A DNA stretch of 64,000 bases from Thermoanaerobaculum sp. (GTDB lineage: Bacteria; Acidobacteriota; Thermoanaerobaculia; Multivoradales; UBA5704): the NCBI GenBank assembly GCA_021154885.1, contig JAJKHS010000001.1, positions 1-64,000 of the forward strand, written 5' to 3'. Within the stretch, counting starts at the first letter, position 1. Each line of letters opens with the position of its first letter. Below are positions 1 through 64,000 of the stretch, one piece after another. The position numbers and the translations under genes are program-made. The notes under the pieces were generated by a model. That model ran no database searches. It was not told the DNA's origin and saw only the letters and a program-made list of their open reading frames with translations.

Positions 1-158
1 CAGGGCGGGTCGCGCCCCCTCCCGCCCGTCCAGACCCGCCCCTACCCTAGGCTTAAAGTTAGCGCCTATGGGGGCCGGGGGTGAGGCTTCGAAGGGCAGA
101 CCGTATCAACTGGCAAGAACGTGCGTAACGGCCTGCCCTCGCCGGGGTGCCCTCCCCC

Positions 159-1661
159 CTACCGCCGCTTGCTGCGCGAGAAGAAGTCGGCCATGGAGCC
201 GAAGCCGGAGCCGCCAGCCGCCGAGCCCGAGGAGGCGGACGAGGCGCCACGGCCGGCCGGCTCGTACTCTTCCCGGCGGTCGCGGTCCCGGTGGTCATCC
301 CGGCGGTCGTCCCGGTCGCGTTCGCGATCACCGCCGCCGACGGCGGCGATCGACAGTGAGATCCGCCGCCGGGCCGTGTCGACGCCCAGCACCCTCACCT
401 GCACCTCCTGGCCGGGCTGCACCGCCTCCTTGGCGTGGTTCAGCCGGCGTCCGGCGCCGATCTCGCTGATGTGGACCAGCCCCTCGAGGCCGGGGGCCAG
501 CTCGATGAAGGCGCCGAACGACTCGGTGCGCATCACCTTGCCCGTGGTCTCCGTCCCCTCGGGGAAGCGGGACACGGCGTCGCGCCAGGGGTCCTTCTCC
601 AGGGCGCGGCGGGAGAGGGAGATGCGCTCGGGGCGCTTCTCGTCCTTCCCCTTCTCGATCTTGATCACCTGGACCTCGATCTCCTGGCCGACCTGGAAGA
701 CGTCCTGGGGGTGGGCCGTGCGGCTGTGGCCGATCTCGCTGACGTGGAGCATCCCCTCGATGCCGCCGAGGTCGACGAACGCGCCGTAGGTGGTCAGCGA
801 GGTCACCCTGCCATTGAGGATGGCGCCGACCTGGAGCTTCTCGCGGGTCTCGGCGGCCTTCGTCTGCTGCTCCTCTTCGAGCAGGGCGCGGCGGGAGAGC
901 ACGATGTTCGGCCCGCGGCCGCCGCGGTTGCCCTCTTCGAGGCGGGAGACCTTGAACTGCAGCTTCTGGCCCACGAACCGTTGCGGGTCCTCGACGTAGC
1001 GCAGGTCGAGCTGCGACAGCGGACAGAAGGCCCGCATACCGGAGATCTGCACCTCGGCGCCGCCCTTGTTGAGACCGGTGACCAGCCCCTCGACCGGCAG
1101 GCCGCTCTCGTAGGCCTGCTTGATCTCGGCCGAGACCTCGGTGCGCTTGCCCTTGCCGCCGGCCTTGCGCTTGAGCAGCAGAGCGCCCGACTCGGGATCG
1201 GTGCCGGTGACCGTGGCCTCGAGGGTGTCGCCCTCCTTGACCGTGAGGTTGCCCTCGGCGTCCTTCAGCTCGGCGGCCGCGATGCGGCCTTCCGACTTCG
1301 CGCCGAGGTCGACGAAGACCCACTCCTCGCCGATCGAGAGGATCTTGCCGCTGACCTTCCCGCCCACCGCCGGACCCTCGCGCTTCGCCGGCGCCGCCTT
1401 CTCGAACGCGTCCAGGATCTCGCCGAAGCCCTGCTTTTCCTGGGCAGGCGGCTCCTTGATCGGCGGCTTCGGGACCGGTGGCTCCTGGACAGGCGGGTCG
1501 CCAGTTTCTTTCGTCGCCTCAGTGGGCTGAGCGGCGTCCTGTGCCTCCGGAGCGGCGGCCTGTGCCGGCGCTTCCGGAGCTGCCTCTGTCTCCGGAGCGG
1601 CCTGTGTCTCCGGAGTTTCCTGGCTCACGTCCTGTGTTTCCTGGGTGTCCTGATCGTTCAT
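159..1661 (-). CDS. RpsA-like protein with four S1 RNA-binding domains
   Basis: 500 aa. I start at the ATG at 1661 because GGAG lies just upstream; the frame stays open further upstream but reads as low-complexity sequence. After an acidic Pro/Ala/Glu-rich N-terminus (about residues 1-85) come four S1 OB-folds. The third and fourth are the clearest, with GAFVDLGG..GMLHVSEI and GAFIELAPGLEGLVHISEI, each followed by ISLSRRA- or ISLSI-type ends. The C-terminus is an Arg/Asp-rich stretch ending SMADFFSRSKRR. Four S1 repeats are the core of ribosomal protein S1, which binds mRNA at the 30S subunit; E. coli S1 has six repeats. It is either a short S1 or an S1 paralogue acting on RNA. It is divergent from the peptidase gene that starts at 2006. 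Family assignment is firm; the exact ribosomal role is inferred. Confidence 0.88.
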   Translation of the reverse strand: MNDQDTQETQDVSQETPETQAAPETEAAPEAPAQAAAPEAQDAAQPTEATKETGDPPVQEPPVPKPPIKEPPAQEKQGFGEILDAFEKAAPAKREGPAVGGKVSGKILSIGEEWVFVDLGAKSEGRIAAAELKDAEGNLTVKEGDTLEATVTGTDPESGALLLKRKAGGKGKRTEVSAEIKQAYESGLPVEGLVTGLNKGGAEVQISGMRAFCPLSQLDLRYVEDPQRFVGQKLQFKVSRLEEGNRGGRGPNIVLSRRALLEEEQQTKAAETREKLQVGAILNGRVTSLTTYGAFVDLGGIEGMLHVSEIGHSRTAHPQDVFQVGQEIEVQVIKIEKGKDEKRPERISLSRRALEKDPWRDAVSRFPEGTETTGKVMRTESFGAFIELAPGLEGLVHISEIGAGRRLNHAKEAVQPGQEVQVRVLGVDTARRRISLSIAAVGGGDRERDRDDRRDDHRDRDRREEYEPAGRGASSASSGSAAGGSGFGSMADFFSRSKRR

Positions 1662-1744
1662 TTCTTCTCCACTGTTCTTGGGGAGCTTGCTGCCCGGACG
1701 CGTTGCGGTCCAGCGTGCCTGGCTCTTCAGCCGGGCAGGTGAAC

Positions 1745-1761
1745 GCATGAAAAAATCATGC
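1745..1761. promoter_or_regulatory. Perfect inverted repeat in the divergent intergenic region
   Basis: GCATGA and TCATGC arms flank a run of five A in the 344-nt gap between the divergent S1 gene and the M28 peptidase gene. It could be an operator or a small RNA hairpin. No other clear element was seen in this gap, which must hold promoters for both genes. Confidence 0.3.
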
Positions 1762-2005
1762 CCACTGTGCCTGGGGTTGCAACGCCTGCGAGCCGTCCGG
1801 AATTCCGGGCAAATCCTCCCCGGGGGAGCGGGGTTCCGTTCCACCCCGCCTCGCTCTTGGGTGTGCGTGCCGACGCCGCCGCCGGCCGCGGTGCGGGGCT
1901 GAACGGAGCCCCGCTGCGAAGACCCCCTGTGCGGAGCCTCCGTTTTCGATGCAGAATAGCAGGCGCCCGGCGTCCCGCCAAACTTTGCGACTCGAGAGGA
2001 AAGAG

Positions 2006-4798
2006 ATGATGCGCCCATTCGTTGTGCCCTTCCTGCTGGCCGGCCTCCTTGGCTCCAGCCTCGCGACCGCTGCGGAGGACACCCTCCATCCTCTGAAGGT
2101 GCCGCCACTCGATCCCCGCGAGTCGCACCTCAGCGGTCTGATCCAGCTCACCCATCGCGGCGAGAACGCCGAGGCCTACTGGTCGCCGGACGGCACGGAG
2201 CTCATCCTCCAGTCGACCCGTCCGCCCTACGCCTGCGACCAGATCTTCCGCCAGCGTGCCGACGGCACCGGCGAGCCCGTCCTGGTCTCGACCGGCAAGG
2301 GGCGCACCACCTGCTCGTACTTCACGGCCGACGGCAGGCGGGTCCTCTTCTCCTCGACCCACGCCGCCGGTCCCGAGTGCCCGCCGAACCCGGACCGTTC
2401 CCATGGCTACGTCTGGGCCATCTATCCCACCTACGAGATCTACAGCGCGAAGCCGGACGGCTCGGATCTCGTCCGCCTGACCGACAACCAGGCCTACGAC
2501 GCCGAGTCCACCGTCTGCGCCAAGGACGGCGCGGTGATCTTCACCTCCACCCGCGACGGCGACCTCGACCTCTACCGCATGGACGCCGACGGCAGGAACG
2601 TCAAGCGGCTGACGGACACCCCGGGCTACGACGGCGGCGCCTTCTTCTCGCCGGACTGCAAGAAGATCGTCTGGCGCGCCTCGCGCCCCAAGCCGGGACC
2701 GGAGCTGGAGGAGTACAAGCGCCTCCTCGCCCAGGGCCTGGTGCACCCCACCCAGCTCGAGATCTGGACCGCCAACGCCGACGGCAGCGATGCCCGCCAG
2801 GTGACCTACCTCGGCGCGGCGTCGTTCGCGCCGTCGTTCTTCCCCTCCGGCGACCGTCTCCTCTTCTCCTCCAACTACGGCGATCCCAAGGGGCGGGAGT
2901 TCGACATCTGGGCCATCAACACCGACGGCACCGATCTCGAGCGGATCACCTGGACCGCCGGCTTCGACGGTTTCCCCCTGTTCTCGCCGGACGGCACGCG
3001 CCTCGCCTTCTCCTCGAACCGCAACCAGAGCGAGCCGGGGGAGACGGACGTCTTCGTGGCCCGCTGGGTGGACCGCCCGGCGGTCGCCAACGCGGCTTCC
3101 GGTCCTTCCCTGACCGCGGCGGCCGAGCGCTTCCGCGACGACGTGCGCTGGCTGGCCGACGACGAGCGGGAGGGGAGGGGGATCGGCACGGAAGGGCTCG
3201 ACGAGACGTCGCGCTGGCTGGCCCGCCGCTTCCGCGAGCTGAGCCTTGAGTCGGCGGGGGGAGAGGGCTACTTCCAGAGCTTCGAGGTGCCGGTGGCGGT
3301 GGCGGCGAAGCCGGGCACGGCCGTGGCCGTGGATGGCGTGGCGGTGGCGCGCGACGCTTTCCAGCCCGCCGCCTTCTCCAGCAGCGGCCAGGCCGCCGGC
3401 CCCGTGGTGGCCGCCGGCTACGGCATCACCGCCTCCGAGCTGGGGATCGACGACTACAAGGGGGTCGAGGCCAAGGGGAAGATCGTCGTCGTCCGCCGCT
3501 TCACCCCCGAGGGGGGGCCGTTCGCCCAGAAGGACGCGGAGCAGCGCTACGGCGACCTGCGCTACAAGGCCTGGAACGCCCGCGAGCACGGCGCGGCCGG
3601 GCTGATCATCGTCGATTCGCCCGCGGGTACCCCGGGGAACACCACGCCGCCGGCCGAGGCGCCGCTGCCGAGCCTCGCCGTCGACCGCACCGAGGCCGCC
3701 GGCGGCGACGCCGGCCTGCCGGTGGTGACCCTCAAGCGGGACACCGGCGTGAAGCTCTTCGCGGGCAGCCACCAGGCCAGCCTGAAGATCGACCTCGAAC
3801 GCCAGACCAAGCCCGCCATCAACGTGGTGGGCGTCATCCGGGCCGCCGCGACGGACCGCCTGCCGGGAGCGGTGCTGGTGGGCGCTCACTACGACCATCT
3901 GGGGCTCGGCGGTTCCGGCTCCGGCTCGCTCGCCCCCGACTCCCACGAGGTCCACAAGGGTGCCGACGACAACGCCTCGGGCACCGCCGCCCTGCTGGAG
4001 GTGGCGCGACAGCTCGCCGCCGGGCGGACGCACCTGCACCGGGACGTCTACCTCGTGGCCTTCTCGGGCGAGGAGGCCGGCGTCCTGGGCTCCACCGCCT
4101 TCACCCGCAAGCCGCCGGCGGGGCTCAAGCTCGCCGATCTCGTGGGCATGCTCAACATGGACATGGTGGGCCGGCTACGGGGCAACCAGGTCGCCGTGCT
4201 CGGCGGCGAGTCGGCAGAGGAGTGGAAGCAGATCGTACCGCCGGTCTGCGACCACGACGGCATTGTCTGCACGCTCTCGGGGGACGGCTACGGTCCCTCG
4301 GACCACAGCTCGTTCTATGCCGCCGGGGTGCCGGTGCTCCACTTCTTCACCGGCGCCCACGAGGACTACCACAAGCCCTCGGACGACGCCGCCAAGATCA
4401 ACGCCGCGGGAGGCGCCCGCGTCGCCGCCCTGGTGGCCGACGTCGCCGAGACGCTCGCGAACGAGCCCGGGCGCCCCACCTACAAGAGCGCGCCCTCGCC
4501 CGCGCCGCGGGGGGACTCGCGCTCCTACGGCGCCTCCCTCGGCACCGTGCCCGACTACGCCGGCGACGGCCGCCCCGGCGTGCTGCTGGCCGGCGTGCGT
4601 CCGGGGAGCGGAGCCGAGCAGGCCGGCATCCAGCGCGGCGACCTGCTGGTGGAGCTGGGAGGCAAGGAGATCCGAGACATTCACGATTTCATGTACGTCC
4701 TCCAGCGCGCCAAACCCGGAGACAAGACCACCGCCGTCGTCGTCCGGGACGGCGAGCGGAAAACCGTCGAGGTGACGTTCGGGACCAGCCGGCGGTAA
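2006..4798 (+). CDS. Secreted TolB-propeller / M28 metallopeptidase / PDZ protein
   Basis: 930 aa. The start at 2006 follows GAGAGGAAAG and gives a clear signal peptide (MMRPFVVPFLLAGLLGSS..ATAA). Residues of about 30-350 carry TolB/PD40 propeller repeats (YWSPDGTELILQSTR, FFSPDCKKIVW, LFSPDGTRLAFSSNR). A protease-associated-like region follows, then an M28 aminopeptidase domain with the zinc-ligand pattern: GAHYDHLG, GADDNASG, SGEEAGVLG, NMDMVG and a late HEDYHKPSD. A PDZ domain closes the protein (GSGAEQAGIQRGDLLVELGG). M28 enzymes are di-zinc exopeptidases; the combination with propeller and PDZ suggests periplasmic or extracellular peptide degradation. It is monocistronic by spacing, with a 689-nt gap downstream. 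Confidence 0.9.
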   Translation: MMRPFVVPFLLAGLLGSSLATAAEDTLHPLKVPPLDPRESHLSGLIQLTHRGENAEAYWSPDGTELILQSTRPPYACDQIFRQRADGTGEPVLVSTGKGRTTCSYFTADGRRVLFSSTHAAGPECPPNPDRSHGYVWAIYPTYEIYSAKPDGSDLVRLTDNQAYDAESTVCAKDGAVIFTSTRDGDLDLYRMDADGRNVKRLTDTPGYDGGAFFSPDCKKIVWRASRPKPGPELEEYKRLLAQGLVHPTQLEIWTANADGSDARQVTYLGAASFAPSFFPSGDRLLFSSNYGDPKGREFDIWAINTDGTDLERITWTAGFDGFPLFSPDGTRLAFSSNRNQSEPGETDVFVARWVDRPAVANAASGPSLTAAAERFRDDVRWLADDEREGRGIGTEGLDETSRWLARRFRELSLESAGGEGYFQSFEVPVAVAAKPGTAVAVDGVAVARDAFQPAAFSSSGQAAGPVVAAGYGITASELGIDDYKGVEAKGKIVVVRRFTPEGGPFAQKDAEQRYGDLRYKAWNAREHGAAGLIIVDSPAGTPGNTTPPAEAPLPSLAVDRTEAAGGDAGLPVVTLKRDTGVKLFAGSHQASLKIDLERQTKPAINVVGVIRAAATDRLPGAVLVGAHYDHLGLGGSGSGSLAPDSHEVHKGADDNASGTAALLEVARQLAAGRTHLHRDVYLVAFSGEEAGVLGSTAFTRKPPAGLKLADLVGMLNMDMVGRLRGNQVAVLGGESAEEWKQIVPPVCDHDGIVCTLSGDGYGPSDHSSFYAAGVPVLHFFTGAHEDYHKPSDDAAKINAAGGARVAALVADVAETLANEPGRPTYKSAPSPAPRGDSRSYGASLGTVPDYAGDGRPGVLLAGVRPGSGAEQAGIQRGDLLVELGGKEIRDIHDFMYVLQRAKPGDKTTAVVVRDGERKTVEVTFGTSRR

Positions 4799-4893
4799 AC
4801 CCTCCCCGGGTCCTCCAAGGGTTCCCCTCCGGGCCCCCTGGGACCGCCGGCGTCCCGCCGGCCTCGTCGCAGCCGCAGGCTGCGACGACTCCC

Positions 4894-5187
4894 GCCGGGC
4901 CAGCGATGACCGCTGCCGCGGCAGCAACGACTGCTGCCATGGCAGCGACGACCGCTGCCGAGCCAGCGACGACCGCTGCCGCGGCAGCAACGACTGCTGC
5001 CATGGCAGCGATGACTGCTGTCGACCCAGCGACGACTGCTGCCGTGGCAGCGATGACTGCTGCCGACCCAGCGACGACTGCTGCCGAGCCAGCAACGACT
5101 GCTGCCGCGGCAGCAACGACTGCTGCCGAGCCAGCGACGACTGCTGCCATGGCAGCGATGGCTGCTGCCGCGGCAGCAGCGACTCCG
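4894..5187. repeat. 21-nt minisatellite, about 14 units
   Basis: Fourteen consecutive 21-nt units begin at 4894 and every 21 nt to 5167 (the last one degenerate). The unit pattern is GCCRNNSCAGCRACGACTGCT with variants. Many junctions form perfect palindromes, GCTGCCGCGGCAGC or GCTGCCATGGCAGC. Because the period is a multiple of three, several frames on both strands stay open, which gives spurious ORFs. It sits alone in the gap between the M28 peptidase and the DUF885 pair. Confidence 0.95.
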
Positions 5188-5252
5188 CTCGCCCAAGGCG
5201 CTCGGGCTCCATCCCCAGTACAATCTGCATCAATGTCTGCGACAACGCCTGA

Positions 5253-5274
5253 CCCGCCCGCGGAGGCGGGCGGG
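5253..5274. terminator. GC-only hairpin upstream of the DUF885 pair
   Basis: A perfect 9-bp stem (CCCGCCCGC with GCGGGCGGG) closes a 4-nt loop. There is no T tract, so it is only terminator-like. The rest of 5188-5487 shows nothing else recognisable. Confidence 0.3.
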
Positions 5275-5487
5275 CATCGCCCCGTCATAGGTCATCGTCG
5301 TTCGGAGGCTGTACCCGCCCCGAGAGACGTCCCGCCGTCCAGGGCCTGCGATGGGTATCGTGAACGGGCTGGGAACGTCTCTACCACCTTCGCTGGACGG
5401 TGATGGTCCTGCAACCTCCACCTCGCGTCTCCCGTACAATCCCCCAAGCCGTGGTGTGTCCATCTGGATTCCCGATAGAAAGGCCTT

Positions 5488-7344
5488 ATGAAAAATCTGT
5501 TCCTCTTGTCCTCCGTCTGTCTGCTTTCCGCAATGACCGCAATGACCGCAATGACAGCGACCGCCGCCTCGGCCGCCGTGGCGCCGGACCTCGTCGAGTA
5601 CGCCCACAGGTTCGAGCAGTTCCCCGCCACCAAGGGGCAGGGGAGCGAGAGCGCGCGGCTGCAGAAGCTGTTCGACCTCTCGTGGGAATTCACCATGCAC
5701 GCCTCGCCGGAGTTCGCCACCTTCGTGGGCTATCCAGGGCTCAACGACCGCTGGTCCGATTCGTCGTTCGAGGCCATAGAGTTCGGCCGTGCCCTCAATC
5801 CCAAGATCCTGAAAGCCCTGGATTCCATCGACCGGTCGAAGCTCACGCCGGCCGAGCAGGTCAACTACGACCTGGCCCACCGGCGCGTGGAGCGGGGGAT
5901 GGAGGGCAGCAAGTTCCATGGCGAGTACCTGCAGATCAATCAGGTGAGCGGCCCGCATCAGGAGATCCCTCAGCTCCTGGCGGCCATGCCGGTCAACAAC
6001 GTCAAGGATTACGAGAACGTCATCGCCCGCTTGAAGGGAATCCCCACGGTGATCGACCAGACGATCGCCCTTTTGAACAAGGGGCTTATGGAGGGGATCA
6101 CGCCGCCGCGGGTCACCCTGCGCGACGTCCCGGCCCAGGTGGGGAACCTGCTGGTGGACGATCCCCTGAAGAGCCCCCTGCTGCGGGCCTTTCAGAAATT
6201 CCCGGCGAGCATCCCCGCGGCGGAGCAGGAGCGGCTCAAGGGCGAGGCCGTCAAGGCGTTCGACGAGCGGGACGTGCCGGCGTTCCGCAAGCTCCAGAGC
6301 TATCTCGCCAACACTTATCTGCCGGCCTCGCGCGACACCATCGCCATGGGCGACCTGCCGAACGGCAAGGCCTGGTACGCCTTCAACGTCCGCAACAGGA
6401 CCACCACCAACCTGACGCCGGAGCAGATCCACCAGATCGGCCTCTCCGAGGTGAAGCGCATCCGCAAGCAGATGGACGATCTCATCGCCGCGACCGGCTT
6501 CAAGGGGAGCTTCGAGGAGTTCCTCACCTTCCTGCGCACCGATCCACGCTTCTTCTACGACAAGCCGGAGGATCTGCTGACCGGCTACCGGGACATCGCC
6601 AAGCGCATCGATCCCGGGCTGGTGAAGCTCTTCGGCAGGCTGCCGCGGCTGACCTACGGGGTGATCCCCGTGCCCTCCTACTCCGAGAAGTCGCAGACCA
6701 CGGCCTATTACGACAACGGCTCGCTGGCGGCGGGCCGGCCGGGGTACTTCTACGCCAACACCTACGACCTCAAATCGCGGCCGAAGTGGGAGATGGAGGC
6801 CCTCACCCTGCACGAGGCCGTGCCGGGCCATCACCTCCAGCTCTCGATCGCCCAGGAGCTCGAGAACGTCCCCGAGTGGCGCCGCCACGACGACTACACG
6901 GCTTTCGTCGAAGGCTGGGGGCTCTACGCCGAGAGCCTCGGGGGCGACCTCGGCCTCTACGAGGACCCCTACTCGAAATTCGGCCAGCTCACCTACGAGG
7001 TCTGGCGGGCGATCCGCCTGGTGGTGGACACCGGCATGCACGACATGGGCTGGACCCGCCAGCAGGCGATCGACTATTTCAAGGCCAACGCCGCCAAGAC
7101 CGAGCACGACATCGAGGTCGAGGTGGACCGCTACATCGTCTGGCCCGGGCAGGCCCTGGCTTACAAGCTCGGCGAGCTGAAGATCAAGGAGCTGCGGGCC
7201 TATACCGAGAAGGAGCTGGGGCCGAAGTTCGACGTCCGCGCCTTCCACGACCACGTGCTCGGCAACGGCGCCCTGCCGCTCGACCTGCTGGAGAAAAACG
7301 TCAAGGCGTGGGTGGCGGAGGAGAAGGCCAAGGGAGGGAAGTAG
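5488..7344 (+). CDS. DUF885 family secreted protein (first copy)
   Basis: 618 aa with an ATG preceded by GAAAGG. The signal peptide contains a repeated Met-Thr-Ala run encoded by a short in-frame DNA repeat (MTAMTAMTATAASA). The mature part is full-length DUF885. Its metallopeptidase-like motif LHEAVPGHHLQ (about residue 445) and EGWGLYAESLG (about residue 475) supply the His/Glu residues expected of a gluzincin-like zinc site. DUF885 proteins are mostly uncharacterised and presumed peptidases. The next gene starts one base after this stop and is a clear paralogue, so the two are co-transcribed. Family confidence is high; the substrate is unknown. Confidence 0.9.
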   Translation: MKNLFLLSSVCLLSAMTAMTAMTATAASAAVAPDLVEYAHRFEQFPATKGQGSESARLQKLFDLSWEFTMHASPEFATFVGYPGLNDRWSDSSFEAIEFGRALNPKILKALDSIDRSKLTPAEQVNYDLAHRRVERGMEGSKFHGEYLQINQVSGPHQEIPQLLAAMPVNNVKDYENVIARLKGIPTVIDQTIALLNKGLMEGITPPRVTLRDVPAQVGNLLVDDPLKSPLLRAFQKFPASIPAAEQERLKGEAVKAFDERDVPAFRKLQSYLANTYLPASRDTIAMGDLPNGKAWYAFNVRNRTTTNLTPEQIHQIGLSEVKRIRKQMDDLIAATGFKGSFEEFLTFLRTDPRFFYDKPEDLLTGYRDIAKRIDPGLVKLFGRLPRLTYGVIPVPSYSEKSQTTAYYDNGSLAAGRPGYFYANTYDLKSRPKWEMEALTLHEAVPGHHLQLSIAQELENVPEWRRHDDYTAFVEGWGLYAESLGGDLGLYEDPYSKFGQLTYEVWRAIRLVVDTGMHDMGWTRQQAIDYFKANAAKTEHDIEVEVDRYIVWPGQALAYKLGELKIKELRAYTEKELGPKFDVRAFHDHVLGNGALPLDLLEKNVKAWVAEEKAKGGK

Positions 7345-7345
7345 C

Positions 7346-9178
7346 ATGAGCCGCCCCGCCCTGCTGGCGATCTCCGCCCTCCTGCTGGCGGCCGCGATCC
7401 CGTCGGCCGCCTCCGCGGCCGTGCCGCCGGACCTCGCCGAATCGTCGCGGCAGCTCGAGCAGTTCCCGTCTTCCAAGGGGCAGGGGAGCGAGAGCGAGCG
7501 GCTGAAGCGGTTTTTCGACCTCTACTGGCTCACCAAGATGCGCGAGTCCCCCGAGTACGCCACCTACATCGGCTACCCGGGTCTCGACGACCGCCTGGGC
7601 GACGCCTCGCCCGAGACGATCGAGCTCGCCCGCCTCATCGCTCACCAGGAGCTGGCGGCCCTCTCCTCGATCGACCATTCGCGCCTGACGCCGGCCGAGC
7701 AGAACGACTACGACCTCGCGCGCTGGCGCCTGGAGCAGGCGATCGAAGGCGAGAGGTTCCACCCCGACTACCTGCTCGTCCATCAATTGGGCGGCATTCA
7801 TCAGGACATCGTGGACCTTCTGGCGGCCATGCCGGCCCGCAACGTCCAGGACTTCGAGAACCGGCTCGCCCGCCTGCGCGCCTTCCCCACGGCCGTCGAT
7901 CAGACGATCGCGCTGCTCGGCCAGGGGCTCAAGGCGGGGATCACGCCGCCGCGGGTGACGCTGCGCGACGTGCCCGCGCAGATCCAGGCCCTGCTCACCG
8001 ACGAGCCCTTGAAGAGCGCCGTCCTGGAGTCTTTCCAGAAGATGCCCGAGACGATCTCCGCCGCGGACCGCGAGCGGCTCCGGCGCGAGGCGTCCCGAGT
8101 CTTCCAGGAGGGAGCGGCGCCGGCCCTGCGCAAGCTGCACGACTATCTCGTCAGGACCTACGTCCCGGGCGCCCGCGAGACGACGGCGATGAGCGACCTG
8201 CCCGACGGCCGGGCCTGGTACGCCTACAACGTACGGGTCGGAACCACGACAGATCTCACTCCCGAGCAGATCCACCAGCTCGGCCTCGCCGAGGTGAAGC
8301 GCATCCGCCAGGAGATGGACGCGCTGATCGCCGCCACCGGTTTCAAAGGGAGCTTCGAGGAGTTCTGCAGATTCCTGCGCACCGATCCGCGCTTCTTCTA
8401 CGACAAGCCGGAGGATCTGGTCGCCGGTTACCGGGACATCACGAAGCGGATCGATCCCGAGCTGATCAAGCTTTTCGGCCGGCTGCCGCGGCTCCCCTAC
8501 GGCGTCACCGCCGTGCCGGACTATGACGCGAAGTCGCAGACCACTGGCTACTACGCCAACGGCTCGCTGGCGGCCGGCCGGCCGGGCTGGTTCAACGTCA
8601 ACACCTACGATCTCAAGTCCCGTCCGAAGTGGGAGATGGAGGACCTCGCCCTGCACGAGTCGGTGCCGGGGCACCACGTCATGTACTCGCTCATCGAGGA
8701 GCTCGGCGAGCTGCCGGCGTGGCGCAAGTGGGACGTCTACCCCGCCATGTCGGAGGGCTGGGCGCTCTACGCCGAGAGCCTGGGGAGCGAGCTCGGGCTC
8801 TACAAAGACCCGTATTCCAAGTTCGGCCAGCTCGCCGCCGAGATGTGGCGGGCGATCCGTCTGGTGGTGGACACCGGGCTGAACGTTTTCGGCTGGACCC
8901 GCCAGCAGGCGCTCGACTATGCCAAGGCCAACTCCGCGAAGCCCGAGCACGACATCGTGGTCGAGGTGGACCGTTACATCGTCTGGCCGGGTGGCGCCGT
9001 GGTCTACAAGATCGGCGAGCTGAAGATCAAAGAGCTGCGCGCCTACGCCCAGAAAGAGCTGGGACCGAAGTTCGATATCCGCGCCTTCCACGACCACGTC
9101 CTGGGCAGCGGCCAACTGCCGCTGGCGCTGCTGGAGAAGAGCGTCAAGGGGTGGGTGGCGGCGGAGAAGGGGAAGTAG
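7346..9178 (+). CDS. DUF885 family secreted protein (second copy)
   Basis: 610 aa, starting directly behind the first copy with GGGAGGGAAG as ribosome site. The signal peptide is MSRPALLAISALLLAAAI..SAAS. It keeps LHESVPGHHVMY and EGWALYAESLGSELGLY and aligns with the upstream paralogue along its whole length, including long near-identical blocks such as FYDKPEDL and PYSKFGQL. The pair is a tandem duplication. The differing HE(A/S)VPGHH(L/V) surroundings suggest different peptide preferences, which is inference. Confidence 0.9.
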   Translation: MSRPALLAISALLLAAAIPSAASAAVPPDLAESSRQLEQFPSSKGQGSESERLKRFFDLYWLTKMRESPEYATYIGYPGLDDRLGDASPETIELARLIAHQELAALSSIDHSRLTPAEQNDYDLARWRLEQAIEGERFHPDYLLVHQLGGIHQDIVDLLAAMPARNVQDFENRLARLRAFPTAVDQTIALLGQGLKAGITPPRVTLRDVPAQIQALLTDEPLKSAVLESFQKMPETISAADRERLRREASRVFQEGAAPALRKLHDYLVRTYVPGARETTAMSDLPDGRAWYAYNVRVGTTTDLTPEQIHQLGLAEVKRIRQEMDALIAATGFKGSFEEFCRFLRTDPRFFYDKPEDLVAGYRDITKRIDPELIKLFGRLPRLPYGVTAVPDYDAKSQTTGYYANGSLAAGRPGWFNVNTYDLKSRPKWEMEDLALHESVPGHHVMYSLIEELGELPAWRKWDVYPAMSEGWALYAESLGSELGLYKDPYSKFGQLAAEMWRAIRLVVDTGLNVFGWTRQQALDYAKANSAKPEHDIVVEVDRYIVWPGGAVVYKIGELKIKELRAYAQKELGPKFDIRAFHDHVLGSGQLPLALLEKSVKGWVAAEKGK

Positions 9179-9211
9179 GCGCCCCTACGGGGCGGGCCCT
9201 CACTCTCCCAA

Positions 9212-9357
9212 CCCTCTCTCTCCCAGCCTCCCCCCCGGCCGCCGGGAGAGAGAGGGCTAAAACCGTGCCTTTTTTTGGTCTTTCTTCAGACTAACCACTC
9301 CCTCTTCTCCCGGCGGTCGGGGGGGAGGCTGGGAGAAGAGGGCCGGGGTGATGAGGG
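9212..9357. repeat. Dispersed palindromic repeat, copy A (two hairpins)
   Basis: Two hairpins lie in tandem. The first has 13-bp arms CCCTCTCTCTCCC/GGGAGAGAGAGGG (9212-9224 and 9244-9256). The second has 12-bp arms CCCTCTTCTCCC/GGGAGAAGAGGG (9300-9311 and 9331-9342). Bases 9288-9357 match 18098-18167 with about two differences, and related sequence recurs in reverse orientation near 27.6 and 46.75 kb. It lies between convergent genes and encodes the last residues and stop of the DUF4344 gene. Confidence 0.9.
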
Positions 9358-10265
9358 TCTTGGGCGGGGGGCGGCGGCGGGACCGCCTTCAGATACGGCG
9401 CCAGCACCCCATCCCACGTCTTCGCCATCTCCCCGTACTCGGCGGGGCACTGGGCGGCGCGCTCGGGGGTCAGGGTGCCATCCTCCACCAGGTACTGGAA
9501 ATCCGTGGGGTTCTTGCCGTAGACCCAGCAGATGATGTTGGTGAAGCGCTGCGGGTCCAGGGCGTGCGCGTTCCAGAAGGCCAGCCGGGCGAGCGCTGCC
9601 TGGCTCTTGGCGTCCTTCTCGCGGGCGAGGAAGGTGGAGGCGCCGTCCAGGGCCGCCTTCTCGCCCTCCCTGCCGCTTGCGAGGAGGAGGACGGTGGCGA
9701 GCTGGTCCACCGCGTCCTCCTCGCGGCCGGCGATGGGCAGGCCGTCGAGGCGGATCAGGGCGTGCCCCGCTTCGTGGAAGAAGATGAAGAGCGTGGCCCC
9801 GGCCACGGCGGTCCCCGCCTGCTGGACGTCCTCCTCGCTGCTGGCGCCGGCCGTGAACAGGTCGGAGAGGGCGTCGACCAGCTCGTAGCAGATGGAGAGG
9901 CGGCGCTTGTCGGGCTCGTAGGGGGCGTCCGAGGCGCCGCACTCCCGCAGCGAGACCGTGACGTCGGCCGGCATCGCCAGCGTCCCGTTCAAGGCCCGGA
10001 CCGTCTCCTCCAGGAGCTGGGTCTCCTTGAAGATCTGCTGCAGACCCTGATAGTCGGGGTTCTTGGACCTCTCGTAGACGACCCTGAAGTCGCCGCGGTC
10101 GGGGATGCGGACCACGGGCGGCGGAGGTGCCGGCGGCGCGGCGACCTCGGGCGCCGCGGGCTTTGGCGTCTCCGACTGGCCCCAGGCGGCGACGGCCGTG
10201 GCCAGGACGAACAGGAGCGGCAGCCATGACAGCGCCGAGCGGCGCGCGAGGGATGCTGAATTCAA
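9291..10265 (-). CDS. DUF4344-type putative zinc metallopeptidase, secreted
   Basis: 324 aa from a TTG at 10265, chosen because a perfect GGAGGT sits 6 nt upstream; a GTG at 10286 is the alternative. Signal peptide LPLLFVLATAVAAWG is followed by a Pro-rich linker. The core carries FIFFHEAGHALIRL, an HExxH zinc motif, and a downstream AVDQLATVLLL stretch typical of DUF4344. The last ~22 residues (HHPGPLLPASPPTAGRRGSG) are encoded by the dispersed repeat at 9291-9357 and are not part of the family fold. This suggests the repeat landed in the 3' end of the gene. Divergent from the GNAT gene at 10304. Confidence 0.8.
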   Translation of the reverse strand: MNSASLARRSALSWLPLLFVLATAVAAWGQSETPKPAAPEVAAPPAPPPPVVRIPDRGDFRVVYERSKNPDYQGLQQIFKETQLLEETVRALNGTLAMPADVTVSLRECGASDAPYEPDKRRLSICYELVDALSDLFTAGASSEEDVQQAGTAVAGATLFIFFHEAGHALIRLDGLPIAGREEDAVDQLATVLLLASGREGEKAALDGASTFLAREKDAKSQAALARLAFWNAHALDPQRFTNIICWVYGKNPTDFQYLVEDGTLTPERAAQCPAEYGEMAKTWDGVLAPYLKAVPPPPPAQDPHHPGPLLPASPPTAGRRGSG

Positions 10266-10303
10266 GGTCGGACCTCCGGCCCGCACGATAGACTGAGGGA
10301 CCC

Positions 10304-10888
10304 ATGAACGTCCAGCCCGTGCGCCTCGAAGGCCCCGCCCTCGTCCTCGAACCGCTGACGCCCGGCCACGCCTCCGAGCTGTGGCCGAAGGCCGATCCGG
10401 AGATCTTCCGCCATACCCTGGACTGGCCGCGGGACGATGGGCTCGACGCCTTCGCGGAGTGGCTCTGCGATGGCCTCGCCCGTCCCGACACGCTGCTTTT
10501 CCTCATTCGGATCAAGCCGGAGCTGGAGGCCGTGGGGATGACGGGCTACCTGGAGATCCGCCCGGCCCACCGCGGCCTGGAGATCGGCCGTACCTGGATC
10601 GCGAAGTCGCACCAGGGCTCAAAGGTGAACCCGGAGAGCAAGTACCTCCTGCTGCGCCACGCCTTCGAGGAGCTGGGAGCGGCGCGCGTCCAGTTCAAGA
10701 CCGACGTCAACAACCTCCACAGCCAGCGGGCGATCGAGAAGCTGGGCGCCCGACGCGAGGGCGTGCTGCGCCGCTACCAGATGCGCTCCAACGGTCTCCT
10801 CCGCGACACGATGATGTTCAGCATCCTCGCCGAGGAGTGGCCGGCGGTGAAGGCGGGATTGGAGGGGAGGCTGGGGATGGGGAACTAG
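10304..10888 (+). CDS. GNAT acetyltransferase, RimJ/RimL type
   Basis: 194 aa; GAGGGA lies 5 nt before the ATG. The sequence follows the RimJ/RimL-like Acetyltransf_3 pattern: N-terminal LEPLTPGHASELW, central EIGRTWIAKSHQGS, VNPESKYLLLRHAFEELGAARVQ and the C-terminal NNLHSQRAIEKLGARREGVLR that shapes the acetyl-CoA site. Such enzymes acetylate protein N-termini or small amines; the substrate cannot be read. Its stop codon interlocks with that of the convergent gene at 10885. Confidence 0.88.
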   Translation: MNVQPVRLEGPALVLEPLTPGHASELWPKADPEIFRHTLDWPRDDGLDAFAEWLCDGLARPDTLLFLIRIKPELEAVGMTGYLEIRPAHRGLEIGRTWIAKSHQGSKVNPESKYLLLRHAFEELGAARVQFKTDVNNLHSQRAIEKLGARREGVLRRYQMRSNGLLRDTMMFSILAEEWPAVKAGLEGRLGMGN

Positions 10889-11673
10889 GGGGCGGTCAAG
10901 GACGGGGTCTCCACCTTGTTGGCGTGGATGACGCCCAGATCCAGCAGCCACCGCCGGACCCTGACCGGGTCGAGGCTTGCAACCGCCGCGGCCTGTTCGA
11001 AGGCGCTGCGCCAGAGGTCCAGCTCTCTCGCGGTCTCCGGGAGAGATTCGCCGGTCCACAACAGGAGATCCTGCTCCTCGCGGGAGCCGGGCTCGTACCG
11101 GGCGAGGGCGCGAGCGACGGTGCGAGGGTGACGGCTGCGGTCGTCGCTGGCCCGCAGAAAGGGAATTACCCAGGGCAGGAGATCGTCGCGAAAGACGAGA
11201 CGGTTGACCAGATCCTGAGGTAGAGAAAGCGAGATGGCCCAGGCAGATGCCAGCACCATTCGCAACAGCTCGACGTTTGCGCTCGAGCCGCTCTCCAGGA
11301 GTTCGACCAGGTTGAGCAGCACGGGCCCCACCTTGAGTTGGAGCTCCCGGGGCCGCTCGGCCATCTCGCCCCCCCTCAGGAGCACCCGCAATCCCCGGCC
11401 GAGGTCTGCGGCACTGACCTTGGGCTGCTTCAGGAATTCGGCGATCTCTTCGCTGGCGAGCTGGCGAATCCGGGCCGCCTGCCCTGCGTCCAGACCGAGG
11501 ACGTGAGGCCGGCATGCCTGATCGACGAGGCTCGCCAGCTCCATCCAGAGGGGAAATTCCTCTCGGCCGGAGGGGCGTTCGTCCGGCAGCAGGCGGTCTT
11601 CGAGGCGAGCCCGGATCCACGCTCGCAGGCGGGCGTCGGTCCAGGCTTCGAAATCGTCGTGCGTGCTCGCCAT
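10885..11673 (-). CDS. Unrecognised alpha-helical protein
   Basis: 262 aa, soluble, no signal peptide or membrane segment. It is rich in Leu, Arg and Glu with long predicted helices and no motif I can place. The ATG at 11673 has a weak ribosome site. Its TAG and the TAG of the convergent GNAT gene share the palindrome CTAG, so the genes overlap by 3 nt. It lies just downstream of, and in the same direction as, the TIR/TPR pair (108-nt gap), so it could belong to that transcript. Function unknown. Confidence 0.6.
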   Translation of the reverse strand: MASTHDDFEAWTDARLRAWIRARLEDRLLPDERPSGREEFPLWMELASLVDQACRPHVLGLDAGQAARIRQLASEEIAEFLKQPKVSAADLGRGLRVLLRGGEMAERPRELQLKVGPVLLNLVELLESGSSANVELLRMVLASAWAISLSLPQDLVNRLVFRDDLLPWVIPFLRASDDRSRHPRTVARALARYEPGSREEQDLLLWTGESLPETARELDLWRSAFEQAAAVASLDPVRVRRWLLDLGVIHANKVETPSLTAP

Positions 11674-11781
11674 GACCGGCCTATTATGTCACGTCTCCAC
11701 GCGACCGATGGGCAGCGGATCCATCAGCGGAGCCGACCCACGGACCACGTAGTTTTTGCAGCCCGCCTCCGGTTAGGCGCG

Positions 11782-13599
11782 TCATTCCTGTGAACGGGCC
11801 AGCATTTCGATTGTCGCGTCGACCTCAGCGTCGGATTTGCCCATCTCCTTGAGGAACTCCGTGTAGTTCTTTAGTACCGCTGCCAAGTTTGGGTGCTCGT
11901 GCCCAGTGCGGTGCCTGAACTCTAGAAGGTTGGCGAGAGCTCGTCGCATGAGCGGCTCAGCCTCGGTGGGGCGGTTCGTGTTCTTGAGCAGCAGGGCCAG
12001 ATTGTTGAGGTCTCGGGCTAAGTTGGGATGTTCCGGTCCGTAACTCTTTTCATCGATCGCGAGTGCCCTGCGAATCAGCGACTCGGCCTCGACTGGGTTC
12101 GTGTGCTTGACCAACAAGTACAAATTGTTGAGGTCTCGGGCGACGTTGGGGTCTTCCGGCCCGAGATTCGCCTCGTCGATCGCGAGAGCCCGACGCACCA
12201 CAGGCTCGGCCTCTGCGAGGCGGTTTGTGGCCAGGAGTAGCTGGAACAGGCCGTTGAGGGCTGTCGCGACTACGGGATGGTTTGGCCCGAGGCTCTTCTC
12301 AAAGATAGCGAGCGCCCGGCGTATTAGCGGTTCGGCCTCTGTGAGGCGGTTCGTAGCTCGGAGAAGACCGGCCAGGTTATTGAGGGACATCGCGACGTTA
12401 GGGTGCTCTGGCCCGAGGCTCTTTTCAATGATCGCGAGCGCCCGGCGCATCAGTGGCTCGGCCTCCTTGAGGCGATTCGTGAGCTTAAGCAGCAGGGCCA
12501 GGTTGTTGAGGTCGGTCGCGACGCTGGGGTGTTCCGGCCCATAACTGTTCTCGTCAATGTCGAGCGCTTGGCGCATTAACCGCTCGGCCTCGGTGGAGCG
12601 GTTCGTGGCCTGAAGCAGCAGTGCCAGATCGTTGAGGGCGTCTGCCACGTTAGGGTGTTTCGGCCCGAAGTTCTTCTCGGCGATGGCGAGTGCTCGGCGC
12701 ATCAGCAACTCGGCTTCGGCGGGACGGTTGGTAGCTTGAAGCAACTCAGCTAGGTTGTTGAGGTCGGTCGCAACTTCGGAGCGTTCCGGCCCGTAACTGT
12801 TCTCGTCAATGTCGAGCGCCTGACGCAATAGCCGCTCGGCCTCGGTCCACTCGGCTAACTCACGGAGCGAGTTACCGAGCCAGCTCAGCAGAACCGCGGA
12901 TTCGCCGTGCAAAGAGAGAGCCTTGCGGAAAGAGCTAACCGCTGCTCGGTACTTCCCTTGCTGGTACTGAGCAACCCCTAGATAACGCAACGTCTCGACG
13001 AAGTCTTGTTCTTTCTTTTCGGCTACCCCGTTCAAGAGTTCTTCGGCCTGGAGATAGTGACCCTCTAGGTAAGCCACGATGCCTCGGTCCTTGGGATCTT
13101 GGGTCTCAGCGAACGAGCGGACTGCGGATTCCACTTGTTCTGCGCTGAGGCCGTGGCGCGCCGCAGCACTAATGAGGGCTTGCCTTCGATCCTCCACGGT
13201 AGCCTCGCCTGATCGAGCGGCCTTTGTTCTCCGCGCGTCTCGCGCCTCCGCTGCTACTTGGCGGAAGACGCTACGCTGCATGAGCACCACTTCTGCAGAG
13301 CTTGCTCCGTTTGGAATGTTGACCTGGCTATTGACGAGAAACCATTCTTCGGACCGCTTGGAGCTGGGTAGTAAAAGAAGCTTAATCGGCTGGCCCGGCT
13401 GATGCTCGGTCGGCAGGTCCAACTCGGTGGCTCCAGCCTGGTTGGTCGCTTTGGATTCGATCCCTTCGAAAGCGAAGCGGACGCCGGGGAGCGGGTGATC
13501 TTCGTGATCGCGAGCTATCAGGAGAATCCGCGTCCCGCCGGCCGCTGCAAGCGTCGCAGCCGTTAGAAGTAAGCCAAGGGCGTAGAAAGTTCGTCTCAT
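11782..13599 (-). CDS. Secreted kinesin-light-chain-type TPR protein, partner of the TIR gene
   Basis: 605 aa. The ATG at 13599 follows GGAGAAGAG and overlaps the TGA of the upstream TIR gene (ATGA), so translation is coupled. Signal peptide MRRTFYALGLLLTAATLAAAGG. Residues of about 22-110 form a beta-sandwich resembling carboxypeptidase-regulatory domains (LPGVRFAFEGIESKATNQAG), as in the TIR partner. After a helical linker and two degenerate TPRs come about eight 42-residue TPRs of the type RRALAIDEKSYGPEHPNLA..LNNLALLL..TNR. These repeats bind peptides or proteins. By eye the gene is less GC-rich than its neighbours. Likely a periplasmic sensor or scaffold for the TIR protein (inference). 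Confidence 0.8.
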   Translation of the reverse strand: MRRTFYALGLLLTAATLAAAGGTRILLIARDHEDHPLPGVRFAFEGIESKATNQAGATELDLPTEHQPGQPIKLLLLPSSKRSEEWFLVNSQVNIPNGASSAEVVLMQRSVFRQVAAEARDARRTKAARSGEATVEDRRQALISAAARHGLSAEQVESAVRSFAETQDPKDRGIVAYLEGHYLQAEELLNGVAEKKEQDFVETLRYLGVAQYQQGKYRAAVSSFRKALSLHGESAVLLSWLGNSLRELAEWTEAERLLRQALDIDENSYGPERSEVATDLNNLAELLQATNRPAEAELLMRRALAIAEKNFGPKHPNVADALNDLALLLQATNRSTEAERLMRQALDIDENSYGPEHPSVATDLNNLALLLKLTNRLKEAEPLMRRALAIIEKSLGPEHPNVAMSLNNLAGLLRATNRLTEAEPLIRRALAIFEKSLGPNHPVVATALNGLFQLLLATNRLAEAEPVVRRALAIDEANLGPEDPNVARDLNNLYLLVKHTNPVEAESLIRRALAIDEKSYGPEHPNLARDLNNLALLLKNTNRPTEAEPLMRRALANLLEFRHRTGHEHPNLAAVLKNYTEFLKEMGKSDAEVDATIEMLARSQE

Positions 13600-14693
13600 C
13601 TCTTCTCCAGGACGATCGAGCAACTATCGCTACCTGCGTAGCAGAAAGTATCCTTCGGAGCCGAGCCCGAGTGCTCAGCCCGTAATCCAACTCGCTTACC
13701 CTGCGGCACCGATAGCGTGAGCTCGAAGCGGCCCTCCGCGTCCGTGGTCGCTTCCATCGGCGCGCCGTCTTGCTGCGTAACTCGGACTCCCGCTAAGGCT
13801 CGGTTGTTTTCGTCAACCACTTGGCCCCGAAGCCGGGTCTCCGGCGCCTTCAGGTGGATCTCGACCTGTGGATTCGGCTCCTCACCCAGGTATAGATTCA
13901 TACGATTCCCTCTCCATTCCTTGTGCTCTGCCCACAGCGAGACTTGGCCGTCGGCCGGGACCTTTGCCGCGGGGACCTGGATCTCCCACCATCCGTCCGG
14001 GAGTAGGTGCGGCTCGTTGCCAGCCGAAGTGCGAACCGTGGACCCGCGGACTGGCTGGCCTTGCGGGTCCAGAACCTGGACGCGGACGGAGTAAAGCGCC
14101 GGCTTCGGAGGCGGTAAGGGAGATGCTGGCGAACGCGGCCAGAGCCATGCAGCAAGTGTCAGGACCACTCCCAGGAGGGATAGCCCGATGCCCCAACTCC
14201 ACCGAGCCCTTGTGGCCTTCAGGGTGTGGGGGAGGGCCGGGTGCCCGCTTGGCGCGGCGGCAACTATTCCTATCTCCTCAGGCTTCTTGCCAGTGATGCC
14301 CCAGACGAGTCGAGCGAGGCCGTCCTCGGTCAGTCCTTGCCGCAGGTCCACCCAGGTGAAGGCTTCCAGGAAGAAGGTGAGCTGTGGGGAGTCCGGGCAG
14401 CCAGGAAGCAAGACGGGGATCACCGGGACCTCCTCCCTCCTCGATCGCGCGATGAAGGCCCGCATCTCCGACTCCTGCCAGGCGCCCAGACCGCCCTCTC
14501 CTACGAACACCGCTACAGCTCGCGACTTCCGAACCGCCTCCTCGAGCCCTTCCTGCCAGGGGAAGCCCGGCCGTTGCTCCCACGTGTCGAGCCAGACGCG
14601 CAACCCTTGGCCTCGAAGCCGCGCGCCGATCTCCTCCACCAGTTGCTTTTCCCGGCGTGTGTGGCTCAAGAAGACGTCGAACTCGGCTGGCAT
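13596..14693 (-). CDS. Membrane-anchored TIR-domain protein with beta-sandwich ectodomain
   Basis: 365 aa, ATG at 14693 with AGAGG upstream; longer in-frame starts read into non-conserved sequence. Residues ~1-135 are a TIR domain: FDVFLSHTRREKQLVEEIG, VWLDTWEQRPGFPWQEGLEEAV, then AVFVGEGGLGAWQESEM, whose W-x-x-x-E glutamate matches the catalytic position of NAD-cleaving TIRs. A single membrane helix follows (~residue 166-187, GIGLSLLGVVLTLAAWLWP), then two beta-sandwich domains of carboxypeptidase-regulatory type (LYSVRVQVLDPQGQPVRG; LRGQVVDENNRALAGVRVTQ). Predicted topology is cytosolic TIR with a periplasmic sensor. It is translationally coupled to the TPR gene. NADase activity and a defence role are inferences. 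Confidence 0.82.
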   Translation of the reverse strand: MPAEFDVFLSHTRREKQLVEEIGARLRGQGLRVWLDTWEQRPGFPWQEGLEEAVRKSRAVAVFVGEGGLGAWQESEMRAFIARSRREEVPVIPVLLPGCPDSPQLTFFLEAFTWVDLRQGLTEDGLARLVWGITGKKPEEIGIVAAAPSGHPALPHTLKATRARWSWGIGLSLLGVVLTLAAWLWPRSPASPLPPPKPALYSVRVQVLDPQGQPVRGSTVRTSAGNEPHLLPDGWWEIQVPAAKVPADGQVSLWAEHKEWRGNRMNLYLGEEPNPQVEIHLKAPETRLRGQVVDENNRALAGVRVTQQDGAPMEATTDAEGRFELTLSVPQGKRVGLRAEHSGSAPKDTFCYAGSDSCSIVLEKR

Positions 14694-14848
14694 TCGCTGG
14701 CCTCTCGTGGTGTCTCGGGGTTGATCCGTCAATTCTACATCCACCGAGAGATGCAAAGCCGGGCATTAAGGCCCTGCCCTTGGGCAGCCGGGTCGCCCGG
14801 TCCGGGTCGTGGTAGAGGGGATCGGTGTCGCCGCTCCGGAGACGGTCC

Positions 14849-14893
14849 GGCGTCCCGCCGTTGAAAAGCGGAGTTAGTGGCCGGCGGGACGCC
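14849..14893. repeat. Inverted repeat upstream of the KdpD-like kinase
   Basis: 12-bp arms (GGCGTCCCGCCG and CGGCGGGACGCC) are separated by 21 nt. A similar CCGGCGTCCCGCCGG string occurs near 4848. It is the only structure I see in the 302-nt gap 14694-14995 and is probably another dispersed intergenic repeat. Confidence 0.5.
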
Positions 14894-14995
14894 AGCGGTC
14901 CCAGGGGAGTGTGACGCCCGACACAGGTGGCAGGTCTCAGCGGTGCCGCCGCCCCGGAAGGTCGGGACTTGGGGGCGAAGGGATAGACTTGCGTT

Positions 14996-16459
14996 ATGGC
15001 TGCCAACGCGAAGGGGCTGGCGTGGATTGCGCTCCCGGTCGCCGCGGCGCTGGTCACCCTCCTGGCGCGATTCGCGGGCGCCAACGCCACCACGGCCGGC
15101 TTTGCCTACCTGCTGCTGGTTCTGGGTCTCGCCACCTGGGGCGGCTGGGCAGTGGGGGCCGCCGCCTCGCTGGTGGCCATGGCCTGCTTCAATTTTTTCT
15201 TCCTCCCGCCTTATGGCACGCTGACGATTCAGGACCCGTCGAACTGGGTGGCGCTCATCACCTTCCTCGTCGCCTCGACCGTGGCCAGCCGGCTGGTGGC
15301 CACGGCCCGGCGGCGGGCGGAGGAGGCCCAGAGCCGGCGGCGGGAGGTGGAGATCCTCTACGACCTCTGCTTCGGCCTGTTCGCGGCCAGCCAGCGGCCT
15401 GGCATCCTGGGTGAGGCCGCGGCGCGGACGCTTCAGGCCATCGGTGCCGAATCCGGCGGACTCTACCTCGCGGGTGAGGAGGCACCGGTGACCACCCTCG
15501 GCGGCGATTCAGAGGTCGACAGGAACCTCTTGCAGAGGGCGCTGGAGACGCGGGAGATCGCCGAGGCCGGCGGCACGGCGTACCTCCCCCTTCATGTCGG
15601 CGGCACGGTCAACGGCGTCCTGGTGGCGCGGGGGAGGCTCGCGCCACGGACGGTGCTGGAGTCCGCCGGCCGCCTCCTCGCCCTGGCCATCGAGCGCGAG
15701 CGCCTGCTCGGCGAGGCGGCCCACCTGGAGGCGGTGCGGGAGAGCGACACCCTGAAGACGTCGCTGCTGCGGGCCGTCTCCCACGACCTGCGCACGCCGC
15801 TCACGGCCATGCGGCTGGAGATCGAGAGCCTCGAAGGGCGGCTCGCCAATCAGCCGGACGCCCTCGCCAGTCTGGGCGGGCTGTCGCTGGAGCAGGAGCG
15901 CCTCTCGCGCCGCATTGACAATCTGCTGTCCCTGGCGCGGCTGGAGGCCGGAGTGGCCCGTCCTCGTCCCGAGCCGGTGCCGCCCTCTTCCCTGTTCCGC
16001 GCCGCCCGCGAGAATCTGTCGCTGATCCTCGCCGGCCGCCCGGTCGAGGTTCGGGTCGAGCGGAGCTGCCCGGACACCTGGGCCGATCCCTCGCTGGCGC
16101 TGGAGACGCTGGTCAACCTGCTGGAGAACGCGGCGCGGGCGGCACCTCCCGAACGACCGCTGGAGCTCGCCGCCGGCCGCGATCCGGAGGACCGGGAGCG
16201 AATCCGGCTGGAGGTTCTGGATCGCGGGCCCGGGCTCCCGCCCGGGGTGAAGCGCATGCTTCAAGGGACGCGCGACCTGCGGCGGAACGCGGACGCCGCC
16301 GCGGGCGACAGCGCCTCGGGAGGTCTCGGCCTCCAGATCGCCCGCGGCCTGGCCGAGGCCAACGGCGGCTCCCTGGCGCTCCTCGACCGGCCCGGAGGCG
16401 GTACCATCGCCAGGCTGATCCTGCCGGCGGCGCCGGAGCCGGAGGAGGTGGAGGGTTGA
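14996..16459 (+). CDS. KdpD-like sensor histidine kinase lacking the N-terminal KdpD/USP domains
   Basis: 487 aa. Four hydrophobic segments in the first ~105 residues, including FNFFFLPPYGTLTIQDPSNW, match the DUF4118 membrane module of KdpD. A GAF-like region (~115-240), HisKA with H-box RAVSHDLRTPLTAMR, and a HATPase_c domain (N-box VNLLENAARA, DRGPGLPP, GGLGLQIARGLAEANGG) follow. This is the C-terminal two-thirds of KdpD; the missing cytosolic KdpD and USP domains occur in the separate protein at 25632-27566. It very likely phosphorylates the KdpE-like regulator encoded 700 nt downstream. A TA-like pair separates kinase and regulator. Confidence 0.85.
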   Translation: MAANAKGLAWIALPVAAALVTLLARFAGANATTAGFAYLLLVLGLATWGGWAVGAAASLVAMACFNFFFLPPYGTLTIQDPSNWVALITFLVASTVASRLVATARRRAEEAQSRRREVEILYDLCFGLFAASQRPGILGEAAARTLQAIGAESGGLYLAGEEAPVTTLGGDSEVDRNLLQRALETREIAEAGGTAYLPLHVGGTVNGVLVARGRLAPRTVLESAGRLLALAIERERLLGEAAHLEAVRESDTLKTSLLRAVSHDLRTPLTAMRLEIESLEGRLANQPDALASLGGLSLEQERLSRRIDNLLSLARLEAGVARPRPEPVPPSSLFRAARENLSLILAGRPVEVRVERSCPDTWADPSLALETLVNLLENAARAAPPERPLELAAGRDPEDRERIRLEVLDRGPGLPPGVKRMLQGTRDLRRNADAAAGDSASGGLGLQIARGLAEANGGSLALLDRPGGGTIARLILPAAPEPEEVEG

Positions 16460-16509
16460 AGTGCGGTACTATTGAGCACTGAGGCGGATAGTGCCGGCAG
16501 GAGGTCGCC

Positions 16510-16935
16510 ATGGAACTAGCTGAAAAGGATTGGCGCGATTTGCGAGCCCGAGTGGCCAGGATGGAAGAGGCGGCGGTCCTCAGCGTCGTGAATCTCCACA
16601 TCGAGACCTTTGCGCCGGAACCCTACAGGCTCTTGAAGCCCATCCCTGTCGTCGTGCAGCAGTATTCCGAAGATTTTCGAGCTTCGTTCATGGATGCCGG
16701 CATCAATACATCAGGAGATACCCAACAAGAAGCTTACATGAACGTCAAGGAGTTGATCCTCGACGTCTTCGACAGCCTTCGTGCTCTGCCTGGTTCCAGG
16801 CTGGGCCCCAAACCGGCCAGGCAACTTGCTGTGCTGAGGGAATTTCTCGATGCCGCAGAAGATCACGAAAGAGCATGCCGACAAGATCGTGAAAAAGCTG
16901 AAGGCCAAGGTGATAAAGTCGCGCAAGGCTCATGA
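16510..16935 (+). CDS. Small HicB-like protein, first gene of a TA-like pair
   Basis: 141 aa; AGGAGGT lies 5 nt before the ATG. The central part (IPVVVQQYSEDFRASFMDAG, then GDTQQEAYMNVKELILDVF) resembles the HicB-like fold, in which a short beta strand with a GDT..EA..N.K.LI helix is typical of antitoxins. The last ~30 residues overlap the next gene in another frame and look uninformative. It is inserted between a kinase and its likely regulator. A TA role is inferred from resemblance and arrangement. Confidence 0.6.
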   Translation: MELAEKDWRDLRARVARMEEAAVLSVVNLHIETFAPEPYRLLKPIPVVVQQYSEDFRASFMDAGINTSGDTQQEAYMNVKELILDVFDSLRALPGSRLGPKPARQLAVLREFLDAAEDHERACRQDREKAEGQGDKVAQGS

Positions 16936-17143
16936 TCTCGCGCAAGTATTTTACGACGACATGCTCGTGGTTGAGTTTGGTCTACGCAGGAGCTCCAGCA
17001 AGGATACCGGTCATGGGCACCTGCCGGATGACCTGCAACTGACCCATCGGCAGACCCTTGATCTGGCTTATTGCCCTCTGAGCTATGCGGAGTGGGTGGC
17101 GATCATGAAGGAAAAGCGTCTTATTATCGAAGAGGAAGTCTGA
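16850..17143 (+). CDS. Small HicA-like/toxin-like protein, second gene of the pair
   Basis: 97 aa. The ATG follows TGAGGGA and lies inside the upstream gene (86-nt overlap, different frame). It reads ITKEHADKIVKKLKAKV, KAHDLAQVFYDDMLVVEFGL, a Ser/Lys/Asp/His-rich stretch and TLDLAYCPLSYAEWVAIMKEK. I recall similar small proteins paired with HicB-like partners in many bacteria, but no catalytic residue can be named. The following kdpE gene starts 15 nt after this stop, so all three may share a transcript. Confidence 0.6.
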   Translation: MPQKITKEHADKIVKKLKAKVIKSRKAHDLAQVFYDDMLVVEFGLRRSSSKDTGHGHLPDDLQLTHRQTLDLAYCPLSYAEWVAIMKEKRLIIEEEV

Positions 17144-17158
17144 TTCGCGGGTGGAAGC

Positions 17159-17857
17159 GTGACCCGGGGAACTCCCCTGATTCTGGTGGTGGACGACGAT
17201 TCGTCGATCCGCCAGACCCTGAGCCGCGAGCTGGCCGCCGCCGGCTATGACACGGTCGCCGCCGCCGATGGTCTCGAAGGCAAGGCGCGGTTCGAGGAGA
17301 GCCGGCCCGACCTCGTGATCACCGACCTTGCCATGCCGCGGGCGGACGGCTTGGCGGTGATCACCGCCGTGCGCCGGATCGATCGCACGCCGGTGATCGT
17401 CCTCTCGGTGCGCGGCGAGGAGGAGGACAAGGTCCGCGCCCTCGACCGCGGGGCGGATGACTACGTCACCAAGCCCTTTTCCCTGCGCGAGCTGCTGGCC
17501 CGCGTCCGCACCCAGATCCGGCGCGCCGAGGCCGGACCCGCCGTGGAGGTGCTCCGCTTCCCCGGGTTGGAGATCGACCGCGCCCGCCGCACCGTCGTCC
17601 GCGACGGCCAGGATGTGCGCCTCACCCCCACCGAGCTCGCCATCCTCGAACTGCTGGCCGGGCACGCCGGCCGGCCCGTGACCCTGCGCCAGATCATCGC
17701 CAAAGTCTGGAAAGGCGCTCCGGCCACCACGGTCGACACCGTTCGTGTCCACGTCGGATCGTTGCGCCGCAAATTGGAGCCTGATCCGGCCAATCCGCGT
17801 TATATCGGCACGGAGCCCTGGGTGGGATATAGGTTTCTGGCAGAATTGGTGGAGTGA
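17159..17857 (+). CDS. kdpE: KdpE-like response regulator (OmpR/PhoB family)
   Basis: 232 aa from a GTG at 17159. The receiver domain (VVDDDSSIRQTL, phosphoacceptor Asp in LVITDLAMP, conserved Lys in DDYVTKPFSLRELLARV) is followed by a winged-helix DNA-binding domain (LTPTELAILELLAGHAGRPVT, VRVHVGSLRRKLEPDP, WVGYRF). KdpE binds directly repeated sites at the kdp promoter. It lies between the KdpD-like kinase and the KinB-like kinase; the 11-bp direct repeats at 18216 and 20158 are plausible targets. Confidence 0.88.
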   Translation: MTRGTPLILVVDDDSSIRQTLSRELAAAGYDTVAAADGLEGKARFEESRPDLVITDLAMPRADGLAVITAVRRIDRTPVIVLSVRGEEEDKVRALDRGADDYVTKPFSLRELLARVRTQIRRAEAGPAVEVLRFPGLEIDRARRTVVRDGQDVRLTPTELAILELLAGHAGRPVTLRQIIAKVWKGAPATTVDTVRVHVGSLRRKLEPDPANPRYIGTEPWVGYRFLAELVE

Positions 17858-17861
17858 CGCC

Positions 17862-18104
17862 ATGTTCGAAAAAGAGCTTTAAGTCTATTATAAGGTAAAA
17901 GGCGAGCTGCCGCTCGGTCGGGTCGTCTTGATTAATGACACCGATCTGATCGGTGTCTTCGACACTGATGCCGAGGCGGTAAGAGAAGGGACGCGTCGGT
18001 TTGGGCGGGAACTGTTTCTGGTGCGGCAGGTGCGTGACGAAGAGCCGATCTTTTCCAACCCCGCTCTTGACTTGGGGATCTTGCAGGGGCCGTTAGAAGA
18101 CTAA
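17862..18104 (+). pseudogene. Small conserved-type gene interrupted by an in-frame TAA
   Basis: The frame starts MFEKEL, meets TAA at 17880-17882, then continues uninterrupted for 73 codons: VYYKVKGELPLGRVVLINDT, DLIGVFDTDAEAVREGTRRF and so on, to a TAA at 18102. The body resembles short DUF5678-like proteins in which GKVV..DDQ.VGVYDS..EA...A is typical. No start with a good ribosome site follows the stop, so it is most likely inactivated. Its final stop codon lies inside dispersed repeat copy B. Confidence 0.55.
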
Positions 18105-18167
18105 CCACTCCCTCTTCTCCCGGCGGCCGGGGGGGAGGCCGGGAGAAGAGGGCCGGGGTGATGAGGG
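18098..18167. repeat. Dispersed palindromic repeat, copy B
   Basis: Matches 9288-9357 in the same orientation with about two differences. Arms CCCTCTTCTCCC/GGGAGAAGAGGG lie at 18110-18121 and 18141-18152. Situated between the broken small gene and the KinB-like kinase. Confidence 0.9.
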
Positions 18168-18215
18168 CCGCCCTGGAGAGGCGGAGAAGGCCCGCCCCCC
18201 AATCTTTAGGAATTC

Positions 18216-18237
18216 TTTCGCACTTCTTCCGGACTTC
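18216..18237 (+). promoter_or_regulatory. Tandem 11-bp direct repeat upstream of the KinB-like kinase
   Basis: TTTCGCACTTC and TTCCGGACTTC are adjacent and agree at 9 of 11 positions, the spacing used by OmpR/PhoB-family regulators. The surrounding 36 nt (18205-18240) match the region upstream of the kdp operon (20147-20182) at 27 positions. A KdpE site is the natural guess. Confidence 0.5.
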
Positions 18238-18245
18238 CTTGCCCC

Positions 18246-20120
18246 ATGCAGCCGACACTGGCTGCCATGGACGCGAACGCACCGAACCAACCCTCAGGCC
18301 TCGGGCTGCGCACGAAGCTCACGCTGGGATTCGTGCTGCTGCTGGCGATCCTGATCGCCGTGGGAGTGCAGAGCATCTCGCTGCTCGACGAGCTCGGCGG
18401 CTCGATCGACGTCATCCTGCGCGAGAACTACAAGAGCGTCATCGCCAGCGAGCGGATGAAGGAAGCCCTCGAAAGGATGGACAGCGGCGCCCTCTTCGCC
18501 CTGGCCGGCGAGCCGCAGCAGGGGCTTGCGATCGCCGAGCAGAACCGCCCCCGCTTCGACGCGGCCCTGAAGACGGAGCTCGGCAACGTTACCCTGCCCG
18601 GCGAGGGGGAGCGGGCGCAGCGCCTGAAGCAGCTTTACACCTCCTATCAGCCCGTGCTGGAGCGGGTGCTGGACCCCAACGCCCCCCTGGAGGAGAGGCG
18701 CACTCTGTATTTCCGCCAGCTCTTCCCGACCTTCCAGCAGATCAAGGGGACCGCGGACGAGGTCCTGAATCTCAACCAGCGGAACATGGTGGACGCCAAC
18801 GATCGCGCCCGCAAGCTCGCGAAGGATGCCAGCCGCGAGATGGCCTTCCTGCTGCTCGCCGGCACTGCGGTCGCGGGCCTGGCCATCCTCTTCCTCTCCC
18901 ACGCCATGCTGGGGCCGCTGGAGCGGCTCACCCGGGCGGCGGGGGAGATCGAGAAAGGCCATCTCGACCTCGCCGTCCCGGTCACCTCGCAGGACGAGCT
19001 GGGCGAGCTCGCGGCCGCCTTCAATTCCATGGCCGCCGGTCTGCGGGAGCTGCGGGAGACTGACCAGGCCCGCCTGCTGCGTGCCCAGCGGATCTCGCAG
19101 TCCGCCCTCGACAAGCTCCCCGAAGCGGTGGCCGCGATCTCTCTGGATCACCCCGACCGTAAAGTGGAGCTCGCCAACCAGTCCGCCTCCTCCCAACTCG
19201 CCCTCTGGCCGGGTGAGCCCCTCCCCGAGCAACACCGCGAATGGCTCCTCCCGCTGCTCGACCAGATCGAGGCCGGACGCCTGCCCAAGAGGGGCGTGGA
19301 GGCTTCCATCCGGCTCGCCATCGAAGGCCGCGAGCGTTTCTTCCTGCCGGGTGGCACGGTCCTGAGCAACGGTCAAGGCAGTCCTGAGGCCCTGGTGCTG
19401 ATGCTGGAGGACGCCACGGACCGGTTCCGCAGCAGCGAGGTCCATGCCGGTCTGCTGGCCAACACGGCTCACGACGTCGAAAAGGCGCTCAATCCCCTGC
19501 GCTCGGCTCTGGAAGCCCTGGATGAAGAACGGCTCGGACCCTTGACGCCCCACCAGAAACAGCGCCTGGCCGGCGCCCGCGCTGACGCCGAGCGCATCGG
19601 CGGGATCGCCGCGGGCCTCCAGGCCATGTCGGGTCTGGAGGAGAGCCGCCAGCAGCTCCAGCTCGAGCCGATTCCGTCGGGCGATCTGGTCACGGACGCC
19701 GTGCGCGAGCTCGCTCACCGTTACGAGGAGCAGCAGGTGAAGCTGACGGCGGACGTGGACCCGGAAGCGCCCCGTGTGCTCGCCGATCGCGAGCGGGTCC
19801 GGCTGCTGCTGCCGGCCGTGCTGCGCAACGCCCTCGCCCACACGCCAGCCGGCGGCGCGGTGACGGTGCGGGTCGAGCCCTGGGAAGGCCGCGCCCGCTT
19901 CAGCGTGACCGACACCGGCACCGGCGTGCCCGCGGCGTATCACGAGGCCATCTTCGAGCCTCTCTACCAAGTGCCGGGAACCCAGGACCTGGGCAGCGTC
20001 GGCCTCGGCCTCGCCGTCGCCCGGAACATCGTCCAGGCCCACGGCGGCGAGATCCATTGCGAGAGTGAAGAGGGCCGGGGAGCCACCTTCTGGTTCACGC
20101 TTCCGGCGTCGGTGGACTGA
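18246..20120 (+). CDS. KinB-like membrane sensor histidine kinase
   Basis: 624 aa; an ATG at 18267 is an equally possible start, and neither has a clear ribosome site. Two membrane helices (FVLLLAILIAVGVQSISLL and MAFLLLAGTAVAGLAILFL) bracket a ~160-aa helical sensor. HAMP (LGPLERLTRAAGEIEKGHLD), a PAS-like region and an unusual HisKA follow: the H-box reads LLANTAHDVEKALNPLRSAL rather than SHELRTPL, though the His is kept. HATPase_c is intact (LRNALAHTP, DTGTGVP, VGLGLAVARNIVQAHGG). KinB-type kinases accompany kdp operons in several phyla. Likely a second input to KdpE. Confidence 0.85.
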   Translation: MQPTLAAMDANAPNQPSGLGLRTKLTLGFVLLLAILIAVGVQSISLLDELGGSIDVILRENYKSVIASERMKEALERMDSGALFALAGEPQQGLAIAEQNRPRFDAALKTELGNVTLPGEGERAQRLKQLYTSYQPVLERVLDPNAPLEERRTLYFRQLFPTFQQIKGTADEVLNLNQRNMVDANDRARKLAKDASREMAFLLLAGTAVAGLAILFLSHAMLGPLERLTRAAGEIEKGHLDLAVPVTSQDELGELAAAFNSMAAGLRELRETDQARLLRAQRISQSALDKLPEAVAAISLDHPDRKVELANQSASSQLALWPGEPLPEQHREWLLPLLDQIEAGRLPKRGVEASIRLAIEGRERFFLPGGTVLSNGQGSPEALVLMLEDATDRFRSSEVHAGLLANTAHDVEKALNPLRSALEALDEERLGPLTPHQKQRLAGARADAERIGGIAAGLQAMSGLEESRQQLQLEPIPSGDLVTDAVRELAHRYEEQQVKLTADVDPEAPRVLADRERVRLLLPAVLRNALAHTPAGGAVTVRVEPWEGRARFSVTDTGTGVPAAYHEAIFEPLYQVPGTQDLGSVGLGLAVARNIVQAHGGEIHCESEEGRGATFWFTLPASVD

Positions 20121-20134
20121 TCTCGAAAGGGAAC

Positions 20135-20179
20135 GCTTCCGGAAGCTTTAGAAACTGTTTCGATCTTCCTCCGGATTTC
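20135..20179 (+). promoter_or_regulatory. Palindrome plus 11-bp direct repeat upstream of the kdp operon
   Basis: GCTTCCGGAAGC (20135-20146) is a perfect 12-bp palindrome. It is followed by TTTCGATCTTC and CTCCGGATTTC (20158-20179), an 11-bp tandem repeat matching the block upstream of the KinB-like gene. It lies 70-110 nt before the first operon gene, where an operator for a Kdp regulator would be expected. Confidence 0.5.
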
Positions 20180-20248
20180 TTAAGCCTCCGTCGGCTATCC
20201 TGAGCCTGCCACCCTCCAAAAAGAGAAACGGCAGATTGGAGAAAAGCA

Positions 20249-21046
20249 ATGTCAGCTCTTCGCACCCTCACGATATCCACGCTGTTGCTGCTTCCCGCCG
20301 GTGCGGCCCTCGGGCAGGCCGCCGCGCCTTCGCCGATCGTCACCGACCGTCCCGGACTCCTCTTCAGCAGTCTCACCGTCGGCCGCGGCGTCTTCCAGAC
20401 CGAGTGGGGGATCCCCGCCGTGACGCTCGACAGCAGCGGCGGTGTGGATACCCGATTGACCAGCCTTTTCGGCCTCGTCCGCTACGGCGTGACGCAGAAC
20501 TTCGAGCTGCGGCTCGACGGCCCCGTCTACAACGAGGTGCGTGTACGCGCGAACGGCCATACAGCCACTGACCGCGGCTATGGCGACCTGGAGGTCGGTG
20601 CCAAGTGGCATCTCTTCGACAACCAGGGCGCGCGTCCCTCCTTCGCCCTCATCCCCTCGGTCATCCTGCCGACCGGCGAGAAGGGCTTCACGGCGGACAA
20701 TCCTGTCTATCAGCTCAACGCCATGGCCGAATGGAACCTGGCGAACGGCTGGGGGGCCGGCGCGCTCGCCGGCTATCTGAACGGCCCATCCGGCGACGGC
20801 CGCTATGGCCAGGGGACCTTCGCCGTCTCCCTCGGCCGCTCGCTGCCGTCCCCGAAGTGGAACGCCTACAGCGAGGCCGTCTACGTGGCCACCCACCTCG
20901 CCGGGGCGAGCGACGCGTCGTTCCTCGGCGGCGGCATCAAGTACCTGATCTCGAATGACGTCCAATTGGACCTGAGCTTCGACCGCGGCCTGACCGCCGA
21001 TGCCCCCAACTGGCTGTTCGGCTTCGGGGTCGCGGCCCGTTTCTAA
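20249..21046 (+). CDS. Outer-membrane porin-like protein, first gene of the kdp operon
   Basis: 265 aa with GGAG before the ATG and signal peptide MSALRTLTISTLLLLPAGAALG. The mature protein begins IVTDRPGLLFSSLTVGRG and alternates short beta strands ending in an aromatic residue (GFGVAARF), as in the MetA-pathway-of-phenol-degradation/transporter barrel family. Such proteins sit before kdp genes in some genomes and may admit ions across the outer membrane; that role is inference. Confidence 0.75.
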   Translation: MSALRTLTISTLLLLPAGAALGQAAAPSPIVTDRPGLLFSSLTVGRGVFQTEWGIPAVTLDSSGGVDTRLTSLFGLVRYGVTQNFELRLDGPVYNEVRVRANGHTATDRGYGDLEVGAKWHLFDNQGARPSFALIPSVILPTGEKGFTADNPVYQLNAMAEWNLANGWGAGALAGYLNGPSGDGRYGQGTFAVSLGRSLPSPKWNAYSEAVYVATHLAGASDASFLGGGIKYLISNDVQLDLSFDRGLTADAPNWLFGFGVAARF

Positions 21047-21059
21047 AGGAGGCGTTCCC

Positions 21060-21164
21060 ATGGACATCGCTTTTATCGCTCTCGTCCTCGGCTTCTTCGC
21101 GGCGTCGTGGTGGTTCGTGCGCGCCTGCGCCTCTCTGGAGCCGGCGCAGGAGGAGAAGAAATGA
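21060..21164 (+). CDS. 34-aa single-span membrane peptide upstream of kdpF
   Basis: Starts behind a near-perfect AAAGGAGG at 21060 and reads MDIAFIALVLGFFAASWWF, then a short charged tail ending EPAQEEKK. One membrane helix fills the first 20 residues. Its TGA overlaps the kdpF ATG (ATGA), so it is coupled to the operon. It resembles the small YbfA/KdpF-like peptides seen next to kdp genes; no specific role can be read. Confidence 0.75.
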   Translation: MDIAFIALVLGFFAASWWFVRACASLEPAQEEKK

Positions 21165-21250
21165 ACGGCCTTTACGTCCTCGGCCTCGTGGTGACGCTTT
21201 TCCTGACCGTCTACCTGTTCGTGGCCCTGCTCAAACCGGAGCGCTTCTGA
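21161..21250 (+). CDS. kdpF: KdpF, small stabilising subunit of the Kdp ATPase
   Basis: 29 aa: MNGLYVLGLVVTLFLTVYLF followed by VALLKPERF. A single hydrophobic helix and a terminal LLKPERF are the hallmarks of KdpF, which stabilises the KdpABC complex in the inner membrane. It overlaps its upstream neighbour by 4 nt and the kdpA start by 1 nt (TGATG). Confidence 0.92.
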   Translation: MNGLYVLGLVVTLFLTVYLFVALLKPERF

Positions 21251-23004
21251 TGACTGCCAATGCACTGCTTCAGATCATCCTCTACTTCGTCGTCCTGCTG
21301 GCGCTCGCCAAGCCGCTCGGCGCCTGGATGGCGCGGGTATACGAGGGTAAGTCGCTGTTCGGCCTCGACCGGATCCTGGGTCCCGTCGAGCGGCTGACCT
21401 ATCGTCTTTGCGGCGTGCGGGCGGGAGAGGAGATGGACTGGAAAGGGTATGCTTTTGCCCTGCTGCTGTTCAGCGTGGTCAGCCTCATCGTCCTGTACCT
21501 GCAGCAGCGCGTGCAGCAGTGGTTGCCGCTGAATCCCCAGCAGCTCGGCGCGGTCACACCCGACTCCTCGTTCAACACCGCCGCGAGCTTCACCACCAAC
21601 ACCAACTGGCAGGGGTATGGCGGCGAGTCCACGATGAGCTATCTCACGCAGATGGCAGGCCTTGCCGTCCACAACTTCGGCTCGGCAGCGGCGGGCATGG
21701 CGGTGCTGGTCGCCTTCATCCGCGGCCTGGCGCGCCGCAACGCGAAGACGATCGGCAACTTCTGGGTCGACCTCACGCGGACCCATCTCTACATCCTGCT
21801 GCCGCTGGCGCTCGTCCTGGCGCTCGTCCTCGTCTCGCAGGGCATGGTGCAGACCTTCTCGTCCTACAAGACAGTGCCCCTGGTCGAGGCGACCCATGAC
21901 GCCGGCGGCAAACCGGTCACCGAGCAGGTGCTGGCCGTGGGGCCGGTGGCCTCGCAGATCGCCATCAAGCAGCTCGGCACCAACGGCGGCGGCTACTACA
22001 ACGTCAACTCCGCCCATCCGTTCGAGAACCCGACGCCGCTCTCGAACTTCTTCGAGGTGCTGTCGATCCTGCTCATACCGGCCGCCCTCTGCTACACCTT
22101 CGGCCGCATGGTGGGGGACACCCGGCAGGGATGGGCGGTGCTCGCCGCCATGACGCTGATCCTCCTGCCGTTGCTGGCGCTGTGCTACAGCGCCGAGCAG
22201 CGCGGCAATCCGGCCTTGGACCGGCTGGGAGTCGATCAACAATCGAGCGCGTCGCAGCCCGGCGGCAACATGGAGGGGAAGGAGGTGCGCTACGGCATCA
22301 CCAATTCCACGCTCTGGGCGGCGACCACCACGGCGGCCTCGAACGGCTCGGTCAACTCCATGCACGACTCCTACACGCCGCTCGGCGGCCTCGTGCCGCT
22401 GTTCCTGATGCAGTTTTCCGAAACCATTTTCGGCGGCGTCGGCTCAGGGCTCTACGGCATGCTGATCTTCGTCATCGTCGCCGTTTTCATCGCCGGCCTG
22501 ATGGTCGGCCGCACGCCGGAGTACCTGGGGAAGAAAATCGAATCGTACGAGATCAAGATGGCCTCGCTCGTCGTCCTCATCATGCCGCTCATCGTGCTGC
22601 TCTTCACCGCCATTGCCGTGGTGGTCCCGCCCGGCCTCAAGGGGCTCGCCAACCCCGGCGCGCACGGCTTCAGCGAAATCCTCTACGCCTTCACCTCGAT
22701 GGGCAACAACAACGGCAGCGCCTTTGCGGGTCTCTCGGCCAACACTCCGTTTTACAACGTCACCGGCGGCATCGCGATGCTCTTCTCCCGCTTCTGGCTG
22801 GCCATCCCGACGCTCGCCATCGCGGGCTCGCTGGCAAAGAAGAAGCTGGTCCCCGCAGGTCCTGGCACGCTGCCGACGCACGCCCCGCTCTTCGTCGTCC
22901 TGCTGATCGGCACGGTCGTGCTGGTCGGCGCCCTGACCTTCTTCCCGGCACTGGCGCTCGGCCCCATCGTCGAGCACCTGCAGATGCTGGCCGGAGGAAA
23001 TTGA
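21250..23004 (+). CDS. kdpA: KdpA, potassium-selective channel subunit
   Basis: 584 aa, polytopic inner-membrane protein of the superfamily of potassium transporters. The four selectivity-filter regions are readable: [33 protein letters not shown], then [13 protein letters not shown] with [10 protein letters not shown], and [13 protein letters not shown]. KdpA carries K+ through KdpFABC at the expense of ATP hydrolysed by KdpB. Length is normal and no defects are visible. Start overlaps the kdpF stop. Confidence 0.97.
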
Positions 23005-23005
23005 C

Positions 23006-25072
23006 ATGTCCCGCCGCCAGACCTCCCTGTTCGATCCCCAGATCGTCCGCCGGGCGATCAAAGATTCGTTTCGCAAGCTCGACCCGCGGTTGATGCTCCG
23101 CAACCCCGTGATGTTCGTCGTGTACGTGGGGAGTTTCCTGACCACCGGTCTCTTTATCGAGGCCCTCGCCGGCAAGGGTGAGGCGCCCGCCGGGTTCATC
23201 CTCGGCGTCAGCGTGTGGCTGTGGTTCACCGTGCTGTTCGCCAACTTCGCGGAGGCCATCGCCGAGGGGCGCGGCAAGGCTCAGGCTGCCGCTTTGCGCA
23301 AGACCCGCAAAACCACCATCGCCAAACGGCTGGCGGCGCCGCGGCGCGATGCCAACTTCTTGCAGGTCGCCTCCACCGAGCTGCGCAAAGGCGATGTCGT
23401 CCTCGTCGAGGCCGGCTTCATGATTCCTGGCGATGGCGAGGTGATCGACGGCGTCGCCTCGGTCAACGAGGCCGCGGTGACCGGCGAGAGCGCTCCCGTG
23501 ATCCGCGAGAGCGGCGGCGATCGCAGCTCGGTGACGGGCGGCACCCAGGTGCTTTCCGACTGGCTGGTGATCCGCATCACGGCGAACCCTGGAGAAACCT
23601 TTCTCGACCGCATGATCTCGCTCGTCGAAGGCGCCAGGCGGCAGAAGACGCCGAACGAGATCGCCCTTTCCATCCTCCTCGCCGGCCTCACCCTGGTCTT
23701 CCTCATGGCCACCGTGACCCTGCTGCCGTTCTCGATCTACAGCGTCAAGGCGGCGGGAGCGGGCGTGCCGGTGACGGTGACGGTGCTGACGGCGCTCCTC
23801 GTCTGCCTGATTCCGACGACGATCGGCGGCCTGCTCTCGGCCATCGGCATCGCGGGAATGGACCGCATGATCCAGGCGAACGTCATCGCCACCTCGGGGC
23901 GCGCCGTGGAGGCGGCCGGGGACGTGGACGTGCTGCTGCTCGACAAGACCGGCACCATCACCCTCGGCAACCGGCAGGCCACCGAGTTTTTCCCTGCCGC
24001 CGGCGTGAGCGAGACGGACCTGGCCGACGCCGCCCAGCTCTCCTCGCTGGCCGACGAGACCCCCGAGGGACGCAGCATCGTGGTGCTGGCCAAGGAGCGC
24101 TTTCGGCTGCGCGAGCGGGACGTCCACGCTCTCGGCGCCCGCTTCGTGCCGTTCACGGCGCAGACCCGCATGAGCGGCGTCGACCTTGCGGGCCGGCAGA
24201 TCCGCAAGGGCGCCGCCGACGCCGTGGAGACCTTCGTGGTGGGCCAGGGCGGCGGCTTCCCGGCCGACGTGCGCTCCAGGGTGGAGGGTATCGCCACCTC
24301 GGGCGGCACCCCCCTGGTGGTGGCCGAAGGGCCGCGCGTCCTGGGCGTGATCCACTTGAAGGACGTCGTCAAGGGCGGCATCCGCGAGCGCTTCGCCGAG
24401 CTGCGGGAGATGGGGATCAAAACGGTGATGATCACCGGCGACAATCCGCTCACCGCCGCCGCCATCGCCGCCGAGGCCGGGGTGGACGACTTCCTGGCCC
24501 AGGCTACCCCTGAGGCCAAGCTCAAGCTGATCCGCGAGTATCAATCCGGCGGCCGCCTGGTGGCGATGACCGGCGACGGCACCAACGACGCTCCCGCCCT
24601 GGCCCAGGCCGACGTGGCGGTGGCGATGAATTCCGGCACTCAGGCCGCCAAGGAGGCGGCGAACCTCGTGGACCTCGACTCCAATCCCACGAAGCTGATC
24701 GAAACCGTGGAGATCGGCAAGCAGCTCCTCATCACCCGGGGTACGCTGACCACGTTTTCGATCGCCAACGACGTGGCCAAATACTTCGCCATCATTCCGG
24801 CGGCCTTCGCCACCACCTACCCGGTGCTCAACCGGCTCAACCTCATGCACCTCGCGAGCCCGCGGAGCGCCATCCTGTCGGCCGTCATCTTCAATGCATT
24901 GATCATCATCGTGCTCATCCCGCTGGCGCTCAAGGGCGTCAAGTTCCGCCGCCACACGGCCTCGCGCCTGCTGCGCGACAACCTTTTGATCTACGGCCTG
25001 GGAGGAGTGATCGTGCCGTTTTTCGGTATCAAGCTGATCGATCTCCTGCTGCAGGCTTTGAGGCTGGTGTAG
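23006..25072 (+). CDS. kdpB: KdpB, P-type ATPase subunit
   Basis: 688 aa; GGAGGAAA precedes the ATG. P-type signatures are intact: actuator [11 protein letters not shown], phosphorylation site DKTGTITLG, and hinge [40 protein letters not shown] matches the KdpB membrane region. It energises K+ uptake via KdpA. One base separates it from kdpA. Confidence 0.97.
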
Positions 25073-25074
25073 CC

Positions 25075-25635
25075 ATGAGAGAGCTCCGTCCCGCGATCCT
25101 CATCTTCCTCGTCCTCACCGTGCTGACCGGGCTGATCTATCCTCTGGTGGTGACCGGCATCGCCCAGGCGGTTTTCCCCCGGCAGGCCAACGGCAGCCTG
25201 ATCGTGAAGGGCGGCCTTGCCGTCGGCTCCGCGCTCATCGGCCAGCCGTTCGCCGGTCCCCGCTATTTCTGGGGCCGCCCCTCGGCCACGTCGCCCTTCC
25301 CCTACGACGCCGCGAATTCCAGCGGCTCCAACCTCGGACCGACGAACCCGGACCTGATCCAACGCGTCAAGGCGGACGTCGGCCGTATCCGCGCCGCTCA
25401 CCCCGGCAAGGGACCCATCCCCGTGGACCTGGTGACCACTTCGGCGAGCGGCCTCGATCCTCACATCAGCCCCGCCGCGGCTTTCTATCAGGTCGAGCGC
25501 GTCGCCGCTGCCCGCGGGCTCGCTCCAGCGGCCGTGTGCCAACTGGTGGAGCGGCACGTCGAAGGGAGGTGGCTCGGTCTCATCGGCGAGCCGCGGGTGA
25601 ACGTGCTGGAATTGAACCTGGACCTCGATCGATGA
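25075..25635 (+). CDS. kdpC: KdpC subunit
   Basis: 186 aa with one N-terminal membrane helix ([20 protein letters not shown]). It then has the KdpC body: [31 protein letters not shown], and [19 protein letters not shown]. KdpC stabilises ATP binding by the complex. Normal length. Its TGA overlaps the kdpD ATG. Confidence 0.96.
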
Positions 25636-27566
25636 CGCCGGACCGCCCCGATCCCGATGCCCTGCTGGCCCTCGCCAACGCCGAAGAGGAGAGAGAGCGC
25701 CGGGGCAAGCTCAAGATCTTCTTCGGCGCCACCGCCGGCGTGGGCAAGACCTACGCCATGCTCGAAGGCGCCCGCGAGCTCGCCCGGCGCGGGATCGACG
25801 TGGTGGTGGGTGTGGTCGAGACCCACGGCCGCAAGGAGACCGAGGCCCTCCTCGAAGGATTGGAGGTCCTGCCGCGCCACGCCGTCGAGCACCGGGGAGT
25901 CCAGCTCCAGGAATTCGACCTCGACGGCGCTCTCTCCCGCCGGGCCGCCGTGGTCCTGGTGGACGAGCTGGCCCACACCAACGCTCCCGACTCACGCCAC
26001 GCCAAGCGCTGGCAGGACGTGGAAGAGCTGCTGGCCGAGGGGATCGACGTCTGGACTACCGTCAACGTCCAGCATCTGGAGAGCCTGAACGACCTTGTGG
26101 GCAAGGTCACCGGCGTGGTGGTCCGCGAAACCGTGCCGGATTCCATCCTCGAGCGGGCCGATCAGGTCGAGCTGGTGGACCTGCCTCCCGAGGAGCTGCT
26201 CAAGCGGCTTCAGGAGGGGAAGGTCTACAGCCCTGAGCAGTCGTCGCGCGCCGTCCAGGGATTCTTCAGGCCCGGCAACCTCATCGCCCTGCGCGAGCTC
26301 GCCTTGCGCAAGACGGCCGAGCGGGTGGACGCCCAAATGCAGCTCTACCGCCAGGCGCACAACATCGGCGAGACCTGGCCGGTGGCCGAGCGCCTGCTGG
26401 TGGCCGTCAGCTCCGGCCCGGCCGCCGGCCAGCTCGTGCGCGGCGCCCGGCGGCTGGCCGAGCGGCTGCGGGCCGAGTGGGTGGCGGTCTACGTGGAGAC
26501 GCCGGCCGAGCTGCGCCTGCCCCAGGCGGACCGCGACCGCGTCTGGCAGACCCTGCGCCTGGCCGAGCGTCTGGGCGCCGAGACCGTCACCCTCTCCGGC
26601 CAACGCCCGGCCGAGGAGATCCTCAAGTACGCCCGCCGGCGCAACGTCTCAAAGATCGTGGTGGGCAAGCCCCTCCATTCCCGCTGGAGGGACGTGCTCT
26701 TCGGCTCGGTGCGCGACGAGCTGGTGCGGGGCAGCGGTGGCATCGACGTCTACGTCATCTCCGGCGAGGATGGCGGCGGCTGGCCCGTGGCGCAGCCGCG
26801 GCGGACCCCGGAACGAGACGTCCGGGGCTACGTGGCGGCCCTGCTGGTGACGGCCGGGATGACGGGCCTCTGCGTCGCCCTGCGCCCCTGGTTCGAGCCC
26901 ACCAACCTCGCCATGCTCATGCTGCTGGGAGTGGTCGGCATTGCCTCCCGGTTCAGCCGGGGACCCGCGATCCTCGCCTCGGTGCTCGCCGTCGCCGGCT
27001 TCGACTTCTACCTGGTGCGGCCGTACTACACGTTCGCCGTGTCCGACACCGAGTACCTGCTGACTTTCGCGGTGATGCTCACCACAGGGCTCGTTGTCTC
27101 CACCCTCACCGTCCGTCTGCGCCGGCAGGCCGAGGCCGCCCGCGCCCGCGAGGAGCGCACGGCGGCCCTTTACGCCATGAGCCGCGACCTGGCCGCGGCG
27201 CCGGACCTCGACGCCGTGCTCAAAGCCGCGGCCGAGCACATCCACTCCGTCTTCCTCTCCCAGGTGCTGCTGCTGCTGCCGGACGACAGCGGCCGGCTGG
27301 CCGAGCGGGCGGCCGAAAGCGTCACCTTCCTTTTCGACGTCCGCGAGCAGGCCGTCTCCCAGTGGGTTTTCGATCACGGCCGCATGGCCGGCAAGACCAC
27401 CGATACCCTCCCCGCGGCCAAGGGGCTCTACATCCCCCTGCGCACCTCCCAGGGGATCGTGGGCGTGCTGGGCGTCCACCCCGCGGACCCGCAGCGCCTC
27501 GTCGACCCCGAGCAGCTCCATCTCCTGGAGGCGTTCGCGAATCAGATCGCGCTGGCGATCGAGTAG
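25632..27566 (+). CDS. kdpD: Short KdpD: sensor and membrane modules without the kinase domain
   Basis: 644 aa; ATGA overlap with kdpC. The N-terminal KdpD domain has the Walker-type [38 protein letters not shown] and [19 protein letters not shown] domain ([20 protein letters not shown]) follows, then a four-helix DUF4118 module ([20 protein letters not shown]) and GAF. The protein stops at [14 protein letters not shown], exactly where HisKA and HATPase_c should begin; full-length KdpD is about 900 aa. No kinase sequence follows in any frame, and dispersed repeat copy C begins 42 nt later. It may signal through the kinase at 14996 or the one at 18246 (inference). Confidence 0.9.
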
Positions 27567-27607
27567 GGTCTCTTCGCCCCCAATCACCCCGGCGCCGACC
27601 TTCCCCG

Positions 27608-27750
27608 CCCAAGACCCCTCATCACCCCGACCCTCTTCTCCCACCGCACTCCCCCCCGACCGGGAGAAGAGGGAGAAAGGCAAGAACCTTCAGCCGGGTT
27701 CCCCTCTCCCGGTCGGAGGGAGGCGGTGGGAGAGGGGACAGGGGTGAGGT
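27608..27750. repeat. Dispersed palindromic repeat, copy C
   Basis: Inverted relative to copies A and B. It begins CCCCTCATCACCCCGACCCTC and has arms CCCTCTTCTCCC/GGGAGAAGAGGG (27631-27642 and 27662-27673) and a second hairpin CCCCTCTCCC/GGGAGAGGGG (27701-27710 and 27728-27737). The layout matches copy D at 46753. It separates the truncated kdpD from mscS. Confidence 0.9.
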
Positions 27751-27805
27751 TTTTGGGCGGGGGACGCAGCCGCCCCTGGCCCCTGATTTGCAATTACTGT
27801 CAAAG

Positions 27806-28732
27806 ATGGGGATCGGGAACGCCTGGAACCTGCTGATCGCGAAGGTGACGGGATGGGGGAGCCAATTCGTCCTCCTGTTGCCCAACCTGGCGGTGGCGGT
27901 GCTCGTGCTGGTGGGCTTCTGGCTCGCCGCCAAGCTGGCGCGGAACCTTCTGTTGCGCCTGCTGCACCGCATCTCCCACAGCGAGCAGGTGACCCGGCTG
28001 CTCGCCCAGACGGTGTTCCTGGCCCTGCTCGCCGCCGGTTTCTTCATCTCGCTGGGCATCCTCGGGCTGCAGAAGACCGTGGCATCGCTGCTCGCCGGCG
28101 CCGGCATCCTGGGCCTCGCCCTCGGCTTCGCCTTCCAGGACATCGCCGCCAACTTTATGGCCGGTATCTATCTCTCGATCGAGCACCCCTTCCGCGTCGG
28201 CCACCTGATCCAGACCAAGGACTTCCTCGGCATCGTCCAGAAGGTCCACCTGCGCTGGACGGAGGTCCGCACTCCCGAGGGACAGCTCGTGCTCATCCCC
28301 AACAAGCAGGTTTTCGAGAACCCGATCACCAACTACACGATCTCGGGAAAACGGCGAGTCGACCTGAAGCTGGGCGTTTCCTATGGCGACGACCTGGAGA
28401 AGGTGCGGCGGGTGACCGTGAAGACCCTGGAGCAGATCCCGGCCCGCAAGGCGGATACGGACGTGGAGATGTTCTTCCAGGAGCTCGGGGACAGCTCCAT
28501 CAACCTCGTCGCGCGCTTCTGGATCGACTTCACCTCCAAGCAGGCGGACTACCTGGCGGCGCGCAGCGACGCCATCGAGCGGATCAAGAAAGCCTACGAC
28601 GAGAACGGCATCACCATGCCGTTCCCCACCCGCACTCTCGACTTCGCCGTCAAGGGCGGCGAGCCCCTCCACGAGGAGCTGGCCATGGCGGGGATAGGAG
28701 GGATCGGCCGGAGCTCCCAGCCCCCTCGCTGA
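27806..28732 (+). CDS. mscS: MscS-family mechanosensitive channel
   Basis: 308 aa, start inferred from the first ATG after repeat C; there is no good ribosome site. Three membrane segments lead into the pore helix (GAGILGLALGFAFQDIAANF, then MAGIYLSIEHPFRVGH). The cytosolic beta domain (RTPEGQLVLIPNKQVFENPI) and C-terminal alpha/beta domain follow. It opens under membrane tension to release solutes after osmotic downshock. Placed after the kdp genes, it fits an osmotic-balance operon, though repeat C may separate the transcripts. Confidence 0.92.
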   Translation: MGIGNAWNLLIAKVTGWGSQFVLLLPNLAVAVLVLVGFWLAAKLARNLLLRLLHRISHSEQVTRLLAQTVFLALLAAGFFISLGILGLQKTVASLLAGAGILGLALGFAFQDIAANFMAGIYLSIEHPFRVGHLIQTKDFLGIVQKVHLRWTEVRTPEGQLVLIPNKQVFENPITNYTISGKRRVDLKLGVSYGDDLEKVRRVTVKTLEQIPARKADTDVEMFFQELGDSSINLVARFWIDFTSKQADYLAARSDAIERIKKAYDENGITMPFPTRTLDFAVKGGEPLHEELAMAGIGGIGRSSQPPR

Positions 28733-28744
28733 TTGCGGCCGCGG

Positions 28745-29779
28745 TCAGATCAGCCCACGAGCGGAGAGCTCGTCTTTCAGATAGGCATAGTAGATCGGCG
28801 CAGCGATCAGTCCCGCCATGCCGAAGGCAGACTCCATGACCAGCATCGCCAGCAGCAGCTCCCAGGCCCGTGCCTGGATCTCGGTGCCCACGATCTTGGC
28901 GTTGAGGAAGTATTCGAGCTTGTGGATCACGACCAGAAAGGTCAGCGAGCCGAGCGCGGCGCCCAACGAATGAGAGAGGCTGACGATGACGATCACCGTG
29001 TTCGAGATCAGGTTGCCGAGCACCGGCAGCAGGCCGGAGAGAAAGGTAAAGGCGATCAGGGTCTTGGCGAGTGGCAGCCTGACGCCGAGCAGGGGGAGCA
29101 CCACGGCCAGGTAGACGGCGGTCAGCGCGGTGTTGAGCGCCGAGATGCGCACCTGGGCGAAAACGATGCGCCGGAACGCCTCCCCGAGCCGGCGGGCCCG
29201 CTCGGCCAGCGCCTGGGCCAGCGGTGCGCGAGACGCGGCGGCCCCCGCCTCTTGCAGCGAGACCATGGCGCCGATGATCATGCCGATCAGCGCGTGGAGG
29301 AGGGCCCGCCCGATCTCGGCGCCGAAGGTCCGCAGCTCCCCGGCGTGTCCGCGAAGCCAGCCGACCCCTTGATTCTTCAGCTCCTCGGCGTCGGCGGGGA
29401 GCTCACGGGCGAGCCAGGAGGGGAGGTGCTCCTTGGAGGTTTCGAGGATGTCGGCCATCTGGGCGAGCAGGGCGGGAAGACTCCCCGGTTCGTTACGCAG
29501 GAATGCGAGGACGCCGACGACGGCGAGGGCCAGCGCGGCGACGATGAACACCGCAAGGAGGGCGACCGCCAAGCGCTTCCCGGCCTCGCGGCGGCCGCGG
29601 ATGAAGGACAGCTTGCGACTCAGGATGCGCACCAGCTCGTAGACGGCCAGCCCGCCCAGCAGCGCCGACAGCAGGTGCAGGTGGAGGACGAGGAGCAGAG
29701 CCAGGGCGGCGAGAATCCAGGAAGCGGTCTCGGGCGCCGAAGGACGGCGGCGGATCTCGGAAGCAGAGGCGTCCCTCAT
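28745..29779 (-). CDS. AI-2E (UPF0118) family transporter
   Basis: 344 aa from the ATG at 29779 (the frame is open to 29815). About eight membrane segments: two near the N-terminus (LAALALLLVLHLHLLSALL), one after a short loop, a soluble domain, then a C-terminal block with FLSGLLPVLGNLISN and NAKIVGTEIQARAW, where the NPxxxG-like and conserved G-x-E region define the family. Members export AI-2, auxin-like compounds or Na+/H+; the substrate is unknown. Convergent with mscS. Confidence 0.87.
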   Translation of the reverse strand: MRDASASEIRRRPSAPETASWILAALALLLVLHLHLLSALLGGLAVYELVRILSRKLSFIRGRREAGKRLAVALLAVFIVAALALAVVGVLAFLRNEPGSLPALLAQMADILETSKEHLPSWLARELPADAEELKNQGVGWLRGHAGELRTFGAEIGRALLHALIGMIIGAMVSLQEAGAAASRAPLAQALAERARRLGEAFRRIVFAQVRISALNTALTAVYLAVVLPLLGVRLPLAKTLIAFTFLSGLLPVLGNLISNTVIVIVSLSHSLGAALGSLTFLVVIHKLEYFLNAKIVGTEIQARAWELLLAMLVMESAFGMAGLIAAPIYYAYLKDELSARGLI

Positions 29780-29839
29780 GGCAGTGTCGGTAGACTCCGC
29801 CGCGGATCTTCGCACAACGTCCTTCTTTCCTGGGAGCGC

Positions 29840-30094
29840 CTACCCCGCCGGGTCCTGTCGCAGCTCTGCAAGCTCCTTGTCCAAAAAGGCCAGCGCCTGC
29901 TCCAGCGAGGTGCGGCGGACCGCGGAGCGGGTCGTTTCGAGGTCCTGCAGCACCCGCCGCCGCGACAGCTCGAGGCTTTCGCGCTTCTGCCTGAGCTGGC
30001 GCTGCTCGGGCGTCAGCCGCTCGCCCCGGTCCGCGTGCGAGGCGGCGTCCTCGATCTGGGATTCGACGGACTTGCTTTCCCAACCGCGTGCCAT
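29840..30094 (-). CDS. Small conserved protein beginning MARGWESKSVE
   Basis: 84 aa. The ATG at 30094 has both GGAGG and AAGGA upstream, so it is well supported although it overlaps the 3' end of the glycosyltransferase-like gene by 82 nt. MARGWESKSVESQIED is the start of a small family I recognise in many bacteria. The rest is a charged helix (LRQKRESLELSRRRVLQDLE) predicted to form a coiled coil. Function unknown. Confidence 0.7.
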   Translation of the reverse strand: MARGWESKSVESQIEDAASHADRGERLTPEQRQLRQKRESLELSRRRVLQDLETTRSAVRRTSLEQALAFLDKELAELRQDPAG

Positions 30095-31197
30095 TCCTTG
30101 AGATCCTCCGGGGCCTGGGTGCCATTGAAAAGGGGAAGTCGATCCTCGATCCATGCGAGCACGTCTGAGGAACACCCGATCCGGGTCAGCACCTGCCGGA
30201 GCTGCGCCTGGTACTCTACCTCCGCCAGGTAGTGATAGTGAAGCAGAATGGGCGCCCAGCCCGGATCCATGGGCCAGGACCGGCCGGGAGCGGTGAGATT
30301 ATGGACGAGGCTATGGACGAGACTATGGAGAGGAATGTTGTAGCGCTCGTCGTAGACGTGGACGTCGGACGTCCTGGACCCTATCGCGATGCTCAACGCG
30401 GCCTGGCTGGCCCCCCACCACTCGCTCGCATCGAGCCCGACGAAGCCTGTGGACGCCAGAACGTCGAGCTCCTTGCCGGCCGAAGGGCGCAGGTTTTCGT
30501 TGAAGGACGCGAAGAAAATCTCCCGCGTCCTCTGAAGGATGCCGAGATCCCGCCGGACCACGGTGAACCCGCCGTTGTACGAGGCGCGGATCCGGACCTT
30601 GTCGATCGTCGTGGCGAGCCTTGGGAGTCGCGACAGGTCGAGGCCTCCGAGCTCGCACATGCGGGCCCAATAGACGTCCAGCGGATCGCCGGCTCCGCTC
30701 GACGCCGAGCCTTTGACGTCCACGGGCCTGACCCCCGCATCCGCGCGCACGAAGCCCGGCTCGCCGGTGAAGACGGTATCCGTATCGAGCACGACGAGGT
30801 AGGGCCGTGAGGAGAACGTCTCGGCCCAGGCGCCGGCCACGATGCGGTTGATCGGGCCATAGGGGCTGCCGGTCTCGTTCAGGGGCTCCACGACGCAGGT
30901 CACGCCCAGCTCCTCGAGGTGCGCCCTGGCCGCGGGGCCGGGCGCGAGGTGGGGCCGGGGTGAGACGGCGAGGATCGGAGCCTGCCGGTAGCGCCCGCCA
31001 AACGTCCGGATGCTCTCGCACAGGAGGCGTGCCTGGGGCTCGAGCCGGTTCGCTTCGACGCAGATCAGGAAGGCGATCTCGCTCTCGTCGAGCCGGGGTG
31101 CGCTGTCGTCTCTGCCGCCGAATCGTCCGCCGAGCAGGCGCTTCAGGAACCGCATGGCCTGGAGCATAATCGAGCCGGTATCATCAATCCCCCTCAT
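30013..31197 (-). CDS. Glycosyltransferase-like protein (GT-A fold candidate)
   Basis: 394 aa from the ATG at 31197, which overlaps the sulfotransferase by 14 nt; an ATG at 31167 is an alternative start. The motif PYLVVLDTDTVFTGEPGF carries a DxD that binds the nucleotide-sugar metal ion. VRIRASYNGGFTVVRRDLG and GFVGLDASEWWGASQAALS fit the acceptor side of GT8-like enzymes. The C-terminus overlaps the next gene and looks non-conserved. With the upstream sulfotransferase it may decorate a surface polysaccharide. Confidence 0.65.
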   Translation of the reverse strand: MRGIDDTGSIMLQAMRFLKRLLGGRFGGRDDSAPRLDESEIAFLICVEANRLEPQARLLCESIRTFGGRYRQAPILAVSPRPHLAPGPAARAHLEELGVTCVVEPLNETGSPYGPINRIVAGAWAETFSSRPYLVVLDTDTVFTGEPGFVRADAGVRPVDVKGSASSGAGDPLDVYWARMCELGGLDLSRLPRLATTIDKVRIRASYNGGFTVVRRDLGILQRTREIFFASFNENLRPSAGKELDVLASTGFVGLDASEWWGASQAALSIAIGSRTSDVHVYDERYNIPLHSLVHSLVHNLTAPGRSWPMDPGWAPILLHYHYLAEVEYQAQLRQVLTRIGCSSDVLAWIEDRLPLFNGTQAPEDLKEWHAVGKASPSNPRSRTPPRTRTGASG

Positions 31198-32272
31198 CGC
31201 CCTGCCGCCAGCTCCGGACCTCCGCCATCAGCCGGTCGCGGCGCTCGGGAGCGCTGGTGCGCGACCGTCCGAGGAAACGTCTCATCGCGGCAGTGAGGGC
31301 GCGGCCGATCTTCCAGCTCCGCGAATCCAGGATGGCGGAGAAGATGGCGTCGAGCTCGTCGAGCCAGGAGAGGGCGTGGTGGAGGCCGCGTGTCGTGGCC
31401 AGCAGGCCCTGGTAGGCGGCGAGCAGGTCCCGCGCTCCGGCGGAGAGGGGCGGGACCGGGTCGAGGTCGAGCGCGGTGCCGTTGGCCAGCGCATTCAGCA
31501 GATCGAGCTGAGGAGGGGTGAGATAAAGACGCTCGATCTCGGGCTCGTGCGGATGATGCACGAGAGCCGGGTCCACGACGGCGCGGATCTCCTCCGTGGC
31601 GGGAACGTGAAGGCGCGCGAGCTCCGGGCTGTCGAGCTGCACCAGGTGGCGATGCAGCCGGCGGAGGATGGCCGCGGGATCGGCCATCAGCTCCCGGTGG
31701 GAGATCAGGACCCGCGGCAGGCCCCGGGTGGACGCCAGCGCCGCCCGCGTGTACTGCTCCCAGAGCGCAATGCCGTAGGGGATCGGAATTCCGTCGCGCG
31801 CGGCCAGCGAGCGGGCGACCGGCAGCGGCTCGCGATAGATCAGGACACAGAGCGGGCGTTCGAGGATCTCCCGCCAGAACGGGAAGAGCAGACAGAGCCG
31901 CGGGTCTTTGATGATCCAGGAGCCATGCCGGTCGAGATCCCGGACGATCTCCCTGGCGCGTTCCCTGAAGCGGGCGCGCAACCCCTCTCCCAGGCGGGAA
32001 AGGTCGAGATCCGCGATCTCGGACCAGCTCGCGCCGAGCGACTGGAGGATCGCCTCGTCGACGGACCAGACGCCTCGATGCTCCCAATATCCTGCCTGGT
32101 TGTGGTCGTCCGCGGGTGGAAAGTCGTCCTCCTCTCCGGCCCAGAGCCCCAGCAGCCGGAGGAGACCGGTGAGCACTGAGGTCCCGGAACGGTGCATGCC
32201 GAGGACGACGACCTGCGCGGCGGGACCGGTCGGCGGGGCCGGTCTCTCGCGGCTCAGTTGCGGCGCCGGCAT
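31184..32272 (-). CDS. Sulfotransferase family protein
   Basis: 362 aa, ATG at 32272. VVVLGMHRSGTSVLTGLLRL is the 5'-phosphosulfate loop that binds PAPS. WIIKDPRLCLLFPFW and LIYREPLPVARSLAARDG match the central and 3'-phosphate motifs of bacterial sulfotransferases, and the ~110 C-terminal residues are helical. It transfers sulfate from PAPS to a sugar or other hydroxyl, here probably a cell-surface glycan. It starts an operon with the downstream glycosyltransferase-like gene. Confidence 0.85.
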   Translation of the reverse strand: MPAPQLSRERPAPPTGPAAQVVVLGMHRSGTSVLTGLLRLLGLWAGEEDDFPPADDHNQAGYWEHRGVWSVDEAILQSLGASWSEIADLDLSRLGEGLRARFRERAREIVRDLDRHGSWIIKDPRLCLLFPFWREILERPLCVLIYREPLPVARSLAARDGIPIPYGIALWEQYTRAALASTRGLPRVLISHRELMADPAAILRRLHRHLVQLDSPELARLHVPATEEIRAVVDPALVHHPHEPEIERLYLTPPQLDLLNALANGTALDLDPVPPLSAGARDLLAAYQGLLATTRGLHHALSWLDELDAIFSAILDSRSWKIGRALTAAMRRFLGRSRTSAPERRDRLMAEVRSWRQGDEGD

Positions 32273-32280
32273 AGGTCGAG

Positions 32281-32289
32281 CTTTTAACA
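32281..32289 (-). promoter_or_regulatory. Extended -10-like box upstream of the sulfotransferase
   Basis: On the minus strand CTTCTGTTAAAAG lies 8 nt before the sulfotransferase start. The same CTTCTG-N-TAAAA string recurs before fmdB (33166-33174) and at 32529-32537, where a TGnTAAAAT extended -10 is complete. Confidence 0.4.
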
Positions 32290-32610
32290 GAAGCGGGGAG
32301 GGGCGTCTACGGGCGATCTGCTCTCAGCGCGCCCTGGCCCGATCTCCTCCGCCAGCGCATCCTGTTGATTCGCGAGCTTCCTTCGGCGGCGCTGGCGCTG
32401 CAGAGGGGAGTGCCTCCGGGCCGCCTCAGCTACCAGCCCGACGACTCGTTCTTCCTCGCGGGACGTCCGCCCGCCTGGCCGAGGCCCCTGGTTATCCGGG
32501 CATGGCGATCCTCTCCTCCTGGAAGGAGATTTTAGCAGAGAAGCACTGCCGGAGTGAGATCGATCAGGGGCGCGGCGTCGCGCCCCGTCAGGGCTCGCGA
32601 TGCGTGCACG
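32290..32610. other. Gene-free stretch with coding-like remnant and a copy of the fmdB leader
   Basis: No intact gene. On the plus strand one frame reads PWPDLLRQRILLIRELPSAA and later SYQPDDSFFLAGRPPAWP without a start, which looks like a gene remnant. At 32502-32541 the minus strand repeats the fmdB 5' region (TGCTAAAATCTCC, then a ribosome site and ATGCC), but the reading frame stops after three codons. Confidence 0.4.
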
Positions 32611-32820
32611 TCAGCAGGTGTAGGTGACGCAGTTGCCCACCCAACTGGGAGCGCACAATTCCGGATCGTTGGTGCAGCCCTCACCCCGACAACTGCCGGC
32701 CATCTTGCAGGCGCTGGCATCTGTAGGGTTCGCGCCGACAACACCCCTGGCCTGCTGGGAGCTGAGGGTGCGCAGAGTCTCACGGCTGAGTACAAGACGC
32801 TTCAAAGCCTGTTTTCTCAT
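32611..32820 (-). CDS. Short class I lanthipeptide-type precursor peptide
   Basis: 69 aa; GGGAG lies just before the ATG at 32820. The leader reads MRKQALKRLVLSRETLRTLS, then SQQARGVVGA. This is close to the L-x-L-x-x-E-T-L-R-x-L pattern of class I lanthipeptide leaders, in which a box of this kind binds LanB. The predicted core after GVVGA is ~40 residues with six Cys (ACKMAGSCRGEGC, PELC, GNC, TYTC) and several Ser/Thr for dehydration. LanB/LanC genes lie about 8 kb away on the other strand. No modifying enzyme is adjacent, so action in trans is inferred. Confidence 0.75.
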   Translation of the reverse strand: MRKQALKRLVLSRETLRTLSSQQARGVVGANPTDASACKMAGSCRGEGCTNDPELCAPSWVGNCVTYTC

Positions 32821-32923
32821 GTCAATCTCCCTGGTTGGTCGTGCAGCTTCTCTGTGTCATTCGGCCTCGACCTCCTGCATCTGCGCGAGGTGACGCGGGG
32901 CAGTCGCGTCCGCGACTTGGATC

Positions 32924-33139
32924 TCAGTGGACGCAGCGGCAGGCGGGGCCGCACCCGGCCGCGGGAACTGCCTCACGCCGGCCGGAGTCAGCGGTGCTGC
33001 TCGCGAAGGTCGAGAACTGCTTCTCGATCCGCTCCTCGCCGCAGGAAGGGCAACTCACCCCGTCCGCTCCCTGCCCGAGCCGTTGCAGGATCTCGAAGCG
33101 GGTTCCACAGTCCTGGCAACGGTATTCATAGATCGGCAT
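32924..33139 (-). CDS. FmdB-family zinc-ribbon protein
   Basis: 71 aa: MPIYEYRCQDCGTRFEILQR then SCPSCGEERIEKQFSTF, two CxxC knuckles as in the FmdB/CxxC_CxxC_SSSS family, and a Cys-rich tail ending CGPACRCVH. AGGAGA precedes the ATG. In the leader RNA, TCTCCT can pair with AGGAGA (33149-33166), which would hide the ribosome site. Possibly regulatory; function unknown in this context. Confidence 0.85.
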   Translation of the reverse strand: MPIYEYRCQDCGTRFEILQRLGQGADGVSCPSCGEERIEKQFSTFASSTADSGRREAVPAAGCGPACRCVH

Positions 33140-33165
33140 GGCGGGTCGTCTCCTTCTGGGAGGAG

Positions 33166-33174
33166 ATTTTAGCA
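33166..33174 (-). promoter_or_regulatory. Extended -10 promoter box of fmdB
   Basis: TGCTAAAAT on the minus strand, 27 nt before the fmdB ATG, overlaps the hairpin that contains the ribosome site. A nearly identical block lies at 32529-32537. Confidence 0.45.
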
Positions 33175-33207
33175 GAAGTCACGGCCCGAAGGGCCGGAGG
33201 AATGTAG

Positions 33208-33238
33208 CCTGGGGCTGGCGTTTTTTGCCAGCCCCAGG
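33208..33238. repeat. Perfect 12-bp hairpin with a T-rich loop
   Basis: CCTGGGGCTGGC pairs with GCCAGCCCCAGG around the loop GTTTTTT. The T tract is in the loop rather than after the stem, so it is not a standard terminator. It lies between the fmdB promoter and the first antitoxin-like gene. Confidence 0.6.
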
Positions 33239-33308
33239 TAGAGGCCGCCCCTAAGATCCCAGAGCCCCGAAGGGGCGGCGGCAGACCGGTGCTCGCTCCG
33301 GCTCGTCC

Positions 33309-33488
33309 TCAGGATGCCTTCTTGGCGGCCTCGGCCTCTCTCGGGGGTAGCCGTACCGCCTGCAGACCACTGGCTGGCTGCCGTTCTCGGGCCCTCTCCA
33401 GCATCTTCTCAAGGTCATAGTCTGCTTCCCGCGCGATTTCCTCGCGAGCGGCGTGGATTTCCTCGATGATTGGATCCTTGTGAGTCAT
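33309..33488 (-). CDS. 59-aa antitoxin-like protein, copy 1
   Basis: Begins MTHKDPIIEEIHAAREEIAR and contains LEKMLERARERQ and a basic C-terminus ending AAKKAS. It is identical to copy 2 (38746-38925) at 55 of 59 residues. Small proteins starting M(S/T)HKDPIIEE accompany PIN-domain toxins, as copy 2 does here. This copy has no toxin partner and directly follows the helicase-nuclease gene (41-nt gap). Probably an orphan antitoxin-like gene. Confidence 0.7.
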   Translation of the reverse strand: MTHKDPIIEEIHAAREEIAREADYDLEKMLERARERQPASGLQAVRLPPREAEAAKKAS

Positions 33489-33529
33489 GGTTAGCGTCAG
33501 AACTCTATGTCGCCGAACGACGCCAAGAC

Positions 33530-36500
33530 TCAGATGCGCGCACCAGCGCGGCCCGCTGGAGTGCCTATTGGGCGTTCTTCAGGTTCGTCTCCGCGGCTCT
33601 CATTCGCATTTGTGTTCAGTAGCTCGGATCGCCAATCCTGACGGATCTGCTCGGCGGTCCTTCTAACTCTTTCCACCAAAGGCGCCGCTGAACCAGGTGC
33701 GGTCGAGTCGTCGTTCCCCAGTGGCTCAATGCCGAGTTGGTTAAGTCTCGACCACAGAGGGGCCATCGCCGCGTCAGGGTCACGAAAGAACAGGCTGCCG
33801 CGGATGCGTACAAACGCCCATCCAAGCCGCTCAAGAATGGCCTGCCGTTCGAGGTCGCGGTCAAGCTGCTCAGGCGTGTGCCATCGCTCTCCGTCGCACT
33901 CCACTGCCAGCTTTCGAGTCTGCCCTTCGACAACAAGGTCGATGCGGTAGGCTCCGACCGGCCATTGCGGCTGCACTCGATACCCTGCGGATACGAGTCG
34001 TTGCAGCACCAACTTCTCGAAAACGGAATCGGTTCGCTTGCCCTGCTCTTCCATCAAGCGTAGGAGCGCCTGAGGATCGCGAGCGTGCTCGATAAGCCGG
34101 CGGCGAAGATCGCCTCCTTTGAGGTGAGTCTCCGGGTCGAGCGAATAGACGATCCACAGTTGATTGCGTGCGCGGCTCACGGCCACGTTGTAGCGCTTTT
34201 TGTAGAGATCTTTGGGCCCGGCATCGCGGTAGGAGAGTTGTCCGTCCTCCGGAGGGCCATCAACCATGGAAAGAAAGATTACGTCCCGCTCGTCGCCCTG
34301 AAACTGCGCCGCATTACCGCAGAGGACTCGGTGTCTCGCTAAAACATCCGGCGACAGCCGAAGGCGGAGGAGATTTTCAACCAGCAACGCCTGCTCATCG
34401 CCGAGCAGCGAGATAACTCCAAAGCTCGCCGGACGTCCAGATTCATTCCTCGCATACTCCGGGATTCTAAGGCACGCTATGAGCAACGACGCGATCTCCT
34501 CTGCCTCGACGCCGTTCGTCTTGGCGCGTCCGTCACGGAATCCATTAACTCGGTACGCCACGAGCGCCGGACGCACGCTCGCCGAAAGAGGCTCACGCAA
34601 TGGGAGTATCGTGTTACTGTAGGACAGGTGATTGCTGAACTGGATGATCTCAGGCACGCAGCGGAAGTGCTCGCGCAGCGCGACTACACCGCCGAACGCC
34701 GCTTCAGCGAGGTGGTAGATCGAAGTCTGCCCGTCGTAGAGGTGACTGTTTGGAATTCCTTGAAGATCGGTAGAGATGAGGCGCTGCACTTCATCCAGAC
34801 GCTGACCCACAGCATCGGGTGTTACCTGCTCCTTGTCGCCGACCACGACGTGCTCCCGGCCCAGGTAAAGTGCCGCGAGCGCGGTGACATCGCTTTGGCT
34901 TGCCTCGTCAATGATTACCACGTCGAACTTCGTCTCCCGGGGATCGAAGCTCTCATATACGCGGCTCAACGGCATGATCCAAACCGGCACGGCACGGCGA
35001 GCCGCAGCGAGAAGCTGCCGGGCCTGTCGCAACAGCTCCGGTGCACGCTTCCCTGTTCCTTTGCCAATTTTGTGAATCGTTTGCACGAAGCCCATCAAGG
35101 CTTGTTGCTCTCGCAGCCCTGTGCGTTCACGCTGCGCGGCCCAGGTCTCGTGCTCGATGATTTGTGCCGCGACTTGCCGCAGCTCGCCCTCCGTTTGGTC
35201 CAGCCGCTCTTGCAGTTCGGTCATCGGTACAGCCGCGCGCCTGTCGAGCTCTTGGAGCCACTGGCGCCAGCGCCAGGCCGAGATCGCATCGCCGGGCGGT
35301 TGTGCCGCGTCATGGGGCTTGTGCCTTTGAGCGACGACGTGGGCCCACGAAGGCGCCACCACTTCCAGCTTTGCGAGCAAAACCAATCGCCCTTCATACG
35401 CCCTTCGGAGACCTTCAAGCCGTGCGAGCTCGCGACAGGCTTCCCCGTAGTTTTCAGAGTCCCACTCGTCTTGCGCCTGGAGCAGGATCGACGCGGCATC
35501 ACTCTGCGGAAAGCCGGCGAGGTAAACTCGCTGCGCCTGCAACGCGGCCGACAACTCCGCCTGCCGCAGCAACGCCGCCTGCGCCTCAACAATCACCGTC
35601 AGCCCCTGCGATCCCGCGCGCTGCACTCTTGCCAGCTCTCCGTGATCGCCAGGCACGGGAGGATGAGCGGCCAGCCACACGTCCCAGCGAAATCCAGCGG
35701 CGCACAACTCGCTGATGAGTGGCTCCCAGACGGTTCCCCGCCATTCGAGACGCATCCGAATTTCTGTCGCATAGCCCTGAGCCGCACGCTCTGGCGAACG
35801 GCCGAGGCTTTCGACCGGCGGCCCGCCGAGGCTCTCCACGGCGCGACGCCAGCGCGAGGCGAAGCGGCTTCGGCTTTCCTCCAACTTCGCTAGCGCACGC
35901 AACGCGCGGAACTCATCAAGCGTGCGCGGCGCCCGGCCTTCCACGCGGCACGCTTCGATTAGCTGATGCCACGCCCGATGGATGAGCTTGGTCTTCAAAC
36001 CGAATGCTCCGCCCGCTTCGAGGAACGTCACGATCTCGACCAGCATCGCCGCGACCTCATCCACTGGACGACCCTGCGGCAGCTCCGGTCCATGCGCCAT
36101 GATGAGACGCTGAGCCGTCCCGGCTTCACCGGCTAGCGTCTCCATAGCGGCGAGCAAGTCCCGCCACGCATCCTGCAACCCGCCACCCGCCCACCCGGCG
36201 AACAGCACTTCACGCAACCAGCTCTGTTCCTCGGCCAGCATTGTCACCGACTGCCGGACACGCTGATGGAGATTCTGGAATTGCGCCGCAGTGTATCCGG
36301 TAACGGAATTGCGTTCCCATAGCTCAGGCCGATGCGCTTTCGCGCGTGAGTCTGCGGCCGCTCGTTCCGCCACGAGCAATCGGAAATCCGCCGTCGTCAC
36401 CAACTCCGCGAGCAGCGGCTGCGACACTGCAAGTTGTACCTCGTCATATGGCGCAAGGATCCCCTGGGAGGCGTAGAGTTGCCGAACCTCTACGTCGGTT

Positions 36501-38134
36501 AGCGGGCACAAGATGCTCGGCTGCAGCGGCCCAGGTATCCAGCCATCACGATCCGCGCCCGCCTTCACACGCTTCGCCACCTCGATCGGACTCAGCCCTT
36601 CTCCGCCGAATACGATTTCCTCGACCTCGCTGAACCGCGCATCCCGAAGCTGACGCCGCAGTGCGCCAGCGACGTCGAGCAATCTCCGCCGCTTGTCGCG
36701 TAGGATCCCGGCCTCGCCCCGCAGGCGGGCGGCATCCGAGCCCGAAAGCCGGTTGGCGATGTCCTGCGCCGCTCGCGAAAGCTGCGCCCGGCTGTCCGCG
36801 TCACCTTCGAGCACGCTCAGGCAGAGCGGCTGGAGTGCTTGATCCACTTGCCGCCGCAGCACCCGCAGTGCCTTCGTCGTGTGCGCAGTCACGAGCACGG
36901 TTTTCCCTTGTGACAGCAGATAGCCAAGCAGGTTCGCGATCGTGTGCGTCTTGCCCGTACCCGGCGGGCCTTGCACAAGCACTGCCTTGGCTTTCATCAG
37001 GCGTACCGCGATTTGATACTGCTCCGCGTTCGCTGGTTTGCTGAAAAGGATGTCGGGCTCCGGCCCCGCCGGTGTCCGTGGCAACTCGCTATCGCCGCCA
37101 GTCAGCACCTCCGGTATGTTTTCTGTCTCCACCCCCACAATGCGCGACAGCCCTTCCGGGGCCTGCGTATCTTTATCCTCCAAATCCTCCAAGATATGAT
37201 CTAGCGTCGTGCTCAGGCCCGCCGTTCGCGGGCGGACGATGATCATAGGCTCACGCCAGATGCTCGGCCGGTTGACCGCCGTACCGCGAGCCTTGCCGTC
37301 GAGGAACTCGCCATCCTTGAACAGCCCTTGTACGAGCCGGCGGAAAAATCCCTCTGTGTGCTCGCCCCCGAGCGGCTCCACCGGCTGAGCCTCCAACTCT
37401 CTATCGAAGTGAGCGATCATCCGTCCTTCGATGCTCGGCACCAGCCTGAGCAGTGCTCGATGCAACTCTACCTTTTCCGTTCCCGTGTTGAAGCGAAACT
37501 CCGGCACCGCCGAGTCGAACTCCAGGTTCACTCGCTGCATGAGCACCGGGTGCCGGATCAAGGGCTCCGCCACACCGAGCACTCCGTCCGCGAGCACCAG
37601 TTCCACACGGTCGCCCTCGCGCTGCATCATTGTCCACAGCGCGTGAATATGCTCGAATAGCCGCCGCGCCGCGACCGCCGGCCGCTCAGCCGCGACCCAA
37701 CTCGTGCGCGCTGCCACCCACTCGTTCAGCGCCCCGAGACGCTCTGGGTCGTCTGCAAAGGCAATGGTGATCGTCTGTCTCTCCTCATTCTGAAGGTTCC
37801 GTGATTCCAGCGTTTCCGCCTCTGTATCCACCGACTGCCACCCCAGCTTCAGCCAGCCTTCCAGCACATCGGGTGGCTTCGGGCAAGGCGTCAGTTGCGC
37901 GCGTTGGACGCGGATGAGAGGCTCTATCTCCGCAGTCTCAGCCGCGTCGTTGGCATCGTCCTCCTCGCGATCACCACGGCGCACCTGCACACACGGATGC
38001 GTGGGCCACGTATCCAGCCGCAGCACCTCGGACCCAGCCAAGTCGCGCGCTACCGGATTCCGAAGCTCGTTCAGTTCCTTTAGAAACTTGAACGTCTGAA
38101 CCAAGCGTTTTTTGGCACTAATTGCGGGACTCAT
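33530..38134 (-). CDS. SF1 helicase with C-terminal PD-(D/E)XK nuclease, putative defence protein
   Basis: 1534 aa. The N-terminal ~370 residues have no clear motif. The split helicase core has Walker A VQGPPGTGKTHTIANLL (~residue 395), then a ~630-aa helical insertion, Walker B DVVIIDEASQSDV, motif III VVGDKEQVTP, LREHFRCVPEIIQFSN, AAQFQGDERDVIFLSMV and YNVAVSRARNQLWIV, as in AAA_11/AAA_12 Upf1-like proteins. The C-terminus is a Vsr-like nuclease (SVFEKLVLQRLVSAGY, YRIDLVVEG, LAVECDGERWH, FVRIRGSLFF) with D...E-x-D catalytic residues. Such fusions populate defence islands. AT-rich upstream region; flanked by two antitoxin-like genes. Phage resistance is inference. Confidence 0.85.
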   Translation of the reverse strand: MSPAISAKKRLVQTFKFLKELNELRNPVARDLAGSEVLRLDTWPTHPCVQVRRGDREEDDANDAAETAEIEPLIRVQRAQLTPCPKPPDVLEGWLKLGWQSVDTEAETLESRNLQNEERQTITIAFADDPERLGALNEWVAARTSWVAAERPAVAARRLFEHIHALWTMMQREGDRVELVLADGVLGVAEPLIRHPVLMQRVNLEFDSAVPEFRFNTGTEKVELHRALLRLVPSIEGRMIAHFDRELEAQPVEPLGGEHTEGFFRRLVQGLFKDGEFLDGKARGTAVNRPSIWREPMIIVRPRTAGLSTTLDHILEDLEDKDTQAPEGLSRIVGVETENIPEVLTGGDSELPRTPAGPEPDILFSKPANAEQYQIAVRLMKAKAVLVQGPPGTGKTHTIANLLGYLLSQGKTVLVTAHTTKALRVLRRQVDQALQPLCLSVLEGDADSRAQLSRAAQDIANRLSGSDAARLRGEAGILRDKRRRLLDVAGALRRQLRDARFSEVEEIVFGGEGLSPIEVAKRVKAGADRDGWIPGPLQPSILCPLTDVEVRQLYASQGILAPYDEVQLAVSQPLLAELVTTADFRLLVAERAAADSRAKAHRPELWERNSVTGYTAAQFQNLHQRVRQSVTMLAEEQSWLREVLFAGWAGGGLQDAWRDLLAAMETLAGEAGTAQRLIMAHGPELPQGRPVDEVAAMLVEIVTFLEAGGAFGLKTKLIHRAWHQLIEACRVEGRAPRTLDEFRALRALAKLEESRSRFASRWRRAVESLGGPPVESLGRSPERAAQGYATEIRMRLEWRGTVWEPLISELCAAGFRWDVWLAAHPPVPGDHGELARVQRAGSQGLTVIVEAQAALLRQAELSAALQAQRVYLAGFPQSDAASILLQAQDEWDSENYGEACRELARLEGLRRAYEGRLVLLAKLEVVAPSWAHVVAQRHKPHDAAQPPGDAISAWRWRQWLQELDRRAAVPMTELQERLDQTEGELRQVAAQIIEHETWAAQRERTGLREQQALMGFVQTIHKIGKGTGKRAPELLRQARQLLAAARRAVPVWIMPLSRVYESFDPRETKFDVVIIDEASQSDVTALAALYLGREHVVVGDKEQVTPDAVGQRLDEVQRLISTDLQGIPNSHLYDGQTSIYHLAEAAFGGVVALREHFRCVPEIIQFSNHLSYSNTILPLREPLSASVRPALVAYRVNGFRDGRAKTNGVEAEEIASLLIACLRIPEYARNESGRPASFGVISLLGDEQALLVENLLRLRLSPDVLARHRVLCGNAAQFQGDERDVIFLSMVDGPPEDGQLSYRDAGPKDLYKKRYNVAVSRARNQLWIVYSLDPETHLKGGDLRRRLIEHARDPQALLRLMEEQGKRTDSVFEKLVLQRLVSAGYRVQPQWPVGAYRIDLVVEGQTRKLAVECDGERWHTPEQLDRDLERQAILERLGWAFVRIRGSLFFRDPDAAMAPLWSRLNQLGIEPLGNDDSTAPGSAAPLVERVRRTAEQIRQDWRSELLNTNANESRGDEPEERPIGTPAGRAGARI

Positions 38135-38248
38135 ATATTTCGTTGCTTTTTCTGAGAGTCAGGATCCCATGTCTTGTCTGGTCGGGTCAGCCAGGGTGGT
38201 AGTTTCCAACCGACCGTACGTGCTCCCTCAGAAGGAGACGCCAAGCAC

Positions 38249-38680
38249 CTACGGGCAAGCGCCCAATCGTCGCGCCTTGACGGTCGTGGTGGCCACTTTG
38301 CCATCGGCAGTGGTGGTTTTCAGGACGCCGTCGGAGGAGTCACCGTGGTACGTCTGGGTACTGTCAATGGATCTGTCGCCGCAAGACAAGGAGTACGACA
38401 CGGTGTTGCCCTGGATATTGTACGACTTGACCTTACAGCGTCCAGTCGCTTTCTTCTCGGCATAATCTCGGCCGGTCTTGGAATCGCCATTCACGCTGGT
38501 GGCCTCGGCGGGGGTTATGCAGTGGCTGGCGGTGTGCGACGCACCATCGGTCGTCATCGTGAATTCCCACTGCCCAGCCGCCATTCGATCCGCGGCTCGC
38601 AGGGGCGGTGTGGCGACAAGGATCAGGCCGCAGAGAGAGGTGAGGAGAAGGGTCCGCTTGAGGGTTGTCGTAGATCTCAT
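38249..38680 (-). CDS. DUF3617 family secreted protein
   Basis: 143 aa from the ATG at 38680 (an in-frame ATG at 38695 is possible). Signal peptide LKRTLLLTSLCGLILVATPP. The mature part has AAGQWEFTMTTDGASHTASH followed by a CITP, GRCKVKSYNIQGNTVSYSLS and CGDRSID, matching DUF3617, which is periplasmic and of unknown function. It lies upstream of and parallel to the helicase, separated by 114 nt. Confidence 0.8.
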   Translation of the reverse strand: MRSTTTLKRTLLLTSLCGLILVATPPLRAADRMAAGQWEFTMTTDGASHTASHCITPAEATSVNGDSKTGRDYAEKKATGRCKVKSYNIQGNTVSYSLSCGDRSIDSTQTYHGDSSDGVLKTTTADGKVATTTVKARRLGACP

Positions 38681-38745
38681 GCCAGGAGCATACACCTAAG
38701 CGAGCTCGGGGCCGGTGGTGGTTGGGGAGCCGGACCGCTCACTGC

Positions 38746-38925
38746 TCAGGATGCCTTTTTGGCGGGCTCGGCCTCTCTTGGAGGTAGCCGCACCGCCCGC
38801 AGACCGCTGGCTGCCTGCCGTTCTCTGGCTCTCTCCAGCATCTTCTCAAGGTCGTAGTCTGCTTCCCTCGCGATTTCCTCGCGAGCAGCGTGGATTTCCT
38901 CGATGATGGGATCCTTGTGAGACAT
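38746..38925 (-). CDS. 59-aa antitoxin-like protein, copy 2
   Basis: Starts MSHKDPIIEEIHAAREEIAR and ends PAKKAS; it differs from copy 1 at four positions (residues 2, 38, 43, 54). It starts 2 nt after the stop of the decayed PIN gene, as in a type II TA operon. With its toxin broken it may be a relic or still a DNA-binding repressor. Confidence 0.7.
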   Translation of the reverse strand: MSHKDPIIEEIHAAREEIAREADYDLEKMLERARERQAASGLRAVRLPPREAEPAKKAS

Positions 38926-38927
38926 GA

Positions 38928-39229
38928 TCAGAGTTCCTTCACCAACTCGACCGGCGTGCAGATGACGGGCGGCTCGAAGCCGGCGAATCGGCAGATGGCC
39001 TCTATCTTACCACGCATAGTGGCGTTGGCGATGTGAGTGCAGTTCCAGGTCAGCAGGTAGTCCAGGCCATGGACGGCCGCCAGCGCAACATGGACCGCAT
39101 CGACGTAGGCCTCGGCCGGCATGCCGCCCCGGCCGTGATTTGTTGGTGGGCGGCACGAATCAGGTTACGGCTCGGCCTCGCGGTCAGATAACTGACAATA
39201 GAGGTCTCCAGGTAGAGCCTCGGCTTCAT
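38928..39229 (-). pseudogene. PIN-domain toxin with an internal deletion and frameshift
   Basis: The N-terminal part, MKPRLYLETSIVSYLTARPS and AAHQQIT, ends near 39130. The C-terminal part, AEAYVDAVHVALAAVHG, LDYLLTWNCTHIANATMRG and a late PPVICTPVELVKEL, continues in another frame. The central third of a PIN domain (about 60 residues with its middle acidic residues) is missing, so activity is very unlikely. The ATG at 39229 overlaps the upstream stop (ATGA). Confidence 0.8.
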
Positions 39230-39438
39230 CGGCATTTCTCACCGGCGTTATTTGTATCCACGCTCGATATCGGCTTACCACGCTCGTCATAGGTAAGCTC
39301 TTTAAACAACTTCCGGCGAAGTGCCCAGAGCAAATTCTCGTCGTCGCCGCTCAGATCTGCGAGGCGTTGCCTCACCTCGGCCATGAGAGGTGCGAACAGC
39401 GTCCCAAACTCATCTGCGGTAAGCTGTCGATTTGGCAT
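39226..39438 (-). CDS. 70-aa unknown protein between DUF433 and PIN genes
   Basis: MPNRQLTADEFGTLFAPLMA and LWALRRKLFKELTYDERGKP are readable: a short helical, charged protein that overlaps both neighbours (29 nt with the DUF433 gene, 4 nt with the PIN gene). The tight overlaps suggest a multi-gene TA-type operon. No function recognised. Confidence 0.6.
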   Translation of the reverse strand: MPNRQLTADEFGTLFAPLMAEVRQRLADLSGDDENLLWALRRKLFKELTYDERGKPISSVDTNNAGEKCR

Positions 39439-39625
39439 AGTTTCTTTCCAGCGCCGCGATGGCCTGGTCCCGGCCTACCGTGGGGAAGTCGGCGAGGAAC
39501 TCGGCCAGCGACTGACCTTCCTCAAGGTAGTCGATCAAGGTCTGGAACGGAACTCGCGTGCCGACAAAGACGGGTGTCCCCTCGAGGATTTCGAGGTCGC
39601 TGTGAACTGCGCTCAGATGTTCCAC
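39410..39625 (-). CDS. DUF433 (VapB45-like) protein
   Basis: 71 aa from a GTG at 39625 with GAGGAGA 6 nt upstream. EILEGTPVFVGTRVPFQTLI followed by a DYLEEGQSLAEFLADFP segment is the DUF433 winged-helix-like signature, commonly the antitoxin half of PIN-toxin pairs. First gene of the four-gene cluster 38746-39625. Confidence 0.85.
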   Translation of the reverse strand: MEHLSAVHSDLEILEGTPVFVGTRVPFQTLIDYLEEGQSLAEFLADFPTVGRDQAIAALERNYAKSTAYRR

Positions 39626-39712
39626 GGGTCGTCTCCTCGGCAGAGCATGGTCGTACCTGAGCACGAGTGGATACAGCCGGCTTCAAGGCTCCTGAACCCG
39701 CCCCCCGAACCC

Positions 39713-39810
39713 ACTCCGCCTCATACGTCGTCACCTCCAGCCGGTGTCCCCAGGGATCGTTGAAGTAGACGGAGAACGCCTTGTGGTGATCCCGCGGGGT
39801 GAGGGACCGG
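39713..39810 (-). pseudogene. Truncated copy of the VOC gene 3' end
   Basis: About 98 nt nearly identical to 45521-45618, the 3' part of the VOC gene at 45486-45947, in the same orientation. Only the end of the domain (VYFNDPWG-type sequence) survives. The remainder of 39811-40077 holds no convincing gene; a short minus-strand frame starting MGVKQFLGVLLALIG has no good ribosome site. Confidence 0.85.
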
Positions 39811-40077
39811 AAGTCATCAGGCCCTCGTGACCAGAAGCACTCTTGGACATATCGTCATAGCGGGAAACCTGACCTGAATTGCTCCTTTGAGGCCGTGCTC
39901 GGAGGAAACCCCTGATCGTCGTTGGACCGATCAAAGCCAAAAGGACTCCCAAAAACTGCTTGACTCCCATAGAATTTACCTATACGCTGTGATCTACGAA
40001 GTCCCTCTCCGAGGACGGGCACCTGGGTGACGCTGTTGAGCTGAGATTCCGGCGCCGTCGGCGCCAGGGAGGCTTCC

Positions 40078-40917
40078 ATGGCGGACAAGAAAAACCCTGA
40101 CGGCCCCAAGCAGCCTTTGCAGGAAGAGAGCGTCGTCGCTCGGTTGAAGGGCGCTTCTGGCGGCGGGCCTGCCGGCCTGACAACCTATACCGGTCTGCTG
40201 GGCCGCAGCTCCAAGGAAGGCTACTGGCTGCTGTATCCGACTCTCGACATGAGCACGAGCATCGAGATCCAGGAGTCGGACGTCGTTCATGGCGAGACAC
40301 TGCCGCCGGAGCAGTCACCGTTCGGAGGCTTGGGGGGGACCCGGGTGTTCGTCCGCAAGGGCGCCCAAGTCACCACCACGCGGACCATCTCCCGGACCCA
40401 CCAGGCGGGGGCCGGCGACGAGTTCGACCTCGATATCCGGGTGGGCCGGCGAGCATCCCCCCGCCGCCCCGCTCTTCTGGCGACATGCGTAACCGACGGA
40501 GCAGAGTCCTGCGGCCCTGGCCCGACCGATATCAACTGCGAGACTCGCGGGGGGAGCTGCAACACCTGCGGTGGTACCTGCGCGATTACCTGCGGCTGCG
40601 GTGGCACCGGTCGCGTTAGCTGCGACGACGACTGCGCGACCCGTCAGACCTGCGTGACAGATTGCCACCAGGGCACCTGCCTCACGTGCCCGACACAGTG
40701 CAACCAGCCCACCTGCACCTGCCCCACACAATGCAATCAGGGCACCTGTCAGGTCACCTGCACCTGCTACACACAATGCCATCAGGGCACCTGCTGGACG
40801 AACTGCACGTGCGACCCGACCTGCGCGAGGACTTGCGGAGGTACGTGCGGATTTACGTGCGAAGGTAAGTGCGGACCTAACCACACCCACCTGTGCGTCT
40901 TTACCGACGGCTGTTAA
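40078..40917 (+). CDS. Giant Cys/Thr-rich RiPP precursor beside LanC and LanB
   Basis: 279 aa with two distinct halves. Residues 1-136 contain no Cys: a charged start (MADKKNPDGPKQPLQEE), then GYWLLYPTLDMSTSIEIQES, PPEQSPFGGLGGTRVFVRKG and a polar segment ending SPRRPALLA. This looks like a folded leader or recognition domain. Residues 137-279 hold 32 Cys and 18 Thr-Cys dipeptides, with imperfect repeats such as CHQGTCLTCPTQCNQ, CTCPTQCNQGTC and CYTQCHQGTCW. LanC follows after 25 nt and LanB after that. GGGAGG precedes the ATG at close range. A substrate of the LanB/LanC pair is by far the simplest reading; a metal-binding protein is the alternative. Confidence 0.75.
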   Translation: MADKKNPDGPKQPLQEESVVARLKGASGGGPAGLTTYTGLLGRSSKEGYWLLYPTLDMSTSIEIQESDVVHGETLPPEQSPFGGLGGTRVFVRKGAQVTTTRTISRTHQAGAGDEFDLDIRVGRRASPRRPALLATCVTDGAESCGPGPTDINCETRGGSCNTCGGTCAITCGCGGTGRVSCDDDCATRQTCVTDCHQGTCLTCPTQCNQPTCTCPTQCNQGTCQVTCTCYTQCHQGTCWTNCTCDPTCARTCGGTCGFTCEGKCGPNHTHLCVFTDGC

Positions 40918-40942
40918 GGGCCGCCCTTCGCGCACCGGCCCG

Positions 40943-42286
40943 ATGAAGACTTGGAAGCCGGTCCTGACGGGGGAGCTTGCCGCCGCGGCAAGCTTCGCCG
41001 GTCGCGAAGTCTCCGCCCGCCTGAGCGTTCCTTCCCGCGTGGAGGAGGCCGCCGCTGCCACGCGAGCCCAAACTGCGTTCCCGCGCTCGGCTGGCTGGGC
41101 TCCTTACTCCGTTGCGCAGGGCTATGCGGGGCTGGCCCTGCTGTGGAGCTATCTCGATGCCATCTCTCCGGAAGAAGCGTGGGACGTGACGGCACGGGAA
41201 CATCTGGAACTGGCGGTGCATGACGTTGAGGCGCATTCGAACCTTCCCGCGGGCCTGTTTTCCGGCCTGAGCGGCATGGCGTTCAGCGCCTGGCAGCTTT
41301 CCCGTCAGGGCACGCGCTATCGCCGGCTTTTGAGCGCTCTGGATGGCGAGATCGCCCCTCAGGTGATCTCGCTTGCCAACAGCCTCCTGGGACAGCATGG
41401 GGTTTCAGTCAGCGACTTCGACGTCATCTCCGGTCTGAGCGGCATCGGGGCATACCTGCTATGCCGCCGCCATGAGCCCGGCGCGGATGCTGCCCTCGCT
41501 TCGGTGGTCCAGGCGCTCATTGACCTCGGCGGCGAAGTAGACGGCGTGCCTCGCTGGCACACCCCGGTCCATCGTCTGTGGGATGAGGAACAGCAAAAGC
41601 TCTATCCCCACGGCGACCTGAATTGCGGCCTCGCCCATGGGATTCCCGGCCCGCTGGCGTTTCTTTCCTTGGCGTGCCAGGCCGGCCTGGAGAGCCCCGG
41701 CCTGCCGGAGAGCATCGCCCGGCTGGCCGGCTGGCTTTGCCGGAACCGTCTCGACGATTCGTGGGGTGTCAACTGGCCGACGGCCACGCCGCTGGTGGAA
41801 AGAGATGGCCGATTGGAGGCTCCTCCGGCCGCGTCCACCGCGGAGTTGACCAGCCGATGCGCGTGGTGTTACGGCAGCCCGGGGGTCGCGCGGGCGCTGT
41901 GGTTGGCCGGCGAGGCGCTCGACTGCAACGAGTACCGGGATCTCGCGCTCTCGGCCATGGAGGCGGTCTTCCGCCGCCCGATCCCCGAGCGGCGCATCGA
42001 TTCCCCGACTTTCTGCCATGGAGTCGCCGGTCTCTTGCAGATCACGCTGCGCTTCGCTCACGATACGGGCCTGGCCGTATTCCAGGAGCAGAGCCTCGTG
42101 CTGGTCCGCCAGATCCTGGGCTGCTACCGGCCGGAGTCGTTGCTGGGCTTCCGCAACATCGAGACCCCAAGCTCCGAAACGGACCAGCCCGGACTGTTGG
42201 ACGGGGCCCCTGGCGTGGCGCTCGTCCTGCTGGCCGCGGCGACCAGCGTGGAGCCGACTTGGGACCGGCTCTTCCTGTTATCGTAA
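40943..42286 (+). CDS. lanC: LanC-like lanthionine cyclase
   Basis: 447 aa. The alpha/alpha-barrel motifs and all zinc and catalytic residues are present: NCGLAHGIPGPLA with the active His, CAWCYGSPGVA (zinc Cys) and FCHGVAGLLQ (zinc Cys-His). LanC adds Cys thiols to dehydrated Ser/Thr to form (methyl)lanthionine rings. It lies 25 nt behind the Cys-rich precursor, and its TAA overlaps the LanB ATG (TAATG). The start lacks a strong ribosome site, so coupling to the precursor is likely. Confidence 0.9.
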   Translation: MKTWKPVLTGELAAAASFAGREVSARLSVPSRVEEAAAATRAQTAFPRSAGWAPYSVAQGYAGLALLWSYLDAISPEEAWDVTAREHLELAVHDVEAHSNLPAGLFSGLSGMAFSAWQLSRQGTRYRRLLSALDGEIAPQVISLANSLLGQHGVSVSDFDVISGLSGIGAYLLCRRHEPGADAALASVVQALIDLGGEVDGVPRWHTPVHRLWDEEQQKLYPHGDLNCGLAHGIPGPLAFLSLACQAGLESPGLPESIARLAGWLCRNRLDDSWGVNWPTATPLVERDGRLEAPPAASTAELTSRCAWCYGSPGVARALWLAGEALDCNEYRDLALSAMEAVFRRPIPERRIDSPTFCHGVAGLLQITLRFAHDTGLAVFQEQSLVLVRQILGCYRPESLLGFRNIETPSSETDQPGLLDGAPGVALVLLAAATSVEPTWDRLFLLS

Positions 42287-45200
42287 TGGCCAGCCCCATG
42301 CGCGCCGCTCCCGCCATTCGCGCCGCCAAAGCCGCGCCTGCCCCGGCTCAGCAGGGCGAAGCCCTGTACGAGCCCCTCGATTGCGTCCTGGTGCGGACTC
42401 CCCTGCTGCCCGTGCGCTCCTATCTCGAGCTCGCGGACGAAGAACGGCAACTGGCTGCCATGTCCGATCCCATCGTCCGGCGGGCCTTGGCCGCGGGCAG
42501 CCCATCGCTCCTGGGCGCCCTCGAAAGGTTTCAACAGTCGGGACTGGGCCGGCGGGATGCCGAGCGGATGCGCGCCAAGCTCCTCCGCTACCAGATCCGC
42601 ATGTCCACGCGGCCCACGCCGTACGGCCTCTTCGCCGGAGTCGCGCTCGGGCGCTGGGGCCCCGAGACGGATCTCAGGGTCCGCGCGACTTGCTCCCTCA
42701 CGAGAACCCGTCCTGACATGGCGTGGCTCATGGACCTTGCCATGGCCGCGGAAGCCAAGCCGGCCGTCCGCCGGCAGCTCAAGGTTTTCACTCACCCCCT
42801 GGCGGTCATCCAGGCGGGCCGCGTTTGTCTGTCCGAACGAGCACCCACGAAAGCCGGCGGGCACGGCGCGCCGGTCTCCGTGAGAGCCACGGGCGTCGTC
42901 CTACGAGCGCTGGAGCTCGCGCGCAGCCCCATCCCCTACCCGGAGCTCGCGGCCAGGCTGTGCCAGACGACTCCGTCCGCCACCCCCGAAAAGGTGGACA
43001 AGCTCCTCGACGAGCTGTGGGCGCAGACCCTACTGCTCACCGAGCTCCGGCCGCCGCTCACCATGGTGGGCCCCGCGCAATGGATTGCCGGCTGCCTGCG
43101 CGAGATCCCCGAGGCCGCCGAAGACTGGACCCGCCTCGACTCGTTCCTGACGGCCGCGGCTGAGTGGGACCGTGCGACACCGGAGGAGAGCATCGAACGG
43201 TTCCGGACCCTGCTGGCCCAAGTCGGCGCTCCCCAGGATGGATCTCAACAGACTCCGGTTCAGGCGGACATGGCCATTTCCATCGAGGGGCGAATCGGCA
43301 ACGCGGTGGCTGCTGAGGCGGCGCGCGCAGCCGAGCTCCTGTTGCGCCTCTCTCCGTGGCCCCGCGGGCTATCCTCCCTGGAAGGTTACCGGCAGGCGTT
43401 TGCCAACCGCTACGGGCTCGACAGGGAGGTTTCCTTGCTCGAATTGCTCGATTCGCAGCGAGGTCTGGGACCGCCGTCGTTCCAGGGTCATGCTGCTACC
43501 GGTCCGGAGCCGCAGAAGGCGGCGCAGCGCAGCCAGACCCTGCTGCACCTGGCCTGCACCGCCCTGCACGACCGGCAACGCGTCGTGGTCTTGGACGAGG
43601 TGTTCCTGGCCTGCCTGGAAACCGGCAGTCCCAACTCGGCAACGGCCCCCCTCTCCCTGGACCTCAACGTCTTGGTGGCGGCCCGTTCGGCCGCCGCGAT
43701 CGAGGCGGGCGATTTCAAGCTGGTCGTGGGCCCCAACTTGGGAGCCATGGCGGCCGGCCGCAACCTGGCGCGCTTCGCCGGCCTGCTGGCCCCGGACGGG
43801 CTGGACGCCCTGAAGCGGTGCGCCGCCGCGGAACAGGCTCATACCGGGGATCAGTTGTGGGCGGAGATCGTGTATCTCCCGGCCAATCTCCGTTCGGCCA
43901 ATGTCGTGATCCGCCCACCTGTCCGCTCGTACGAAGTGCCCTTCGGCGTTTCCGTGGGCGTGCCGGCTTCCGGCGCGATCCCGCTCGACCAGTTGGTGGT
44001 GGGAATCGAGGAGAGCCGCTTTTACGTGCGGTGGCCGGCGGTGGGCAAGCGGATCGTGTTTTCCTCGGGACATATGCTGAATCCGCACAACGCTCCGGCC
44101 GTCGCGCGCTTCCTGATGGACGTCAGCACGGATGGCAGGACGCTCTTCAGCTCGTTCGACTGGGGACCGGCCGAGGGCTTTCCCTACCTGCCACGCGTGG
44201 AAGTAGGCAGAGTCGTGCTGCGGCCCGCTCAGTGGCGGATTCAAAAAGGCGATCTGGCGGGCGGTCTCGACCGGTGGCGCGATGAATGGGAGGTGCCGCG
44301 GCATGTCTGCCTGAGCTTCGGCGACAACCGCTTGGTGCTCGATCTCGATCAGGCGGCGCAGGCGACGGAGCTTGAAACCGAGCTGCGGAAACTGGGCGAC
44401 AGCGGTGGAGCGATCCTTGTCCAGGAAGTGCTGCCGGCCTTGGAGGACGCATGGCTGCCGGGCCCCGGCGGACACTACTACGGCGAACTCGTGGTGCCGA
44501 TGGTCCTGCGCCGCGGCGCTCCGGCCTTGGAGCGGCGCGCGGCTGCCGCCGCCAGGACGTCCATTCCGCAACCCGCCGTGGATGCCGCGAGCCCGGCTGC
44601 GCTGGCCGCGAGGTATCGCCCGCCGGGCAGCGACTGGCTCTACGTCAAGCTGTACTGCCCCCGGGATCACGAGGACGACGTGATCTGCGGATCGATGCAG
44701 ACGTTTGCCGAGAACGCGGTCGCGTCCCGGCTGGCCGACTCCTGGTTCTTCCTCCGGTACTCCGATCCCGACCCCCATCTGAGGGTCCGGTTCCACGGCT
44801 CGCCGGAGAGGCTCCGCAGCCAGCTCTTTGCGCACCTTTGCGATTGGGCCGGCGGCCTGATGTCCGATGGGCTCTGCTTGAAATTTGTGATGGACACTTA
44901 CGAACAGGAGATCGAGCGTTTTGGCGGTCCGGAGGGCATGGCCGCCGCGGAAGCTCTGTTTGCCGCGGACAGTCTCGGTGCCACCGAGCTGGTGGGGCTC
45001 TTCCGCGAGAAGCGATGGCCGCACGACCAGACTGCGTTGCTGGCCCTCAGCAGCGATGATCTCTTGGGTGGCCTTGGCTTTGACGAAGCAGACCGGCTGC
45101 GCTGGTATCGCCAACAGACGAACGATGGCGGGCCCGAAGCCGGTGCGGACTACCGGCAACGCAAGAATGTGCTGCGCGCCTTGCTGGGACAGCCCCTAGA

Positions 45201-45510
45201 GTCTCTCGCCAAGGATCCGGGCAGAGCCGAAATCGCCGCTGCGCTGACCCGGCGACGGAATGCCCTGCTCCTGGTCGGACGGCAGCTCCGCCAGCTTGCC
45301 GAGCAAGGTGCGTTGGGTCTTTCCATCGATATCCTGTGCCGTTCCTTCGTGCACCTGCACGTCAACCGTATGGCGGGTGCGGAAGGGCCATCGGAGCAAC
45401 GAATCCTGGCTCTCCTCTTGCGGACGCGCGAGAGCCTGGAGAAAGCGCCGGTCGGCGGCAAAGCCCGAGAAAGATCCGAAGTCGATCAGCCGGATCGGTC
45501 GCCAAGCTGA
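42286..45510 (+). CDS. lanB: LanB-type full-length dehydratase
   Basis: 1074 aa. The N-terminal lantibiotic dehydratase domain has ALYEPLDCVLVRTPLLPVRS, RYQIRMSTRPTPYGLFAGVA and RPDMAWLMDL. Its middle carries FPYLPRVEVGRVVLRPAQWR. The last ~300 residues form the thiopeptide-type (SpaB C-terminal) elimination domain: DWLYVKLYCPRDHEDDVI, WFFLRYSDPDPHLRVRFHG and HLHVNRMAG. Full-length LanB enzymes glutamylate Ser/Thr using Glu-tRNA and then eliminate glutamate. Its last 25 nt overlap the convergent VOC gene. No transporter or leader protease is nearby. Confidence 0.92.
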   Translation: MASPMRAAPAIRAAKAAPAPAQQGEALYEPLDCVLVRTPLLPVRSYLELADEERQLAAMSDPIVRRALAAGSPSLLGALERFQQSGLGRRDAERMRAKLLRYQIRMSTRPTPYGLFAGVALGRWGPETDLRVRATCSLTRTRPDMAWLMDLAMAAEAKPAVRRQLKVFTHPLAVIQAGRVCLSERAPTKAGGHGAPVSVRATGVVLRALELARSPIPYPELAARLCQTTPSATPEKVDKLLDELWAQTLLLTELRPPLTMVGPAQWIAGCLREIPEAAEDWTRLDSFLTAAAEWDRATPEESIERFRTLLAQVGAPQDGSQQTPVQADMAISIEGRIGNAVAAEAARAAELLLRLSPWPRGLSSLEGYRQAFANRYGLDREVSLLELLDSQRGLGPPSFQGHAATGPEPQKAAQRSQTLLHLACTALHDRQRVVVLDEVFLACLETGSPNSATAPLSLDLNVLVAARSAAAIEAGDFKLVVGPNLGAMAAGRNLARFAGLLAPDGLDALKRCAAAEQAHTGDQLWAEIVYLPANLRSANVVIRPPVRSYEVPFGVSVGVPASGAIPLDQLVVGIEESRFYVRWPAVGKRIVFSSGHMLNPHNAPAVARFLMDVSTDGRTLFSSFDWGPAEGFPYLPRVEVGRVVLRPAQWRIQKGDLAGGLDRWRDEWEVPRHVCLSFGDNRLVLDLDQAAQATELETELRKLGDSGGAILVQEVLPALEDAWLPGPGGHYYGELVVPMVLRRGAPALERRAAAAARTSIPQPAVDAASPAALAARYRPPGSDWLYVKLYCPRDHEDDVICGSMQTFAENAVASRLADSWFFLRYSDPDPHLRVRFHGSPERLRSQLFAHLCDWAGGLMSDGLCLKFVMDTYEQEIERFGGPEGMAAAEALFAADSLGATELVGLFREKRWPHDQTALLALSSDDLLGGLGFDEADRLRWYRQQTNDGGPEAGADYRQRKNVLRALLGQPLESLAKDPGRAEIAAALTRRRNALLLVGRQLRQLAEQGALGLSIDILCRSFVHLHVNRMAGAEGPSEQRILALLLRTRESLEKAPVGGKARERSEVDQPDRSPS

Positions 45511-45947
45511 GCGCGCACATACTCCGCCTCATACGTCGTCACCTCCAGCCGGTGCCCCCAGGGATCGTTGAAGTAGACGGAGAACGCCTTGCGATAGTCC
45601 TGCGGGGTGAGGGAGCGGATCTCCTCGCCCGCGTCGTTGCAGACCGGGTTGTCCCGGACGTGCTCCAGGAACTGTACGAAGCCGGGGCCGTCCACCCGGA
45701 AGGCCACGCGGTGGAAGCCCGCCGTGGGCCGATCCCGCTGCGGCTCGCCCGTGAACAGGGCCAGCATCGTCCCGCCTCCTTGGCTGGAGACATTGCTGGA
45801 GATCATCAGCGGGCCTCCGGGGTCCGCGGCCCAGTCTTCATGCTGGGGAAGAGGGGCGAGCCCCAGCGTCCGCTCGTACCAGCGGGCCGCCTCCCGGCGG
45901 TCGGGAACGAAGAATTCGACGTGATCGATCTGGTCCACCTTGAACAT
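45486..45947 (-). CDS. VOC (glyoxalase/bleomycin-resistance-like) family protein
   Basis: 153 aa from the ATG at 45947 behind GAGGAGGG. MFKVDQIDHVEFFVPDRREA, TAGFHRVAFRVDGPGFVQFL and VYFNDPWGHRLEVTTYEAEY form the two beta-alpha-beta-beta-beta modules with His and Glu metal ligands. Substrate unknown. A truncated second copy of its 3' part lies at 39713, so the two bracket the lanthipeptide genes. Confidence 0.87.
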   Translation of the reverse strand: MFKVDQIDHVEFFVPDRREAARWYERTLGLAPLPQHEDWAADPGGPLMISSNVSSQGGGTMLALFTGEPQRDRPTAGFHRVAFRVDGPGFVQFLEHVRDNPVCNDAGEEIRSLTPQDYRKAFSVYFNDPWGHRLEVTTYEAEYVRAQLGDRSG

Positions 45948-46116
45948 GTATCCCTCCTCAGGGCTCGTTCTTGCGAGACCCTGGAGCAGACCATAGGACA
46001 TTCACCTGATACAGCTCAAGGGGAGTCGTTTGACAAGACTGCACGTTTCTGTCAGCCTGATTCAGGAATTCATGGCTCTCTGTGGGGTGGCAGGGCAGGT
46101 ACAAGGGGACACACGT

Positions 46117-46443
46117 ATGAGAAAGAACGTCATTTTCATTGTCATCTTGGTTGCCGTCGTGGCGACCACTTTCCTCCCCACCCCCGCAGCAGCCTGCTAC
46201 GGCTACTGCGATGATTTGAATCATTGCCGAATCTCGCTCGGGGTCACCGGGATGACCTGCAGCAACTTGGGGGGCGGCTGCATTGAATACCCGGATCAAG
46301 GCTGTGGCGGCGGCGGTTTGGCAGCCTTGCCCAGCAACGTGCCGGTGTTGACCCAAGAGGCATTTGTCGCCTCCCTCGCCGGGAAAACTTCCGCTCCCTC
46401 TCCCTCTCGCGCCATCGTGGCGTGCAGCGTGGGGTCCGACTAA
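46117..46443 (+). CDS. Small secreted Cys-rich protein
   Basis: 108 aa; AAGGGG lies 9 nt before the ATG. Signal peptide MRKNVIFIVILVAVVATTFL with cleavage near PAAA. The mature N-terminus CYGYCDDLNHC, then MTCSNLGGGC and DQGC, has seven Cys in 40 residues; an Ala/Ser/Pro-rich tail follows. It may be a disulfide-bonded secreted peptide, possibly connected with the neighbouring RiPP genes; nothing proves this. Confidence 0.65.
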   Translation: MRKNVIFIVILVAVVATTFLPTPAAACYGYCDDLNHCRISLGVTGMTCSNLGGGCIEYPDQGCGGGGLAALPSNVPVLTQEAFVASLAGKTSAPSPSRAIVACSVGSD

Positions 46444-46598
46444 CCGCTGAGTGCCCTGATCTCGCCCCACAGAGAGTCCCTGCGGCGCCGCAGCAGCTTG
46501 CGGCGCCTGTCCCTTGCACGTGGTCGGCCAGGGCCGGGCCCGAAACGTTTCTGGCCCAAGCGCGTACTGAGCTGAGGATCACGGCGGGAGACGATCTC

Positions 46599-46731
46599 AT
46601 GAAGCTCACGATCGAGGGAGTGGGGAGCGCTACAAGGGGAACTTCTGGGGGCTGCGGGAGTTCTCCCTGGAGCTCGGGCCGGGGGTGCTCGGCCTGCTGG
46701 GGCGAACGGAGCAGGGAAGTCGACGCTCACC
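46599..46731 (+). pseudogene. ABC-transporter ATPase remnant cut off at Walker A
   Basis: Starts MKLTIEGVG, then continues in a second frame as RYKGNFWGLREFSLELGPGV, and in a third as GANGAGKSTLT. Two single-base indels and a 3' end at the Walker A loop show decay. Dispersed repeat copy D begins about 20 nt later, so the rest of the gene is gone. The 46444-46598 stretch before it holds no recognisable gene. Confidence 0.8.
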
Positions 46732-46752
46732 CCAAATCTCCCCCTCCTCCGC

Positions 46753-46855
46753 CCAAGCCCCTCATCACCCCGGCCCTCTTCTCCCCTCGCCCTCCCCCCA
46801 ACCGGGAGCAGAGGGAGAAAGGCAAGAACCCCGATCTGCGTTCCCCTCTCCCGGC
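46753..46855. repeat. Dispersed palindromic repeat, copy D
   Basis: Same order and orientation as copy C: CCCCTCATCACCCCGGCCCTC, a degenerate CCCTCTTCTCCC..GGGAGCAGAGGG hairpin, GAGAAAGGCAAGAACC and TTCCCCTCTCCCGG. The second hairpin has lost its right arm. Confidence 0.85.
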
Positions 46856-46870
46856 CGTCCTTTTCAGGCT

Positions 46871-47024
46871 CCATCCGCCGGTAGCGCCCGCCGTTCATCC
46901 GATAGTCTTGGAGCCGGGGTCTGAGGTACTCCCCCTTGACGTCATGGATGAAGTCGCCTTCAGGTATGGGGAGCCGCTCGGTTTCCGGATACCAGTAATC
47001 GCTTTTGAGCACGGAGGCGTCCAT
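46871..47024 (-). pseudogene. Possible gene fragment running into repeat D
   Basis: A minus-strand frame from the ATG at 47024 reads MDASVLKSDYWYPETERLPI, HDVKGEYLRPRLQDYRMNGG and then enters repeat D. It looks coding but has no proper end, so it may be a gene whose 3' part was replaced by the repeat. Not recognised. Confidence 0.35.
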
Positions 47025-47081
47025 ACGGACCACGGTAGCAAGGTGTCCGGCGACGGTCCGCCATTGGGCTATGCTTCGCCC

Positions 47082-49073
47082 ATGACCGACAACCTCTGGA
47101 ACGACGCTGAAGCCGCCGGCTATCCGGGCGACCTCGGCTTGCGGGTGTACACGTCGCGCCTGTTGGGGCGCGACAAGAGCCTGGTGCTGCACGGCGGCGG
47201 CAACACGTCGGTGAAGGTGCGGGAGCCCAACCTCTTCGGCGAAGAGGAGGACGTCCTCTACGTCAAGGGGTCCGGGTGGGACCTGGAGACGATCGAGGCC
47301 GAGGGGTTCGCGCCCGTGCGCCTGGCACCGGCCCTGCGCCTCGCCTCGCTGGCGCGCCTCTCCGATCCGCAGATGGTCAACGAGCTGCGGACTGCCATGA
47401 CCCGGGCCTCCGCGCCCATGCCCTCCGTCGAGGCCATCCTCCACGCCGCGCTCCCTTTCAAGTACGTGGACCACACCCACGCCGACGCCGTGGTGACGGT
47501 GACCAACACCCCCGGCGGCGAGGCGCGGGTGCGGGAGATCTACGGCGGCTCCGTGGTCGTCATCCCCTACGTCATGCCCGGCTTCGACCTCGCCCGCCTG
47601 TGCGCCCAGCGGTTCGCCGCCGAGGCCGGGCCGGAGACGGTCGGCATGGTGCTCCTGAACCACGGCATCTTCTCCTTCGGCGCGACGGCGCGGGAGTCCT
47701 ACGAGCGGATGATCCACCTCGTGAGCCTGGCGGAGGTCTACCTGAAACGCCTCGGCGCCTGGGAGCTGGGGCCATTCCCCGAGCCTGCGGACTCCGTTGC
47801 CACGGCCGACCTCGCCCGGCTACGACATGAGATCTCGAAGGCAGCGGGATTTCCCATGCTCCTCGCCTCCCGCCGGAACGCCCGCAATGCCCGTAGCAGG
47901 GCCTTCGCACGCCGGCCGGACGCTGCCGCCGTCTCGCAGCAGGGGCCGGCCACGCCGGACCACGTCATCCGCACCAAGCGCCTCCCCCTGCTGGGACGGA
48001 ACCCGGAGGACGTGGAAGGCTACGCTCGCGCCTACCGTGACTACTTCTCGGAGTATGCACCTCAGGCCGCCTCGCCCAAGACGATCCTCGATCCGGCGCC
48101 GCGGGTGATCCTCGATCCCGAGCTGGGCCTGCTCACGGCCGGCCGCACGGCGAAGGACGCCGCCATCGCCGCCGAGATCTACGAGCACACCATGGACGTC
48201 ATCGAGCGGGCCGAGCGCCTGGGCGGCTACCGGGCCCTCTCCGCCCGCGACCTCTTCGACGTCGAGTACTGGGACCTGGAGCAGGCCAAACTGGCCAAAG
48301 CCGGCAAGCCGCCCGTCTTCGCCGGCGAGGTGGCCCTGGTTACCGGCGCAGCGTCGGGGATCGGCCACGCCTGCGCCGACTCCCTCCTCGCTCGCGGCGC
48401 CGCGGTGGTGGGGCTGGACGTCGACCCGAAGATCGAAAACCTCCTCGCGCGTCCGGATTTCCTGGGCCTCCGCTGCGACGTCACGGCCGAGGAGGAGTTG
48501 CGCCGCGCCGTGGCCACGGCCGTCGAGGCCTTCGGCGGCGTGGACCTCCTGATCCTGAACGCCGGCATCTTCCCGGCCAGTCGCCGCATCGCCGACCTCC
48601 CCCTCGCGGAATGGGACCGCGTGATGCGGGTGAACCTGGACGCCAACCTGCTCCTCCTGCGCCTCTGCCATCCGCTGCTGCGGCTCGCTCCGGCGGGCGG
48701 CCGGGTGGTGGTGATCGGCTCGAAGAACGTCCCCGCTCCCGGCCCGGGCGCGGCGGCCTACTCGGCCTCCAAGGCGGCCCTCCAGCAGCTCGCCCGGGTG
48801 GCGGCCCTCGAGTGGGGGGCGGACGGCATCCGCATCAACACCCTCCATCCCAACGCCGTCTTCGACACCGGCGTGTGGACGGACGAGGTCCTCGCCTCGC
48901 GCGCCGCCGCCTACGGCCTCACGGTTGCGGAGTACAAGACCCACAACGTGCTGCGGGTGGAGGTATCGAGCCGCGACGTGGCCGAGCTGGCCGCCGAGAT
49001 GTGTGGCCCGCGCTTCGCCAAGACGACCGGCGCCTGGCTGCCGGTGGACGGCGGCAACGAGCGGGTGATCTAG
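47082..49073 (+). CDS. Bifunctional class II aldolase / short-chain dehydrogenase
   Basis: 663 aa. The N-terminal ~410 residues are a class II aldolase/adducin domain (HGGGNTSVKVR, YVDHTHADAVVTVTNTPGG and a later LLNHGIFSFG) with zinc-binding His residues. The C-terminal ~230 residues are a Rossmann-fold SDR: VALVTGAASGIGHACADSLL, LNAGIFPAS, and the catalytic AAYSASKAALQQLAR (Tyr-x-x-x-Lys). The fusion matches the RhaD/RhaE-type enzymes that cleave a sugar phosphate and oxidise lactaldehyde; the exact sugar is uncertain. No strong ribosome site before the ATG. Confidence 0.88.
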   Translation: MTDNLWNDAEAAGYPGDLGLRVYTSRLLGRDKSLVLHGGGNTSVKVREPNLFGEEEDVLYVKGSGWDLETIEAEGFAPVRLAPALRLASLARLSDPQMVNELRTAMTRASAPMPSVEAILHAALPFKYVDHTHADAVVTVTNTPGGEARVREIYGGSVVVIPYVMPGFDLARLCAQRFAAEAGPETVGMVLLNHGIFSFGATARESYERMIHLVSLAEVYLKRLGAWELGPFPEPADSVATADLARLRHEISKAAGFPMLLASRRNARNARSRAFARRPDAAAVSQQGPATPDHVIRTKRLPLLGRNPEDVEGYARAYRDYFSEYAPQAASPKTILDPAPRVILDPELGLLTAGRTAKDAAIAAEIYEHTMDVIERAERLGGYRALSARDLFDVEYWDLEQAKLAKAGKPPVFAGEVALVTGAASGIGHACADSLLARGAAVVGLDVDPKIENLLARPDFLGLRCDVTAEEELRRAVATAVEAFGGVDLLILNAGIFPASRRIADLPLAEWDRVMRVNLDANLLLLRLCHPLLRLAPAGGRVVVIGSKNVPAPGPGAAAYSASKAALQQLARVAALEWGADGIRINTLHPNAVFDTGVWTDEVLASRAAAYGLTVAEYKTHNVLRVEVSSRDVAELAAEMCGPRFAKTTGAWLPVDGGNERVI

Positions 49074-49168
49074 TCTTTGTAAATTGCCGGGTTTCGTTTA
49101 GGGTAGGGGCGGGTCTGGACGGAAGGGCGGGGGCTCGACCCGCCATGGGAGACGCAGAGGAGAGAAAG

Positions 49169-49630
49169 ATGGCGAAGTACTCCAGTTGGGTCCACGGCAA
49201 CGCGCTCACCGTCGAATCGCCGGAGAACCTCTTGCGCGTGGGGCACTACGGATGGGGCGCGGACATGCTGATCCTTCCTGGCAAGGGGAGCTGGTTTCAC
49301 ATTCCACTGCCCACGCCGGTGATCGTGAACGACGTCCGCGCCCACCTGCAGCGCGTCTTCATCCTGTTCAAGAGCGAGTCCGGGAGCATCCGCAACGTCC
49401 ACGTTTACGATGGCTCGTCCAAGCCCCAGGAGCTCAACGACCTGCTCCTCGAGGGCGAGCATCGCCTGAGCCTGGACGCGCAAAATACCTTTCCTCTCGA
49501 GAAGCCCCACACGGTGGTATGGGGGATCGGAATCTCCTTCTATTTCGTGGCCGACATCGGCATCGACACGCCGACCCCGGCCGCGCGTCTGATCGTCGGA
49601 GCGGCCGGGGGAGACTTCTACGCGGGATGA
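49169..49630 (+). CDS. DUF6623-like unknown protein
   Basis: 153 aa. The start is the ATG after AGGAGAGAAAG. MAKYSSWVHGNALTVESPEN and GKGSWFHIPLPTPVIVNDV lead a beta-rich protein that ends FYFVADIGIDTPTPAARLIV. It is similar to small uncharacterised proteins I associate with DUF6623. No signal peptide. Stands alone 95 nt behind the aldolase gene. Confidence 0.65.
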   Translation: MAKYSSWVHGNALTVESPENLLRVGHYGWGADMLILPGKGSWFHIPLPTPVIVNDVRAHLQRVFILFKSESGSIRNVHVYDGSSKPQELNDLLLEGEHRLSLDAQNTFPLEKPHTVVWGIGISFYFVADIGIDTPTPAARLIVGAAGGDFYAG

Positions 49631-49732
49631 GTCGATCCCCGCTCAGCAGACCTTGTGGAGGCTGGGAGAGAGAGGGTTGGGAGAGCGGGGGCCAACGGTA
49701 CGCTTTGCGGCAGAGCAGCGATAATAGCCACC

Positions 49733-50791
49733 ATGCGCCTCTTCGCCCGGCTCCTCGCGACGTGGTTCCTCCTCCTGGCAGTGTCCTCGCCGGCGCTTCC
49801 CGCCGATCCTCCCGTGCAGGTCCGCATCGTCACCGACGAGGCGGACGCGGCGCTCGCCATCCTGGGGGAGCGGCGGGAGGCGGGAAGGGTGAAGCCCGCG
49901 AGCTGGGACCGGCTCTGGAAGAGCCAGGGATTCGCGCGGCTGAAGAAGCGGCAGGAGTCCTTCGGCGTCAAGGACGTGGAGCAGGGATTCCGCGACTTTC
50001 TGACCTCGGACGAGCCGCTGGCCCGTCTCGCCGATCTTCGGCGGAGCGTGGCGGACTGGAAGCACCTCGACGTCACCGCCGCCGCGCGCCGGGCCGCCGC
50101 CTATCTCCCGCCGGGATTCCGGCTCCGTGCGACGCTCTACCCGGTGATCAAGAAGACGGAAAACAGCTTTGTCTTCGAGCTCAAGACCGATCCCGCGATC
50201 TTCTTCTACGTGGACCCGAAAAAGGCGCCCGCGCAGCTCGAGAACACCCTGGCCCACGAGCTGCACCATGTGGGGCTGGCGGGCTGCCCCAAGCCTTCGG
50301 GACTCGACAAGCTGCCGGCCGCACAGCAGAGGGCCTTCGATGAGCTGGGCGGCTTCGGCGAAGGCCTTGCCGTGCTCGCCGCCGCCGGCGGTCCGGACGT
50401 CCACCCGCACGCCACGAGCGGGCCGGACGCCTGGCTGGTCTGGGAGCGCGACGTCGCCGACTTCAACGCCGACGTGCGGCGGCTGGAGGCCTTCTTCCGC
50501 GAGGTCCTGGCCGGCCATCTCTCCGAGGAGGAGGAGAACAAGAAGCTCTTCACCTTCATCAACACCGGCGATGTTCCACAGGGAGCCTTCTACACCGTCG
50601 GCTGGAAGATGGCGGCGATGATCGAGCGGGCGCAGGGGAGGGACGCTCTGCTGAAGACGGTCTGCGATCCGCGGACCCTCCTCTTCGCCTACAATGAAGT
50701 GGCGGCGGCCCATCCCCGCGGCGACGGCGCGGTGCTGGCGACGTGGAGCCCCGATCTCCTGGCGGCGCTCCGTGGGGAATCGCCGCGTTGA
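49733..50791 (+). CDS. DUF5700-type putative secreted zinc protease
   Basis: 352 aa; signal peptide MRLFARLLATWFLLLAVSSP. An HExxH motif appears in NTLAHELHHVGLAG (~residue 180) with a downstream GFGEGLAVLAAAGG that supplies the third ligand Glu, and a C-terminal GWKMAAMIERAQGRDALL helix. This matches the putative metallopeptidases grouped as DUF5700. Weak ribosome site. The upstream 49640-49700 contains a decayed piece of the dispersed hairpin repeat. Confidence 0.75.
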   Translation: MRLFARLLATWFLLLAVSSPALPADPPVQVRIVTDEADAALAILGERREAGRVKPASWDRLWKSQGFARLKKRQESFGVKDVEQGFRDFLTSDEPLARLADLRRSVADWKHLDVTAAARRAAAYLPPGFRLRATLYPVIKKTENSFVFELKTDPAIFFYVDPKKAPAQLENTLAHELHHVGLAGCPKPSGLDKLPAAQQRAFDELGGFGEGLAVLAAAGGPDVHPHATSGPDAWLVWERDVADFNADVRRLEAFFREVLAGHLSEEEENKKLFTFINTGDVPQGAFYTVGWKMAAMIERAQGRDALLKTVCDPRTLLFAYNEVAAAHPRGDGAVLATWSPDLLAALRGESPR

Positions 50792-50863
50792 AATCCGGGT
50801 GCGGGCCGCGGCAACCCGGTGATCTGCTCGCCCAGCGTCCCCCCGGGCTCCCAGACGGCGTTC

Positions 50864-51226
50864 CTACACCTCTGACCTCGCGCGCCTACACGGGCACCCG
50901 CAGCCCCGGGCAGATTTCCCGCTGCATTACACAAAATCCCCTTTGTGTCTACACCTCCGCCCATCGTTCTACACCTCTATTCCTTTGCGTTCTGCAGATC
51001 GTCCAAATTCGTACACAAAAACTACTCCAGGATGTGCAAATTGCTGCTGGAGAGCGCGCCGCACGGCCTTGTCCACACCAAAACACGGGCGAAAGGTGTA
51101 GGACATGGCCCCGCCAAGCTCCGCGCGCGTCGATCTACACGCAAAGCGCGACAAGTCGTGTAGGGAGGAGGCCGCTCTACACAGGGCAACGGGTGGAGGG
51201 TGTATCTCAGAAGGGTTCCCGTGTAT
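50864..51226. promoter_or_regulatory. Cluster of CTACAC motifs upstream of vapBC
   Basis: CTACAC occurs at 50864, 50886, 50949, 50969, 51135 and 51177, and inverted as GTGTAG at 51096 and 51158. GTGTAT variants follow at 51200 and 51221. CTACACG/CGTGTAG at 51135-51163 forms a palindrome with 7-bp arms. TATACT at 51224-51229 is a possible -10 box. The 535-nt gap holds no gene; repeated motifs before a TA operon suggest operators for the antitoxin. Confidence 0.6.
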
Positions 51227-51326
51227 ACTCCGCGCCAAGCTGTGTACGCCGCTGGTTGCGGGCCGCCCTGTTCCGTCGCGCTCGGTGCGCGATCAGTGGG
51301 CGGCCCGAAATTTCGAGGGAGAGACG

Positions 51327-51521
51327 ATGCGGATCAACGTCGAAGTGGACGAAAAGCTGCTGATGAAGTCGCTGCAGCTGACGGGGCTGCCCACGTACCG
51401 GGCGGCGTTGAACGAGGCGTTGACGGCGCTGGTCGGGCTCTACGAGCAGGGCGAGGTGAGGGGGCTGCGGGGGAAGCTCCACCGCGAGCCGGACCTGCCG
51501 CGCGAACGGCGGAGACGCTGA
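51327..51521 (+). CDS. vapB: VapB-family antitoxin
   Basis: 64 aa; GAGGGAGA lies before the ATG. MRINVEVDEKLLMKSLQLTG followed by LPTYRAALNEALTALVGLYE is the ribbon-helix-helix pattern of VapB proteins. The basic tail ends LPRERRRR. It neutralises the VapC encoded 2 nt downstream and normally represses its own promoter; the upstream CTACAC cluster may be its binding region. Confidence 0.88.
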   Translation: MRINVEVDEKLLMKSLQLTGLPTYRAALNEALTALVGLYEQGEVRGLRGKLHREPDLPRERRRR

Positions 51522-51523
51522 CC

Positions 51524-51928
51524 GTGTGGCTCCTCGTCGACTCCACCGTCTGGATCGACTACTTCGAGGGCGCCGTCACGCCGCAGACGGACTTCCTGGA
51601 CCGCGCCCTGGGCTGGAGCTCCGTGGCCATCGGCGACCTGATCCAGGCCGAGGTCCTCGCCGGCTACCTGGACGAGCGGCAGCGCGAGCTGGCCGAGGAC
51701 GCCCTCCGCCGCTTCCGCCGCGTGACCATCGGCGGCTTCGACCTCGCCCGCGTCGCCGCCCGCAACTCCCGCATCCTGCTGGCGAAGGGCCTTCCCGCCC
51801 CCGCCACCATCGAATGCCTCGTCGCCACCTTCGCCCTCGAAAATCACTGGAACCTGCTCCACGCCAGCCCCGGCTACGAGCCCTTCGAGCAACACCTTGG
51901 CTTGAAGGTGCCCTCCCTGGGTCCGTAG
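51524..51928 (+). CDS. vapC: VapC-family PIN ribonuclease toxin
   Basis: 134 aa from a GTG. LLVDSTVWIDYFEGA supplies the first PIN acidic residues, AIGDLIQAEVLAGYLDE the conserved Glu, and APATIECLVATFALENHWNL has the position where D is usual (TIECLVATFA); the third acidic residue is partly replaced. It lies 2 nt behind vapB. VapC toxins cut tRNA or rRNA. Confidence 0.88.
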   Translation: MWLLVDSTVWIDYFEGAVTPQTDFLDRALGWSSVAIGDLIQAEVLAGYLDERQRELAEDALRRFRRVTIGGFDLARVAARNSRILLAKGLPAPATIECLVATFALENHWNLLHASPGYEPFEQHLGLKVPSLGP

Positions 51929-51935
51929 CGCGTGC

Positions 51936-52450
51936 TCACTCCACCTTCACCACCATCGCCGTGACCTTCGCCCCCTCGACCCGGACCACCAGATAGTGGT
52001 GGTACCCGCCGGTGGCGAGCGTCGCCTTGCGGGTCAGGGGCGCGCCGGCGCCGCCGGTGATCACGTACGCCGGCTTCGTTCCCGCCGGGTCCTGACCGGC
52101 GAGAGTCGCCTCGAGAGCGGCCAACTGGTCCGGCCCGACATAGCCGTTGTACTCGCACTTGGGGAGCTTGACGCCCGCGGGCACGACGTCGTCCGTGTTG
52201 ACCGCCAGGAAAGCCGAGTTGCCGTAGCGGAAGACGCCGAAGGGCTGGCCCATGGAGGTGGTCCAGAAGCGCAGCAGATTACCGCTCGGATCGGGCCCGT
52301 CGATCGCCTTCGGACAGCTCTTCGAATCGGCCTTGAGATTGAGCTCATGGTTGCCGGGCGCGGCGAAGACCGGCACGCCGGCTCTCCTTCACGATGCCCA
52401 GGAACTCGTCATATTCCTTCTTCATCTTCTTCTCGTGCGTGGGCCGAAAC
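51936..52450 (-). pseudogene. Metallophosphoesterase, N-terminally truncated and frameshifted
   Basis: The readable C-terminal part starts PVFAAPGNHELNLKA (GNHE metal motif) and runs FAVNTDD-like sequence, GTKPAYVITGGAGAPL and GGYHHYLVVRVEG to the stop at 51936. Upstream, KKEYDEFLGIVKES continues in another frame after one extra base near 52383, and the N-terminal metal-binding half is missing. Confidence 0.75.
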
Positions 52451-52509
52451 GGTGAGGCGAAACAGCGGGACGTGCAGCGACTGGAGAAGGGACGGATCGC
52501 GGCTCGCCG

Positions 52510-52537
52510 GCCCTCCTCTCCCTTTCAGGAGAGGAGG
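52510..52537. terminator. 11-bp perfect hairpin
   Basis: CCCTCCTCTCC pairs with GGAGAGGAGGG across the loop CTTTCA, downstream of the 52567-53430 gene. No T tract. Sequence style resembles the dispersed palindromic repeats; it may be a short relative that ends transcription. Confidence 0.5.
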
Positions 52538-52566
52538 GCGAACAGGCAAGCTTCCTTGGCAGTCTT

Positions 52567-53430
52567 TTAGCGCGTGCGGATGCACCCGTTGTTGGCGTTC
52601 GACCACTCGTACTGATAAGCGAAACCGCCGGTGCCGATGAACGGCGAGGGCGACCAGGCGCACTGGTCGTCGGCTTCGGCGCCGGTGCTGCTGTTCCACC
52701 AGCCGTTCACGGGGTCGGTCACGGCCTCGCGGGTCTCGTGGCAGACGAAGTGCTCCTGGTTCTGCACGTCCGACCAGCCCGCGACCTTGCAGCCACTGCA
52801 GCTCGGATAGGGCTCGATGGAGTACTTGACGGTGCCAGAGGCACCGCTGAACGAGCCGTGATAGGCGCAGTAGGCCAGGCTCGGTCCACCGCACGAGGTG
52901 CTCGAGCCGCTCGAAGAGAACGAGGTTTTCGGGATCACGACCTCGTAGATCGTGCTGGAGTTGAAGGCGCCATGGCCGCCCGAGAAATACCGGTTGACCT
53001 CGCTCCGCACGGAGGAGTCGGTGACGTTGGTCGGCGGCGCCGAGGTGTCGAACCAGTCAGGGGTTCCCGAGCCGAGGTTCGTCAACTGGATCCCCGAGTA
53101 CTGGGTGATGGTGTTGTACTCCCCGGTCGTGCCGAACTGGTTGCGGAAGGCCTGCAGCGTCGTGGCGTAGGTGTGATCGGCAGACGAGGCGTTCGCGAAG
53201 CTCGAGCCCCAGAAGATGAAGACCACCTTGGCCGAGGTGAGCACACCGCCGCCATGGTTCGTCAGGTTGGAGCCGGCCTTGGGAACGACAGAATCACGGG
53301 TCGGGGTGTAAATGACGTGGTCGGCGTCCGCGAAGGGCTTCGCCACGGGTGTTCCGGGCGCGGCATTCGCGGCGACACTCAACAGCCCACACGACAGCGC
53401 TAGCGCAAACTTCAGGCTTCGACGATTCAT
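52567..53430 (-). CDS. Secreted protein resembling the EXORDIUM/PHI-1 group
   Basis: 287 aa; the ATG at 53430 has GGAGG 8 nt upstream. Signal peptide LKFALALSCGLLSVAANAA. The mature protein contains NHGGGVLTSAKVVFIFWGSS, FRNQFGTTGEYNTITQYSG, CGGPSLAYCAYHGSF and FVCHETREAVTDPVNGWWN, with paired Cys. The order resembles phosphate-induced/EXORDIUM-like secreted proteins, and CHETREAVTDP is reminiscent of a metal site. Function unknown. Solitary gene. Confidence 0.6.
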   Translation of the reverse strand: MNRRSLKFALALSCGLLSVAANAAPGTPVAKPFADADHVIYTPTRDSVVPKAGSNLTNHGGGVLTSAKVVFIFWGSSFANASSADHTYATTLQAFRNQFGTTGEYNTITQYSGIQLTNLGSGTPDWFDTSAPPTNVTDSSVRSEVNRYFSGGHGAFNSSTIYEVVIPKTSFSSSGSSTSCGGPSLAYCAYHGSFSGASGTVKYSIEPYPSCSGCKVAGWSDVQNQEHFVCHETREAVTDPVNGWWNSSTGAEADDQCAWSPSPFIGTGGFAYQYEWSNANNGCIRTR

Positions 53431-53931
53431 CCGTGCATCCTCCAAGTAGACCTGCGGAAAAAGTCGCCACGGTCGAACCGGCTCTCCCCATGAGAGCTGC
53501 AATCCCGAGGCGACCGTATCGAGTCGGCAACTTCGCCGACGCGAAAACGGCGGAATGGAGCGGCGAGCATAGAAATTTGACGATGGCTGCAAGAACCATT
53601 GTTGGCTTCCTCTATAGACCAGGGTGCAGGAAGTCATCCAAAGCGAGCCTCCCGGCCCAAAGAGGTGCGAGGGGCCCAGATTACCGCTCCTCGCAGCTCC
53701 GGCCTTCGCCCCTTTCAGGGCTCCGGAGGATTGAGGAAATCGGCCTCTCCTGGGCTCGTGCCCACCCTCTTATACACATCTCGCCTCTTGGGCTTGGCCG
53801 GGAGAGCGCCAAGAAATCCGCCCCTGGAGGGGGGTTAAATTTGATCAGCCAATCCCAGGGCGGACACCCACCCGGGTCCTCAGTCCCGGAGGGCCGGCAC
53901 AGCCCCGCCACGGCGTCGCGTCCAGATCCTT
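53431..53931. other. Gene-free stretch before the CRISPR array
   Basis: About 500 nt with no convincing gene, RNA or repeat. The first 60 nt would carry the promoter of the secreted-protein gene. The remainder is the leader-distal flank of the CRISPR array. Confidence 0.6.
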
Positions 53932-53963
53932 TCAAGAGTTGAGGAAGCACCGCGGGGGGCGAC
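53932..53963 (-). repeat. Decayed terminal CRISPR repeat
   Basis: The last 13 nt (CGCGGGGGGCGAC) match the repeat exactly while the first 19 nt are unrecognisable. The 35 nt to the next repeat equal one normal spacer, so this is an ancestral leader-distal unit. Confidence 0.7.
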
Positions 53964-53998
53964 GGCGAGTGGCTCGGCCGCCAGGACTTCTCGAAGGA

Positions 53999-63229
<9,231 letters not shown>

Positions 63230-63232
63230 GAC

Positions 63233-63415
63233 CGCGCCATTCTAAGTCCTTTTCCTGCAAGAAGCTACGAGCAGGTTTCCGCGAACCTCCCCACAGTGAG
63301 GAGGTACTGTCGCGGCGAGAGTGAAGCCCTTCCACCGAAATGACTCTCTAGCAAGGAGTTGGAGGAAGCGCGAAGCCGTGGGGGAGAGGCTGGGCGCTCG
63401 AGGTTCGCGCCGGGA
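63233..63415 (-). promoter_or_regulatory. CRISPR leader region
   Basis: About 180 nt between the newest repeat and the 89-aa ORF. Less GC-rich next to the array (minus strand GCAGGAAAAGGACTTAGAATGG), with an inverted repeat ACCTCC/GGAGGT (63285-63290 and 63300-63305). By position it should hold the array promoter and the integration signals for Cas1-Cas2. Confidence 0.65.
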
Positions 63416-63685
63416 TCATGGGACGTCCTCGCTACGGCCGAGGACGGTCACCAGGACGGGGAGGGCGGGGGCAGCCACGTCCTCTTGCAGGAAGAAGCGC
63501 AGCCGGCGCGGCTTGGGGCCACGGTAGAGCACCAGGCCCGTCGGCAAGGTCTTGACCCGGCGCGCCGCGACCGAGGCGCGGATCAACTCGCTCAGCGCCT
63601 CCTCGTAGGTGGAGCGCGGCGCGAAGCGCTTGATGTAGCGCCGCACCGCGTGCGGCGTAATGAACCAACGACCTGAAGCCGACAT
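63416..63685 (-). CDS. 89-aa unknown protein between cas2 and the CRISPR leader
   Basis: The ATG at 63685 has GGGAGGA 7 nt upstream. MSASGRWFITPHAVRRYIKR and STYEEALSELIRASVAARRV lead into LVLYRGPKPRRLRFFLQED and a terminal PVLVTVLGRSEDVP. The ITPHAV.RY...F start and a late V-V-T-V-L resemble small uncharacterised phage or mobile-element proteins I recall. It lies 107 nt behind cas2 in the same direction, where I-C loci normally have only the leader. Not a known cas gene. Confidence 0.65.
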   Translation of the reverse strand: MSASGRWFITPHAVRRYIKRFAPRSTYEEALSELIRASVAARRVKTLPTGLVLYRGPKPRRLRFFLQEDVAAPALPVLVTVLGRSEDVP

Positions 63686-63744
63686 CTGCCAGTCCTCCCT
63701 GGAAACCGGCGCCGAGCGACTGCCGGTCGCCGTACGTCCAACCA

Positions 63745-63758
63745 CTAACGTTGGTTAG
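63745..63758. promoter_or_regulatory. Small inverted repeat between cas2 and the 89-aa ORF
   Basis: CTAAC and GTTAG arms around GTTG, with an overlapping CCAAC/GTTGG pair. It lies 35 nt after the cas2 stop and 60 nt before the next start. Could be an operator or weak hairpin. Confidence 0.3.
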
Positions 63759-63792
63759 ACACGGTCCGCGGGAAAACGGGTGACTCCGCCGC

Positions 63793-64000
63793 TCAGACGA
63801 CCATGGGTCCGTCGAGGTCCAGCACCGTCTTGATCCCGAAGTGCTCGACGCGCCCTTTCCAGTTGCTGCCGAGCTGGTAGAAGCGCAGGCTGTCCTCTTC
63901 CGCATTGTACTCCTGGAGGAGACGGTGCCGGAGCTGCGCCCATTGGGTCGGGTCGACGGGGCACTCGAAGACGGAGTTCTGCACCCGCTGGCCAAAATCG
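63793..64000 (-). CDS. cas2: Cas2 (C-terminal part; start outside the window)
   Basis: The frame enters from the window edge as DFGQRVQNSVFECPVDPTQW and ends LGSNWKGRVEHFGIKTVLDL with a short DGPMVV tail. RVQNSVFEC and the GxxWKxRVEHFG end are typical of type I-C Cas2. Cas2 bridges Cas1 dimers in spacer integration. The gene points toward the array, so the rest of the cas operon should lie beyond 64000. Confidence 0.95.
   Translation of the reverse strand, partial: DFGQRVQNSVFECPVDPTQWAQLRHRLLQEYNAEEDSLRFYQLGSNWKGRVEHFGIKTVLDLDGPMVV

What the first reader, a model, noticed from the sequence alone, without database searches (positions are those of the whole stretch)
40078..45510. A 279-aa precursor with a 143-residue, 32-Cys core next to LanC and LanB
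Seen: all 32 Cys of the 40078 gene lie in residues 137-279, 18 of them in Thr-Cys pairs, with imperfect CHQGTC/CNQGTC repeats, and the Cys-free N-terminal half looks like a structured leader. LanC and LanB follow with minimal spacing. Known: class I lanthipeptide precursors usually have cores of 20-40 residues with a few rings. Inference: one protein could carry more than a dozen thioether rings, i.e. a lanthionine-rich protein rather than a small lantibiotic. No transporter or protease is adjacent, so the product may stay in the cell or use a general exporter. This is the best candidate for an undescribed system in the window.
Basis: partly seen in the sequence, partly recalled or inferred. 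Interest (0 to 1): 0.93.

Follow-up and report, generated by a model that had tools for sequence, protein, structure and literature searches.

The report
Large cysteine-rich lanthipeptide precursor and operon
A bacterium carries a three-gene operon that probably staples one unusually large, cysteine-rich protein with many sulfur bridges, and the front half of that protein belongs to a precursor family that two unrelated enzyme systems appear to use.

Summary
In detail: a 279-aa gene with 32 Cys, all in residues 137-279, followed by complete LanC and LanB genes. Precursor-LanC-LanB recurs in the same order in Streptomyces sp. NBC_01320 and Nonomuraea gerenzanensis (LanB 46-48%, LanC 49-51% identical). 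The N-terminal half is a leader family that no Pfam model matches. Of 18 other loci found with it, 13 (Acidobacteriota and Paracoccus) have class V-type genes (APH kinase, HopA1 lyase) beside it, with cores of up to about 880 residues and 96 Cys. Only the three LanB-linked precursors carry FDLD, the class I docking box; all 14 class V-linked ones carry F[LFM]xG there instead. One leader fold thus seems to serve two unrelated machineries through a swapped docking motif. Among offsets -2 to -8, Ser/Thr is most enriched five residues before Cys in 12 of 17 Cys-rich cores. Two published surveys capped precursors at 110-120 residues, so such proteins lay outside them. Dehydration, rings, export and function are untested; the class I members are only three, in one clade. 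Verdict: real, probably undescribed variant of class I lanthipeptide systems.

The parts
40078..40917 (+). precursor gene, 279 aa
   Evidence: ORF; composition; homologues L109, L110
40174..40380 (+). folded leader domain, residues about 33-101, shared with class V-linked precursors
   Evidence: AlphaFold2, blocks of residues 31-100 at pLDDT 79-90; alignment of 15 leaders
40423..40434 (+). FDLD motif, residues 116-119, class I docking box
   Evidence: literature on the FNLD box
40486..40914 (+). core, residues 137-279: 32 Cys, 29 Thr, 3 Ser
40693..40794 (+). stretch with the three TQC-x-Q-x-TC repeats; Streptomyces L109 also has three
   Evidence: DNA copies
40943..42286 (+). lanC, thioether cyclase
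   Evidence: PF05147 2.4e-54; zinc-site Cys and Cys-His aligned with NisC (site recalled)
42286..45510 (+). lanB, full-length class I dehydratase (1074 aa)
   Evidence: PF04738 and PF14028; catalytic Arg/His aligned with NisB (roles recalled)
39713..39828 (.). left copy of a 116-bp direct repeat, fragment of a glyoxalase-type gene end
   Evidence: 88.8% identity to 45521-45634; 78% protein match
45521..45634 (.). right copy of the direct repeat, inside the intact glyoxalase-type gene 45486-46001 (-)

Best explanation
This is a class I lanthipeptide operon with an unusually large substrate. LanB binds the precursor through the FDLD box at residues 116-119, glutamylates and eliminates many of the core's 32 Ser/Thr, and LanC closes thioethers between the resulting dehydro residues and the 32 Cys, probably often Thr to the Cys five residues on. 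The product would be a 143-residue domain with many (methyl)lanthionine rings. The folded N-terminal domain is shared with precursors of class V-type systems, so it probably does something independent of the dehydratase, such as presentation, solubility or targeting. Shown: operon, conserved partners, motif, conserved enzyme residues, shared domain. Inferred: docking, dehydration, rings and their spacing, the domain's role, the product's fate, and horizontal arrival of the cassette.
For: Same-order precursor-LanC-LanB in Streptomyces and Nonomuraea, 2 of 72,556 plasmid records. LanB tree of 36: window + L109 + L110 form one clade (0.995; 1.0 with Embleya L115), apart from 32 other Acidobacteriota LanBs including this genome's own second one. 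FDLD in 3 of 3 LanB-linked and 0 of 14 class V-linked precursors (Fisher p 0.0015); it is the only F[ND]L[DE] among 299 open frames of 25 codons or more in 35-51 kb. The FNLD box is needed for assembly of the nisin maturation complex (PMC7296275, passages). Positions of NisB R83, R87, R784, R786, R826, H961 and of the NisC zinc site are conserved (roles recalled). Leader family beside APH and HopA1 genes in 13 loci. Among offsets -2 to -8, Ser/Thr at -5 from Cys is the most enriched in 12 of 17 cores with 10 or more Cys, all three class I cores among them.
Against: No chemistry. Only three class I members, one clade, so the FDLD association may be a single event. In all three class I cores the -1 position (TC) is more enriched than -5 (z 5.5, 3.1, 3.0 against 3.7, 2.5, 2.9), and a Thr directly before a Cys is not expected to close a ring with it. 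Core length is poorly kept (143 residues here, about 70 in Nonomuraea). No exporter or protease in the operon. The Streptomyces LanB is interrupted by an IS66 element. The sister LanB in Embleya L115 has no leader relative in the 15 kb read. The leader model is moderate (mean pLDDT 64) and finds no confident fold relative.
Confidence: 0.78

Rival explanations
1. The precursor is a polyprotein: LanB and LanC modify it, then a protease cuts the core into several small lanthipeptides.
For: Repeated units in the window core and in cores beside HopA1 such as L012, L077, L081; papain-family peptidase directly upstream of the precursor in L013, L027 and L080.
Against: No protease in the window operon; the window units are imperfect and I see no recurring cut site by eye; with one query (L027) the peptidase turned up in 2 of the 13 leader-family class V loci.
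Confidence: 0.17
2. The core is a disulfide-rich or metal-binding protein, and LanB and LanC act on another substrate or have lost their role.
For: Cys density (32 in 143) would also suit a metal-binding protein; thioethers are not demonstrated.
Against: FDLD box; same operon in two phyla; no other F[ND]L[DE] frame in 35-51 kb; Ser/Thr as numerous as Cys and enriched at fixed offsets.
Confidence: 0.08
3. A recently acquired cassette that is no longer functional in this genome.
For: Flanking 116-bp direct repeat; no counterpart of the precursor found in the same-genus genomes G001 and G002 (a weak G002 match proved unrelated); interrupted LanB in Streptomyces.
Against: All three window frames are open and catalytic residues are kept.
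Confidence: 0.07

Closest known systems
Class I lanthipeptides (nisin/gallidermin type; LanB + LanC)
   Same: Full-length LanB, LanC, FDLD box in the leader, Thr/Ser and Cys core
   Different: Leader part of about 136 residues with a folded domain; core of 143 residues with 32 Cys; no transporter or protease in the operon
Class V lanthipeptides (cacaoidin, lexapeptide; LanK kinase + LanY HopA1-like lyase)
   Same: Relatives of the leader domain sit beside such genes in 13 loci; this genome has one (C144, L017)
   Different: The window uses LanB; the 2022 class V survey took precursors from ORFs under 110 residues (PMC9486802, section 7), whereas the family here runs to 1005 residues, and 12 of its 13 class V-type loci also have a LanC
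Class I precursors of other Acidobacteriota (two read by eye: L085, L086)
   Same: LanB and LanC beside a precursor
   Different: Small peptides with an ordinary Gly-Gly type leader; LanBs of the phylum are 29-37% identical to the window's
Proteusin and Nif11 leaders (large leaders shared by several maturases; recalled)
   Same: A large leader domain used by unrelated RiPP enzymes
   Different: None of 15 leaders matches any Pfam model at E up to 0.1

Membership tests
Class I lanthipeptide system | Full-length LanB with glutamylation and elimination domains and catalytic residues | tested here: met
   PF04738 + PF14028; alignment to NisB (residue roles recalled)
Class I lanthipeptide system | LanC cyclase with zinc site | tested here: met
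   alignment to NisC (site recalled)
Class I lanthipeptide system | FNLD-type box in the leader | tested here: met
   FDLD at residues 116-119. Curated models do not confirm it: no NCBIfam family for the window precursor; the FDLD-family model NF038155 reached only E 0.019, for 2 of 15 leaders
Class I lanthipeptide system | Thr/Ser and Cys core in a gene beside LanB and LanC | tested here: met
Class I lanthipeptide system | Precursor of 30-120 residues (a survey limit, not a chemical criterion) | tested here: not met
   279 residues; limit in PMC7268733, passages
Class I lanthipeptide system | Dehydration and thioether rings | not testable with these tools
   needs expression and mass spectrometry
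Class V lanthipeptide system | LanK (APH) and LanY (HopA1) beside the precursor | tested here: not met
   no hit at 30-56 kb of the window at E up to 1e-5 with two queries each; present in 13 other leader-family loci
Proteusin/Nif11 leader families | Match to a described leader model in Pfam | tested here: not met
   0 of 15 leaders, E up to 0.1
Any known fold for the leader domain | Confident structural match in the PDB | tested here: inconclusive
   best Foldseek E 0.13; best VIA-align Z 3.3

The most novel reading that the evidence does not exclude
Bacteria make a class of large thioether-stapled proteins, with Thr/Cys-rich cores of about 70 to 880 residues, from one leader fold that has been coupled to two unrelated dehydration chemistries (glutamyl-tRNA-dependent LanB and kinase/lyase LanK/LanY) by swapping a short docking motif, with a shared Thr-x4-Cys ring geometry; the products act as whole, probably structural or surface, proteins rather than antibiotics.
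Probability: 0.35. Interest if true: 0.93.

Novelty: new variant of a known kind. Interest (0 to 1): 0.82.

Why it matters
If true, lanthionine chemistry is not confined to small peptides but can crosslink whole protein domains. A leader shared by LanB and LanK/LanY systems would let one ask directly which part of a leader is docking and which part is general, by exchanging the FDLD and F[LFM]xG segments. Two published surveys limited precursors to 110-120 residues, so more such proteins may sit unrecognised in genomes.

Tried and rejected
Searches that led nowhere: genome contigs with the window precursor (no relative); viral contigs with A2 and phages by tblastn, no match; PDB sequences with the leader profile (best E 0.018, short chance-like stretches); Foldseek and VIA-align with the leader models (nothing above noise; a Z 2.7 row is a chain of the lexapeptide dehydratase complex and is not claimed). 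Weak leader matches dropped as unrelated on reading: L014, L016, L130, L131; L015 and L018 gave no hit. LanB loci of other Acidobacteriota: 30 loci with about 1.5-kb flanks gave no leader relative, but one of these is the window's own locus, whose flank does not reach its precursor either, so that test is blind to this gene order; 12 longer stretches (L084-L095) and the 6-kb contig L039 gave none either. L114 (Embleya) has a LanC relative but no LanB or Cys-rich precursor that I could find. No empty insertion site: the glyoxalase-type gene has no match in G001-G003; the left flank gave only matches of 80-168 bases. Leader-family loci with no lanthipeptide genes found: L028 (6.9-kb contig; 15 Cys but only 4 Ser/Thr in the tail) and L112 with its near-copy L113; they are left out of the class I/class V motif counts. 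L077, L080 and L081 have other leaders; they are in the spacing count (17 cores of 22 precursors; the five with under 10 Cys left out) but not in the leader counts.

Limits of the counts: the phylum leader search scored 11 candidates per genome, the class searches, the LanB phylum search 2, so absences are soft; the overlap of the 4 leader genomes with the 9 HopA1 genomes of 396 shares that limit. F[LFM]xG was named after seeing the alignment; FDLD was known beforehand. The -5 result leaves out offset -1. Several cores are related or internally repeated, so the p-values do not rest on independent cases. L033 ends early in its frame and a Cys-rich stretch goes on in another frame, so its core is counted short. 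Several loci are from fragmented assemblies. Actinobacterial genomes were covered only by two narrow pattern scans and by plasmid records, so class I members are probably undercounted.

Literature: nine searches of open-licence PubMed Central papers; nothing in their listings or in the passages read describes this precursor family. Most subscription papers are not held. I saw passages of PMC13083261, PMC7296275, PMC3930743, PMC9486802 (plus its section 7), PMC7268733 and PMC12291118; the others only as search listings. The coral Acidobacteriota paper (PMC13083261) describes a Cys-rich core with a type II synthetase (ThaA/ThaM), a different enzyme class.
Full report
What is there. The gene at 40078-40917 encodes 279 residues. 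All 32 Cys lie in residues 137-279, with 29 Thr and 3 Ser; 17 of the 18 TC pairs are inside that stretch against 6.5 expected by shuffling. LanC (40943-42286) and LanB (42286-45510) follow at 25 nt and with a one-base overlap. Pfam recognises LanC and both LanB domains but nothing in the precursor. Aligned to NisB, LanB keeps R83, R87, R784, R786, R826 and H961, and LanC keeps the zinc-binding Cys and Cys-His of NisC (residue roles recalled, NisB positions counted on the printed alignment).

Homologues of the whole operon. tblastn of the precursor against 72,556 plasmid records found two, Streptomyces sp. NBC_01320 and Nonomuraea gerenzanensis. In both the order is precursor, LanC, LanB. LanC is 51% and 49% identical, LanB 48% and 46%; this genome's own second LanB is only 30.5% identical and its LanC 34%. 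In a tree of 36 LanB proteins the window, L109 and L110 form a clade with support 0.995 (1.0 with Embleya L115), away from the 32 other Acidobacteriota LanBs. No leader relative was found in the 15 kb read around L115. The Streptomyces precursor (278 aa, 24 Cys) has three TQC-x-Q-x-TC units, as has the window, although the two precursors are only 29.7% identical over the 67% that aligns. The Nonomuraea precursor, unannotated in the record and started here at an ATG of my choice, is 192 aa with 13 Cys. The Streptomyces LanB is interrupted near its end by an IS66 element.

The leader family. Residues about 30-110 find relatives in Acidobacteriota, in a Paracoccus aestuarii plasmid and in two further Streptomyces plasmids. 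Of 18 loci other than the window, 13 carry an APH kinase and a HopA1 gene beside the precursor, 12 of these 13 also a LanC; APH kinase plus HopA1-like lyase is the dehydratase of class V lanthipeptides (LanK and LanY; PMC9486802, passages). Two carry LanC and LanB; three (L028, L112, L113) show neither. The 14 class V-linked precursors (L027 has two) run from 144 to 1005 residues and from 0 to 96 core Cys; the small ones (L111, L126, L129, L011) show that a giant core is common but not universal. In the phylum sample HopA1 occurs in 9 of 396 genomes and the leader in 4 of 396, all 4 among the 9. The own genome has both kinds: the window locus and C144 (L017: 658 aa, 55 Cys), and a third, class V-type locus with another leader (L077: 428-codon frame, 55 Cys).

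The docking motif. [quoted passage not shown] FDLD is a form of the class I FNLD box, found as FDLD in gallidermin and others (PMC3930743, passages), and the box is needed for assembly of the nisin maturation complex (PMC7296275, passages). None of the 14 class V-linked precursors has it; all 14 have F[LFM]xG at about the same place, which none of the three has. In the window it is the only F[ND]L[DE] among 299 open frames between 35 and 51 kb. The simplest reading is a modular leader: one fold plus an exchangeable docking segment. The three class I members are one clade, so this could be one event.

The fold. AlphaFold2 gives a beta domain at residues about 33-101 of the window leader (blocks at pLDDT 79-90) and a similar one for L017; the FDLD stretch is predicted with low confidence. 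No confident structural relative was found, and none of 15 leaders matches a Pfam model.

The core. With Cys positions held fixed and other residues shuffled, and looking at offsets -2 to -8, Ser/Thr is most over-represented five residues before Cys in 12 of 17 precursors with at least 10 Cys, including all three class I cores; two favour -6, two -7, and one -2, tied with -6. Offset -1 was left out of that ranking; in the three class I cores and in L077 and L081 it is more enriched than -5, and it is strong in L080 too. Ring spacing of five is therefore a prediction, not a result; the cores are partly related and repetitive.

Mobility. A 116-bp direct repeat, 88.8% identical, brackets the operon: the end of a glyoxalase-type gene at 45521-45634 and a fragment of the same gene at 39713-39828. 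Together with the LanB tree this points to horizontal arrival, which remains an inference. No empty site was found in relatives.

Why it could be overlooked. The large class I-IV precursor survey discarded products over 120 residues (PMC7268733, passages) and the class V survey took ORFs under 110 (PMC9486802, section 7). My nine paper searches found no description; they cover open-licence papers only.

Judgement. That LanB and LanC act on this precursor is likely (0.78). That the product stays one large thioether-rich protein is plausible but open; the polyprotein reading keeps about 0.17. It works like a class I lanthipeptide system and meets those defining features that could be tested, apart from the survey size limit; its size and leader make it a new variant, and the leader shared with class V-type systems is the most surprising part.

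Noticed in passing
L077 5790-7073 (own genome, contig C45): A 428-codon frame with 55 Cys and repeated CGGPTQCGGIHTCG units beside APH, HopA1 and LanC, with a leader not matched by the window's family.
   Followed up: partly
L080 11265-12668 (-) and L081 6342-7082: Further Cys-rich, repetitive putative precursors with other leaders beside APH, HopA1 and LanC.
   Followed up: partly
L013 7818-8759, L027 6578-7612, L080 12619-13518 (-): Papain-family peptidase directly upstream of the precursor, a candidate leader protease.
   Followed up: partly
L112 8986-9522 (also L113): Leader-family precursor with 6 Cys on Streptomyces plasmids, beside two proteins without Pfam matches and no lanthipeptide genes found: perhaps a third maturase.
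   Followed up: partly
L111 8989-9423: Paracoccus aestuarii plasmid: leader-family gene whose tail has no Cys, beside APH and HopA1 and near type I-E CRISPR genes.
   Followed up: partly
L028 892-1581 (-): Leader-family protein with CPCVCPYP-like repeats, 15 Cys but only 4 Ser/Thr in the tail, so poorly suited to lanthionines.
   Followed up: no
window 39713-39828 and 45521-45634: Direct repeat of a glyoxalase-type gene end bracketing the operon.
   Followed up: partly
window about 54000-63300: Long stretch of ORFs made of one short repeated peptide pattern in several frames, as a very large CRISPR array would give.
   Followed up: no
window 46117-46440: Small protein with a signal-peptide-like start and several Cys, no Pfam match; a comparable small protein lies at L077 10668-11099 (-), similarity not tested.
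   Followed up: no
window 33530-38134 (-): 1534-aa helicase-like protein with an MTES_1575 nuclease domain, near a DUF433 gene.
   Followed up: no
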